IMG/VR virus record: IMGVR_UViG_3300031754_000016
Span: 1 to 35,469 of that record
DNA length: 35,469 nucleotides
From: a virus
Direction: 5' to 3' (one strand)
Shown here: positions 1 through 35,469 of the stretch, one piece after another
Layout: each line of letters opens with the position of its first letter
Position numbering within the stretch: the stretch's first letter is position 1
Program-made: the position numbers and the translations under genes
Notes under the pieces: model-generated
What the model was told of the DNA's origin: nothing
The model's input: the letters and a program-made list of their open reading frames with translations, nothing else
Databases searched by the model: none

Positions 1-3000
1 CGTCACGACGCGTTGAGCTGCCGTCGCTGCCGGAGCGAACTTAAAATTATTCGTTGCTGCTGTGCCGAGCCAGAGATTAGGAAATGGCAATGCGGTTGAG
101 CCGATGTCGCCTACTCCAGCGGCATTCGGAGTCAGCGCATTGATGCCCGTGACGGCGTTATTGTTCATCCCTAGAGTGCTCGTCATGGTCACGCCGCCCC
201 AGACGATATTCTGCGTAGGACCGGCCATCGGCGTATTGCCCCACACCCACGTGTTGCCGGTGTTCCCGTTGTTCAGCGTGCCCGTAACGTTGTTTTCGAG
301 GTGGTTGTGCTCGATGAGAAGGACGTCGGCGTTCACAGCCGCCACGTTGATCCCGTATTTTTGCCCGCCGCCCGAATCGAGTTCGTTTCCGATATGACTA
401 TCGGTGATGGAAACATTCGTGCATCCGGTCAGGATATTAATGCCGTGCCCTGCCGCGTTCGCGTTGACGTTGTTTGCGGTGATCCAAGCGCTTGAAATCT
501 TGATGTAGTTGCAGGCGGCTGATGGATTGATGAGCACACCGTCGTTGGCATTCCTTCTGGCCTTACCCATGAAGGTGATGCCGTTGCCGCCGTAGATGCC
601 TACTCCGTTCGCCGTCGTGGTTACGACCGTACCGGCTGCATTTAAGCCAGCGGCAGAGCACCAGGAGGTTGAGTCGAATTGAGCATCGACAGGATTGTTG
701 CCGAGGGTCGAATCGAACTTGCAGGCGTCGCCGCCGTCTATCGTGTCGAAGAACGCGGTAACAAAGCGCAGGAACAGAGGGCCGTTGTTATAAGCTGCGG
801 GAGCTCCGACATTGTTCAGAACTTTCTGCACCATCAGGCCGTTGAGTCCGTAGCCCACAGAGAGGCCATTCACATACAGGCCGCTCGTGCCCGTATCGAC
901 CAGCAAATCCTGAGTCGTGGTGTTGTCGGCTGCACCGAAGCCCTCAATGGAATCTAAGTAGGTATCGACGGCATGGTCTACCTGGATGCCGATAGAGCTA
1001 TAACCTGAGACATTCACGTTCTGGATGCGGGTCTTGAAGGACCGCACATAAGACGAAGCGCCCGAGCCGGTCACGTTGATCGCGGTTCCGAATCCGTTCA
1101 CCGTGCTATTAAGGAATTTGTTATTCGTACCGCACATGGAAACGCCGGTGCCGGTCGTGTTGGCTGTGGTGATCTGCACATATTCGAGCGTGGCGTTTGT
1201 CGTGCACCCGAAACTGACGGCAGTATTTGAAGCTGATCCCGTGTAGGTCAGGATTGTCGCCCCTTCTCCGGCTCCAATCAGATGCACTCCGTTCGAGGCG
1301 CCCACGGCCATATTGATCGGCGTCGAATAACTGAGCGTTCCTTGATCCGGCAGCCAGATGCGGCAATTCGAGGGACAGGAAGTGATCGCTGCCTGCGTCT
1401 TCGCTCCAACATCCGCACCCGGAAACCAGGAGGCGTAAACCGACATGAAAGCCGTGGGAACGGAAACAGTTCCCAATCCGGTAAATATCTGAGCGCCTGT
1501 AGGTGCTTGAATTTGCCCGTTAACCGTCAGTGTAATTCCGGTTGAAACCGATAGAAGGCCGCCGCTCTCAGAAATCAATGTAACCGTAGAGCCGATAGCT
1601 GCATTGGTCCCGACGACATAAGTACCGGGGTCGATTGAGATGCAACCGGGAGAACTTACCGCTGCAAGCGCCGCCGCAAAACTCTGGCTGGCGTTGACGT
1701 GCTGGCAGCCATCAAGTTGCGTGGCCGTGAGCACGCCCGTGCTAGTCTGATTGCCGGTAACGGAGAAATTCCCCGAAAGCGTTCCCCCAAAGGCCCAAGT
1801 ACCCGTGGTGGGCAGATCACCAACTACTATGGGGGTGATGGTCTCGGTTATAACGTTCGCAGCATTGACGTAGTGAGGTATACCGGTGCTGGCTGCCCCT
1901 GCCAAGTTAATCAGGTAGCTAGTGACTGCCGTAGGAGCTTGGAAACAGATACTGTTCGCGGTGTTGCAGGGAGCTACAGCCCCACTGGTCGTGCCCTGTG
2001 CGAAGTCCATGAAACCGGCGGTTGCTCCGTTGGCTGTGAATACAGGAGCGACGTAACCACCTGTGTCGGTGGTAGTTACGTTAGTGCCATTGTCAGTTAT
2101 TGAAGAGTTTACTAGCCCCTGGGCACCGTTACCCTTAGGCAGCACGTTATTCGTGATGGCACCGGCAGAGATTATACAGGTGGGGCAGTCGGCGCCTACG
2201 ATGGCACTAATCGTTTCTGTAATTGTAGGCGCTGAGTAACTGTAGTGTGGGATACCTGTTGAAGGAGTGACCGCATAAAGGCCGTGGTAACTTGTAACGC
2301 CTGCCGCAGGCGCTTCCCAACATACGCTGCCTGCAGGCTGCTTCGCTACACAGTTGTCAGCACCTTGTACGAGAGCGTCGAAGCCTGCGCCCGTGCCCGT
2401 ACCTACGAAACCTGGTGCTGCAATGCCGCTTGTGTCTGTGCAGGTTAAGGTGTTAGCTGTGGTGATGCCCTCGTCGCATAGGGAGTTGACAACCGTGGTG
2501 GCGCTGCCTGCCTTAGTAAGCGATCCTGTGGTTAGGCCGGTTATACTGGTGTCGGCAACGGTTATAGTGTTACCTGCTGGAGTGAGCGATATGTTTGTAC
2601 CTGCCGCTAAGGTTACTGCACCTGTTAGGGCATTTAGGCTGGCTACCCCTGCGCCACCACCACCGCCCCCGCCAGCACGCGCGGAGACGGTGGCCTTACG
2701 GATGGTGGCAGTGATTGTACCAGAGCTGTAAGTAGTGGCCACCATACATACGTTTGTATAAGCTGCTACGTTAACTTGCCACACTCCAGCTGCGGTGGCT
2801 GTGGTCACTGGAGTTGTGCTGTTGGATGGGAATACGTTTAAGGGTTGCCACGTTACAGCACCATCCCCAGACCCGAAGAAGCTTACAGTCCCAGAGAAGG
2901 CTGAGGCTCCGATGGTGAATGTGGCTCCACCATAGTTCACGGTAGCGAGTGTCAGGGCGGATGTTGACTGGGACACTTGGCCAGGGCTGACTGGGCATGC

Positions 3001-3108
3001 AGCTGCTTGGGCAGTCAGTGGCCCCACAACGAAGTCTTGCTGAGCACGCACTAACCGTGGGATGCCAAACAGCAGCAGGCCAAGGAGTAATATACGTATA
3101 CGCACCAT
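1..3108 (-). CDS. Tail spike/fibre protein, beta-helix type, 3' end outside window
   Basis: An uninterrupted minus-strand frame runs from ATG at 3108 off the left edge (at least 1036 codons, no stop seen). A GGAGGTG ribosome site precedes the ATG by a few bases. Residues 1-24 look like a secretory signal peptide: MVRIR, a Leu-rich core, then VRAQQ. A Gly-run hinge lies near residue 152. Two similar modules of about 75-80 residues occupy roughly 233-308 and 350-430, each ending in STGIPHY, TETI and a D(C/L)PT box. From about residue 455 the chain has the short Asn/Gly/Val/Ile-rich strands of a right-handed parallel beta-helix, beginning with SIDPGTYVV as in pectate-lyase-like spikes. This suggests receptor binding or depolymerase activity at the virion tip. 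Codon choice changes near 1740, hinting at a transplanted C-terminal part. The beta-helix call is by pattern; the enzymatic activity is inferred. Confidence 0.8.
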   Translation of the reverse strand, partial: MVRIRILLLGLLLFGIPRLVRAQQDFVVGPLTAQAAACPVSPGQVSQSTSALTLATVNYGGATFTIGASAFSGTVSFFGSGDGAVTWQPLNVFPSNSTTPVTTATAAGVWQVNVAAYTNVCMVATTYSSGTITATIRKATVSARAGGGGGGGAGVASLNALTGAVTLAAGTNISLTPAGNTITVADTSITGLTTGSLTKAGSATTVVNSLCDEGITTANTLTCTDTSGIAAPGFVGTGTGAGFDALVQGADNCVAKQPAGSVCWEAPAAGVTSYHGLYAVTPSTGIPHYSYSAPTITETISAIVGADCPTCIISAGAITNNVLPKGNGAQGLVNSSITDNGTNVTTTDTGGYVAPVFTANGATAGFMDFAQGTTSGAVAPCNTANSICFQAPTAVTSYLINLAGAASTGIPHYVNAANVITETITPIVVGDLPTTGTWAFGGTLSGNFSVTGNQTSTGVLTATQLDGCQHVNASQSFAAALAAVSSPGCISIDPGTYVVGTNAAIGSTVTLISESGGLLSVSTGITLTVNGQIQAPTGAQIFTGLGTVSVPTAFMSVYASWFPGADVGAKTQAAITSCPSNCRIWLPDQGTLSYSTPINMAVGASNGVHLIGAGEGATILTYTGSASNTAVSFGCTTNATLEYVQITTANTTGTGVSMCGTNNKFLNSTVNGFGTAINVTGSGASSYVRSFKTRIQNVNVSGYSSIGIQVDHAVDTYLDSIEGFGAADNTTTQDLLVDTGTSGLYVNGLSVGYGLNGLMVQKVLNNVGAPAAYNNGPLFLRFVTAFFDTIDGGDACKFDSTLGNNPVDAQFDSTSWCSAAGLNAAGTVVTTTANGVGIYGGNGITFMGKARRNANDGVLINPSAACNYIKISSAWITANNVNANAAGHGINILTGCTNVSITDSHIGNELDSGGGQKYGINVAAVNADVLLIEHNHLENNVTGTLNNGNTGNTWVWGNTPMAGPTQNIVWGGVTMTSTLGMNNNAVTGINALTPNAAGVGDIGSTALPFPNLWLGTAATNNFKFAPAATAAQRVVT

Positions 3109-3112
3109 GTGA

Positions 3113-3289
3113 TCACCTCCTCGTTTTGCGGCTGCCTTTGCGAACGTATCTACCGCCAGACTTTAACCTGCCTTCGCGCTCCATTCCATATGCCGCACCA
3201 GCAGCTTCAGAGGCTGACTTACCTTCTCGACGCAATACGGCGATCTTATCTGAAATTCTATGCTGGGACGCTTTGCGCTTATTTGACAT
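3113..3289 (-). CDS. Small very basic protein (58 aa)
   Basis: Frame ATG 3289 to TGA 3113, lying between the stop of the 689-aa gene and the spike gene; its stop overlaps the spike gene's ribosome site. The protein is about one third Lys/Arg. It has a central segment SDKIAVLRREGKSASEAAG followed by GRLKSGGRYVRKG and a basic tail. The layout (K-I-x-x-L-x-x-E-G-K then Ala-rich helix) resembles short phage proteins of unknown function found next to tail genes. Nucleic-acid binding is plausible from charge only. The ribosome site (AGAGGG) is rather far from the ATG, so the start is moderately certain. Confidence 0.6.
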   Translation of the reverse strand: MSNKRKASQHRISDKIAVLRREGKSASEAAGAAYGMEREGRLKSGGRYVRKGSRKTRR

Positions 3290-3306
3290 GTGACCGTATG
3301 TGCCCT

Positions 3307-5376
3307 CTACAGGGGGCCCACTTTACCTTGGCCGCCTAGGCGCTTGACTAAGTTTTCAAACTCTTGGCGCTGGGCGTTCTCGCGCATGGCCTTCAACAGG
3401 GGGCCTATGGCCCAGGGAGGCACTGAAGTTGGGCTAGGCGCAGGTGGGCCTGCCGCTGGGGGAGCGGGGGGTGCTGAAGGAGGTGGGGCAGCAGTAGGGG
3501 GACTAGCTGCTGAGGGGGCCGAAGGCCGTCCTCCCCCACCCCCTCCTGTTGGGGGAACCTGTGCTGGTGCGGCTCTGGGCGCCTTAGGTTCAGGGCCAGC
3601 AAGCCACTCACGGAAGCCTGGTCTATCTAGTAAGGCTGCGCTACCACGCATCAGGGCTGTGCGCCCACCGGTTAGGCTCCAGGGGCTAGCGTCGTAGGCA
3701 CGGGCGCGACTCCAGTTTTCCCTGGTCTTAAGTAGCTCACTCATGCGCCAGTCTCTAGGGTTGAACGTCTTAGCTTCAGGTGCAGTAGGTTCCTGCGTAA
3801 TGTTAACCTTGGCCTCTGTGGGCTTGCTACCTAGTGCCTTGCGAGCGGCCTCAGTAGGTAGCTCAGGTGCCTGCGGAGTGCTGCCAGGCATGCCTTCTAG
3901 CTGGCCACGCAATGACCTTACTCGGCCAGCCAAACTTGCGTCCCCACCAAACTGTTGGTAGCGTCCAAGGGTCTGTGCAATCAGGTTACTGTTATCAGAT
4001 GCTAATTGCTGTATGCGTCCTTGTGACTGCTGCTGGCCAATTAGCTTACGTGTGGGTGAGTCTGGATTGTAGAAGTCGTCCATGAACTTAGACCAGCTGG
4101 AGCGTAGGTCCTTAGCGAACTGTTCGGCGCCCACGGCCCTGTGGTTCTCGGTCATCTGATCGCCTATGGCTTCACGCACGTGGTTGATTGCTCTCCACAC
4201 ATCACCAGGCAGCTCAGCGCTGCCGTACATTTTAGTGCCTAGCTCAGTGTAATAACCTTGAGCGTCACGATAGGGTATCTGCGTAGAGCTGACCACGGCA
4301 GGTGTAGCGCCAGCTTCAGTGTCAATAAAGTCTTTGGCGCCGCCTTCGTTGAGAATGTTGTTAAATACCTTCAGGGACTCAGGGGAGCCAGCAAGCATGT
4401 TCTTGCGGGCATCGAGTACAGCCTGCTGTACGGGTGTCCAGTTGGTTTGGGCGTCTTTGCCAACCATTGTGCGCAGCTGGTCCCACTGTTTATTGAACGC
4501 TGCACGGGCGGCATCACGTGCTTTGACAGCATTGGTGGCTACACTGTCAGCCATACTTGATAGGCGCTGAAACACTGGTCCAGACTTGACAGTGCCTGTG
4601 ACACCTTTCTTAGCTTCGGCGGCAGACTCTTGGGCTGAGGCTTGCTTACGTTCGCTGATGGCGTCCTGGTAAGATTTGCGGGATGCGTCTACCCTGGACT
4701 GATAGGCTTCTTCGGCCTTGCGGGCATCGTCCATGGCAGCGGCGCGGTTGCCAGCGTTTTTGGTGCGAGCGGTTTCAAGGTCAGCTTGGTACTGTTTACG
4801 GGCTTCACCGGCTTCACGAGTGAAGTTCTCAAGGGCAGCATGTTCGGCGGCTTTACCTACACCGAATATGGCACGGGCTGGCATGCGGGCTACGGACTTG
4901 GCGGTCCTGCCCCCTAGCGTGGAGGTGTCTGCGCCCATTTCTACTGCAGCAAGTGAGCCTAGTTCTTCCCCTACATTAGGGGGCTTTAGCCCAAACTTTT
5001 GCGCTTCGAGCAGCGGCCTAAGTATGCTCTTATCGAATCTACCTGCTATGCCAGAGGCAGCAGCATTCAGTGGGTCGATTAAGTGTGCAGGGTCTTTTAG
5101 GGTGTTGAGTGCCCAGTGCCCAAAGCCGCTTGCGGATTCGCGTAACAGCTCGTCGCCCATGTTACCTAGTCGGCTGCGGCCAGGTGTTGCAGGTGTCTCA
5201 GAAGCCTCGAACACTTTCTGGGGATCAAAGCCTGCGCCCTTGGTAACGTCCATGGCTAGTCTGTCGGTGCCAGTGCTAGGTATAGGTACCCAGCCGTGAT
5301 TGGGGTCGCCGTCCCAGCCAATGCGGCGCCCGTCAGGGGCCTCAGCTACGGACTTCCATTGAGTATCTTGGGGCAT
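3307..5376 (-). CDS. Internal virion / ejection-type protein (689 aa)
   Basis: Start ATG 5376 overlaps the upstream stop (TAATG). No catalytic motif is recognised. Residues about 180-310 are a long Ala/Lys/Glu/Gln-rich helical coiled-coil region; about 470-560 is mixed. The C-terminal 75 residues are a Pro/Ala/Gly low-complexity segment followed by a helical end. It follows three other Gln/Ala-rich proteins and precedes the tail spike, which is where podoviruses encode the internal core or ejected proteins. The role as a virion-internal protein is inferred from composition and position, not from a family match. A 193-residue antisense frame inside it is a shadow. Confidence 0.55.
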   Translation of the reverse strand: MPQDTQWKSVAEAPDGRRIGWDGDPNHGWVPIPSTGTDRLAMDVTKGAGFDPQKVFEASETPATPGRSRLGNMGDELLRESASGFGHWALNTLKDPAHLIDPLNAAASGIAGRFDKSILRPLLEAQKFGLKPPNVGEELGSLAAVEMGADTSTLGGRTAKSVARMPARAIFGVGKAAEHAALENFTREAGEARKQYQADLETARTKNAGNRAAAMDDARKAEEAYQSRVDASRKSYQDAISERKQASAQESAAEAKKGVTGTVKSGPVFQRLSSMADSVATNAVKARDAARAAFNKQWDQLRTMVGKDAQTNWTPVQQAVLDARKNMLAGSPESLKVFNNILNEGGAKDFIDTEAGATPAVVSSTQIPYRDAQGYYTELGTKMYGSAELPGDVWRAINHVREAIGDQMTENHRAVGAEQFAKDLRSSWSKFMDDFYNPDSPTRKLIGQQQSQGRIQQLASDNSNLIAQTLGRYQQFGGDASLAGRVRSLRGQLEGMPGSTPQAPELPTEAARKALGSKPTEAKVNITQEPTAPEAKTFNPRDWRMSELLKTRENWSRARAYDASPWSLTGGRTALMRGSAALLDRPGFREWLAGPEPKAPRAAPAQVPPTGGGGGGRPSAPSAASPPTAAPPPSAPPAPPAAGPPAPSPTSVPPWAIGPLLKAMRENAQRQEFENLVKRLGGQGKVGPL

Positions 5377-6320
5377 TAGGGTGCCACCGGTCTAAAGCCT
5401 CCAGGTAGTGGAGGTGGGCCACCACCTGCCGGTCCCCCACTACCTAGGGCTCCTGGAGGTGCAGTAATACCTTGATTAGGTGAAGGCACCGGCATATCGT
5501 ATAGCGCCCTGATCATCTCCATCTGGCGCATGTCCTGCTCGATCTGCTCGTAGAGCTGCTTCTTCTGGTCTACCAGGGACTGGCGCTGATCGTCGCTCAT
5601 CTCTTTACTGTCGAATGTGCCCAGTAAGCCAGTGCGGGCGGTGGGGTTCTTACCAGCAGTGAGCTGCTTGTCTATGTTCGCAAGCTCCTGCTTCTTCAGC
5701 TGCATATCGTTGAAGGCATCCTGGCGGCGTGGGTCTTGCATAAACTTAAAGCGCATCTGGGCGTCCATACCTTTGGTGTCGGCCAGCCTGGCTGCACGCT
5801 GGTTCATGGCGTTCTCGCGGGCGTTGAGCAGGGCCATGTCACTTTGGAACCTAGCCTTGGCTGCGAGCTGCTTGGCGAGTTCGGTCTCCTTTTGACGGGC
5901 AGCAGTGTCTGCATCTTGTTGCTTGCGCCGCTCCATAGCGGCTGCGTCGGTGTCTTCCTTCTCTACGACCGCCGAGGGCTTACCGGAAGGGAACGAACGC
6001 GTCTCCTTTGTGTACGGATTACGTATAGTAAATAGCCAATTGCCGTGATCGTCTTGTTCATACTGGCCTCGGTCTGTGTCCCAGCCAGCGGTCTTCAAGT
6101 TCTGCTGGAGCACCTGATTTTTTAAGTCATTGTTGCGCTCCGTGGCAGACTGCGCTGCCTGCGCCAGTTGATCAGAGAGCATCTGGCTCTTGATGCGTTG
6201 AGCGATCTCAGCACGGGACGCAGCATTGTTGGCCAGCTCTTCGCTGGTCTGCTGGTTAGTCTGGCGCTGCGATGCCCAGTCGTTTGCGATCTGTCCTGCG
6301 ACTCTGCCAAAGGCCCCCAA
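5376..6320 (-). CDS. Coiled-coil internal virion-type protein (314 aa)
   Basis: The start is a TTG at 6320, five bases after a strong AAGGAGG; an ATG five bases upstream opens only a short shadow frame. The protein is almost entirely charged helix (Gln, Lys, Asp, Arg) with heptad-like stretches at about 15-75 and 120-250. It ends in a Pro/Gly tail (GGPAGGGPPPLPGG). The stop overlaps the ATG of the next gene. Composition and position among the post-tail genes suggest a virion-internal or ejected protein. No enzymatic motif is visible. Confidence 0.55.
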   Translation of the reverse strand: MGAFGRVAGQIANDWASQRQTNQQTSEELANNAASRAEIAQRIKSQMLSDQLAQAAQSATERNNDLKNQVLQQNLKTAGWDTDRGQYEQDDHGNWLFTIRNPYTKETRSFPSGKPSAVVEKEDTDAAAMERRKQQDADTAARQKETELAKQLAAKARFQSDMALLNARENAMNQRAARLADTKGMDAQMRFKFMQDPRRQDAFNDMQLKKQELANIDKQLTAGKNPTARTGLLGTFDSKEMSDDQRQSLVDQKKQLYEQIEQDMRQMEMIRALYDMPVPSPNQGITAPPGALGSGGPAGGGPPPLPGGFRPVAP

Positions 6321-6330
6321 TGCATCCTCC

Positions 6331-7083
6331 TTATGCCTGCGCCAGCCCAGCCATCCAGGGAGGCTGAGCTACGCCAGGGTCCATATAATAGCTGGGATCG
6401 ACTAGGCCACCTAAGCCTTGGCTGGATTGGGGCTGTAGTGTTCCAGGCTGCGGTGTACCGAATGAGCCTGGCGGAAATGGATTAGGGTACAGTGGAGACT
6501 GTGGCGCTCGTGGCTGGTTCATCAACAGTGACGCTATGCCACCAAAGCCAGCGGTCTGCGGAAAGTTCACGCCTGGAGGAGCACCAGGTTGAGGGGCGTA
6601 GAATGGTAGTTGGTTAAGTGCCTGCCAGCTCTGAGAGGCCAACTGTTGGTTCTGCTGCTCGTAGGGTGCTAGGCCCTGAGCTATGGCCTGGGCTTGGATG
6701 CCTGGGGCCTGTGACAGGCCACGCTCGGCTAGGTATGCCTGCGTAGGGTTAGTCACAGAGTCTATAAGCTGCTGGTTGAGGGGCTGCGTCATGGAGTTGA
6801 TTTGGCTGGCTGCTTGCTGAGGCGTGGTGTTCGTTATGCGCTGCAGTGCTTGGTTTTCTAGGCCTGCGTATTGGCCTTCCTGTTGCTGATACTGATTGTT
6901 CAAGTTGAGCATGGTCTGCAGGTACTGGTTCTGCTGGCCAGCCTGCTGCATTTGGCTGATCAGTGAGGGAACGGCTAGGCCGATGCCAACACCACGGGTG
7001 AGCCCTTGGCCCAGGTTGCCGCCGCCTAGGCCCTTGAATACGCTACTTAGAATGCCCCCGAGACCGCTAAATATCTGGCTCAT
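6331..7083 (-). CDS. Gln-rich internal virion-type protein (250 aa)
   Basis: ATG 7083 follows AAGGAGCATAGC, the ribosome-site style typical of the late arm. The N terminus is Gly-rich and hydrophobic (GLGGILSSVFKGLGGG), which could be membrane-active. Residues 45-160 are Gln/Asn/Ala-rich helix and the C-terminal third is Pro/Gly-rich. This pattern is common in podovirus proteins ejected with DNA. The gene ends 10 bases before the next one, inside the same transcript. Function is inferred from composition and place. Confidence 0.55.
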   Translation of the reverse strand: MSQIFSGLGGILSSVFKGLGGGNLGQGLTRGVGIGLAVPSLISQMQQAGQQNQYLQTMLNLNNQYQQQEGQYAGLENQALQRITNTTPQQAASQINSMTQPLNQQLIDSVTNPTQAYLAERGLSQAPGIQAQAIAQGLAPYEQQNQQLASQSWQALNQLPFYAPQPGAPPGVNFPQTAGFGGIASLLMNQPRAPQSPLYPNPFPPGSFGTPQPGTLQPQSSQGLGGLVDPSYYMDPGVAQPPWMAGLAQA

Positions 7084-7084
7084 G

Positions 7085-7651
7085 CTATGCTCCTTGGCCG
7101 AAGAACTGGCTGACGGCCTGGTTCACAAGCTGGTTCTGGTCGGGCACGCCGCCACCATAGTTTTGGCTGAATAGTTGGTTAGTCAGCTGGTCGGCGTACC
7201 CTGGACTTAGGCTGCCGCCCATTTGACCTTGAGACGTGGCTAGTTGACCCGACGCATTTGCTAAGAACTGTTGCTGTTGTTGCTGCCCCAGGGGCGCTGG
7301 AGTAGTAGACGTAGCGCCCGTTGTGGGTGACTGGGTCATGGAGGGCGAGGTGCCGCTCTGTTGGCCTTGGCTGATCTGGCCCATGATGTCGCTCAGGGAT
7401 GGCTGGCTAACCTGGCCTGCGATGTTTAAGCCTGTGGAAGCTAGGCCACCAAGAGTGCTGGCGCCTGCAAGGGCTGATCCTCCACCGATGGCACCTAAAG
7501 CTGGCCCAAGGGTGTTGGCGCCTGCGATGCCGAGGGCCTCGAAGGGTGTGGCTACGGCTGAGCCTATGGTGCCTAGCACTGGAGCTATAGCACTGCCTGC
7601 TGTGGCCAGGGCGCTGCCGATGGCCCCAAATATTGGGATCATGAAGGGCAC
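7085..7651 (-). CDS. Hydrophobic Gly/Ala-rich virion-type protein (188 aa)
   Basis: The frame is open further upstream, but the best start is a GTG at 7651, seven bases after AGGAGGG; an ATG at 7642 (ATGA overlap with the previous stop) is the alternative. Residues 1-95 are Gly/Ala/Leu/Ile-rich (FGAIGSALATAG, APVLGTIGSAVATP) and look membrane-inserting. The rest is Ser/Gly/Gln-rich with a Gln run. Such proteins in this position in podoviruses help form the ejection channel. That role is inference. Confidence 0.55.
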   Translation of the reverse strand: MPFMIPIFGAIGSALATAGSAIAPVLGTIGSAVATPFEALGIAGANTLGPALGAIGGGSALAGASTLGGLASTGLNIAGQVSQPSLSDIMGQISQGQQSGTSPSMTQSPTTGATSTTPAPLGQQQQQQFLANASGQLATSQGQMGGSLSPGYADQLTNQLFSQNYGGGVPDQNQLVNQAVSQFFGQGA

Positions 7652-8055
7652 TGGGCTACCCTCCTGCTTTTGTGTGTCAGGCCCACTACGACTACTGCGG
7701 GTGTCGGCCACTGCTCACCACCCCACATACGGGCTAGGCGGTAGATTTCGCGCTCAGCGTCTGTGGTGGGATCGAGCACGGTGGCCCACAGATGGTATCC
7801 ACGCCTGGATAGCTCTCTCAGTGACCATCCCAGTAGCCTACGTAGGGTCGTGACTGGTGCGTCTTTAAGCATTTGGCAGCGCATTAGGATCACTAGGCCG
7901 TGGGCGGGGGCGGTCATCAGGATGCCCTGTACGTGATCACTGTCTTCCACTACAAACACCCAGTCGTGCTGGATAAACTGGCGCGGCATGCTCTCGAAGC
8001 CAGTTATCAGGCCACTGGGCCACTGTTCGTTTTCTCTGAATAGGCGTACGTTCAT
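7639..8055 (-). CDS. GNAT-like acetyltransferase-fold protein (138 aa)
   Basis: ATG 8055 overlaps the stop of the 802-aa gene (TAATG), so this start is preferred over an in-frame ATG 16 codons upstream. The order of elements fits a GNAT fold: a strand pair with FVVEDSDHVQGILM, a strand ending LVILMRC, a helix LRRLLGWSLRELSRRG, a strand YHLWATVLD and a helix EREIYRLARMWGG. The classic acetyl-CoA loop is not clear. GNAT-like proteins are frequently found among tail genes of phages, where the substrate is unknown. A degenerate or non-enzymatic member is possible. Confidence 0.5.
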   Translation of the reverse strand: MNVRLFRENEQWPSGLITGFESMPRQFIQHDWVFVVEDSDHVQGILMTAPAHGLVILMRCQMLKDAPVTTLRRLLGWSLRELSRRGYHLWATVLDPTTDAEREIYRLARMWGGEQWPTPAVVVVGLTHKSRRVAQCPS

Positions 8056-10463
8056 TAGCTTATTGTGATCGGCCTGCCAGTGGGGCGAGGCACGATCATC
8101 CAATCGAAACTGTCTAGCTCTACCCTGCCGCTGCCAGTGATGATGCAGGCGGCTGACGTGGCCACCCTAAGGGGCCGCATGCCTACGTCCAGTTGGAACT
8201 CTTGTCCGGGGCCGCCTAGGCCTGGATTAGGGTAGGTGCGCATCAGTGCCGTTACAGGGGGCAGCTGAGACACTCTATCTAGCACTGGCAGCACTGTAGG
8301 TAGCGTAAAGTTAGTAGGCACAATGGCATTGTTGGTGCCCCTTACAAGTAGGCGCCGCAACATGAACCTGTCTGTGGGGCTCTTGCCGATGACCTCTGCG
8401 GTACGTACGCTCCACTGCACAGGCAGTGATCCCGAATGAGCGGCCCAGTTTTCGTCACCAGCCTGCCAGCGCTGGATGTTTCCGAAGTTGTCGGCTAGCA
8501 GTGTTACGGGCAGGGAGCCTTCGGGGCGTAACATAATCATGGCGTTGACCAGGTCGCCTACACCGTTGAACCAGCTAATGGTTGTCCAGGCCCGTAGGGT
8601 TAGGTCGAAATTGAAGGCTGTGTTCATGTTACCTATGCCACCGAAGTTGTTGATCGTGGGGTAGGTGGCTACGTAGGTTGCGGGCGCTACGGTCTGGCAG
8701 GCCCAGCAGCGGTAGGCGTAGCCCCAGTCAAGTGGATTGATGTCGGTGTTCAGGGAGTTGCCGTCGAGTGTCTGCTGAGACTGGTCGAAGAATATAAATG
8801 GGCGCAGCTCTTCGCTCAGCAACCTGTCGCGGACACCATCAAACACTGCCCACCCTAGGTGAGTCAACCTGACTATGCCGAAGCCCGGTACAAACTGTAT
8901 GGTGCGGGGAGCGATGCAGCCCATGTCGGTCTGGGCTTGTTGGATCGTGAAGTTGGTGGCCCCGAACACGCCTGTGATCTGGTAGGTGCTGAAGTCTTTG
9001 AACACCACCAGTGAACCTGTAGGGATGATTCCGCTCTCAGCTATCGTAAATACGGCCATGCCAGTGATTTCGCTACCGTCGCCGCGCCCCAAGAAGGCAC
9101 TGTTCACGTTGGTCCAACTGTTTGGGTTGTTACTGTTGGACATGCGTAGGGCTGAGGGGCCATTTATGCCGTCGGGCAGGTCGTAGGGGGCTGTGTTGCC
9201 TACCCACAGGGAGCCTGCATACACGATACCGGCGGCAGCTCCTGACGGGGCGGTACCTGAGCCACCTGTCAGGGGTGTAAGTTTAGTGCCGTCGAACTGC
9301 ATGGGCGGGTAACCATTGCCTAATATTAATATCTGCTTGTCCAGGAGCTGGATCATGTACGAAATTGGCATGATCGTGCCCTGCACGCCCCCGTAGGGAG
9401 TCCAGATTATGTTCACACCTGTGAAAAAGTAGTCGCCGTCGTACTGACCTGGGTAGGGTTGGATGCTGTGGAAGGCTGTAGCAGGCAGGTCGGCTATGGC
9501 CTGACCTGTGCCGTAGGAGTTAGCTGTGCCAGTACCGGTCATGGAGTAAAATGTAGTGGTGGTGGTTGTGTTGGACGTTGGGGGAGCTATGCTGGGGAAC
9601 GGTAGTGTGTAGCCTAAGTCCCACAGGGTTACCAGGCCGCCAGGGTTAGTGTTGGGTACGAAGCCGCTTACGAGTTTCTCGGTGCCCGTGGTGGTGGAGC
9701 GGTACAGTAGGAAGCCTGCTGCTGACAGTGGAGCGTTGGCAATAGTTATTAGCGTCTGGTTGTTGGAACCACCAGGGGTCAGGGATATTTCGTTGGACGG
9801 TAAAGTGGTGCCTGCTGTGATCAATCCAATGCTCATTAGCTCAGGGGTGTCAATGGGCTTGTCTACGGCGACGACTTTGTAGAAGTAGGTTGAGGCTGGG
9901 AGCAGGCTGCCGGGGGATACGCTACCTCCAGTGGACGACGCGTTGGGACCTATTTGAGTTACTGTGAACGTAGTCGTAGAGGGGATGGTAAGGATTATAA
10001 AGTTGCCGTTGAACGTGGTGTCTGCGAAGCCGGTTATGTTTACCAGGGTGCCTACGACGGTTAGGCTGTGGACACCGCCGGTTGTGTAGGTGGTTGTGCC
10101 ATACGAGCCACCTACGCCTGAGGTAGGATTAATGCGGACGGCTGTGACGCCACCTACACCAGCGTAGATTGCTGAGCTGCCGCCGATTACGGGGGCAACA
10201 CCTTGGCGCCCCGTAGTCTGCCCCAGACCTGTTACGTATATGGCTGATGTTGAGGGCTGGTAGGAGCCTATGGAGAAGAACTGATTTGTGATGCCTGAGG
10301 GGCTGAATACGTCTGCTGAGCCGTGACAGGTTACGAGGCTACCACGGTGCGTCAGGAGCATGTTGGATAGTCTGGCTACGCTGCCCTTAGGTTGCAGGGT
10401 GTGGGACGTGCTGGCGTTCATGCCCCTAATGAAGCCAGACTGTGAGATGGGTTGGATGGCCAT
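8055..10463 (-). CDS. Large tail/stabilisation-type structural protein (802 aa)
   Basis: ATG 10463 starts a Gly/Thr/Val-rich, mostly beta protein. Residues about 105-185 and 185-300 look like Ig/Fn3-type modules (for example YFYKVVAVDK). The second half has short strand repeats with FDG and WAVFDGVRDRLLS, and the AYRCWACQ and FDLTLRAWTTISWF segments typical of a propeller-like domain in tail or head-tail stabilisation proteins of podoviruses. It lies directly after the connector-type gene, which supports a tail-tube or stabilisation role. No clear Shine-Dalgarno is visible. The exact counterpart (P22 gp10-like or T7 gp12-like) cannot be decided by eye. Confidence 0.6.
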   Translation of the reverse strand: MAIQPISQSGFIRGMNASTSHTLQPKGSVARLSNMLLTHRGSLVTCHGSADVFSPSGITNQFFSIGSYQPSTSAIYVTGLGQTTGRQGVAPVIGGSSAIYAGVGGVTAVRINPTSGVGGSYGTTTYTTGGVHSLTVVGTLVNITGFADTTFNGNFIILTIPSTTTFTVTQIGPNASSTGGSVSPGSLLPASTYFYKVVAVDKPIDTPELMSIGLITAGTTLPSNEISLTPGGSNNQTLITIANAPLSAAGFLLYRSTTTGTEKLVSGFVPNTNPGGLVTLWDLGYTLPFPSIAPPTSNTTTTTTFYSMTGTGTANSYGTGQAIADLPATAFHSIQPYPGQYDGDYFFTGVNIIWTPYGGVQGTIMPISYMIQLLDKQILILGNGYPPMQFDGTKLTPLTGGSGTAPSGAAAGIVYAGSLWVGNTAPYDLPDGINGPSALRMSNSNNPNSWTNVNSAFLGRGDGSEITGMAVFTIAESGIIPTGSLVVFKDFSTYQITGVFGATNFTIQQAQTDMGCIAPRTIQFVPGFGIVRLTHLGWAVFDGVRDRLLSEELRPFIFFDQSQQTLDGNSLNTDINPLDWGYAYRCWACQTVAPATYVATYPTINNFGGIGNMNTAFNFDLTLRAWTTISWFNGVGDLVNAMIMLRPEGSLPVTLLADNFGNIQRWQAGDENWAAHSGSLPVQWSVRTAEVIGKSPTDRFMLRRLLVRGTNNAIVPTNFTLPTVLPVLDRVSQLPPVTALMRTYPNPGLGGPGQEFQLDVGMRPLRVATSAACIITGSGRVELDSFDWMIVPRPTGRPITIS

Positions 10464-10486
10464 TTATGCACGTAACATATTGATTC

Positions 10487-11740
10487 TTAAGGAATTACGA
10501 AGCGTCCAAATTGGCTTCCACCAAAAACAGTAAACTCCCCACCATGTTGGCTGATCTGCACTGGGCCAGCTAGCTGGCGATTAGTGCGTGCCCACATTTG
10601 TACTTGGGCCTGGTATGCCTGCATGGCTTGCTGGCTGCCTTGGGCGTCGCCCTCTGCGGCCCTGGCACGGGCGAGCATGTACCAGCTGAGCATGCTGTCC
10701 CACCCTGACGGTATGGGCAGTAAGCTAGTACTAGTACCTGGGGTATACTGTGTGGTCACAATTAGGCTACCGTGGAATGTTAAATTAAGCTCGGTAACCA
10801 CGGTGCCGCTGGGCCACCCTTGAGCAAGGGTCCCGCTAAGGCTGCGTACCAAGCCGCCTATGGAGGTGCCAGCTAAGTTTGAATAGCTGACGATCTCGTT
10901 GCCGATCTGAGCTAGGCCGAATGGGAGTAGCCACCCGGCTGTGCTGGCTACGGGGGCTATGATGTCGGTTGCGGCCATGCCTGCGGTTAGGGTTGTGGAG
11001 CCGCCGGTGCGGGCGGGCTGGGGCCAGTTTTCAATTATGATCCGGTTGTCCATTACAGCCAAGGTAGCGGCGTCCAGTACGCTAGACTGAACAGTGTTAC
11101 GCTTGAAGAAGCCCTGGCGGTTGCCTAGGGTCATGGGCCATCCGTCGTACCAGATGTCGGTGATCTTGTTCCACTCGCCCTGGACGACGTAATTAGGTTG
11201 GCCGAGCACGCTTTGGACGCCACTGTAGTTTGGCAGGCCGCCTACGGTCTGGCTGATTTCACGTAGGCCCAATGTGAGCCATCTGAACAGTGTGCCTGCT
11301 GCAAACGTTTGGCCATCTTGGTCGGGCACGTAGGCTGTTGAGCGTACAGGGGGAACACCGGGGGTGCCCAAGGCCGATATGATCACATAGCCAGGTAGGC
11401 CAAGGGTGGTGGCGTAGAGGGCTGATGTCCAGTAGCTCTCGCTGCCGGAGGCACCGTTTGGGCCAGTGATGTAGATGCGCATGCCGGTGGCGCCCGGCAG
11501 GGGAGTGGTCACAGCCTGGATACCCTGGTTAGTGCTTACCACGAGGCCGGTGACTTCAGCCGACTGGATTGTTTCACCGGCTGCTGTGGTCTGGGTGACT
11601 ACGGTGGCGTAGGTACCTGAGGGCATTGTTGACCCTGACACTGGGACTACTGTGGAGGTGTTTGTGGGAACCTGCGTCAGCAATGGAGCTGGATCGGGGA
11701 TCAGCTCCCTCACGGTTATGATGATGTCCCCCACTAACAT
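10487..11740 (-). CDS. Head-tail connector/adaptor-like protein (417 aa)
   Basis: ATG 11740 follows AGGGGGATTAC, unlike most late-arm sites but like the right-arm leaders. The N terminus (MLVGDIIITVRELIPD) and a helical C-terminal segment (WDSMLSWYMLARARAAEG, then Gln-rich helix) resemble phage adaptor proteins that sit between portal and tail. The middle contains Thr/Gly/Val-rich beta stretches (about 25-125 and 245-330) that look like inserted Ig-like modules. Position after capsid genes and before the large tail protein agrees. The family call is by pattern. Confidence 0.5.
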   Translation of the reverse strand: MLVGDIIITVRELIPDPAPLLTQVPTNTSTVVPVSGSTMPSGTYATVVTQTTAAGETIQSAEVTGLVVSTNQGIQAVTTPLPGATGMRIYITGPNGASGSESYWTSALYATTLGLPGYVIISALGTPGVPPVRSTAYVPDQDGQTFAAGTLFRWLTLGLREISQTVGGLPNYSGVQSVLGQPNYVVQGEWNKITDIWYDGWPMTLGNRQGFFKRNTVQSSVLDAATLAVMDNRIIIENWPQPARTGGSTTLTAGMAATDIIAPVASTAGWLLPFGLAQIGNEIVSYSNLAGTSIGGLVRSLSGTLAQGWPSGTVVTELNLTFHGSLIVTTQYTPGTSTSLLPIPSGWDSMLSWYMLARARAAEGDAQGSQQAMQAYQAQVQMWARTNRQLAGPVQISQHGGEFTVFGGSQFGRFVIP

Positions 11741-11761
11741 GTAATCCCCCTAAAACTAAGT

Positions 11762-11818
11762 GGGGAGCAGGAGCCGTACCACACTCACCGGCTGCCAGCT
11801 CCCCGTTTGGTGCTCCCC
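11762..11818 (-). promoter_or_regulatory. Alternative leader hairpins before the connector gene
   Basis: In the minus-strand RNA, two copies of GGGGAGC (11818-11812 and 11804-11798) can each pair with one GCTCCCC (11768-11762). This gives two mutually exclusive 7-bp stems just ahead of the GGGGGATTAC ribosome site. There is no long U-run, so an ordinary terminator is less likely than an RNA processing or translation control element. The pairing is seen directly; function is inferred. Confidence 0.45.
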
Positions 11819-11828
11819 TTGTAAGGAA

Positions 11829-12257
11829 CTAAGTTGTGTACACGACCTCGAAGTCGCCCACGGCTACTGGTAAGGTGCCCCCCAGCGTGGTGATAAAGTT
11901 AATGGTCACTAAGCCAGTGGTCACGGTGCCCATCAGTTCTACGCAGAATGGGTGGCACCAGTCTACGTATACTGTGGATGCAGTCAGGCCGACCGCCACC
12001 GCTGGTGAGAACTCTGCAAACGTGACCGTGTTGGTGCCGTCTCCACCAGTGACTGTGAGAGATACGAACGTAGGCGTGGTGCCAGTGTAGGGACCGTAGA
12101 TGCGTGCCCGCACATAGCCTTTGGTCGCGGTGCCAGACGTGAGTGTGATCGTAGTCGTCTGGGCCGCAGTACCTGATAGGGCGTTGGCCAGCGACTGGGC
12201 CAGGAACCCGCTGCCTAGGCCGGGAGAGATTTTAGTGACGCTATTGTTAATGGCCAT
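11829..12257 (-). CDS. Capsid decoration-like beta protein (142 aa)
   Basis: ATG 12257 follows AAGGAGCATACAG. The protein is almost all Thr/Val/Gly beta strands with few charges (ITLTSGTATKGYVRARI, then LTVTGGDGTNTVTFAE). It lies immediately downstream of the major capsid gene, a usual place for decoration or head-stabilising proteins. It has no recognised motif. The gene is followed by the alternative hairpins at 11762-11818, which may separate its expression from the connector gene. Confidence 0.45.
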   Translation of the reverse strand: MAINNSVTKISPGLGSGFLAQSLANALSGTAAQTTTITLTSGTATKGYVRARIYGPYTGTTPTFVSLTVTGGDGTNTVTFAEFSPAVAVGLTASTVYVDWCHPFCVELMGTVTTGLVTINFITTLGGTLPVAVGDFEVVYTT

Positions 12258-12284
12258 CTGTATGCTCCTTGTACCGTAAGTTCT

Positions 12285-13265
12285 TTAGGCTAAACCGGTT
12301 ATGGCGCGATTCATCCTTGGTGAGTTGCATCCGATTTGCCAAGTTAAAAATATTTGCGAAACCACAACCCTTTGGTTGGAAGGACGAATCCATGGATCAA
12401 CCTTAAAGTAGTCGTTAGCGTTGAAGATTGGCCAGATATATTTGCTGTTCAGGATGAACGCAGTCTGCGCGGGGCAGAACGGATCGGCGATCACGACGGC
12501 ATTGTTGTAAATAAAGTGGTAGCGGAAGCCTGCTTGGAGGGCTTCTTTGTCCTGGACCATCTGGCTGAAGCGCACTAGGGGTGTGAACTGATTCTTGAAG
12601 CCTGCGTAACGCGTGTTGTCCATGGCGATGATGTCTGGTTCGTCGTAGCCTAGTACGACGCCCTGGTAAGCGGTCTCGGCGTTGGCGGGCGTTAGAGGTG
12701 TGCCACCACCGGGGAAGTTGGCCGTCGGGTTCCAGAATGTGCTGGTTGACCTGTTGATGCCTGCGATAGTGTTGTTGGTGGTCTGTACCCAGGCGACGAT
12801 GTTGTCTACGTCTATCGCGCTGTTAAAGGGAGACACGCCCCACAGGGCGTTAGAGAGCATGTCTAGCATGGAGCCAGCGGCTACCTGGAGCATGCTCTTC
12901 ACGAGGTCCATACCAATCGGGCCGCCGCGCCCCAGGATGATATCGGTTACTGGGAGTGATAGGTTCTGGTAATATGGACGCCACACTTGATTAGCGGGCT
13001 GAATGGGGTCGATGATGGTGGTCTGCAAGAGCTGGTCGCCCCAGTACGGCCCTCTGGTCGAGAGCACAGTGGTGATCAGGGGGTACACAACTTCAGCACC
13101 CCAGTCGAACTTGCGGCCTCGGCGGAAGAGTGCCCACAGCAATGGGCTGGGTCTGAAGACGACATCTCCAAACTTACCGTCAATGTACTTTGTGGAGATG
13201 GCGTCAAGTGTGTTCTGCAGTTGCGCCGTCGGTTGTTGGACTCCAGTACCTACAACACCAGCCAT
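12285..13265 (-). CDS. Major capsid protein (326 aa)
   Basis: ATG 13265 follows GGAGGCATATC, a strong site. Length and composition suit a HK97-fold capsid subunit: an N-terminal helical arm (QLQNTLDAISTKYID), a central helix with AAGSMLDMLSNALWG, a Gly/Pro loop, and a C-terminal beta domain (FRYHFIYNNAVVIADPF, VVVSQIFLTWQIGC). It sits directly downstream of a scaffold-like gene and upstream of a decoration-like gene, the canonical order. It contains a LGYDEPDIIAMD segment of the kind seen in phage capsid families. Assignment rests on context plus fold-like pattern. Confidence 0.7.
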   Translation of the reverse strand: MAGVVGTGVQQPTAQLQNTLDAISTKYIDGKFGDVVFRPSPLLWALFRRGRKFDWGAEVVYPLITTVLSTRGPYWGDQLLQTTIIDPIQPANQVWRPYYQNLSLPVTDIILGRGGPIGMDLVKSMLQVAAGSMLDMLSNALWGVSPFNSAIDVDNIVAWVQTTNNTIAGINRSTSTFWNPTANFPGGGTPLTPANAETAYQGVVLGYDEPDIIAMDNTRYAGFKNQFTPLVRFSQMVQDKEALQAGFRYHFIYNNAVVIADPFCPAQTAFILNSKYIWPIFNANDYFKVDPWIRPSNQRVVVSQIFLTWQIGCNSPRMNRAITGLA

Positions 13266-13284
13266 GATATGCCTCCGTTAAACT

Positions 13285-14064
13285 CTATTGGACCGAACCA
13301 CCGGTCATCAACTTTTGAATGTCTTGGTCGCCGAACGCATCGTCCAGCAGGTCGTTGACCTCGCTATACACCTTGTCGCCCTTCGGCCTGGTCGGTATGA
13401 CCTGGCTGGTTCCGGGACGAGGAACCTGGGTGGCAGCGGCAACCTTCTTGCCCTCTTCGATGCCACGGTTGTATTCGGCTAGCTTGAGTGCGGCCAACCT
13501 GTCTTCCTTAGTGGACTCTTCGTAGGCTTTGATCGGGTCAGGCAGGCCCCACTGATCGTTAATTTTGTTGTCCTGGGCGACCTTTAAGTAATCCTTCCAG
13601 GACTTGTCGGCGGGCTTGTTGGGCAGGCCGTTCCAGCGCTGCTCGTAGTCGCGTGTCACGACATAGTTGAAGCCCTGTGCTAGAGCCGCTTTGTGATCCT
13701 CCAGCGCTTTGTCGTACTTGGCCTGCTGGTCGGCAAGCTGCTTAGAGATTTTCTGCATGGCCTTGCCCACTTTGGCGAGCCAGGGGTCTTCGGCCCAGGC
13801 CATGTCGTCGTCATCGTGCTTGGGCTCGGCGGTCCTGGGAGGGGGCGCGTCCTTCATCTGGTTCCATAGCTTCAGGGCGTCCTCGGCTAGCTTGTTGACC
13901 TTTTCGCGTTCTACGTCTACGGCCTTGGCACGCTTAGCAATGTCGTCGGTCTGTGCTGAGCGCCACTTGCGCACGTCGCCAAGTTTAATTTTGGTGTCGC
14001 CCATGGCCAGTTCGAGGTCGTCGGCCAGTTTGCTGTCAGCAATCAGTTCATCGAGAGTGGGCAT
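13285..14064 (-). CDS. Scaffold-like head assembly protein (259 aa)
   Basis: ATG 14064 follows ATAGGAGCATAG. The product is highly charged and helical, with heptad-like runs at about 40-70 and 95-135 (AMQKISKQLADQQAKYDKAL). A basic to acidic C terminus ends in DDLLDDAFGDQDIQKLM. Charged coiled-coil proteins immediately upstream of the capsid gene are usually scaffolds that leave the procapsid. The short C-terminal helix is where scaffolds often contact the shell. No protease motif is visible, so self-cleavage is not supported. Confidence 0.55.
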   Translation of the reverse strand: MPTLDELIADSKLADDLELAMGDTKIKLGDVRKWRSAQTDDIAKRAKAVDVEREKVNKLAEDALKLWNQMKDAPPPRTAEPKHDDDDMAWAEDPWLAKVGKAMQKISKQLADQQAKYDKALEDHKAALAQGFNYVVTRDYEQRWNGLPNKPADKSWKDYLKVAQDNKINDQWGLPDPIKAYEESTKEDRLAALKLAEYNRGIEEGKKVAAATQVPRPGTSQVIPTRPKGDKVYSEVNDLLDDAFGDQDIQKLMTGGSVQ

Positions 14065-14072
14065 CTATGCTC

Positions 14073-14516
14073 CTATGCTACCGATGGCGGTGTGCTGGGG
14101 CCGCCTCCCGCTTGAGTTGCCGCTGGTGCGCCCGTGGCGGCGCTGAATCCTAGGGGTGGTCGGACAGCGCCCTCGGTTGACTGGGCTGACTGCAGCTCTT
14201 TGAGTGCCTTGTCCAGGGCCTTTACAGTTTGGCTTAGGTGCCCAGACACGTTAGGCAGGCGCATGCCGCTTTGGACGAATGCAGCCATCAGGGCGGCTTT
14301 CACACTTTGTAGGGTGCGCATCAGGAAGGCTGGGTCGGCGCCGTGGAGTTCGCTTGACATCTGGCTGACCTGACTGCCTGCGTCAGAGGAGCCTTCACCT
14401 GGGACACCTCCACCGCCTGGACCACCGGGGCCACCCGCACCACCACCCGCTCCTGCCGATAATGAAGTGAGGGCTGGGCCGAGCAGGGAGGCCAACGGAT
14501 TTGACGGACTCGCCAC
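14073..14516 (-). CDS. Hypothetical head-module protein (147 aa)
   Basis: The start is GTG 14516, overlapping the stop of the 80-aa gene (TAGTG). Residues 20-45 are a Gly/Pro low-complexity stretch. Residues about 55-115 are a predicted helical core (AFLMRTLQSVKAALMAAF, TVKALDKALKEL), and the C terminus is Ala/Gly/Pro-rich. No family is recognised. It lies just before the scaffold-like gene and may be a head-assembly accessory. Confidence 0.5.
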   Translation of the reverse strand: MASPSNPLASLLGPALTSLSAGAGGGAGGPGGPGGGGVPGEGSSDAGSQVSQMSSELHGADPAFLMRTLQSVKAALMAAFVQSGMRLPNVSGHLSQTVKALDKALKELQSAQSTEGAVRPPLGFSAATGAPAATQAGGGPSTPPSVA

Positions 14517-14758
14517 TATCGTTTCTTACCCTTTTTGCCCATCTCTAGGTGCGCTACAAAGTTGTTCGGGTCAGGCGGTTCGCCGCCGGTGTCCCAGGGG
14601 TCGATCAGATCGAGCACGTCGGGGCCGGGTTCAGCTGCGGCCTTCATGACGTTTAGAGGCGTGTTGAAGTCGGGGAAGTCTACGTTCTCGCGCACGCCTT
14701 CTCTGTCGTCGCTCGCTGGATCGTAACGCTTGGCTGCGGGACCGGATTTCTGTGCCAT
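14516..14758 (-). CDS. Hypothetical head-module protein (80 aa)
   Basis: ATG 14758 follows GGAGAAATAGCC. The sequence is acidic and Pro/Asp-rich in the middle (DLIDPWDTGGEPPDPNNF) with a basic C terminus (MGKKGKKR). Not recognised. It is packed between two other small head-module genes, its stop overlapping the next GTG start. Confidence 0.5.
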   Translation of the reverse strand: MAQKSGPAAKRYDPASDDREGVRENVDFPDFNTPLNVMKAAAEPGPDVLDLIDPWDTGGEPPDPNNFVAHLEMGKKGKKR

Positions 14759-14760
14759 GG

Positions 14761-14958
14761 CTATTTCTCCTTACCCTTGCTGGATTTAGCTGAGTCGCCT
14801 GCTGGAGCGTAATTCATGGGATCGGCGGGCATCACAGTGTTAATGTCGTCGTCTACCATCGGCGTGTCGGTTTCGTAGGGGTAGCTGTCGTGGTCGTTTA
14901 CGGGTGACCACAGTGTTGGAGTGCGTTTAATGCCTCGGTTATCGTATCGCGTTGTCAC
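14761..14958 (-). CDS. Hypothetical small protein (65 aa)
   Basis: The start is GTG 14958, preceded by AAGGAG. The product is Asp/Pro/Tyr-rich with a Ser/Lys tail and no recognised motif. It ends two bases before the 80-aa gene. Polar composition and size suggest a disordered accessory protein. Confidence 0.45.
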   Translation of the reverse strand: MTTRYDNRGIKRTPTLWSPVNDHDSYPYETDTPMVDDDINTVMPADPMNYAPAGDSAKSSKGKEK

Positions 14959-15020
14959 GCTGGCTCCTTGAGACTACGGGGAGAGCCGCAGCCCTCCCCC
15001 CTGAGTTTGCTTAGGTGCTG

Positions 15021-15077
15021 CTATTTCCGCTTTCCCTTACGACCACGGTGTCTCCGATCAACGAAGGTCACGCGCAT
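15021..15077 (-). CDS. Arg/Lys micro-protein (18 aa)
   Basis: ATG 15077 has an excellent ribosome site, AAAAGGAGACCAAA. It encodes MRVTFVDRRHRGRKGKRK, half of it basic. An in-frame ATG at 15125 would give 34 residues but lacks a ribosome site. It is one of a set of tiny basic frames between portal and scaffold genes. The reality of so short a gene rests on the strong site and the neighbouring peptides of the same kind. Confidence 0.45.
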   Translation of the reverse strand: MRVTFVDRRHRGRKGKRK

Positions 15078-15080
15078 TTT

Positions 15081-15120
15081 GGTCTCCTTTTCTCCATGCT
15101 CACCCCTGGAAGGGGAGACC
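15081..15120 (-). promoter_or_regulatory. Hairpin covering the ribosome site of the 18-aa frame
   Basis: GGTCTCC and GGAGACC (15081-15087 and 15114-15120 on the plus strand) form a 7-bp inverted repeat. The GGAGACC copy on the minus RNA is the ribosome site of the 18-aa frame. Inside it CCCCT/AGGGG (15103-15107/15111-15115) forms a second tight stem. The structure could hide the ribosome site. Seen by inspection only. Confidence 0.4.
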
Positions 15121-15148
15121 CGCATGGGGGGTACTACGAGTAAAATTG

Positions 15149-15238
15149 TTAGCGGCGTCTGCCACCCTTGCGGCCACCTTTACGGCCACCCTTGCCACCG
15201 CCCTTGAAGATTGATCCGCCTGTCAGTACGTTTGACAT
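15149..15238 (-). CDS. Gly/Lys/Arg-repeat micro-protein (29 aa)
   Basis: ATG 15238 follows GGAGTGTGAC. The product begins MSNVLTGGSIFK and then consists of GGGK, GGRK, GGRK, GGRRR repeats ending in TAA. It resembles an RGG/GGK nucleic-acid-binding tail without any other domain. It lies two bases after the 79-aa gene. A DNA-binding or packaging-assist role is speculation from charge. Confidence 0.5.
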   Translation of the reverse strand: MSNVLTGGSIFKGGGKGGRKGGRKGGRRR

Positions 15239-15239
15239 G

Positions 15240-15479
15240 TCACACTCCAAATACTACGAGGGATGCAGCTGCGTCCGATGCACTACACGCAAAAGTCAAT
15301 GTGCCCCCGGAGATCGTGGCTCCCAGCGTAGCTTGAGCCGATGAGTCCAGGGAGAAAGAGTCGATCATGCCGAAACCGGTTGCGAGGGTGTTCGTGTTGG
15401 CCACGCTAATGTTGGCACAGTACATGCGCCGGTTACCGCTGTAGCAGTACACATAACTGTTAACAGTTGCAGCTGCCAT
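15240..15479 (-). CDS. Small beta-rich virion-type protein (79 aa)
   Basis: ATG 15479 follows AGGAGGAGGGCAC, one of the strongest ribosome sites in the window, suggesting high expression. The product is Ala/Ser/Thr-rich with alternating hydrophobics (VNSYVYCYSGNRRMYCANI, LGATISGGTLTFACS) and very few charges. Composition and the GNRRM strand resemble small phage head or decoration proteins of unknown structure. A structural role is inferred from position and expression signal. Confidence 0.5.
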   Translation of the reverse strand: MAAATVNSYVYCYSGNRRMYCANISVANTNTLATGFGMIDSFSLDSSAQATLGATISGGTLTFACSASDAAASLVVFGV

Positions 15480-15493
15480 GTGCCCTCCTCCTG

Positions 15494-15571
15494 CTAACGA
15501 CTGCGACGCACGTAATTACGCATGCTAGGACGCCTAAGAGTGTGGCGGCGATTTCTGCGCCCGCGTGCCAC
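15494..15571 (-). CDS. Arg-rich micro-protein (25 aa)
   Basis: A GTG at 15571 directly follows the stop of the 103-aa gene (TAAGTG) and opens a 25-codon frame: ARGRRNRRHTLRRP then SMRNYVRRSR, with eleven Arg. No separate ribosome site is seen, so it would rely on translational coupling. It sits in the same cluster as the 29-aa and 18-aa basic frames. Evidence is the composition and the abutting start. Confidence 0.35.
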   Translation of the reverse strand: MARGRRNRRHTLRRPSMRNYVRRSR

Positions 15572-15883
15572 TTAATTGATCCGCCATTCTGGGTGAGCAA
15601 GCCATGATTGCCAAGCGCTGATAGCGGAACGCTCCACATATTCCCAGAATGATTCGCTGCCGAACTTATAGCGTGCGTCTTCTTGGATACTTTTGTGGAT
15701 CAACAGTGGAACGTGGGTGCCATCGACAACGTATTCGGCGTCCCAATATTCTCCACGGTCGTGCCAGCTTATACGTGAAATGTCGTGGCCGTTTAACATT
15801 ACGCTGTAAGGGTGGGGGGTGCCTGAGGGGATTACAAGGAGGGCTGGGCCGTATGCTCCGTACTGGGCATGCCGATTAACCAT
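15572..15883 (-). CDS. Hypothetical protein (103 aa)
   Basis: ATG 15883 lies inside the end of the HTH gene (52-base overlap). The protein has a mixed alpha/beta pattern with HDISRISWHDRGEYWDAEYV, THVPLLIHKSI and a Trp-rich C-terminal helix (FWEYVERSAISAWQSWL). Not recognised. The overlap suggests coupled translation with the HTH protein. Confidence 0.5.
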   Translation of the reverse strand: MVNRHAQYGAYGPALLVIPSGTPHPYSVMLNGHDISRISWHDRGEYWDAEYVVDGTHVPLLIHKSIQEDARYKFGSESFWEYVERSAISAWQSWLAHPEWRIN

Positions 15884-16062
15884 TGCTTACCACGGCTCTT
15901 AGGGCCACGGTAGATAGCGCAGCCTGCGTCTACCAGGGTGCCGTCTACACACCACTTGCGGACGGTGCGTGGAGCTATGCCGTAGAACTCAGCGGCCTCA
16001 ATTGTGTCGTACCAGTTGTATTGAGGGTGAGTGCGTTTGAAGTGTTCACGGGTGGTTGGCAT
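15832..16062 (-). CDS. Excisionase-like helix-turn-helix protein (76 aa)
   Basis: ATG 16062 overlaps the portal stop (TAATG). Residues about 18-45 (DTIEAAEFYGIAPRTVRKWC then VDGTLV) match the winged/MerR-like HTH_17 pattern: a YxTIxEAAexxGi-type helix, TVRKW recognition helix, then a strand with R/K-W-L-I. This family binds DNA in excisionases and small regulators. It is odd to find it between portal and head genes; it could regulate the late operon or assist packaging. Confidence 0.6.
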   Translation of the reverse strand: MPTTREHFKRTHPQYNWYDTIEAAEFYGIAPRTVRKWCVDGTLVDAGCAIYRGPKSRGKQWLIGMPSTEHTAQPSL

Positions 16063-17750
16063 TATCGGGGCCTCTTGAGTTTGCTGAGGGCGGCTAGCTG
16101 GAGTTCTTCTCGCTGAGCGGAAGCCACTTCGGCGGCGTCCGGGAAGTCAAGTGCCTCAAGGGCATATTGTAATGGAAGGTGGCCTTCCTTCAATAGACCC
16201 ATCACGAGTGAGCGCATGGCGGCTGCTGACATGGGCCTTATGGATGTGTGGTCTAAGTAAACGTCGTAGTCTTCGATGGGGCCTAGTTCGGGCCACGCCG
16301 TCAGTTTTACGTCGCCACTATCTTGGCTGACAAATTGTGTGCCCTGTTTCAAGTTGCGCATGGTCCAGAACACCAGTTCGGCGGTGCGCTGGACGCTCTC
16401 GGCCATCATACGAGCACGCATGCGGGTCAGGAATTGTGATTGGAATATCGACGCGTCGTTCAGGTCGGCGCCTACGTTGCCGGGGGCCTGTTGGCCCGCT
16501 CTGGCTGGAGTGAATCCTTGTAGCTCTTTCTGCAACGTGAGTAACTGTTGGGGCGCTTGGGTCATGTGGGCGGGCATGGCTTGGGGATATTTACATTCGG
16601 GCACAGGACTGTTGGCGTTGATGATGCATACTTGGGCGGGGATGCCGCCAAACTCTTCGGCACGCAGGCCGGTGCGTTCGTCTATGAACCAGATCATGTT
16701 GTTGGTGCGGACGGCGTTCTCGAAGTTCTGGGTCAGGTGGCGTTCGGCTAGCTCCTGTAGACCCTTTGTGTAGCGTACGGGCGGTGGGCACCAGAAGCTG
16801 CCCAGGGTAGGCATGGCGTGGTAGGGGATGATTGGCCAGCTGCGGAATGGATAAGGGTTGTCGCCGTCGGCCAGAACGATGCCGTCGCACTCTACGATCC
16901 AGCGTCCGTTGGGCCATCGCAGCTTGCGTTGGGGGGCGGGGATCAGTGCTCCTAATTGGGACTGGATTCGTTCAACGTCTTCCTTGGGGATGTCCATGGC
17001 GGTGTAGTCGCGGATGTACAGGTGTCTTACGGTAAGGCGCCCGTCGCCACTAGGCTTTATTGTGGGTATGCCACCGCTGATGCTCATGGGCCCGTCGGGT
17101 AACTTTAAGCCAATGTCGAAGCCGTCGGGGGGTGCAGACGCTCGCCCTAGTACGTTGCGTGGATGGACTCGGTAACCGTTCTCGGGCCACAGGCGTTGGA
17201 TTTCGTCAATGTACATGCGGTCTTTGAGGATGACGTAGACCCACTGTTCGGGGTCCGCTGATCCAGGGTCGGGGAACACTGTGCTGGGGTCGCGGACTTC
17301 CATCCACACTTCGCCCTGGCCGCGCTTGGCCTCGGGGTCGAAGCCTACTTGGATAAAGCCGGTGCCACAATAGAGGCCCCACAGTTCGGCCAGGAATATT
17401 TTGTTGTTGAAGTACTGCTGACGCCAGTGCTCGGTGAAGCCGTCTTCGGCGGCACGGTCGCGCTTGCCGTCTTTCATGATGAATATTTTGGGCTGCTGAT
17501 CGCTGAGGTCGGTGGCTTCGTTCAGCATCAGGGTTTGGAGCTGCGGCACCACTACCCTAGGTCTAAAGGTGGGGGATGCGGGGAACCTACCTGTCAAACT
17601 GTGAAAGTCGCGGACCTCTTGGAACCAGTCATCGCCGAGGGTGTTGTCACGTTCGTCTTGACTCAGCCGTTCCAACTCATCCATTTGTCTGGTGATAGTT
17701 AAGTCAGGGCTCTCTTGAGCTGATTCTCTTTTTATATTGGTGATAGGCAT
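16062..17750 (-). CDS. Portal protein (562 aa)
   Basis: ATG 17750 lies one base after the homing endonuclease stop (TAGTATG). The N terminus is charged and helical, followed by the wing-like region with PRVVVPQLQTLMLNEATD, an alpha/beta part with GTGFIQVGFDP and RDPSTVFPDP, and WVYVILKDRMYIDEI. The long helical C-terminal crown/stem region contains NFENAVRTNN and ADLNDASIFQSQFLTRMRA. Length and order fit a podovirus portal that forms the dodecameric DNA channel. Position downstream of TerL agrees. The C terminus ends in a Lys/Arg tail. Confidence 0.8.
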   Translation of the reverse strand: MPITNIKRESAQESPDLTITRQMDELERLSQDERDNTLGDDWFQEVRDFHSLTGRFPASPTFRPRVVVPQLQTLMLNEATDLSDQQPKIFIMKDGKRDRAAEDGFTEHWRQQYFNNKIFLAELWGLYCGTGFIQVGFDPEAKRGQGEVWMEVRDPSTVFPDPGSADPEQWVYVILKDRMYIDEIQRLWPENGYRVHPRNVLGRASAPPDGFDIGLKLPDGPMSISGGIPTIKPSGDGRLTVRHLYIRDYTAMDIPKEDVERIQSQLGALIPAPQRKLRWPNGRWIVECDGIVLADGDNPYPFRSWPIIPYHAMPTLGSFWCPPPVRYTKGLQELAERHLTQNFENAVRTNNMIWFIDERTGLRAEEFGGIPAQVCIINANSPVPECKYPQAMPAHMTQAPQQLLTLQKELQGFTPARAGQQAPGNVGADLNDASIFQSQFLTRMRARMMAESVQRTAELVFWTMRNLKQGTQFVSQDSGDVKLTAWPELGPIEDYDVYLDHTSIRPMSAAAMRSLVMGLLKEGHLPLQYALEALDFPDAAEVASAQREELQLAALSKLKRPR

Positions 17751-17751
17751 A

Positions 17752-18291
17752 CTAGGCTACCTTTGCTTGACGCAACTTTTCATAATAAGCATGTCGCGTA
17801 GCTTTCCGACATATCCTACAAGTGCGCCCACCTTCTGGATACCAAATAGTATTCTCTTCAGTCCATGGATGGCCATTGCGACAAGTCTCTTTCGCTCTGA
17901 CTGCAGGGTACAAAAGGTGGTGTAGTTTAGACGAGTTCAAGCGAGGATACATTGTACAGAATCGCAGAACATCCTGGGCAGCTAGCTTTTTGACAATTAA
18001 GTATGGAAGAAGCAGCCGTAGACATTTTTCTACGTCAACCCGCTTAGCCACACGCAAGTTCAACGATGGTTGTGTTCCACGTATCCTATGCGCCCAGTGA
18101 GCTTTATTTATATAAGAAGCTATCCCCTGCCGCTTCAAAAACTCTTGTATTACATATAGGACACCAGCTTGGCGCTCCGTTTGTCCAACAGTGATACTAG
18201 GACTTATGTGATTTGTTCCTTGAGCAATTCGTATACACCCTTCACCGTCTACAAACCCAGCCACGTAAGCCCACATTTTATCGTCAGTCAC
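17752..18291 (-). CDS. LAGLIDADG homing endonuclease with C-terminal Cys finger (179 aa)
   Basis: The GTG start at 18291 overlaps the previous stop. Residues 8-20 (YVAGFVDGEGCIR) are the LAGLIDADG helix with the catalytic acidic residue; one copy is present, so it would act as a dimer. Residues about 136-170 carry CxxGHP, then N, then RxCRIC, a zinc-binding motif more usual at the end of phage HNH enzymes. The gene is more AT-rich than its neighbours and sits neatly between the 138-aa gene and portal as a free-standing element, which suggests insertion. It would cut a site in the intron-less allele of a related phage and promote its own spread. Confidence 0.85.
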   Translation of the reverse strand: MTDDKMWAYVAGFVDGEGCIRIAQGTNHISPSITVGQTERQAGVLYVIQEFLKRQGIASYINKAHWAHRIRGTQPSLNLRVAKRVDVEKCLRLLLPYLIVKKLAAQDVLRFCTMYPRLNSSKLHHLLYPAVRAKETCRNGHPWTEENTIWYPEGGRTCRICRKATRHAYYEKLRQAKVA

Positions 18292-18707
18292 TATTGCACC
18301 TTAGGTTTAGCCAGCAGAGTGTCGTCGCCGTTCAGGTAGCTGCGCAGGGCGGCGATGGGGTCTTCACTTTTTACGCCCTCTTCAGTGCGCATGAAGTCCT
18401 CGATGGCGATTCCAACTTTTATCCATCCCTCTAGCGTCATCACGTTTGGGACCAGTATTTGTGGGTTGCCCATGATTTTGCTCTGCAGGTCGGCCCATGC
18501 CGTCATGCGTCCAGTGCGCCGGTTACGTTTGAACGCCTGGCCAATGTCCTTTAGGATGTCGGTGGCCGAGGCGTATTCATGCTCTGGCGGCGCTGGTTCG
18601 CTCGGCGCAGTAACCCGGCTTCGATCTCCGCTAGGTCGCTGTCGGTCGGGACGGCCATTTTCGATACCTTCGCTGCCTGCTCCTGAATGCGTTCGGGTCT
18701 TATCCAT
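18291..18707 (-). CDS. Hypothetical packaging-region protein (up to 138 aa)
   Basis: The frame runs from ATG 18707 but overlaps the 128-aa gene by 157 bases, and no other ATG, GTG or TTG occurs until MTAWADLQ near residue 67. The true start is therefore uncertain. The C-terminal half is a clean helical domain (DILKDIGQAFKRNRRTGR, LEGWIKVGIAIEDFM, IAALRSYLNGDD). Not recognised. It is found between TerL and portal. Confidence 0.45.
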   Translation of the reverse strand: MDKTRTHSGAGSEGIENGRPDRQRPSGDRSRVTAPSEPAPPEHEYASATDILKDIGQAFKRNRRTGRMTAWADLQSKIMGNPQILVPNVMTLEGWIKVGIAIEDFMRTEEGVKSEDPIAALRSYLNGDDTLLAKPKVQ

Positions 18708-18937
18708 TCGGCGGCCTCTGGATTAATTATCATCATCTCTGCAAACTGACTGCCTGCCCTGAGCACTAGCTCACCGCTGCCGGGATCGTAGTCTGTGTAG
18801 AGTATGGCCCTCTCGTTCAGGGCGTCGATATCGCTGCATTTGACGCGCAGTTCGCCACCTTCCCTGCGGGCCAACGCGAGCAAGATGCGGGTGTAGTACG
18901 ATAAGGGGTCTTGTTTGCCTCGTGTGTGGCTGGGCAT
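18551..18937 (-). CDS. Hypothetical packaging-region protein (128 aa)
   Basis: ATG 18937 overlaps the stop of the 57-aa gene (TAATG). Residues 10-45 are a helix plus strand (LSYYTRILLALARREGGELRV cut at its end by a short loop), followed by an acidic beta part (YTDYDPGSGELVL) and a charged helical C terminus. No family recognised. Tight overlaps on both sides indicate translational coupling in the packaging operon. Confidence 0.5.
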   Translation of the reverse strand: MPSHTRGKQDPLSYYTRILLALARREGGELRVKCSDIDALNERAILYTDYDPGSGELVLRAGSQFAEMMIINPEAAEWIRPERIQEQAAKVSKMAVPTDSDLAEIEAGLLRRANQRRQSMNTPRPPTS

Positions 18938-19110
18938 TAGCGCCTACCCCGGCCCCTGTGTCTACCATATTTAGCATCGGACTGTTCAGACCTCAGCCTA
19001 GATACCTTGGCGCCACGCTTTTCACTGACGCCCTGGGATGGGATGAAGCCGCCGGTGGGTTCGCCATGCATGTGGCGGCCTTTCATACGGCCTTTTGTGC
19101 TGCGTGCCAT
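18937..19110 (-). CDS. Small basic protein (57 aa)
   Basis: ATG 19110 follows the TerL stop by one base (TAACATG). The protein begins MARSTKGRMKGRHMHGE and ends GRHRGRGRR, with a central GGFIPSQGVSEKRG. It is Arg/Lys/Gly/His-rich and probably binds nucleic acid or is disordered. It belongs to a recurring class of very small basic proteins in this arm. Confidence 0.5.
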   Translation of the reverse strand: MARSTKGRMKGRHMHGEPTGGFIPSQGVSEKRGAKVSRLRSEQSDAKYGRHRGRGRR

Positions 19111-19111
19111 G

Positions 19112-20854
19112 TTAGATACCCTCCAGTCCATGTCCTAGTATCGGCTTACTGCTACCTTTTGACGATGACATAACCTTTTTGAAGTGGCGCTGCAGGCTGA
19201 ACTCCAGGTCGTCTTGCCACTTTGGGAGCTTTTCGCGCAGCTGTTCGTCTTCGGAGCCCATCACGAAGGGGTCGCGCCACACACGCTTGCCGAGTACCTT
19301 GGGGGGCGGGTTCTGTACGTACGCGATGGCTGCGAGCATAGCTGACATTAAGATGTCGTCGTGGCCGTACTCGACTTCCCACCTGCCGCTCTCGACTAGG
19401 GTAGCCTGATCAAGTTGTTCGAGGCAGGCTTCGTCGCGGACTGTCAAGGTGGGGAACTCTTCGCCGCGCATGCGCCCTCGGATGCAGGTACGGAAGTTAT
19501 CGAACAGTTTGCGCCGCGAGTATGTGGTGGTTTCCCAGCCGATCAGTGTGGAAGGCTTGCGGCCCCACTTGTCGTCCTTGCCCTTCCACAGGGCGAAGTT
19601 GGGGTACATAAGCTGGTCGCGCAGGATGCGGATGGTCTCGCGGCCACTGTTACCGGTGAGTTCGACGTTGAGCATGGCCTTGTTGTACCAGCGGCCCGCC
19701 ACGTTGAGGTACTGGGCTAGGATGTCTGGGGTGATGCGTTCACTGTAGCGAGCTACGATTGCGCCCACTGTGCCGTCAATGACCGTGAATGCTGCGAAGT
19801 CGCCCTCTTCTACGCCTACGGCTGCGTCGGCGCCTATGTAGTATGTGTGGCCAGTTTTAGGCTCTTCCCACAGTAACATGGAGCCCTGGGTGGTCTTTTC
19901 AAAGCGGGGGTGGTCGGCGTCCCAGTGTAGGTGGCCTTTGGCGACTGGGGTGACTACGCACTGGCGCACGAACTTTACTTCGTCAGATGGGAATGCTGGG
20001 TCACCTGATGCAACGAACGCGATTTCCGGTGTCCAAGGGAACTCTTGCATGAAGCGGGGCAGCATGCCTTGACATTTATTTTCTAGAGTGTAGCGCATCC
20101 AAGCGATCTGCGCTTTGTTGGCATTGAATGGTGTAGCCATCAGCTCGCGCTCTAAGTCGTTGGCAGGTGCGTCTTCTGCATCCTCTGGATCACCTACGCA
20201 GATTGGATCATCTAGGAATCCGATGAACACTGGCACGTAGCCGTTGTGGCCTGCGACTGCGGATTTCCAGAACTCGTAGAACACTTTACCTGGGCCTACT
20301 CTGCCGAAGGCGGTGGATTCGATGACGACCATCGTATCAGGACCTTCGCTGACGGCTGGCAATAGTGACAGGAAGCTTCCCTCACCAGGGAATTGGCTGG
20401 CTTCACTTAGGTGTAAAGCAGACAGTGTTAATCCGCGCCCACCGCCTAATGAGCCTGCGGTGGCGATGTCCAAGATGCTGTCGCCGCCTTTGTGCTTAAC
20501 GACAATGTGTTTGGTGAAGATGTCGCCCACTTTTACGGGGAGTGCCTTAGCGAGATCGCGGGGGACTCTGAATAAACCTTCAGCGGTGTCGTTCAGGTGC
20601 GCTACGATTTTTGCGTGGGCCTGTTCGCGGGCCAGGCAGTGTAGCAGCAGCAGAGCGTCTACTTCACTTGATATGCCCACGCGGCGTGACTTCAACACGA
20701 TGGCACGGACTCGGTCAGTTTCTGCGTACTGCGCTGTGATCTTATCGGTAAATATCTGCTGCGATGGACGTAACTTAAAAGGTACAGTGCGGCCAGTCTG
20801 GATGTCCTTGATAGGCAGCTTTTCAAGAAGGTCTACGGAGCGTTGGATGTTCAC
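19112..20854 (-). CDS. terL: Terminase large subunit (580 aa)
   Basis: The start chosen is GTG 20854, whose GTGA overlaps the previous stop and which has GGGAG eight bases upstream. An ATG 23 codons further up would overlap the previous gene by 73 bases. Residues 55-62 (KSRRVGIS) are the Walker A-like ATPase loop. LSALHLSEAS near 148 is the Walker B-like segment, with Ser-Glu as in many terminases, and VVIESTAFG near 178 follows. The C-terminal nuclease has GADAAVGVEEGDFAA, a central ELTGNSG strand and the late acidic site YGHDDILMS. It powers DNA packaging into proheads and cuts the concatemer. It heads the head-gene operon. Confidence 0.9.
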   Translation of the reverse strand: MNIQRSVDLLEKLPIKDIQTGRTVPFKLRPSQQIFTDKITAQYAETDRVRAIVLKSRRVGISSEVDALLLLHCLAREQAHAKIVAHLNDTAEGLFRVPRDLAKALPVKVGDIFTKHIVVKHKGGDSILDIATAGSLGGGRGLTLSALHLSEASQFPGEGSFLSLLPAVSEGPDTMVVIESTAFGRVGPGKVFYEFWKSAVAGHNGYVPVFIGFLDDPICVGDPEDAEDAPANDLERELMATPFNANKAQIAWMRYTLENKCQGMLPRFMQEFPWTPEIAFVASGDPAFPSDEVKFVRQCVVTPVAKGHLHWDADHPRFEKTTQGSMLLWEEPKTGHTYYIGADAAVGVEEGDFAAFTVIDGTVGAIVARYSERITPDILAQYLNVAGRWYNKAMLNVELTGNSGRETIRILRDQLMYPNFALWKGKDDKWGRKPSTLIGWETTTYSRRKLFDNFRTCIRGRMRGEEFPTLTVRDEACLEQLDQATLVESGRWEVEYGHDDILMSAMLAAIAYVQNPPPKVLGKRVWRDPFVMGSEDEQLREKLPKWQDDLEFSLQRHFKKVMSSSKGSSKPILGHGLEGI

Positions 20855-21222
20855 CGGGTGCGCTCCCTTCCGTTTGGACTTACTGACCTGAACATGCCAC
20901 CCATGGCCGCTTTCATGTGACACCCTTGGCTGCAGATAGATTCGCGCTCCACCACGCCAGTTTTAACGTTCATGCGGGCCTGCGTGTACACTGGGCTATA
21001 AATATTGCGCCCGTGCTCAACGCGGGTGGGCAGCTCGTGGTGGCACACGATGCAGTACTCTTTCTTCTGCTGGGAGTTGCGCTGGCTGTATATGCGTGTA
21101 CCGGCGTCGGCACTGGCTCTGACTTCGGCGAGCAGCTTTTCGTAGTTGGTTAGCGACAAACTGTTCCAGTCGGTCTCGGTGGGGACGTTAAATTGATTGA
21201 CAGCCAGGCTAGACTTCGGCAT
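20851..21222 (-). CDS. Hypothetical zinc-binding protein upstream of TerL (123 aa)
   Basis: ATG 21222 follows GGGAGGGTGGA and overlaps the end of the 85-aa gene. A CIVCHHELPTRVEHG segment (C53-x2-C56 with nearby His) and a later C-x3-C (SICSQGCH) suggest a four-Cys zinc site. The N-terminal third is helical. Its stop is fused to the TerL start. Position would fit a small terminase subunit or an HNH-type packaging accessory, but no HNH Asn/His pair can be seen, so no function is assigned. Confidence 0.5.
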   Translation of the reverse strand: MPKSSLAVNQFNVPTETDWNSLSLTNYEKLLAEVRASADAGTRIYSQRNSQQKKEYCIVCHHELPTRVEHGRNIYSPVYTQARMNVKTGVVERESICSQGCHMKAAMGGMFRSVSPNGRERTR

Positions 21223-21466
21223 TCCACCCTCCCTGGGGCGCTATGAAGAACACATGCCTGTCACGGTTAGTGAGTTGAAGCTCGCGGCGCCGGTTCATTT
21301 CGAGTTTCCACTGCGCCCTGGCTTTGCCATGGGGGGTGGTGAACACGTAGCCACAGCGGCATGTGCGGCAGCCAAACTGATAGTATTCGTCGTCTTGAGC
21401 TAAGATTACTGGGTCACTGCGCTCACACGTGCCCTTTTTGTGGTTCGGGCAGACTGGGGCGTCCAT
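21209..21466 (-). CDS. Small zinc-finger protein (85 aa)
   Basis: ATG 21466. Cys at 6, 14, 33, 36 and 38 (C-x7-C, then CRTCRCG) plus His 9 form a probable zinc ribbon. This is followed by a basic helix KARAQWKLEMNRRRELQ. Probably a DNA-binding accessory. It overlaps the next gene by 14 bases. Confidence 0.5.
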   Translation of the reverse strand: MDAPVCPNHKKGTCERSDPVILAQDDEYYQFGCRTCRCGYVFTTPHGKARAQWKLEMNRRRELQLTNRDRHVFFIAPQGGWNAEV

Positions 21467-21487
21467 GGGTCTAGTACTACTATTACC

Positions 21488-21919
21488 TTAAACGCCTGTC
21501 AAGTCAAATGTTGTGCGGGCGTCTTTGGGGTCGCGGCGGGCCTCGGGTGGCGCCATCGTTTGGTGGAGGTAGCATTTGAACAGGTAGGTGCGTATCTGCC
21601 AGCGGTGCATCCAGTTTATGTAGCGGCGGCTGCCTCGGGCGTAGATGGCGATGTAGGCGGCGTTGGCCATCATGGAGCCGATCTTTTGCTGGGTGATGGG
21701 CTTGCCTTCGCGGACGGCCTTGTCATATAGCCTGTTGTATTCGGCCCAGGCGGTGTCGCGGAGGTGTGGGGGGACGTGTCTAAAGGGCTTGGCGCCGCCA
21801 CCGTGTTTGCGGTTATCTTTGGCGTAATTGTTGAGGGTGGGCTTTTGCGAGCGGCGGGCGTCCACCTCTTTGAAATATTGCAGGGTGTTGTCGATGGCCT
21901 TCTGGCTGAGCTTTCGCAT
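21488..21919 (-). CDS. First gene of leftward module, hypothetical (143 aa)
   Basis: ATG 21919 is chosen; an in-frame GTG two codons upstream (21925) is equally possible, and neither has a good ribosome site. The protein is basic and helical (LSQKAIDNTLQYFKEVDARR, then YNRLYDKAVREG, QQKIGSMMANAAYIAIYARG). Being first in the packaging operon and of small-terminase size, it could be the small terminase, but no HTH is convincing. It reads away from the divergent switch at 21948-21977. Confidence 0.5.
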   Translation of the reverse strand: MRKLSQKAIDNTLQYFKEVDARRSQKPTLNNYAKDNRKHGGGAKPFRHVPPHLRDTAWAEYNRLYDKAVREGKPITQQKIGSMMANAAYIAIYARGSRRYINWMHRWQIRTYLFKCYLHQTMAPPEARRDPKDARTTFDLTGV

Positions 21920-21947
21920 GGCCACAGAGTACCATTAAAATTAGTAC

Positions 21948-21977
21948 TTGCATAGCCACTTTTAGTGTGGTATTCAA
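21948..21977. promoter_or_regulatory. Divergent promoter/operator with near-palindrome
   Basis: On the plus strand TTGCAT (21948-21953) is followed after 17 bases by TATTCA (21971-21976). On the minus strand TTGAAT (21977-21972) is followed after 17 bases by TATGCA (21954-21949). The two readings arise because the block is an imperfect inverted repeat around TTTTA with CCAC/GTG arms. Hexamers are weak matches to sigma-70. The spacing, the divergent gene starts on both sides and the symmetry suggest a shared promoter with a regulator site. Confidence 0.45.
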
Positions 21978-21995
21978 TGCCTAAGGAGGTTCACA

Positions 21996-22295
21996 ATGTC
22001 TAAAGGTACGGCGTTGTCGAGGTCCATTAGTTTCTTCCGCGAGGCTGATAGCGATACGGCTCGCGTGGCGTATCAGCTGGTTACCGAAATCATGCAGGAG
22101 CGAATTACGCATCCTAGTAAGGCTAAGGTGGCCACACCCAAAGTGAAGCGGCACCGGCGCACTAAGGCGCAGATGGCTGAAGCTATGGCGCATGCACGAG
22201 CGGCTAAGGCAGCTAGGGCTTCTAGTGGTGCGGTGGCCGCATCAGGGGGAGCGCTGGCTGAGTTGTATGAAGATGGCAAGGGTGCGGGGGCATAG
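21996..22295 (+). CDS. Hypothetical basic Ala-rich protein (99 aa)
   Basis: ATG 21996 with a perfect AAGGAGGT ribosome site; first gene of the rightward module. The N-terminal half is helical (AYQLVTEIMQERI). The middle is very basic (KVKRHRRTKAQM) and resembles a short DNA-binding hook. The remainder is Ala-rich helix (MAEAMAHARAAKAARAS) with a small acidic end. The strong ribosome site and leading position fit an early regulator, but no fold is recognised. Confidence 0.55.
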   Translation: MSKGTALSRSISFFREADSDTARVAYQLVTEIMQERITHPSKAKVATPKVKRHRRTKAQMAEAMAHARAAKAARASSGAVAASGGALAELYEDGKGAGA

Positions 22296-22297
22296 GC

Positions 22298-22642
22298 GTG
22301 GCTACACAAATTATCTGGGACGAAGACACACCTACCTCACCTGAACCAGCAGAGGAGCTAGTCCCATCTCCAACGTCGCCCACAATGGTGCCACTAGAAG
22401 TCTACCGTTCTATGTTCTTGGGCACCGTGGATACTCACGAACTGATTGCTGAGCTTAATAAGCGCGGCATGATGGTGACCGCACGTACCAGTGGGTATAT
22501 GACTATACCTACTACTACCAGTGCTACGACCCAACTCGATTTTCAACACGTTACTTATGGAGGGCTACAGCAGGCAGCTTTAAGTGGTGGCATATATCAA
22601 CAGTCATTGGGAGCGGTGGATGCCGCCAAAAACAAGTGGTGA
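22298..22642 (+). CDS. Hypothetical protein (114 aa)
   Basis: The start is GTG 22298, two bases after the preceding stop. The N terminus is Pro/Glu-rich and disordered. Residues 33-60 are helical (LEVYRSMFLGTVDTHELI, AELNKRGMM), and the C terminus is Thr/Gly-rich. Not recognised; it overlaps the next gene by 23 bases. Confidence 0.45.
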   Translation: MATQIIWDEDTPTSPEPAEELVPSPTSPTMVPLEVYRSMFLGTVDTHELIAELNKRGMMVTARTSGYMTIPTTTSATTQLDFQHVTYGGLQQAALSGGIYQQSLGAVDAAKNKW

Positions 22643-22802
22643 GGTGTTTGAGTACCTGAGCAGAATTGGTAAGATGGGTGGCGCCTCCAAGTCACCTAAG
22701 AAGCGGGCTGCGTCCAAGAGGAATGCCGACAAGGCGTGGAGGGCTAGGTGGCGTGACAGACCACAACGTGAGCCTGATCCGGCCACTGAAGAGGTGCTAT
22801 GA
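22620..22802 (+). CDS. Hypothetical basic protein (60 aa)
   Basis: ATG 22620 with GGAG eight bases upstream; an in-frame ATG 12 codons upstream is less likely. Sequence MPPKTSGEVFEYLSRIGKM is followed by a basic Lys/Arg/Ala stretch (SPKKRAASKRNADKAWRARW), a pattern frequent in tiny phage or plasmid proteins of unknown role. Its stop overlaps the HNH start (ATGA). Confidence 0.5.
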   Translation: MPPKTSGEVFEYLSRIGKMGGASKSPKKRAASKRNADKAWRARWRDRPQREPDPATEEVL

Positions 22803-23101
22803 GGGGTGTGCCCAATACGCTAGAAGACTTCTGGCGGTTTGTCAACCCAGATGGACCGCTCCCTAGAGAATGCCCACAACTAGGTCTATGTTGGCGGTGG
22901 CTAGGAGCAATTACTGGCCATGGTTATGGCTCTATGCGCTTACAAGGTAAAAGTGTGGGCGCCCATCAAGTTGGGTATAAGCTACTACGTGGAGACGTGC
23001 CTAATGGCTTAGAGCTAGATCATCTATGCCGTAATCGTGCCTGTGTTAATCCATACCACCTTGAAGCAGTTACACCCAAAGTAAATAAGCTAAGAGGGTA
23101 G
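22799..23101 (+). CDS. HNH endonuclease, truncated by frameshift (100 aa)
   Basis: ATG 22799 with GAGGTG upstream. The motif is LDHLCRNRACVNPYHLEAV: catalytic D74-H75, zinc Cys 77 and 82, N84 and H87, preceded by CWRWLG and HGYGSM, the standard layout of small phage HNH homing enzymes. The family normally continues, after N-x-L-R-G, into a segment with ARKT and CxxGHP. Here a TAG follows LRG immediately, and the missing part sits in another frame at 23113. The catalytic core is complete, so activity may persist. Confidence 0.85.
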   Translation: MRGVPNTLEDFWRFVNPDGPLPRECPQLGLCWRWLGAITGHGYGSMRLQGKSVGAHQVGYKLLRGDVPNGLELDHLCRNRACVNPYHLEAVTPKVNKLRG

Positions 23102-23112
23102 GGTTCGCAGCG

Positions 23113-23268
23113 ATGCAAGCCCGCAAGACTTACTGCAAACATGGCCACCCATTTAGTGGTGACAACCTAATGCTGCGTAATAATCGTGGTAGGGACTGCC
23201 GAATATGCCACCGTATACAAGGCCGTAAAGCGGCTGCGAGATTACATGCCAGAACGAGCAGTAGCTAG
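23113..23268 (+). pseudogene. Detached C-terminal zinc tail of the HNH endonuclease
   Basis: Frame MQARKTYCKHGHPFSGDN, then RGRDCRICHR, 51 codons to TAG 23268. It contains the CxxGHP...N...RxCRIC zinc motif that ends many phage HNH enzymes. It lies one frame away: reading the frame upward gives VGFAAMQARKT, which would join LRG perfectly if one G were added to the GGG at 23096-23098. It is either a 1-base deletion, a sequencing error, or less likely a frameshift product. No good ribosome site supports independent translation. Confidence 0.6.
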
Positions 23269-23575
23269 AGGAGTAACGTTTGATTGTTCTGCAGACCGGC
23301 ATCACATGTGCCAGGATAGTAAGTGTGCTTGTATATGTCATCTGCCTGCGAGGGATGTCGTACAGAAGACTGATCCACCCATCATGGAGGCACCTCCTGA
23401 AGGGCCTACAGTCACTGGGTCAGTATGCCCTAAATGTAATACCCAGCCTAGGCCAGGCGATAAGTTCTGCAGGTGGGACGGTAGCAGGTTAATGGAAGGC
23501 GGGTTCTGTGGAGCCTGTCAAGCGGTGACCTTACTGGCAGATCACTATTGCTGGAGCTGCAGTGCCAAACTCTAA
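23246..23575 (+). CDS. Double zinc-ribbon protein (109 aa)
   Basis: The start is uncertain: the frame opens at 23186, but ATG 23246 avoids most of the overlap with the HNH tail. An N-terminal Cys/His cluster (CSADRHHMCQDSKCACICH) and a C-terminal pair of zinc ribbons (CPKC...FCRWDG, then FCGAC...YCWSC) are visible. This is the double-zinc-ribbon pattern of proteins that scaffold nucleic acid or protein partners. Function unknown. Confidence 0.55.
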   Translation: MPERAVARGVTFDCSADRHHMCQDSKCACICHLPARDVVQKTDPPIMEAPPEGPTVTGSVCPKCNTQPRPGDKFCRWDGSRLMEGGFCGACQAVTLLADHYCWSCSAKL

Positions 23576-23837
23576 GCTGGCTACACTGGAACAGTACTAC
23601 ACCATGATGGACCGGCGCCCGGACAAGTTTACCCCTGAGCAGGTACAGTTTCAGAAGGATGCCGATGGCTACCCATGTTGTGCCTGTGTGCATTGGTTCT
23701 GGAACCCACTGACAGGGAGTATGGTGTGTGAAGTGATGCGCCCAGACAGTGAAGATGAGATCGTACCGGCTGACTGGACGTGCCAATTTTTTACCCGAGA
23801 CTATGAGACATTCCCTAAAATGGAGGAACCTAAATGA
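23562..23837 (+). CDS. Cys-containing hypothetical protein (91 aa)
   Basis: The start is GTG 23562 after GGAGCTGCA, overlapping the previous gene by 14 bases; ATG 23604 is an alternative. Residues 38-75 show YPCCACVHWFW, then VCEVMRP, ending IVPADWTCQFF. This C-x2-C...C...C spacing could hold a metal. Similar short proteins are common in phages without known role. The stop overlaps the next ATG (ATGA). Confidence 0.5.
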   Translation: MPNSKLATLEQYYTMMDRRPDKFTPEQVQFQKDADGYPCCACVHWFWNPLTGSMVCEVMRPDSEDEIVPADWTCQFFTRDYETFPKMEEPK

Positions 23838-24202
23838 CTAGCTACCATAGTTGGAGCCAGGCCATGTACCCGTGGGACCTAGCGAAGTGTGGTTGCTGTA
23901 TGTTGATGCATGCAGACGTTGTTGAGAACGTTAGTAAGTTCTGCAAAGACCAAGCGGCCCACGAAGAGATGCGGGATGTGATCACTGAGCAGGGACTGGG
24001 GGAGTTTTACAAGGCTCGTATCCAGGACTGGCGTAATGGCTACCACGGCCCTGAGTCACCTGAGGCCACTAAGTTTCTAGCAGATAACCTGGAGCGGGCT
24101 GTGGCCATCCGGGAACTGTTCCGGGACGAGTATGCCAATAACCCTGCGCCACCTGAGCAGATGGAGTTAGCGCTTGAGCCAGTGGCTGCACCAGAGGTAT
24201 AG
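23834..24202 (+). CDS. Hypothetical protein (122 aa)
   Basis: ATG 23834 overlaps the previous stop. It contains KCGCCMLMHADVV (C-x-C-C) near residue 18, then charged helices (FLADNLERAVAIRELFRDEY) and an acidic Pro/Glu tail. Not recognised. Its last 29 bases overlap the SprT-like gene. Confidence 0.5.
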   Translation: MTSYHSWSQAMYPWDLAKCGCCMLMHADVVENVSKFCKDQAAHEEMRDVITEQGLGEFYKARIQDWRNGYHGPESPEATKFLADNLERAVAIRELFRDEYANNPAPPEQMELALEPVAAPEV

Positions 24203-24482
24203 CACTTTTAACCGGATGTATTTTGGGGGCAGGCTGCCACGTGACACTGTGCTGATGTGGACCACCCGGTTGCCTCCTAAGGTGTGTGCGCGTAAATATA
24301 AGTTAGAGAGTGGCCCACAGCTTATATTGTTCAATCACAAGTTGGAGCCCTGGCAGGACGTGATTGAGATGAGCTTGCTCCATGAGATGGCCCACATGGC
24401 CACGGTTAACAACCATGGCCGCAGGTGGCAATCTGAAATGCTGCGCCTCGCCAAGGCAGGCGCCTTCCGCGATAGGTGGTGA
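24174..24482 (+). CDS. SprT-like zinc metalloprotease domain (102 aa)
   Basis: TTG 24174, seven bases after GGAG, gives the full N-terminal helix seen in the family (YSTFNRMYFGGRLP). H70-E71-M-A-H74 is the HExxH zinc site, and NNHGRRW with H81 supplies the third ligand, as in SprT/Spartan. A C-terminal helix ends the domain, and no zinc ribbon follows, so it is a minimal version. SprT-family proteins cleave proteins crosslinked to DNA; the target in phage infection is unknown. Confidence 0.75.
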   Translation: MSQWLHQRYSTFNRMYFGGRLPRDTVLMWTTRLPPKVCARKYKLESGPQLILFNHKLEPWQDVIEMSLLHEMAHMATVNNHGRRWQSEMLRLAKAGAFRDRW

Positions 24483-24564
24483 CCTCCCATGTGCTACTAA
24501 CTTGCCTGCCGTAGTGGCAGAGGTCTGTTACGCTGTATTCCATAATATGGCGATTGGAGACACT

Positions 24565-24678
24565 ATGCACAAGATGGTTAGCTGGCTAGACCTGAACTAC
24601 CGCATGGTCATGTTAATTTTAATGGCCTACGAGGTGATCATGCTGACTGTGCTCGTTGTAGTGGAAGTGGCCAAGTGA
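24565..24678 (+). CDS. Single-pass membrane peptide (37 aa)
   Basis: ATG 24565 with GGAG five bases upstream; a second ATG at 24547 would add six residues. After MHKMVSWLDLNYR comes one hydrophobic span rich in Met, Leu, Val and Ile (VMLILMAYEVIMLTVLVVV) and a short EVAK end. Its stop is fused with the next GTG start (GTGA). Probably an inner-membrane peptide. Confidence 0.55.
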   Translation: MHKMVSWLDLNYRMVMLILMAYEVIMLTVLVVVEVAK

Positions 24679-25292
24679 TTGATGTATACCTGAGATGTGC
24701 GCCGCAGAACTGGATTCGTGGAGGCATGGCTATAACGTGTATAGCTTGGTGGCGCGATCAGCTGGATGTAAAGCTACATATTATTGCAGCCGAGGGATCA
24801 TGCCTTGAAGAAGTAAGTTTAGATTGCCTTGAGGAGGTAAGTGTAGCTAGAGCTAAAGTGCTGCCACTGGACAACTTTCACTGGGCCTCACGCGCTTATG
24901 CGGATACCCAGGCACAGTCAACACCCTATGTGCTGACCGATGACGACCGGCTGCCGATAGGTGGGAAGTGGCTGGAGCGGGCACTGGCACTGTGGAATAG
25001 GCACAGTGACTACACAATGTTGTGCCCAGTAAGTTATATTCCGGTGGAGCGTCCCCCTGAGCATGTTGGGGCAGACGAGGTAGTCGGTGCCAACAATTCG
25101 TGTGGGGCGCCATACTTTGCTGCCCCCCACCAGATTCCCTATGATACGTTCGCTGGGCCAGCTAACCAGCAAGATCAGATTGTGTGTGCATGGATGCGCC
25201 AGCACAACGTGAAGCACGGCTGGATGAGGGATGTCTATAATTTGCACCTGGGTTTTGGGCACAGTCAAGTAGGTCCCACAGGAGTATACTAA
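24675..25292 (+). CDS. Putative GT-A glycosyltransferase-like protein (205 aa)
   Basis: GTG 24675 overlaps the upstream stop. The N terminus MIDVYLRCAP and the strand LDVKLHIIAA resemble the Rossmann-like start of GT-A enzymes. TPYVLTDDDRLPIG at 83-96 is a DxD-type site for metal and sugar nucleotide, and WLERALALW plus a late GFGHS region agree. Such phage enzymes glycosylate DNA bases, virion or host surface; the target is not shown here. A duplicated CLEEVS segment occurs near residues 43-56. Confidence 0.55.
   Translation: MIDVYLRCAPQNWIRGGMAITCIAWWRDQLDVKLHIIAAEGSCLEEVSLDCLEEVSVARAKVLPLDNFHWASRAYADTQAQSTPYVLTDDDRLPIGGKWLERALALWNRHSDYTMLCPVSYIPVERPPEHVGADEVVGANNSCGAPYFAAPHQIPYDTFAGPANQQDQIVCAWMRQHNVKHGWMRDVYNLHLGFGHSQVGPTGVY
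24801..24848 (+). repeat. 24-bp tandem duplication inside the glycosyltransferase gene
   Basis: Two adjacent 24-base units (24801-24824 and 24825-24848) share TGCCTTGA(A/G)GA(A/G)GTAAGT and encode CLEEVS twice. Differences are mainly synonymous, so the duplication is not brand new. Confidence 0.75.
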
Positions 25293-25295
25293 CCT

Positions 25296-25616
25296 GTGAA
25301 CACTGTAACTTATGAACGTTCTGGACCGCTGAGCATGGCACTATTGCAAGACGCTTACTATGTGCTGGTATGGGGCTACACTGAGCCTGACACCATTAAA
25401 TGTTCCCGAGCCACCAAAGCTAAACTGATTACCGACCTATTCCCTGACGCTCACCTGGATAACGATAGAGTAATCCGGTTCTGCAACGCCACCCTTGAGT
25501 ACGATGACACCCTGGACGACCACACTATTATAATCTGCTATACCGAGCCCCCTGAATATTTCAAACAGCACAAGTGTGCCTATCAAGTACGGGTAACACT
25601 TACTGAACCTGGTTGA
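25296..25616 (+). CDS. Hypothetical protein (106 aa)
   Basis: GTG 25296; GGAG lies 11 bases upstream, so the start is moderately supported. Alpha/beta pattern with ALLQDAYYVLVWGY, DRVIRFCNATLEYDD and a strand HTIIICYTEPPEYF; acidic overall. Not recognised. It is the last gene before the gene-poor CGTA-rich island. Confidence 0.5.
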   Translation: MNTVTYERSGPLSMALLQDAYYVLVWGYTEPDTIKCSRATKAKLITDLFPDAHLDNDRVIRFCNATLEYDDTLDDHTIIICYTEPPEYFKQHKCAYQVRVTLTEPG

Positions 25617-26099
25617 GCATAATTTACCCACTAATTTTTACGCCTACTAAGGCATAGACATCCACGCGCACAGCGTAGATATAGACACGTAGCTCGACCT
25701 ACGAGAGATGGGGTACCCGTAGTAGTAGCACGTGGCGCGTGACACGTAACGCTAACGTAACTATGCCTATCGCTAACGTATCTGGCCATCTACTACACGT
25801 GTAGGACCGTGTGCGTGCGGCTGCGGCAACGTATATATGTGCGAGCGTGTAACGATTACGCGTACAGTGTAATTACTACTACTGCTACGACTGCTACGGA
25901 TGCGCAAGGTGTTGATAACAAAGGGTTGGCGCATGTGGCCATGCGTGTGCACTACGCAATGTGCCGTTTGAGAGAAAACAAGCGGCAGACTCAGGCGAGC
26001 CTCAGTTAGTAACGCATGTACGTACACGGTGTTAACAGCATCGGAAGCGTATGAGTCAACCACTGAGGATATCTAGAGTGTACGGTGTGGGGGTGACAC
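25617..26099 (+). other. Gene-poor CGTA/ACGT-rich region, origin or control candidate
   Basis: No convincing gene: the only frames are short and of odd composition. The stretch is unusually rich in CGTA, ACGT and TACG. It holds direct copies of CGCTAACGTA (25750-25759, 25771-25780), a perfect 12-bp palindrome CTACACGTGTAG (25793-25804), GGGTACCC, and GTAGTAGTAG and TACTACTACTGC runs. Such clustering would suit an origin or regulator-binding region; nothing decides between them. Confidence 0.45.
25750..25780 (+). repeat. Direct repeat CGCTAACGTA x2
   Basis: Two identical 10-base copies at 25750-25759 and 25771-25780, 21 bases (two helical turns) apart. That spacing puts them on the same face of the DNA, as for tandem protein sites or iterons. 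Confidence 0.6.
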
Positions 26100-26480
26100 A
26101 TGCCACATCGTAAACATGATAGCGCGTGGAAACAGTTTGAAACGTTTGGGGTTACGGTACGTCGAGAACGTCCCCTGAGGGATGCCGATGGACACGTGAG
26201 CAAACGTTACGAATTGCCAGCGACGGCGGCAGAGCGGGCCTTGGGACGTGGTCCTAGGTTCACACTGGCACCGCAGCACAAGGGTTCACGCGGTATCAAG
26301 CGGGATTCGCCTATCGGTGAGTTACAGTTGCCACACGTGCATACGGGTGAACGTCTACTCTCACAAGAGGAAACGTATTCACAAGCGCAGTGTACGTGCG
26401 GTAAACCGGCAGATAAGAACAGTATGTTTTGTGGAGACTGTAACTCAGCGACTAGGCGTTACTTAGCGAAGTTTAGCTAA
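26100..26480 (+). CDS. Hypothetical protein with C-terminal zinc ribbon (126 aa)
   Basis: ATG 26100 after GTGGGGGTGAC. The N-terminal two thirds are basic (HRKHDSAWKQFETFG, VTVRRERPLRD). The C-terminal 35 residues contain CTCGKPADKNSMFCGDCN, a C-x-C...C-x2-C zinc ribbon, followed by a basic helix RRYLAKF. Likely binds nucleic acid. It stands alone between two gene-poor stretches and is followed directly by a hairpin. Confidence 0.55.
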   Translation: MPHRKHDSAWKQFETFGVTVRRERPLRDADGHVSKRYELPATAAERALGRGPRFTLAPQHKGSRGIKRDSPIGELQLPHVHTGERLLSQEETYSQAQCTCGKPADKNSMFCGDCNSATRRYLAKFS

Positions 26481-26504
26481 GTGTGCGGGTAGTCACTCGC
26501 ACAC
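26481..26504 (+). terminator. Stem-loop directly after the zinc-ribbon gene
   Basis: GTGTGCG (26481-26487) and CGCACAC (26498-26504) form a perfect 7-bp stem with a 10-base loop, beginning right after the stop codon. No T-run follows, so Rho-independent termination is doubtful; it could be an RNA 3' end protector. Confidence 0.35.
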
Positions 26505-26963
26505 CGTACATTCTGGGTTCGCTTCCCATACGTTGGGTGAACATAGGGCATTGCCCATGTGCACATTAGTTCGCAACCGTGTGCATGGTAATTCGTGCAA
26601 TGATAACCGCGCCTATGTGTGGGAGTCACTATCTTGGCACACTGCGCACCAATTAGCCATTTTGGCGCACGTGGTACCATTCCGCGCATTGCGAGCGGAG
26701 CAATCGTGCTACGTGTTACGGGTAAGCCGCAGAGAAAGTGTGGGATAGTGTGGGGAATCCGATTCGCGTATTGTCCGCGAGAGTATTGCTTTGCTGTATG
26801 TGCGTTCCGACGCACCGCTAGCGAGAGAAAACGCTATGTGCGGTTCGCCTTCACAAACGTATGCAGAGAGAGCCAATACCGGCGCTGTGGTCAGGTGCCA
26901 GCGGCAATAAAACGGCGGTCTGTCCGTAGCGTGGCTACGGTACACTGTGGGAGGGTTACGTAT
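26505..26963 (+). other. Gene-poor stretch
   Basis: Open frames on both strands here have unlikely composition (Cys/Arg/His-rich, no ribosome site) and I reject them. It contains GGGCATTGCCC and other short inverted repeats, and many GCGCA/TGCGC/CGTG words. At its right end lies a leader hairpin, CCGTAGC (26924-26930) and GCTACGG (26934-26940), upstream of the 36-aa membrane gene. Confidence 0.4.
26931..26959 (+). repeat. Duplicated leader, copy 1
   Basis: GTGGCTACGGTAC (26931-26943) and GGGAGGGTTAC (26949-26959) stand in front of the 36-aa gene. The same two blocks, joined directly, precede the 117-aa gene at 27102-27125. The second block carries the ribosome site. Copy 1 includes the 3' arm of a CCGTAGC/GCTACGG hairpin. 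Confidence 0.65.
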
Positions 26964-27074
26964 ATGCTTGATATCATTGGATATACGCTGCTTTGGATGC
27001 TGTTCTTTGCGGTAGTAGCAGTCATCCAAGAGCGTGAAGAGCGCGAGCGCAGGCGTAACTGTAAGCGTGAGTGA
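26964..27074 (+). CDS. Small membrane protein with charged tail (36 aa)
   Basis: ATG 26964 after GGGAGGG. One hydrophobic span (MLDIIGYTLLWMLFFAVVAV) is followed by IQEREERERRRNCKRE, a strongly charged cytoplasmic tail. The shape resembles small phage inner-membrane peptides. The frame is open far upstream, but that part has implausible composition and no ribosome site. Confidence 0.6.
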   Translation: MLDIIGYTLLWMLFFAVVAVIQEREERERRRNCKRE

Positions 27075-27101
27075 CCCTCGCGCAGTGTACCGTACGTCAC
27101 A

Positions 27102-27125
27102 GTGGCTACGGTACGGGAGGGTTAC
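27102..27125 (+). repeat. Duplicated leader, copy 2
   Basis: GTGGCTACGGTAC followed directly by GGGAGGGTTAC, the second copy of the leader at 26931. It gives the 117-aa gene its ribosome site. The duplication suggests co-regulation of the two genes. Confidence 0.65.
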
Positions 27126-27129
27126 AAAC

Positions 27130-27483
27130 ATGACAAATGATGCACAAGCAGGTAAGTTAGTATCGGGTCAGTTCACTGAGGCCGTCAAGGGGCAGACTGG
27201 CCCTGACGCGCAAGCGTCGTTAGGGCGTCCTGTTGGTAAGCCCATGATTGCGCTCCTGATTCTGTTCGCTGTGTTGGATGCTATCAACGCAGGGGGCGAG
27301 TTTGGGGCGCCGAATGGGGTTATCTACTCTGCGCTGATGGCTTTTGGGGCTACGCTAGACCAGCATCAGAGGTTGATTACGTTCCTCACGAGTCAAGGGT
27401 ATGTGACCATCAGTGGGAATGTGCTTCATCTTACTGAGGCAGGCATTAAGCTGATGAATAGCTTAGCGCCGTTGTCAACCTGA
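27130..27483 (+). CDS. Hypothetical protein with winged-helix-like C-terminal half (117 aa)
   Basis: ATG 27130 after GGGAGGGTTAC is preferred over an in-frame ATG at 27034, which has no site. Residues 38-60 are hydrophobic (MIALLILFAVLDAI). Residues 65-113 (GVIYSALMAFGATL, then RLITFLTSQGYVTISGNVLHL) read like the helix-helix-strand hairpin of a winged helix domain. Its stop overlaps the next ATG (TGATG). Confidence 0.5.
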   Translation: MTNDAQAGKLVSGQFTEAVKGQTGPDAQASLGRPVGKPMIALLILFAVLDAINAGGEFGAPNGVIYSALMAFGATLDQHQRLITFLTSQGYVTISGNVLHLTEAGIKLMNSLAPLST

Positions 27484-27635
27484 TGGGGCGCCTATTGGCA
27501 GTGACTGTTGATGTACTGGCAGACACAGCCGAGAACGTATTGGCTGGCGTCTTTTTGTTGATAGGAGTAGCATATTACGCGGTACTAGTGCTACTGCCCA
27601 TCGTGTTGATAATGTGGCTGTTGTCGCACTTCTAG
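27483..27635 (+). CDS. Two-span hydrophobic peptide, holin-like candidate (50 aa)
   Basis: ATG 27483 overlaps the previous stop. After an N-terminal amphipathic part (MGRLLAVTVDVLADTAENV) two hydrophobic spans lie at about 20-31 and 32-47 (AGVFLLIGVAYYAV, LVLLPIVLIMWLL), ending SHF. Size is small for a classical holin and no endolysin is adjacent, so a lysis role is only a candidate. Confidence 0.5.
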   Translation: MGRLLAVTVDVLADTAENVLAGVFLLIGVAYYAVLVLLPIVLIMWLLSHF

Positions 27636-27643
27636 ACAGCCGC

Positions 27644-27683
27644 ACGCGAGACACAGACTGTGTTAACGAAAGTGACCCTCGCG
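27644..27683 (+). repeat. Stem CGCGAG/CTCGCG with inner hairpin
   Basis: CGCGAG near 27644 pairs with CTCGCG ending at 27683, enclosing ACACA-GAC-TGTGT. The 3' arm includes GTGACCCTCGCG, identical to 27071-27082. It is the first of several stems in this intergenic region. Confidence 0.4.
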
Positions 27684-27750
27684 TTCCGTGACCATGCTGC
27701 GGACGGGATTCAAAAAGGTAACGTATCAAGGTGTGGCTCGCCCAGGTGCC

Positions 27751-27787
27751 TTGCACCTTACGGTGCAATGCTCACGTAAACGTGAGC
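27751..27787 (+). repeat. Two adjacent perfect hairpins
   Basis: TTGCACC-TTAC-GGTGCAA (27751-27768) is followed one base later by GCTCACG-TAAA-CGTGAGC (27770-27787). Both have 7-bp perfect stems and tetraloops. No T-run follows either. They directly precede the larger structured element and look like RNA structure rather than protein operators. Confidence 0.6.
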
Positions 27788-27914
27788 TATGTGACTGAGG
27801 CCCACAGGGTCTGAGCTTAAATCGCTCAGATTGTTGCGCTTGCGCAACTTTTGGACAGGGTTAGTGTCCAAAGCTGTGGATACCCCAGGCTCCATGCTAG
27901 GAACGGTCACATAG
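27787..27914 (+). ncRNA. Candidate structured RNA A (multi-helix element)
   Basis: CTATGTGACTG (27787-27797) pairs with CGGTCACATAG (27904-27914), an 11-bp closing helix with one G-U. Inside are AGGCCC-ACA-GGGTCT, TCTGAGC/GCTCAGA (27810-27816/27824-27830), GTTGCG-CTTG-CGCAAC (27833-27848) and TTTGGACA/TGTCCAAA (27850-27857/27865-27872). The first two share a few bases and may alternate. A 19-nt motif CAGGCTCCATGCTAGGAAC (27886-27904) sits just before the closing strand and recurs in element B. It may be a free ncRNA or a leader of the 83-aa gene. No known family recognised. Confidence 0.55.
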
Positions 27915-27918
27915 TCAC

Positions 27919-27942
27919 CTGTATTGTGAACTGTATTGTGAA
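27919..27942 (+). repeat. Tandem 12-bp repeat before the 83-aa gene
   Basis: CTGTATTGTGAA occurs twice without a gap (27919-27930, 27931-27942), directly before the AGGAGAG ribosome site. It could be a tandem operator or a binding site in the leader RNA. Confidence 0.7.
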
Positions 27943-27960
27943 TAGGAGAGTACACACACT

Positions 27961-28212
27961 ATGTCTACTACTGCTACCCGTACCAAGCGCACAGTGAAAC
28001 CGGCCAAGCGTGAGTTGTCCTACCAGGAGTGGAAGACTCAGGTGGACAATGTCATGCACCAGATGTGCGGCTTGGGTGTGGACAGTATTCCGCAGTCGTT
28101 TGGGCTAAAAGAACGGTTTGAAGCTGGGGCCGATATCGGCCAGACGGCTGTGGATGCGTACGAAGCTCTGGAACCTGCGGACTTCGATGACGAGGACGAG
28201 GACGCGGCCTAG
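27961..28212 (+). CDS. Small acidic-tailed phage protein (83 aa)
   Basis: ATG 27961 after TAGGAGAG. A basic N terminus (TRTKRTVKPAKRE) precedes LSYQEWKTQVDNVMHQMCG and GVDSIPQSFGLKERFEAG, then an Asp/Glu tail (DFDDEDEDAA). The helix with YQEW and the following D-x-L/I-P motif recall a widespread small phage family of unknown function. It lies between structured elements A and B, its stop forming part of a downstream hairpin. Confidence 0.6.
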   Translation: MSTTATRTKRTVKPAKRELSYQEWKTQVDNVMHQMCGLGVDSIPQSFGLKERFEAGADIGQTAVDAYEALEPADFDDEDEDAA

Positions 28213-28346
28213 GACTCTAACGAGTCCTAAGGTCACGCAAGCGTGACCATGACCTGCTGTTTAGGTCAGCTCAGGTGGAGTAGGCGCCTGAGCGAGTCAC
28301 ATCTTGGTGCGTGTGTGCGTTGAGGATGGGTAATCCTAGCGCACAC
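28210..28346 (+). repeat. Array of five hairpins after the 83-aa gene
   Basis: In order: TAGGACTC-TAAC-GAGTCCTA (28210-28229), GGTCACG-CAAG-CGTGACC (28231-28248), TGACCT/AGGTCA (28250-28268), GCTCAGG/CCTGAGC (28269-28293) and GTGTGCG/CGCACAC (28313-28346) enclosing AGGAT/ATCCT. They are nearly contiguous and have 6-8 bp perfect stems. A C-rich run then T3 follows the last. This density is far above chance and leads into structured element B. Confidence 0.6.
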
Positions 28347-28357
28347 TCCCCCCTTTG

Positions 28358-28466
28358 CACTGACACAGGTGGTTCTATTGGTCAGGACGCTAGCGAGTTT
28401 GTTATACCGTCTAGCGAGACCGCAGGCTGTATGCTAGGAACATCAGTAGCCACCTGTTCGTCAGTG
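28358..28466 (+). ncRNA. Candidate structured RNA B (multi-helix element)
   Basis: CACTGACACAGGTGG (28358-28372) pairs along 15 bp with CCACCTGT-tc-GTCAGTG (28450-28466), broken only by a 2-nt bulge. Inside, GGTC (28380-28383)/GACC (28418-28421) and CGCTAG/CTAGCG (28388-28393/28411-28416) form one extended hairpin. CAGGCTGTATGCTAGGAAC (28423-28441) matches 17 of 19 bases of the motif in element A and again lies just before the closing strand. The 59-aa gene starts 21 bases later. Confidence 0.55.
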
Positions 28467-28487
28467 TTTCCCACAGTGAGGTGACAT

Positions 28488-28667
28488 ATGCGTAGACGTA
28501 AGTTATCGAAGCTGAGGGCTGGGGCTTTTCGTTTGGCTACCCGCAGGCGTCCTTACACTGGACGTAGGCCAAAGTTTGTGTGGGTTCCTATTCCGCCATG
28601 GGGACAGCGTTCCATAGCTGTCCGGCCAAAGCGTGACCCCATGCCCCATGCGTTAGGCAGTATGTAG
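28488..28667 (+). CDS. Arg-rich small protein (59 aa)
   Basis: ATG 28488 with GAGG upstream. MRRRKLSKLRAGAFRLATRR is followed by RPYTGRRPKFVWVPIPPWGQ and a KRD tail; about one quarter is Arg/Lys. Likely a nucleic-acid-binding peptide. It stands directly after structured element B and one base before a tiny membrane peptide frame. Confidence 0.6.
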   Translation: MRRRKLSKLRAGAFRLATRRRPYTGRRPKFVWVPIPPWGQRSIAVRPKRDPMPHALGSM

Positions 28668-28673
28668 GTGAGT

Positions 28674-28724
28674 ATGATTACAGCCATTATAGTGTTGATA
28701 TTGTTGATTTTAGCCACCGGCTAA
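28674..28724 (+). CDS. Minimal hydrophobic peptide (16 aa)
   Basis: ATG 28674 (or GTG 28668 abutting the previous stop, adding two residues) to TAA 28724. It encodes MITAIIVLILLILATG, a single short membrane-spanning segment and nothing else. Coupled translation with the 59-aa gene would be needed. Its shape matches known tiny membrane peptides of phages and bacteria, but chance cannot be excluded. Confidence 0.35.
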   Translation: MITAIIVLILLILATG

Positions 28725-28758
28725 CGAGCTTTCCCAGCCGATAACAAAGGGGGATACC

Positions 28759-29115
28759 ATGATGACTGATAGTTATAAGCCGTGTACACATCTCAGTGAG
28801 ATTAAGCCACAGGCGAGGGTGGTTGTTGTGGAAGCTGACCACAGGTTGCCGTTTGGCGACCGTACAGTCGTGTGTGAAGACTGTGTTGCGGAGGGGTATG
28901 TGAAGGGGTGGGTCCACTTACGCCAATGTATGGTGTGTGGACACATTGCGTGCTGCAACTCCAGTGACAATAAACATGCGGCGCGTCATGCGCATTCACA
29001 GGGGCATCACATTATCAGGTCTGTGGAGCCCAACGAGCATTGGGGATGGTGCTACATTGACAGTGTGGAGCTGGAGATGAACCCGTATCCACATGTTGAC
29101 GTAGTACTTGTCTAA
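28759..29115 (+). CDS. UBP-type zinc finger protein (118 aa)
   Basis: ATG 28759 after AAAGGGGGATACC. The whole protein is one domain: C9-H11, C39-x2-C42, C57-x2-C60, C65/C66, H73, H77 and H83/H84, with GWVHLRQC, CNSSDNKHAARH and EPNEHWGWCYID. This is the signature of zf-UBP, the fold that binds the free C-terminal GG of ubiquitin in eukaryotic deubiquitinases and HDAC6, and that occurs alone in some bacteria. All expected ligands are visible. Its role in a phage is unknown; binding a C-terminal tail of a ubiquitin-like or other protein is inference. Confidence 0.85.
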   Translation: MMTDSYKPCTHLSEIKPQARVVVVEADHRLPFGDRTVVCEDCVAEGYVKGWVHLRQCMVCGHIACCNSSDNKHAARHAHSQGHHIIRSVEPNEHWGWCYIDSVELEMNPYPHVDVVLV

Positions 29116-29155
29116 GTCACTGTCTAACGAGTTTAGGCGCCAGTACGGGCCTATG

Positions 29156-29275
29156 GGGGATGCCTGACTCTGACGTTGGCATGCTATATCCTCTCCCCCA
29201 ACATGCACTGCTACATTGGCAGACAAACACGCAATGTAGCTGAGATGTGCTGAGTCCGCTGTTATAGGCATCCCC
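29156..29275 (+). ncRNA. Candidate structured RNA C (multi-helix element)
   Basis: GGGGATGCCT (29156-29165) and AGGCATCCCC (29266-29275) form a perfect 10-bp closing helix. Nested inside are GACTC/GAGTC (29166-29170/29252-29256), GTTGG/CCAAC (29175-29179/29198-29202) and a coaxial GCAC + CTACATTG with CAATGTAG + GTGC (29205-29218/29232-29250). All helices are compatible with one secondary structure. It lies between the UBP gene and the 154-aa gene, so it may be an intercistronic ncRNA or leader. Confidence 0.55.
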
Positions 29276-29312
29276 ACAATTTTGTTCTGCTGTGAACTAA
29301 GGGGGAGATACT

Positions 29313-29777
29313 ATGCGCAAGTTGCCGTATAAAGTTATTGGAACGTACCATCCTGCTGAGGGTGCTACGCCTGAGCAGATTGGCCATGATCTGATTAAGA
29401 TTGTAGCTGAGGCTGGCTACAGTGGATTAAGGGATCATGGTTGGGGTGGTGCTACTTGGCACGATAACGATACTGGCTCTGAGGTCCGGCATAGCTATGT
29501 GCAGGACAGTAGCGCCCGTGTGTGGCACCAGGACTCACGGGGCAGCGATGTTCTGATGGTGGTGTGGGCCAATAAGAATCCTACGTGGATCAAGTACAAG
29601 TATGGCTATAAGGTCTATGTACCTGAGCCATTTGATATCGTGCTCATTGAAAATGCACGTACTAAGCACCATGCACCTGCCACTGCTGATGAGGCAGACA
29701 GGCTATTTTTCAGGCAGTACGTGCAGGTAGCTGAGGCTGAGCCTGAAGAGTACGACGCTGAGGGTATGGCAAGTTAG
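29313..29777 (+). CDS. Hypothetical protein (154 aa)
   Basis: ATG 29313 after AAGGGGGAGATACT. Alpha/beta pattern: KVIGTYHPAEG, a helix PEQIGHDLIKIVAEAG, a strand-rich part with Trp and His (GWGGATWHDND, ARVWHQDSRG), then YKYGYKVYVPEPFDIVLI and an acidic tail. Not recognised. The stop TAG lies in a recurring TA(A/G)CGAG motif. Confidence 0.55.
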   Translation: MRKLPYKVIGTYHPAEGATPEQIGHDLIKIVAEAGYSGLRDHGWGGATWHDNDTGSEVRHSYVQDSSARVWHQDSRGSDVLMVVWANKNPTWIKYKYGYKVYVPEPFDIVLIENARTKHHAPATADEADRLFFRQYVQVAEAEPEEYDAEGMAS

Positions 29778-29818
29778 CGAGTTTCACCCAGTCCTGTACA
29801 CCTAAAGGGGGTATACCG

Positions 29819-30115
29819 ATGTCAGAACGTAATGGTGTGGCGACTGCGCCACTGAATCATCCCACTGTGGAGAAGCAACAGGTTCCCAATGGGCAGTCGG
29901 TGGGCCAGACGCTGCATTTACAGTTCAGGCTCAACAAGGCTACGCCGGGTGCGATTCAGTATCGTGAGATCGTGCCGGATAGCCAGCCGCCCAAGATGGG
30001 TACGCTGTACCTTAAAAAGTATGTCGTGCCGCAGCCGTACCCGGAGCTTATCTCGGTAACGGTGAACATTCCGTTGGGCACTGACCTGAGCACGTTTACG
30101 CCCATCGAACCATAG
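29819..30115 (+). CDS. Hypothetical protein (98 aa)
   Basis: ATG 29819 after AAAGGGGGTATACCG. The N terminus is polar and disordered. Residues 28-95 are beta-rich (TLHLQFRLNKATPGAI, GTLYLKKYVVP, LISVTVNIPLG). Strand pairs of this type suggest a small beta barrel, possibly nucleic-acid-binding, but no family is recognised. Confidence 0.5.
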   Translation: MSERNGVATAPLNHPTVEKQQVPNGQSVGQTLHLQFRLNKATPGAIQYREIVPDSQPPKMGTLYLKKYVVPQPYPELISVTVNIPLGTDLSTFTPIEP

Positions 30116-30156
30116 TCCAGCCCAGTAACTTTACCTTAAGGGGGATATACCGTGAA

Positions 30157-30381
30157 ATGTGGGACTTACAAACGATCATCGCACAGAACCGTAGGCGCCA
30201 AGCGGAGTACGACAAGGCGCATCCCGAAGAGGCTGAGCGTCGTATCGCTGAGGATGAGCCCATTACAGTACCTAGAGCACCTGGGCGCACAGGTCCTGGC
30301 CCAGCGCCCGTTGAAGGCTCGCCTACGCAGCAATCGGAACTAGGGTCGCTGCGCAGCACACTGAGATTCTATCTGCAGTAA
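30157..30381 (+). CDS. Hypothetical small protein (74 aa)
   Basis: ATG 30157 gives MWDLQTIIAQNRRRQAEYD, a charged helix, then a Pro/Gly/Glu-rich linker and a short C-terminal helix. A GTG at 30152 in another frame sits at the usual distance from the GGGGG leader but encodes an implausible Arg/Ser-rich peptide. I therefore prefer the ATG, with some doubt. Confidence 0.5.
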   Translation: MWDLQTIIAQNRRRQAEYDKAHPEEAERRIAEDEPITVPRAPGRTGPGPAPVEGSPTQQSELGSLRSTLRFYLQ

Positions 30382-30413
30382 CTCTACACACTGTATGTAA
30401 AGGGGGAGTACCG

Positions 30414-30944
30414 ATGTCTAAGGATATGTCTAAGCCAAAAGTTAAACAGGCCATAATTTTGGTCACTGTCCATGAAGATGGGCCAATGCAGTCCAGTGTG
30501 ACCCGGCCAGCCTACAGTCATAGACTGGGGCGCATGCTGGGGCTATACATGGTGGACGTGTACCCGAATGACATGGTGCCCGATGCGAAGATGGTTGACA
30601 CGGCGGCCCATGAGTTTGGCCACGTGCTGGCCAATATATTTGAGACGCCAGTGTCTAGGGCTGATCCGAGGCATGGAGCTACACCACTGCTGAGGCATGC
30701 ACTGGACACTAATCAGGCACCGCCTGAGGTGTTGCAGCGTGAGGTTGATGCTGAGGCTGAAGCGTGGGACTTTGCCCAGAAAATGTGGGCTGACCTTGAT
30801 CCAGCGGCACGTGAGGCTAATCTGGATACGTATAAGCAGGGGCTCAGGCTGTGGCACAGGTCTGCCAATCCTGAGGCCGATGCTGACTCAATAGAAGCCG
30901 CGCTGGCTAGGTTAGAGCGCCTGATTGCCCAGGTCAGTCGCTAA
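30414..30944 (+). CDS. HExxH zinc-peptidase-like protein (176 aa)
   Basis: ATG 30414 after AAAGGGGGAGTACCG. TAAHEFGHVLA at 63-73 is the HExxH zinc site (H66, E67, H70). About 40 residues later REVDAEAEAWDFA offers an acidic third ligand, as in ImmA/IrrE-type and related gluzincin peptidases. The N-terminal half is beta and the C-terminal half helical. It is one of three HExxH proteins in this arm. Substrate unknown. Confidence 0.65.
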   Translation: MSKDMSKPKVKQAIILVTVHEDGPMQSSVTRPAYSHRLGRMLGLYMVDVYPNDMVPDAKMVDTAAHEFGHVLANIFETPVSRADPRHGATPLLRHALDTNQAPPEVLQREVDAEAEAWDFAQKMWADLDPAAREANLDTYKQGLRLWHRSANPEADADSIEAALARLERLIAQVSR

Positions 30945-30996
30945 CGAAATTATTCAGGCCACGTCCCAGCTCTCACTCTTAAAGGGGGATTACCGT

Positions 30997-31431
30997 ATGG
31001 AGATTAGTTTAACTAGGGCAGGGAGCTTCCATGCCGACAAGATGGTCCCGAATGGACATAAGTGTGCTGCTATGCACACTAAGATTTACCGTTATGAAGT
31101 GTCTATTCAGGCTACCGCCGTCAAGCTGACACCTGAGGGTTATGTGATAAATAACGAGCGGGTGCAGGGCTATTTTGACGAGCGGTGGGGACAGTTGGCA
31201 CCACAGCCGTGGGACGCAATTTCGTGTGAAAACCTGGCACTCACGTCGGCCAGGGAGATTGGCACTGAGTTAGTGGCCCAAGGCATCGAGGTCATATGCG
31301 TGAATTGTATGATCGAGGGCTCTAATGGCGCTAGGATTACTGCGAAGTGGGTGCCAGCGTCTACGCAGGTCACTAAGCGTGAGGCACCTGAAGAGACGCA
31401 GTCGCGCCCATCGTTTGGGTTCGACGAATAA
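30997..31431 (+). CDS. QueD/PTPS-fold protein lacking zinc ligands (144 aa)
   Basis: ATG 30997 after AAAGGGGGATTACCGT; the frame opens 24 codons earlier without a site. SFHADK, GHKCAAMHTKIYRYEV, TPEGYVINNERVQGYF and ISCENLA align in order with the QueD pattern FxAxHxL, HKCxxLHGHxYxV, GxxxDFxxLK and PTxExLA. The catalytic-type Cys and one His remain. The first and last zinc His are both Lys (ADK, HTK), and the LDHxxLN box is missing. It is therefore probably an inactive relative used for binding, in a family that otherwise makes carboxytetrahydropterin for preQ0. Confidence 0.55.
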   Translation: MEISLTRAGSFHADKMVPNGHKCAAMHTKIYRYEVSIQATAVKLTPEGYVINNERVQGYFDERWGQLAPQPWDAISCENLALTSAREIGTELVAQGIEVICVNCMIEGSNGARITAKWVPASTQVTKREAPEETQSRPSFGFDE

Positions 31432-31486
31432 CACTTGACCGTAGCAGTAGCAGTATGCTACGTTAACCGTTCCAATTTCGTGAAAG

Positions 31487-31521
31487 TGGGGGCGCTCTAT
31501 GCCCCCAAGGGGGATACCATG
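31487..31521 (+). promoter_or_regulatory. Leader hairpin A next to the ribosome site
   Basis: TGGGGGC (31487-31493), loop GCTCTAT, GCCCCCA (31501-31507), followed at once by the GGGGG ribosome site (31509-31513) and ATG 31519. The C-run can pair with the upstream G-run, or partly with the ribosome site itself, so two states are possible. A matching element with compensatory changes lies at 32120-32151. Confidence 0.6.
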
Positions 31522-31833
31522 GAGAACGTACTTGATCCTACTACGATATCTGACACTGTCTACGCTAAGGTATTAAGTCAGGCTAGCATAGATGAACTAC
31601 TGATACCTAGCGATGACAGTGCTGGATTTAAGTTCGTAGATAAGATCACTGACAATAAGAATGCCCAGGAGATGTTCAAGGCATTCGCACTGGCCATTAT
31701 GACTACCATTGCTCAGTCCAAGGATGGCAGGCAGGCAGCTCAACGTATAGCTATAGCTACTGCTACGGCTATGTGGCTAGGATATCAGCTGGCACAGGTT
31801 CAGATGGCTGAGCTGCCTGCACAGCATAGTTAG
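31519..31833 (+). CDS. Hypothetical protein (104 aa)
   Basis: ATG 31519 after AAGGGGGATACC; an in-frame TTG at 31435 lies upstream of the leader hairpin and is rejected. The protein is mostly helical: TVYAKVLSQASIDELLI, a short acidic loop, NAQEMFKAFALAIMTTIAQS, RIAIATATAMWLGYQL. The last helix is hydrophobic but contains Gly/Ala, so membrane insertion is possible but not certain. Not recognised. Confidence 0.5.
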   Translation: MENVLDPTTISDTVYAKVLSQASIDELLIPSDDSAGFKFVDKITDNKNAQEMFKAFALAIMTTIAQSKDGRQAAQRIAIATATAMWLGYQLAQVQMAELPAQHS

Positions 31834-31854
31834 AGTTCACACAGGGGGATACTT

Positions 31855-32118
31855 ATGAGCCTAAGTAATAGAGAACTATACGATTACCACGATATAGACC
31901 CGCTAGAGCTTATGCTCATACGGGCCACCCACCATATCTGGAGGCTATACCGGCTCGAAAGAGGCCAGAATGGGGTAGATGTGGGCGAAATTCGGGCACT
32001 GGAAGAGTCCATAGACACTATGGTGGGCATCAAGCGTGAGTATCGTGCCTACCTGAAGCTCAAAAGGGCTGAGCATAGTGCCCAGTTAAGGGTGGCTTTC
32101 TCGAAGCCAAAGAAGTAA
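31855..32118 (+). CDS. Hypothetical helical protein (87 aa)
   Basis: ATG 31855 after CAGGGGGATACTT. Charged helices (LELMLIRATHHIWRLYRLER, then EIRALEESIDTMVG and IKREYRAYLKLKRAEHS) with a basic end. Probably a helical hairpin. Not recognised. It is followed by leader hairpin B. Confidence 0.5.
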   Translation: MSLSNRELYDYHDIDPLELMLIRATHHIWRLYRLERGQNGVDVGEIRALEESIDTMVGIKREYRAYLKLKRAEHSAQLRVAFSKPKK

Positions 32119-32119
32119 G

Positions 32120-32151
32120 GGGCCGCACTATGGCCCAAAGGGGGAACCATG
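32120..32151 (+). promoter_or_regulatory. Leader hairpin B next to the ribosome site
   Basis: GGGCC (32120-32124), loop GCACTAT, GGCCC (32132-32136), AAA, GGGGG ribosome site (32140-32144), ATG 32149. Same layout as 31487-31521. The loop differs at one base, while stem pairs differ on both sides and keep pairing. This covariation supports a functional RNA hairpin. Confidence 0.6.
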
Positions 32152-32490
32152 CCAGAACGTAAAGCACTGACCTTCAGGGAGCGTTTCATACCCAAGGTGG
32201 TTGATGGTATCTGTAGGCTACTGGGTATGAAAATGCTACTGCTAGGTATAGTCAAGCTCAAGGCTGTCAACGACCCTAAGCGCCCCGGCGTAGTCGAAAT
32301 GACCGAGATGCGCCTGATTCGGAATGCTGGGCTGCAGCGTTATCCCAGTGATCCCGTGACTGTGGAGCTGTTCAAGGCCCTGATGGAGCTGCAGATGAAC
32401 CACCTCAGGGAGCTGAGGGCTGAAGTGACTCGGAAAAGCCCCGAGTCCCAGGTACCTGCGGTACCCACACCGGATCGGCACGTTAACTAA
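32149..32490 (+). CDS. Hypothetical protein (113 aa)
   Basis: ATG 32149 after AAAGGGGGAACC. N terminus basic (LTFRERFIPKVVDGICRLL), then a hydrophobic stretch GMKMLLLGIVKLKAV, a PGVVEMTEMRLI strand, a helix VTVELFKALMELQMNHLREL, and a Pro-rich tail. The 20-45 region could be membrane-associated. Not recognised; it precedes the AAA+/VWA pair. Confidence 0.5.
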   Translation: MPERKALTFRERFIPKVVDGICRLLGMKMLLLGIVKLKAVNDPKRPGVVEMTEMRLIRNAGLQRYPSDPVTVELFKALMELQMNHLRELRAEVTRKSPESQVPAVPTPDRHVN

Positions 32491-32491
32491 G

Positions 32492-32516
32492 TTTGTTATG
32501 CTGTAACTGTAACAAA
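32492..32516 (+). promoter_or_regulatory. Hairpin upstream of the AAA+ gene
   Basis: TTTGTTA (32492-32498) and TAACAAA (32510-32516) form a 7-bp stem around TGCTGTAACTG, immediately before the AAAGGGGG leader. An inner GTTA/TAAC alternative exists. It could be an AT-rich terminator or leader element; no T-run follows. Confidence 0.4.
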
Positions 32517-32534
32517 ATAAAGGGGGATACCAAT

Positions 32535-33269
32535 ATGTCAACTGTGAAACAAGCCGATGGCTGGGCCATGTTCGACCTGGCCCTCCGCTATCTCGACAGG
32601 ATTTACCTGTATGGTGCACCCGGCCTGGGCAAAACCTATGCCGCCACCCACAGCCGCATGGACCAGTCACGTTTCAAGACCGTCCAGCGTGAAGTGGTCA
32701 ACGCTACGCTCAGTGACGACATCGTGCTGCAGGAACTCATAGGCCACTATATGCCTAAAGGGACTGAGTTCGTGTGGCACGACGGCCCAGTGATCACTGC
32801 CATGCGTTCAGGCCAGCTTTTGGTGCTGAATGAGCTGGCACGGGCGTCTGCGGCTGTCAAAGATGCCATGTTAGGCGTGCTAGACGGTGGCAGCACAGCC
32901 ATTCCACTGCCCAGCGGTGAGATCGTAACACCTGCACAGGGCTTCCAGGTGGTCGCTACTGCTAACTCCAGTACCGATGACCTTGATCCAGCGCTCTCAG
33001 ACAGGTTTGAGGCGGTTATTTGGGTCAGCACACCGCACCCTCAGATGATTGCTGCCCTTGACCAGGAAGTAAAGGGCCTAGGCACAGCCGTCGAAGCGTC
33101 GTTCAAGGACTCACCTGAGCGTGCTATCAGCCCACGTAGTGCGTTCACATTCACCAAGCTAATTAAGGCTGGGGTCAATCCCAAGCAGTCGGCACAGTTA
33201 GCGTTTGGGCAGAGGTCAGCCGACATCGTTGCGGCATTTAAGCTCGCTGGCGTAGGTGCAGCCGCGTAA
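32535..33269 (+). CDS. MoxR-like AAA+ ATPase (244 aa)
   Basis: ATG 32535 after AAAGGGGGATACCAAT; an earlier in-frame ATG at 32493 would start inside the leader hairpin. GAPGLGKT at 27-34 is Walker A. LLVLNELARA at 95-104 is Walker B, with Asn in place of the usual Asp but Glu kept. VVATANSS is sensor 1, and LDPALSDRFE carries the arginine finger. This is the MoxR/CobS-type AAA_5 pattern. Such ATPases act as chaperones on VWA partners encoded next door, exactly as here (33305). The D-to-N change could weaken metal binding. Confidence 0.85.
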   Translation: MSTVKQADGWAMFDLALRYLDRIYLYGAPGLGKTYAATHSRMDQSRFKTVQREVVNATLSDDIVLQELIGHYMPKGTEFVWHDGPVITAMRSGQLLVLNELARASAAVKDAMLGVLDGGSTAIPLPSGEIVTPAQGFQVVATANSSTDDLDPALSDRFEAVIWVSTPHPQMIAALDQEVKGLGTAVEASFKDSPERAISPRSAFTFTKLIKAGVNPKQSAQLAFGQRSADIVAAFKLAGVGAAA

Positions 33270-33304
33270 GAGTGTTGTACACAAACAAAAGGGGGAATAC
33301 CATT

Positions 33305-34690
33305 ATGCAGACACGAAGTAAACGTGCACGACGCTCAAAGCCCACAGACGTACCGATCCCTGCCATCCCAGCTGGTAAGGGACCGTTCAACGTCCGTGAG
33401 ATGCCATCTGGCTTTGGTGCGTCCACGAACACTTTGTCTCCAGAGAACACACTCTATGTTCCGCTGGGCTACGACAAAGAGTCCAGGGCCGTCCGGTTCC
33501 ATGAGTATGCACACTTGGAACTGGGTAAGGTGCGTCCCGACCTGGCTAAGTACCTCGACAAGGCCGTCAAGGACAAGAAGCAGCCGATTGACCGTAATTG
33601 GCTGCAGGCCGGTCTAGACGTAATAGTCAACTCGATGGCCCAGGCACGTGGGGTCGCTGAGATCACTGACTTACCACTCGATGATCCTAAACCTACCACA
33701 CCTGACTATGCCCAAGCCATGTGGCTATTGCGTAAACTTAGTCTCACTAATGGCAGGCTGCCACGTAACAATAAGCTGCCTAAGGATGAGACCGACCAGG
33801 TCCAGAATGTCTACGCTGGCCTACAGCAGCTGGGTGAAGACTATACACATTGTCAGGACAGGCTGAGCGATGAGCAGTATGCTCAGTATATTGCCAACCT
33901 CCTGCGTAACCTGCAGTCATTCTACGATACCAAAGAGGCCATTTCTAAGCTGAAAATGTCTCCCAGTACCGCTGGTATGACCAACATGATGCTGCGTCAG
34001 GCCCTGGGTGGTGAAGGTCTCAGTAAGTCAGCAGTCACCAGAATGCTGGGTAAAGAGTCACCCTTCGACATCACCCACAAAGGTCCCAAGGCTCATTACA
34101 TGTACGGTGATGGCAAAGACTCTGGGTGGGGGACTATGGACATTGTGACCCTGTCCATGGACGCCATGGCACGCAGGCGGGCGCCAGAACGTAAGCCATC
34201 GTACGTGGGTGGCTTCCGTAACGCCTTCAGGGCACTATTACCTGCCATGGACGGACGTGCGTGGGCCATCCGGCGTAAGAAAATGGGCGGCACTATCCTG
34301 CTGGACATGTCAGGCAGCATGTCCCTTGAGCCAGAGGATATCGTTAAGCTGCTGAAGACGGCTCCACTCGCCCAAATAGCAGCCTATAGCGGCAACAAGA
34401 CCACCGGCACAATGTGGATAATGGCCAAAGGGGGACGCTACCATAACGGGATACCTGAGCACCCTGGGAATAACGTGATCGACGGCCCAGCCCTCAGGTG
34501 GCTCTCTAAACAACCCAAGCCCCGTGTGTGGATCAGCGACGGCCAGGTTACCGGTACAAGTGACGATATGCAGACCCACTTACTGGCCGACGCCATCGGC
34601 ATAGTGTCGCGTGGTGACATTGAACGTTACCACACGATTGATGCCTACTTGCTGGGCCAGCCCGGCGACGACACACCATACGAAGAATAA
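33305..34690 (+). CDS. Metallopeptidase-like / VWA domain protein (461 aa)
   Basis: ATG 33305 after AAAGGGGGAATACCATT; an ATG 11 codons upstream precedes the leader and is rejected. The N-terminal part has FHEYAHLELG with H66-E67-x-x-H70. The middle (130-310) is helical and charged. GTILLDMSGSMS at 329-340 is the MIDAS DxSxS motif of a VWA domain, and VWISDGQVTG supplies the later Asp. An HExxH domain plus VWA downstream of a MoxR-like ATPase matches the putative metallopeptidase/VWA-like (DUF2201-type) pairs of bacteria. The ATPase probably remodels this protein's metal-bound complex; the target is unknown. Confidence 0.8.
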   Translation: MQTRSKRARRSKPTDVPIPAIPAGKGPFNVREMPSGFGASTNTLSPENTLYVPLGYDKESRAVRFHEYAHLELGKVRPDLAKYLDKAVKDKKQPIDRNWLQAGLDVIVNSMAQARGVAEITDLPLDDPKPTTPDYAQAMWLLRKLSLTNGRLPRNNKLPKDETDQVQNVYAGLQQLGEDYTHCQDRLSDEQYAQYIANLLRNLQSFYDTKEAISKLKMSPSTAGMTNMMLRQALGGEGLSKSAVTRMLGKESPFDITHKGPKAHYMYGDGKDSGWGTMDIVTLSMDAMARRRAPERKPSYVGGFRNAFRALLPAMDGRAWAIRRKKMGGTILLDMSGSMSLEPEDIVKLLKTAPLAQIAAYSGNKTTGTMWIMAKGGRYHNGIPEHPGNNVIDGPALRWLSKQPKPRVWISDGQVTGTSDDMQTHLLADAIGIVSRGDIERYHTIDAYLLGQPGDDTPYEE

Positions 34691-34700
34691 AGGGGAACCT

Positions 34701-35012
34701 ATGCCTAAAGAGCCTAAGCAGCACAAACAGTGGTTCGACGTAACCGCCGAAGACGCCAACAAGCTCATTGAACTGTTCGTTCAGGTGTGTAGGGTAGGCG
34801 TAGAACTCGGCATGAGCACCAATGGCATGGCAGGGGCCCTACTCGGGTTCGCAGCCCGCCTGAAGGCCGGTGACCACGACCTGCAGTTCTACGTAGACCA
34901 CCCCGACGGCGACCCAGGCAAACCCCACGGCCCCATCACCGAGGAAGACATGGACAGAATCCGCAGGGAACGCCTGCTCGCCAACATGCCCAAGGGGAAG
35001 CCGGATGCCTAA
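34701..35012 (+). CDS. Hypothetical protein (103 aa)
   Basis: ATG 34701 after AAAGGGGAACCT, ten bases past the VWA stop, so it is probably in the same operon. A helical core (DANKLIELFVQVCRVGVELG, MAGALLGFAARLKAG) is followed by a polar Asp/Gly/Pro segment and a basic helix (EDMDRIRRERLLANM). It could be an accessory of the ATPase/VWA pair. Not recognised. Confidence 0.55.
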   Translation: MPKEPKQHKQWFDVTAEDANKLIELFVQVCRVGVELGMSTNGMAGALLGFAARLKAGDHDLQFYVDHPDGDPGKPHGPITEEDMDRIRRERLLANMPKGKPDA

Positions 35013-35016
35013 GCCT

Positions 35017-35160
35017 GGAGCACTTAGCACTGCACTTTGCGCTATCGCTACAAGTCCTTTGTAATCCTACATGCACAACACGCAATGCATAATGTACTGA
35101 ATATACATTGCGCCTTGGAGCACAGTGCAACACCTGTTTGCACTAAGTGCATTGCACCAC
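35017..35160. repeat. Inverted-repeat cluster between convergent genes
   Basis: GGAGCAC occurs at 35017-35023 and 35117-35123, exactly 100 bases apart. CGCAATGCATA (35081-35091) pairs with TATACATTGCG (35102-35112) with one mismatch. AGTGCAA (35124-35130) pairs with TTGCACT (35138-35144), and GTGCATTGCAC follows. TGCA-centred words dominate. Lying between convergent transcripts it may terminate both, or bind a replication protein. The remainder up to 35239 shows nothing clear. Confidence 0.5.
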
Positions 35161-35239
35161 GTAAGCATAAGATTATATTGTATTTAAGTACTAAGGGGCA
35201 GAAGTGCAGGGTTTACCTGTCCAGGGGGTATTGCCTAGG

Positions 35240-35469
35240 CTAGTTGGGTACAGGTCCGATCTTCCTGTAACGACCATGTCCCAACCGTTCGATCTGCTTG
35301 TTAGCTTCAGCTATGACCAACCCGTTTTTGATGGTACGCTCACTCATGTCGCCAGATAGCGCTTCAAGTATACTACCAGTGGTGAACTCGGTGCCCACTT
35401 CTAAGCCAGCGACATATAGGTCAAACTTCTGGCTTGCTTTAGGTTCACCCTTACCACTCTTGGTAGCTT
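35240..35469 (-). CDS. C-terminal fragment of a gene entering from the right (76 codons)
   Basis: A minus-strand frame open from the right edge to TAG 35240. It reads SQKFDLYVAGLEVG, then TTGSILEALSGDMSERTIKN, then QIERLGHGRYRKIGP. The middle looks like a winged helix with SERTIKN as recognition-helix part, as at the end of several phage replication helicase/primase or RepA-like proteins. Most of the protein is outside the window, so no name is given. Confidence 0.65.
   Translation of the reverse strand, partial: ATKSGKGEPKASQKFDLYVAGLEVGTEFTTGSILEALSGDMSERTIKNGLVIAEANKQIERLGHGRYRKIGPVPN

Follow-up and report, generated by a model that had tools for sequence, protein, structure and literature searches.

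Two related structured elements upstream of small phage genes as candidate cis-acting leader RNAs

The virus record IMG/VR IMGVR_UViG_3300031754_000016 (35,469 bases, analysed at full length and called the window here) is probably a fragment of a phage genome. Structural genes, including the portal (16062-17750) and terminase (19112-20923) genes, lie on the minus strand in its left part, and small genes together with an AAA ATPase are found on the plus strand in its right part. This layout points to the right part as the probable early region, and it is here that two folded elements, A and B, are situated. Downstream of A is an open reading frame of 83 amino acids (27961-28212, plus strand), without a match in a PHROG comparison, and downstream of B is one of 59 amino acids (28488-28667, plus strand). 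A third candidate element, C, lies at 29156-29275, also read on the plus strand.

Other motifs are present in the neighbourhood. The leaders of two further plus-strand genes have GTGGCTACGGTAC and GGGAGGGTTACnnnATG in common (26924-27133), and the stretches 26936-26959 and 27071-27094 are inverted repeats of one another (24 nt, 88%). GTGACCCTC at 27071 could pair with GAGGGTTAC, directly before the start codon near 27131, and GTGACCCTCGCG is present in two copies, at 27071 and 27672, each immediately upstream of, or between, small genes. Many of the small plus-strand genes in 28744-31852 have a stereotyped ribosome-site block resembling AAGGGGGnTACC before the start codon. The motif YTARCGAG closely follows the stop codon of one small gene after another (28217, 28721, 29124 and 29774) and has two further copies within B, at 28390 and 28411; TAACGAG after stop codons proved on inspection to be a local repeat. 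The coding stretch 27201-27480 is strongly folded on the plus strand (z -4.8; minus strand, z -2.0). A UBP-type zinc finger (PF02148, E 7.5e-9) is present in a 118-amino-acid protein encoded at 28759-29115, which is unusual for a phage.

A and B follow a common order: an outer helix CAGGTG/CACCTG, an inner helix CTAT.../...TAG, the trinucleotide AGG, a third helix, AnACCnCAGGCTnnATGCTAGGAAC and the returning strands. The full extent of A is 27743-27921, as given by the minimum free energy (MFE) structure of 27740-27925, with the arms of the outer helix at 27743-27748 and 27916-27921. Its inner helix P1, CTATGTGACTG/CGGTCACATAG, spans 27787-27914, its helix P2, CCACAG/CTGTGG, spans 27802-27879, and the core shared with B, GATACCCCAGGCTCCATGCTAGGAAC, is at 27879-27904. 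In element B (28358-28466) the outer helix CAGGTGG/CCACCTG (28366-28372 and 28450-28456) is extended by CACTGAC/GTCAGTG, P1 spans 28375-28449 and the shared core, GAGACCGCAGGCTGTATGCTAGGAAC, is at 28416-28441. Compared with B, A carries extra insertions, namely two hairpins between the outer and inner helices (27751-27768 and 27770-27787) and three enclosed by P2. Upstream of B is a row of five hairpins (28210-28346). The P2 helix of B, CGCTAG/CTAGCG (28388-28416), is absent from the MFE structure; a fold constrained to all three helices is only 2.3 kcal/mol above it.

The original prediction had taken A, B and the hairpins beside them to be real folded elements, and this is borne out by comparison of the MFE of each element with 200 dinucleotide shuffles. 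The MFE of A (27787-27914) is -57.1 kcal/mol against -37.9 +/- 3.8 for the shuffles (z -5.0), and that of B (28358-28466) is -45.2 against -30.6 kcal/mol (z -4.3); for neither did any of the 200 shuffles fold as well. The two hairpins before A (27749-27788, z -6.6) and the five before B (28208-28347, z -5.9) are likewise far below their dinucleotide shuffles. In a scan of about 880 stretches over the whole window, the lowest z of the record, -6.7, belongs to the 120-nt stretch 27761-27880. Perfect hairpins (stem of at least 7, loop of 3-8) number 18 in the 35 kb, and six of them fall within 27751-27872 and 28210-28248. The minus strand of A and B folds equally well, so the strand cannot be read from the folding by itself; internal G-U pairs lean slightly to the plus strand for B and are undecided for A. 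The elements are provisionally assigned here to the plus strand, solely from the direction of the genes.

Element C does not share these properties. Closed by a 10-bp helix, it had been described as a further multi-helix element, a description that the folding does not support. The picked stretch (29156-29275) gives z -2.7, with one of 200 shuffles as good, the whole intergenic region around it (29116-29312) gives z -0.5, and the centroid structure retains the closing helix and one hairpin, nothing else. Local alignment of C with A and with B finds no similarity above chance. It had also been argued that three such closures in 1.7 kb are very unlikely by chance. The window has nine perfect helices of at least 10 bp with arms 50-160 nt apart, compared with 3.3 +/- 2.0 in shuffled windows, so that the closure of C alone is not unlikely; the argument is thereby reduced from three closures to two. 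Membership of C in a family with A and B is not supported, and C is within reach of chance.

A and B, on the other hand, are paralogues, with a shared block in the same place of one architecture. A repeat search finds a block of 26 nt, 22 of them identical, in both, and their local alignment extends over 44 columns (GATACCCCAGGCTCCATGCTAGGAACGGTCACATAGTCACCTGT and GAGACCGCAGGCTGTATGCTAGGAACATCAGTAGCCACCTGT) with a score of 39, against a maximum of 28 among 2000 shuffled pairs. The 3' end of the 44-nt block consists of the 3' arms of two helices. The corresponding 5' arms are also common to both elements: CAGGTG, which pairs with CACCTG, opens the element and CTAT opens the inner helix. Shortened cores (A without its inserted hairpins, B without part of its P2 loop) served for an alignment and as input to a covariance model; when they are aligned on sequence only, the outer-helix and inner-helix arms fall in register. 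With the helix pairs laid out by hand, P1 (CTATGTGA/TCACATAG in A, CTATTGGT/ATCAGTAG in B) shows three double changes, two single changes and no broken pair, and P2 shows three double changes and none broken, in a register that requires a 2-nt gap unplaced by sequence alignment alone. As a comparison of two sequences from one genome, these compensatory differences support a conserved structure, short of proof.

What signals accompany the two elements? The outer helix ends at 27921 in A and at 28456 in B, and the start codons follow 31-39 nt on, at 27961 and 28488. Shine-Dalgarno-like sequences, AGGAGAG for A and GAGGTGA for B, lie between the outer helix and the start codon, outside the structures, which fits leaders that do not simply mask the ribosome site. 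A scan for intrinsic terminators (GC-rich stem followed by a T-run) finds no site in A, B or the flanking hairpins, and a scan for sigma-70-like promoters finds none at A or B. ARAGORN makes no tRNA or tmRNA call, and a search for DNA similarity to phages and plasmids gives no meaningful match. That no known phage RNA family had been recognised agrees with the Rfam scan, in which no family reaches the gathering score and the matches at E <= 10 are two chance ones to eukaryotic families.

Relatives of the phage that were found stop short of the elements or lack them. A contig 99.99% identical over the overlap (L002) ends at window position 27285, and another of about 95% identity overall (L003) ends at 27153, both before A; the latter shows no difference from the window within 25901-27153 and thus offers no test of the upstream inverted repeats. 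One relative (L004/L013) covers structural genes only, and one that shares the DNA polymerase at 48% (G005) is without an A- or B-like element. Protein queries adjoining A and B find no relatives apart from L002, which is the same phage.

The core does appear in an unrelated phage contig (L005/G004) as CCGCAGGCTGGATGCTAGGAACATT, matching the model consensus at 24 of 25 nt. It is flanked by a TTGACA-17-TATAAT promoter on one side and a T-run hairpin on the other, and an integrase gene lies upstream. Among the loci examined, the hits of the covariance model are A, B and this core, the last by sequence alone and at an E-value of 0.018, which is not an independent test as the locus had been fetched with the same motif. 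The full A/B architecture was considered for this locus and rejected: P1 can be drawn by hand (CUAUU-UU-GG/UCAGUA, with a 2-nt bulge), but unconstrained folding favours a different pairing and the model matches the core only. The minus strand of this contig at 5200-5420 has a strong promoter, several hairpins, the B-like core and a terminator downstream of the integrase gene, and is likely a stand-alone small RNA gene. Other matches were set aside. Those to the core in a genome collection (L009-L011) lie inside a protein-coding gene of related Lachnospiraceae (AGWMLGTG) and are due to chance; the viral matches L006, L014, L015 and most of L027-L046 appear to be coincidental or to lie in coding sequence.

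Could the core be a DNA element? One possibility is a promoter whose -10 sequence is CATGCT or TATGCT and whose start site follows directly, about 50-60 nt ahead of the ATG; another is an operator. The palindromes would then be protein-binding sites. We regard such a role as unlikely. The distance from core to start codon is similar in A and B, and equal folding of both strands is expected of DNA palindromes. The promoter reading is kept alive by a phage contig (L030) that has TGTATGCTAGGAACATCAG inside a good promoter, TTGCAC-17-TATGCTAGGAACATCAG, 23 nt before an ATG and preceded by similarly built sister promoters; this contig, however, was retrieved by the motif itself, and the likeness is partly one of selection. 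Neither A nor B has a -35-like hexamer 16-18 nt ahead of the core, in keeping with the promoter scan. Furthermore, conservation begins well ahead of the supposed -10, continues for about 20 nt beyond it and takes in both outer helix arms, and the hairpins differ in sequence, which is ill-suited to one DNA-binding protein.

Phage T7 has helical RNase III sites in one early intergenic region after another. A and B might similarly be sites at which RNase III cuts the early transcript between genes, or else discrete trans-acting small RNAs; either is unlikely. B has a nearly unbroken helix of about 23 bp, a good RNase III substrate, whereas the inner closing helix of A has only 11 bp, and a conserved sequence block is not required by RNase III. 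The apparent stand-alone small RNA of the unrelated contig speaks for a trans-acting role, but A and B have neither promoter nor terminator of their own. That small RNA also enters a bolder proposal, which we find quite unlikely: a new RNA class in unrelated phages, with the core CAGGCUnnAUGCUAGGAAC in a three-way junction binding the transcription or translation machinery directly and the small RNA as a stand-alone member. The same locus could suggest that the elements are relics of recombination or insertion, either tyrosine recombinase sites or remnants of palindromic mobile elements, as its core forms a dyad with a 7-nt spacer (CTGGATG CTAGGAA CATTCAG) about 160 nt downstream of the integrase gene. 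Yet A has no half-site symmetry, and tyrosine (PF00589) and serine (PF00239) recombinases are absent from the window record, L002 and the DNA-polymerase relative (G000, G001 and G005), records that may be fragments; this origin is very unlikely. Least probable of all is that a hairpin-prone region has folded in this way by chance. C behaves in that manner and the elements were picked by eye out of 35 kb, but the z scores of A and B, the clustering of hairpins and the homology of the two elements argue against it.

The explanation that we favour, at a probability of about 0.45, is that A and B are a pair of cis-acting leader RNAs, two copies of one structured element, each in the 5' untranslated stretch of a small early gene, in the early operon of a tailed, environmental phage. 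It is favoured because the start codons follow so closely and neither element has its own promoter or T-run terminator. A and B would be transcribed on the plus strand together with the early genes, and the core, held in a three-way junction, would be read in cis by a sequence-specific partner, which may be RNA polymerase, as for the put RNAs of phage HK022, or a phage or host protein. This reading would set the read-through into, or the expression of, the downstream genes, and the row of extra hairpins may serve to protect or insulate the transcript.

HK022 putL and putR, a related pair of RNA elements, are part of early transcripts and have RNA polymerase as their target (PMC9378689). Each is about 70 nt long with two adjacent stem-loops, one element being present on each of two early transcripts (PMC9378689). 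Put binds the zinc-binding domain of the polymerase beta' subunit and suppresses termination. By analogy, A and B may be two related, structured and putatively cis-acting elements with sequence-conserved positions in the early transcripts of one phage; they are homologous and upstream of plus-strand small genes, and their transcription and early timing would follow from the gene layout. Unlike put, they are about 90-180 nt in size, with nested helices and a three-way junction, and are on the same strand 0.5 kb apart. Neither has the size nor the two adjacent stem-loops of put, and they are therefore not filed as put, the likeness being one of description. A and B also resemble Rfam riboswitch and leader families as multi-helix leaders with a long closing helix upstream of a gene, but differ in having no match at the gathering score.

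The suggestion that these intergenic structures form a family of leaders or other phage RNA elements is supported for A and B, on folding, the shared block, compensatory differences, position and the Rfam result, and not for C. The pair are probably regulatory leaders of an undescribed RNA family. If they are cis-acting leaders, the phage RNAs known to steer early transcription or expression, which are few, would gain a second lineage, and a precise 26-nt core would be available for mutation and for searches. Even on a modest reading, A and B are a seed for a family absent from Rfam.
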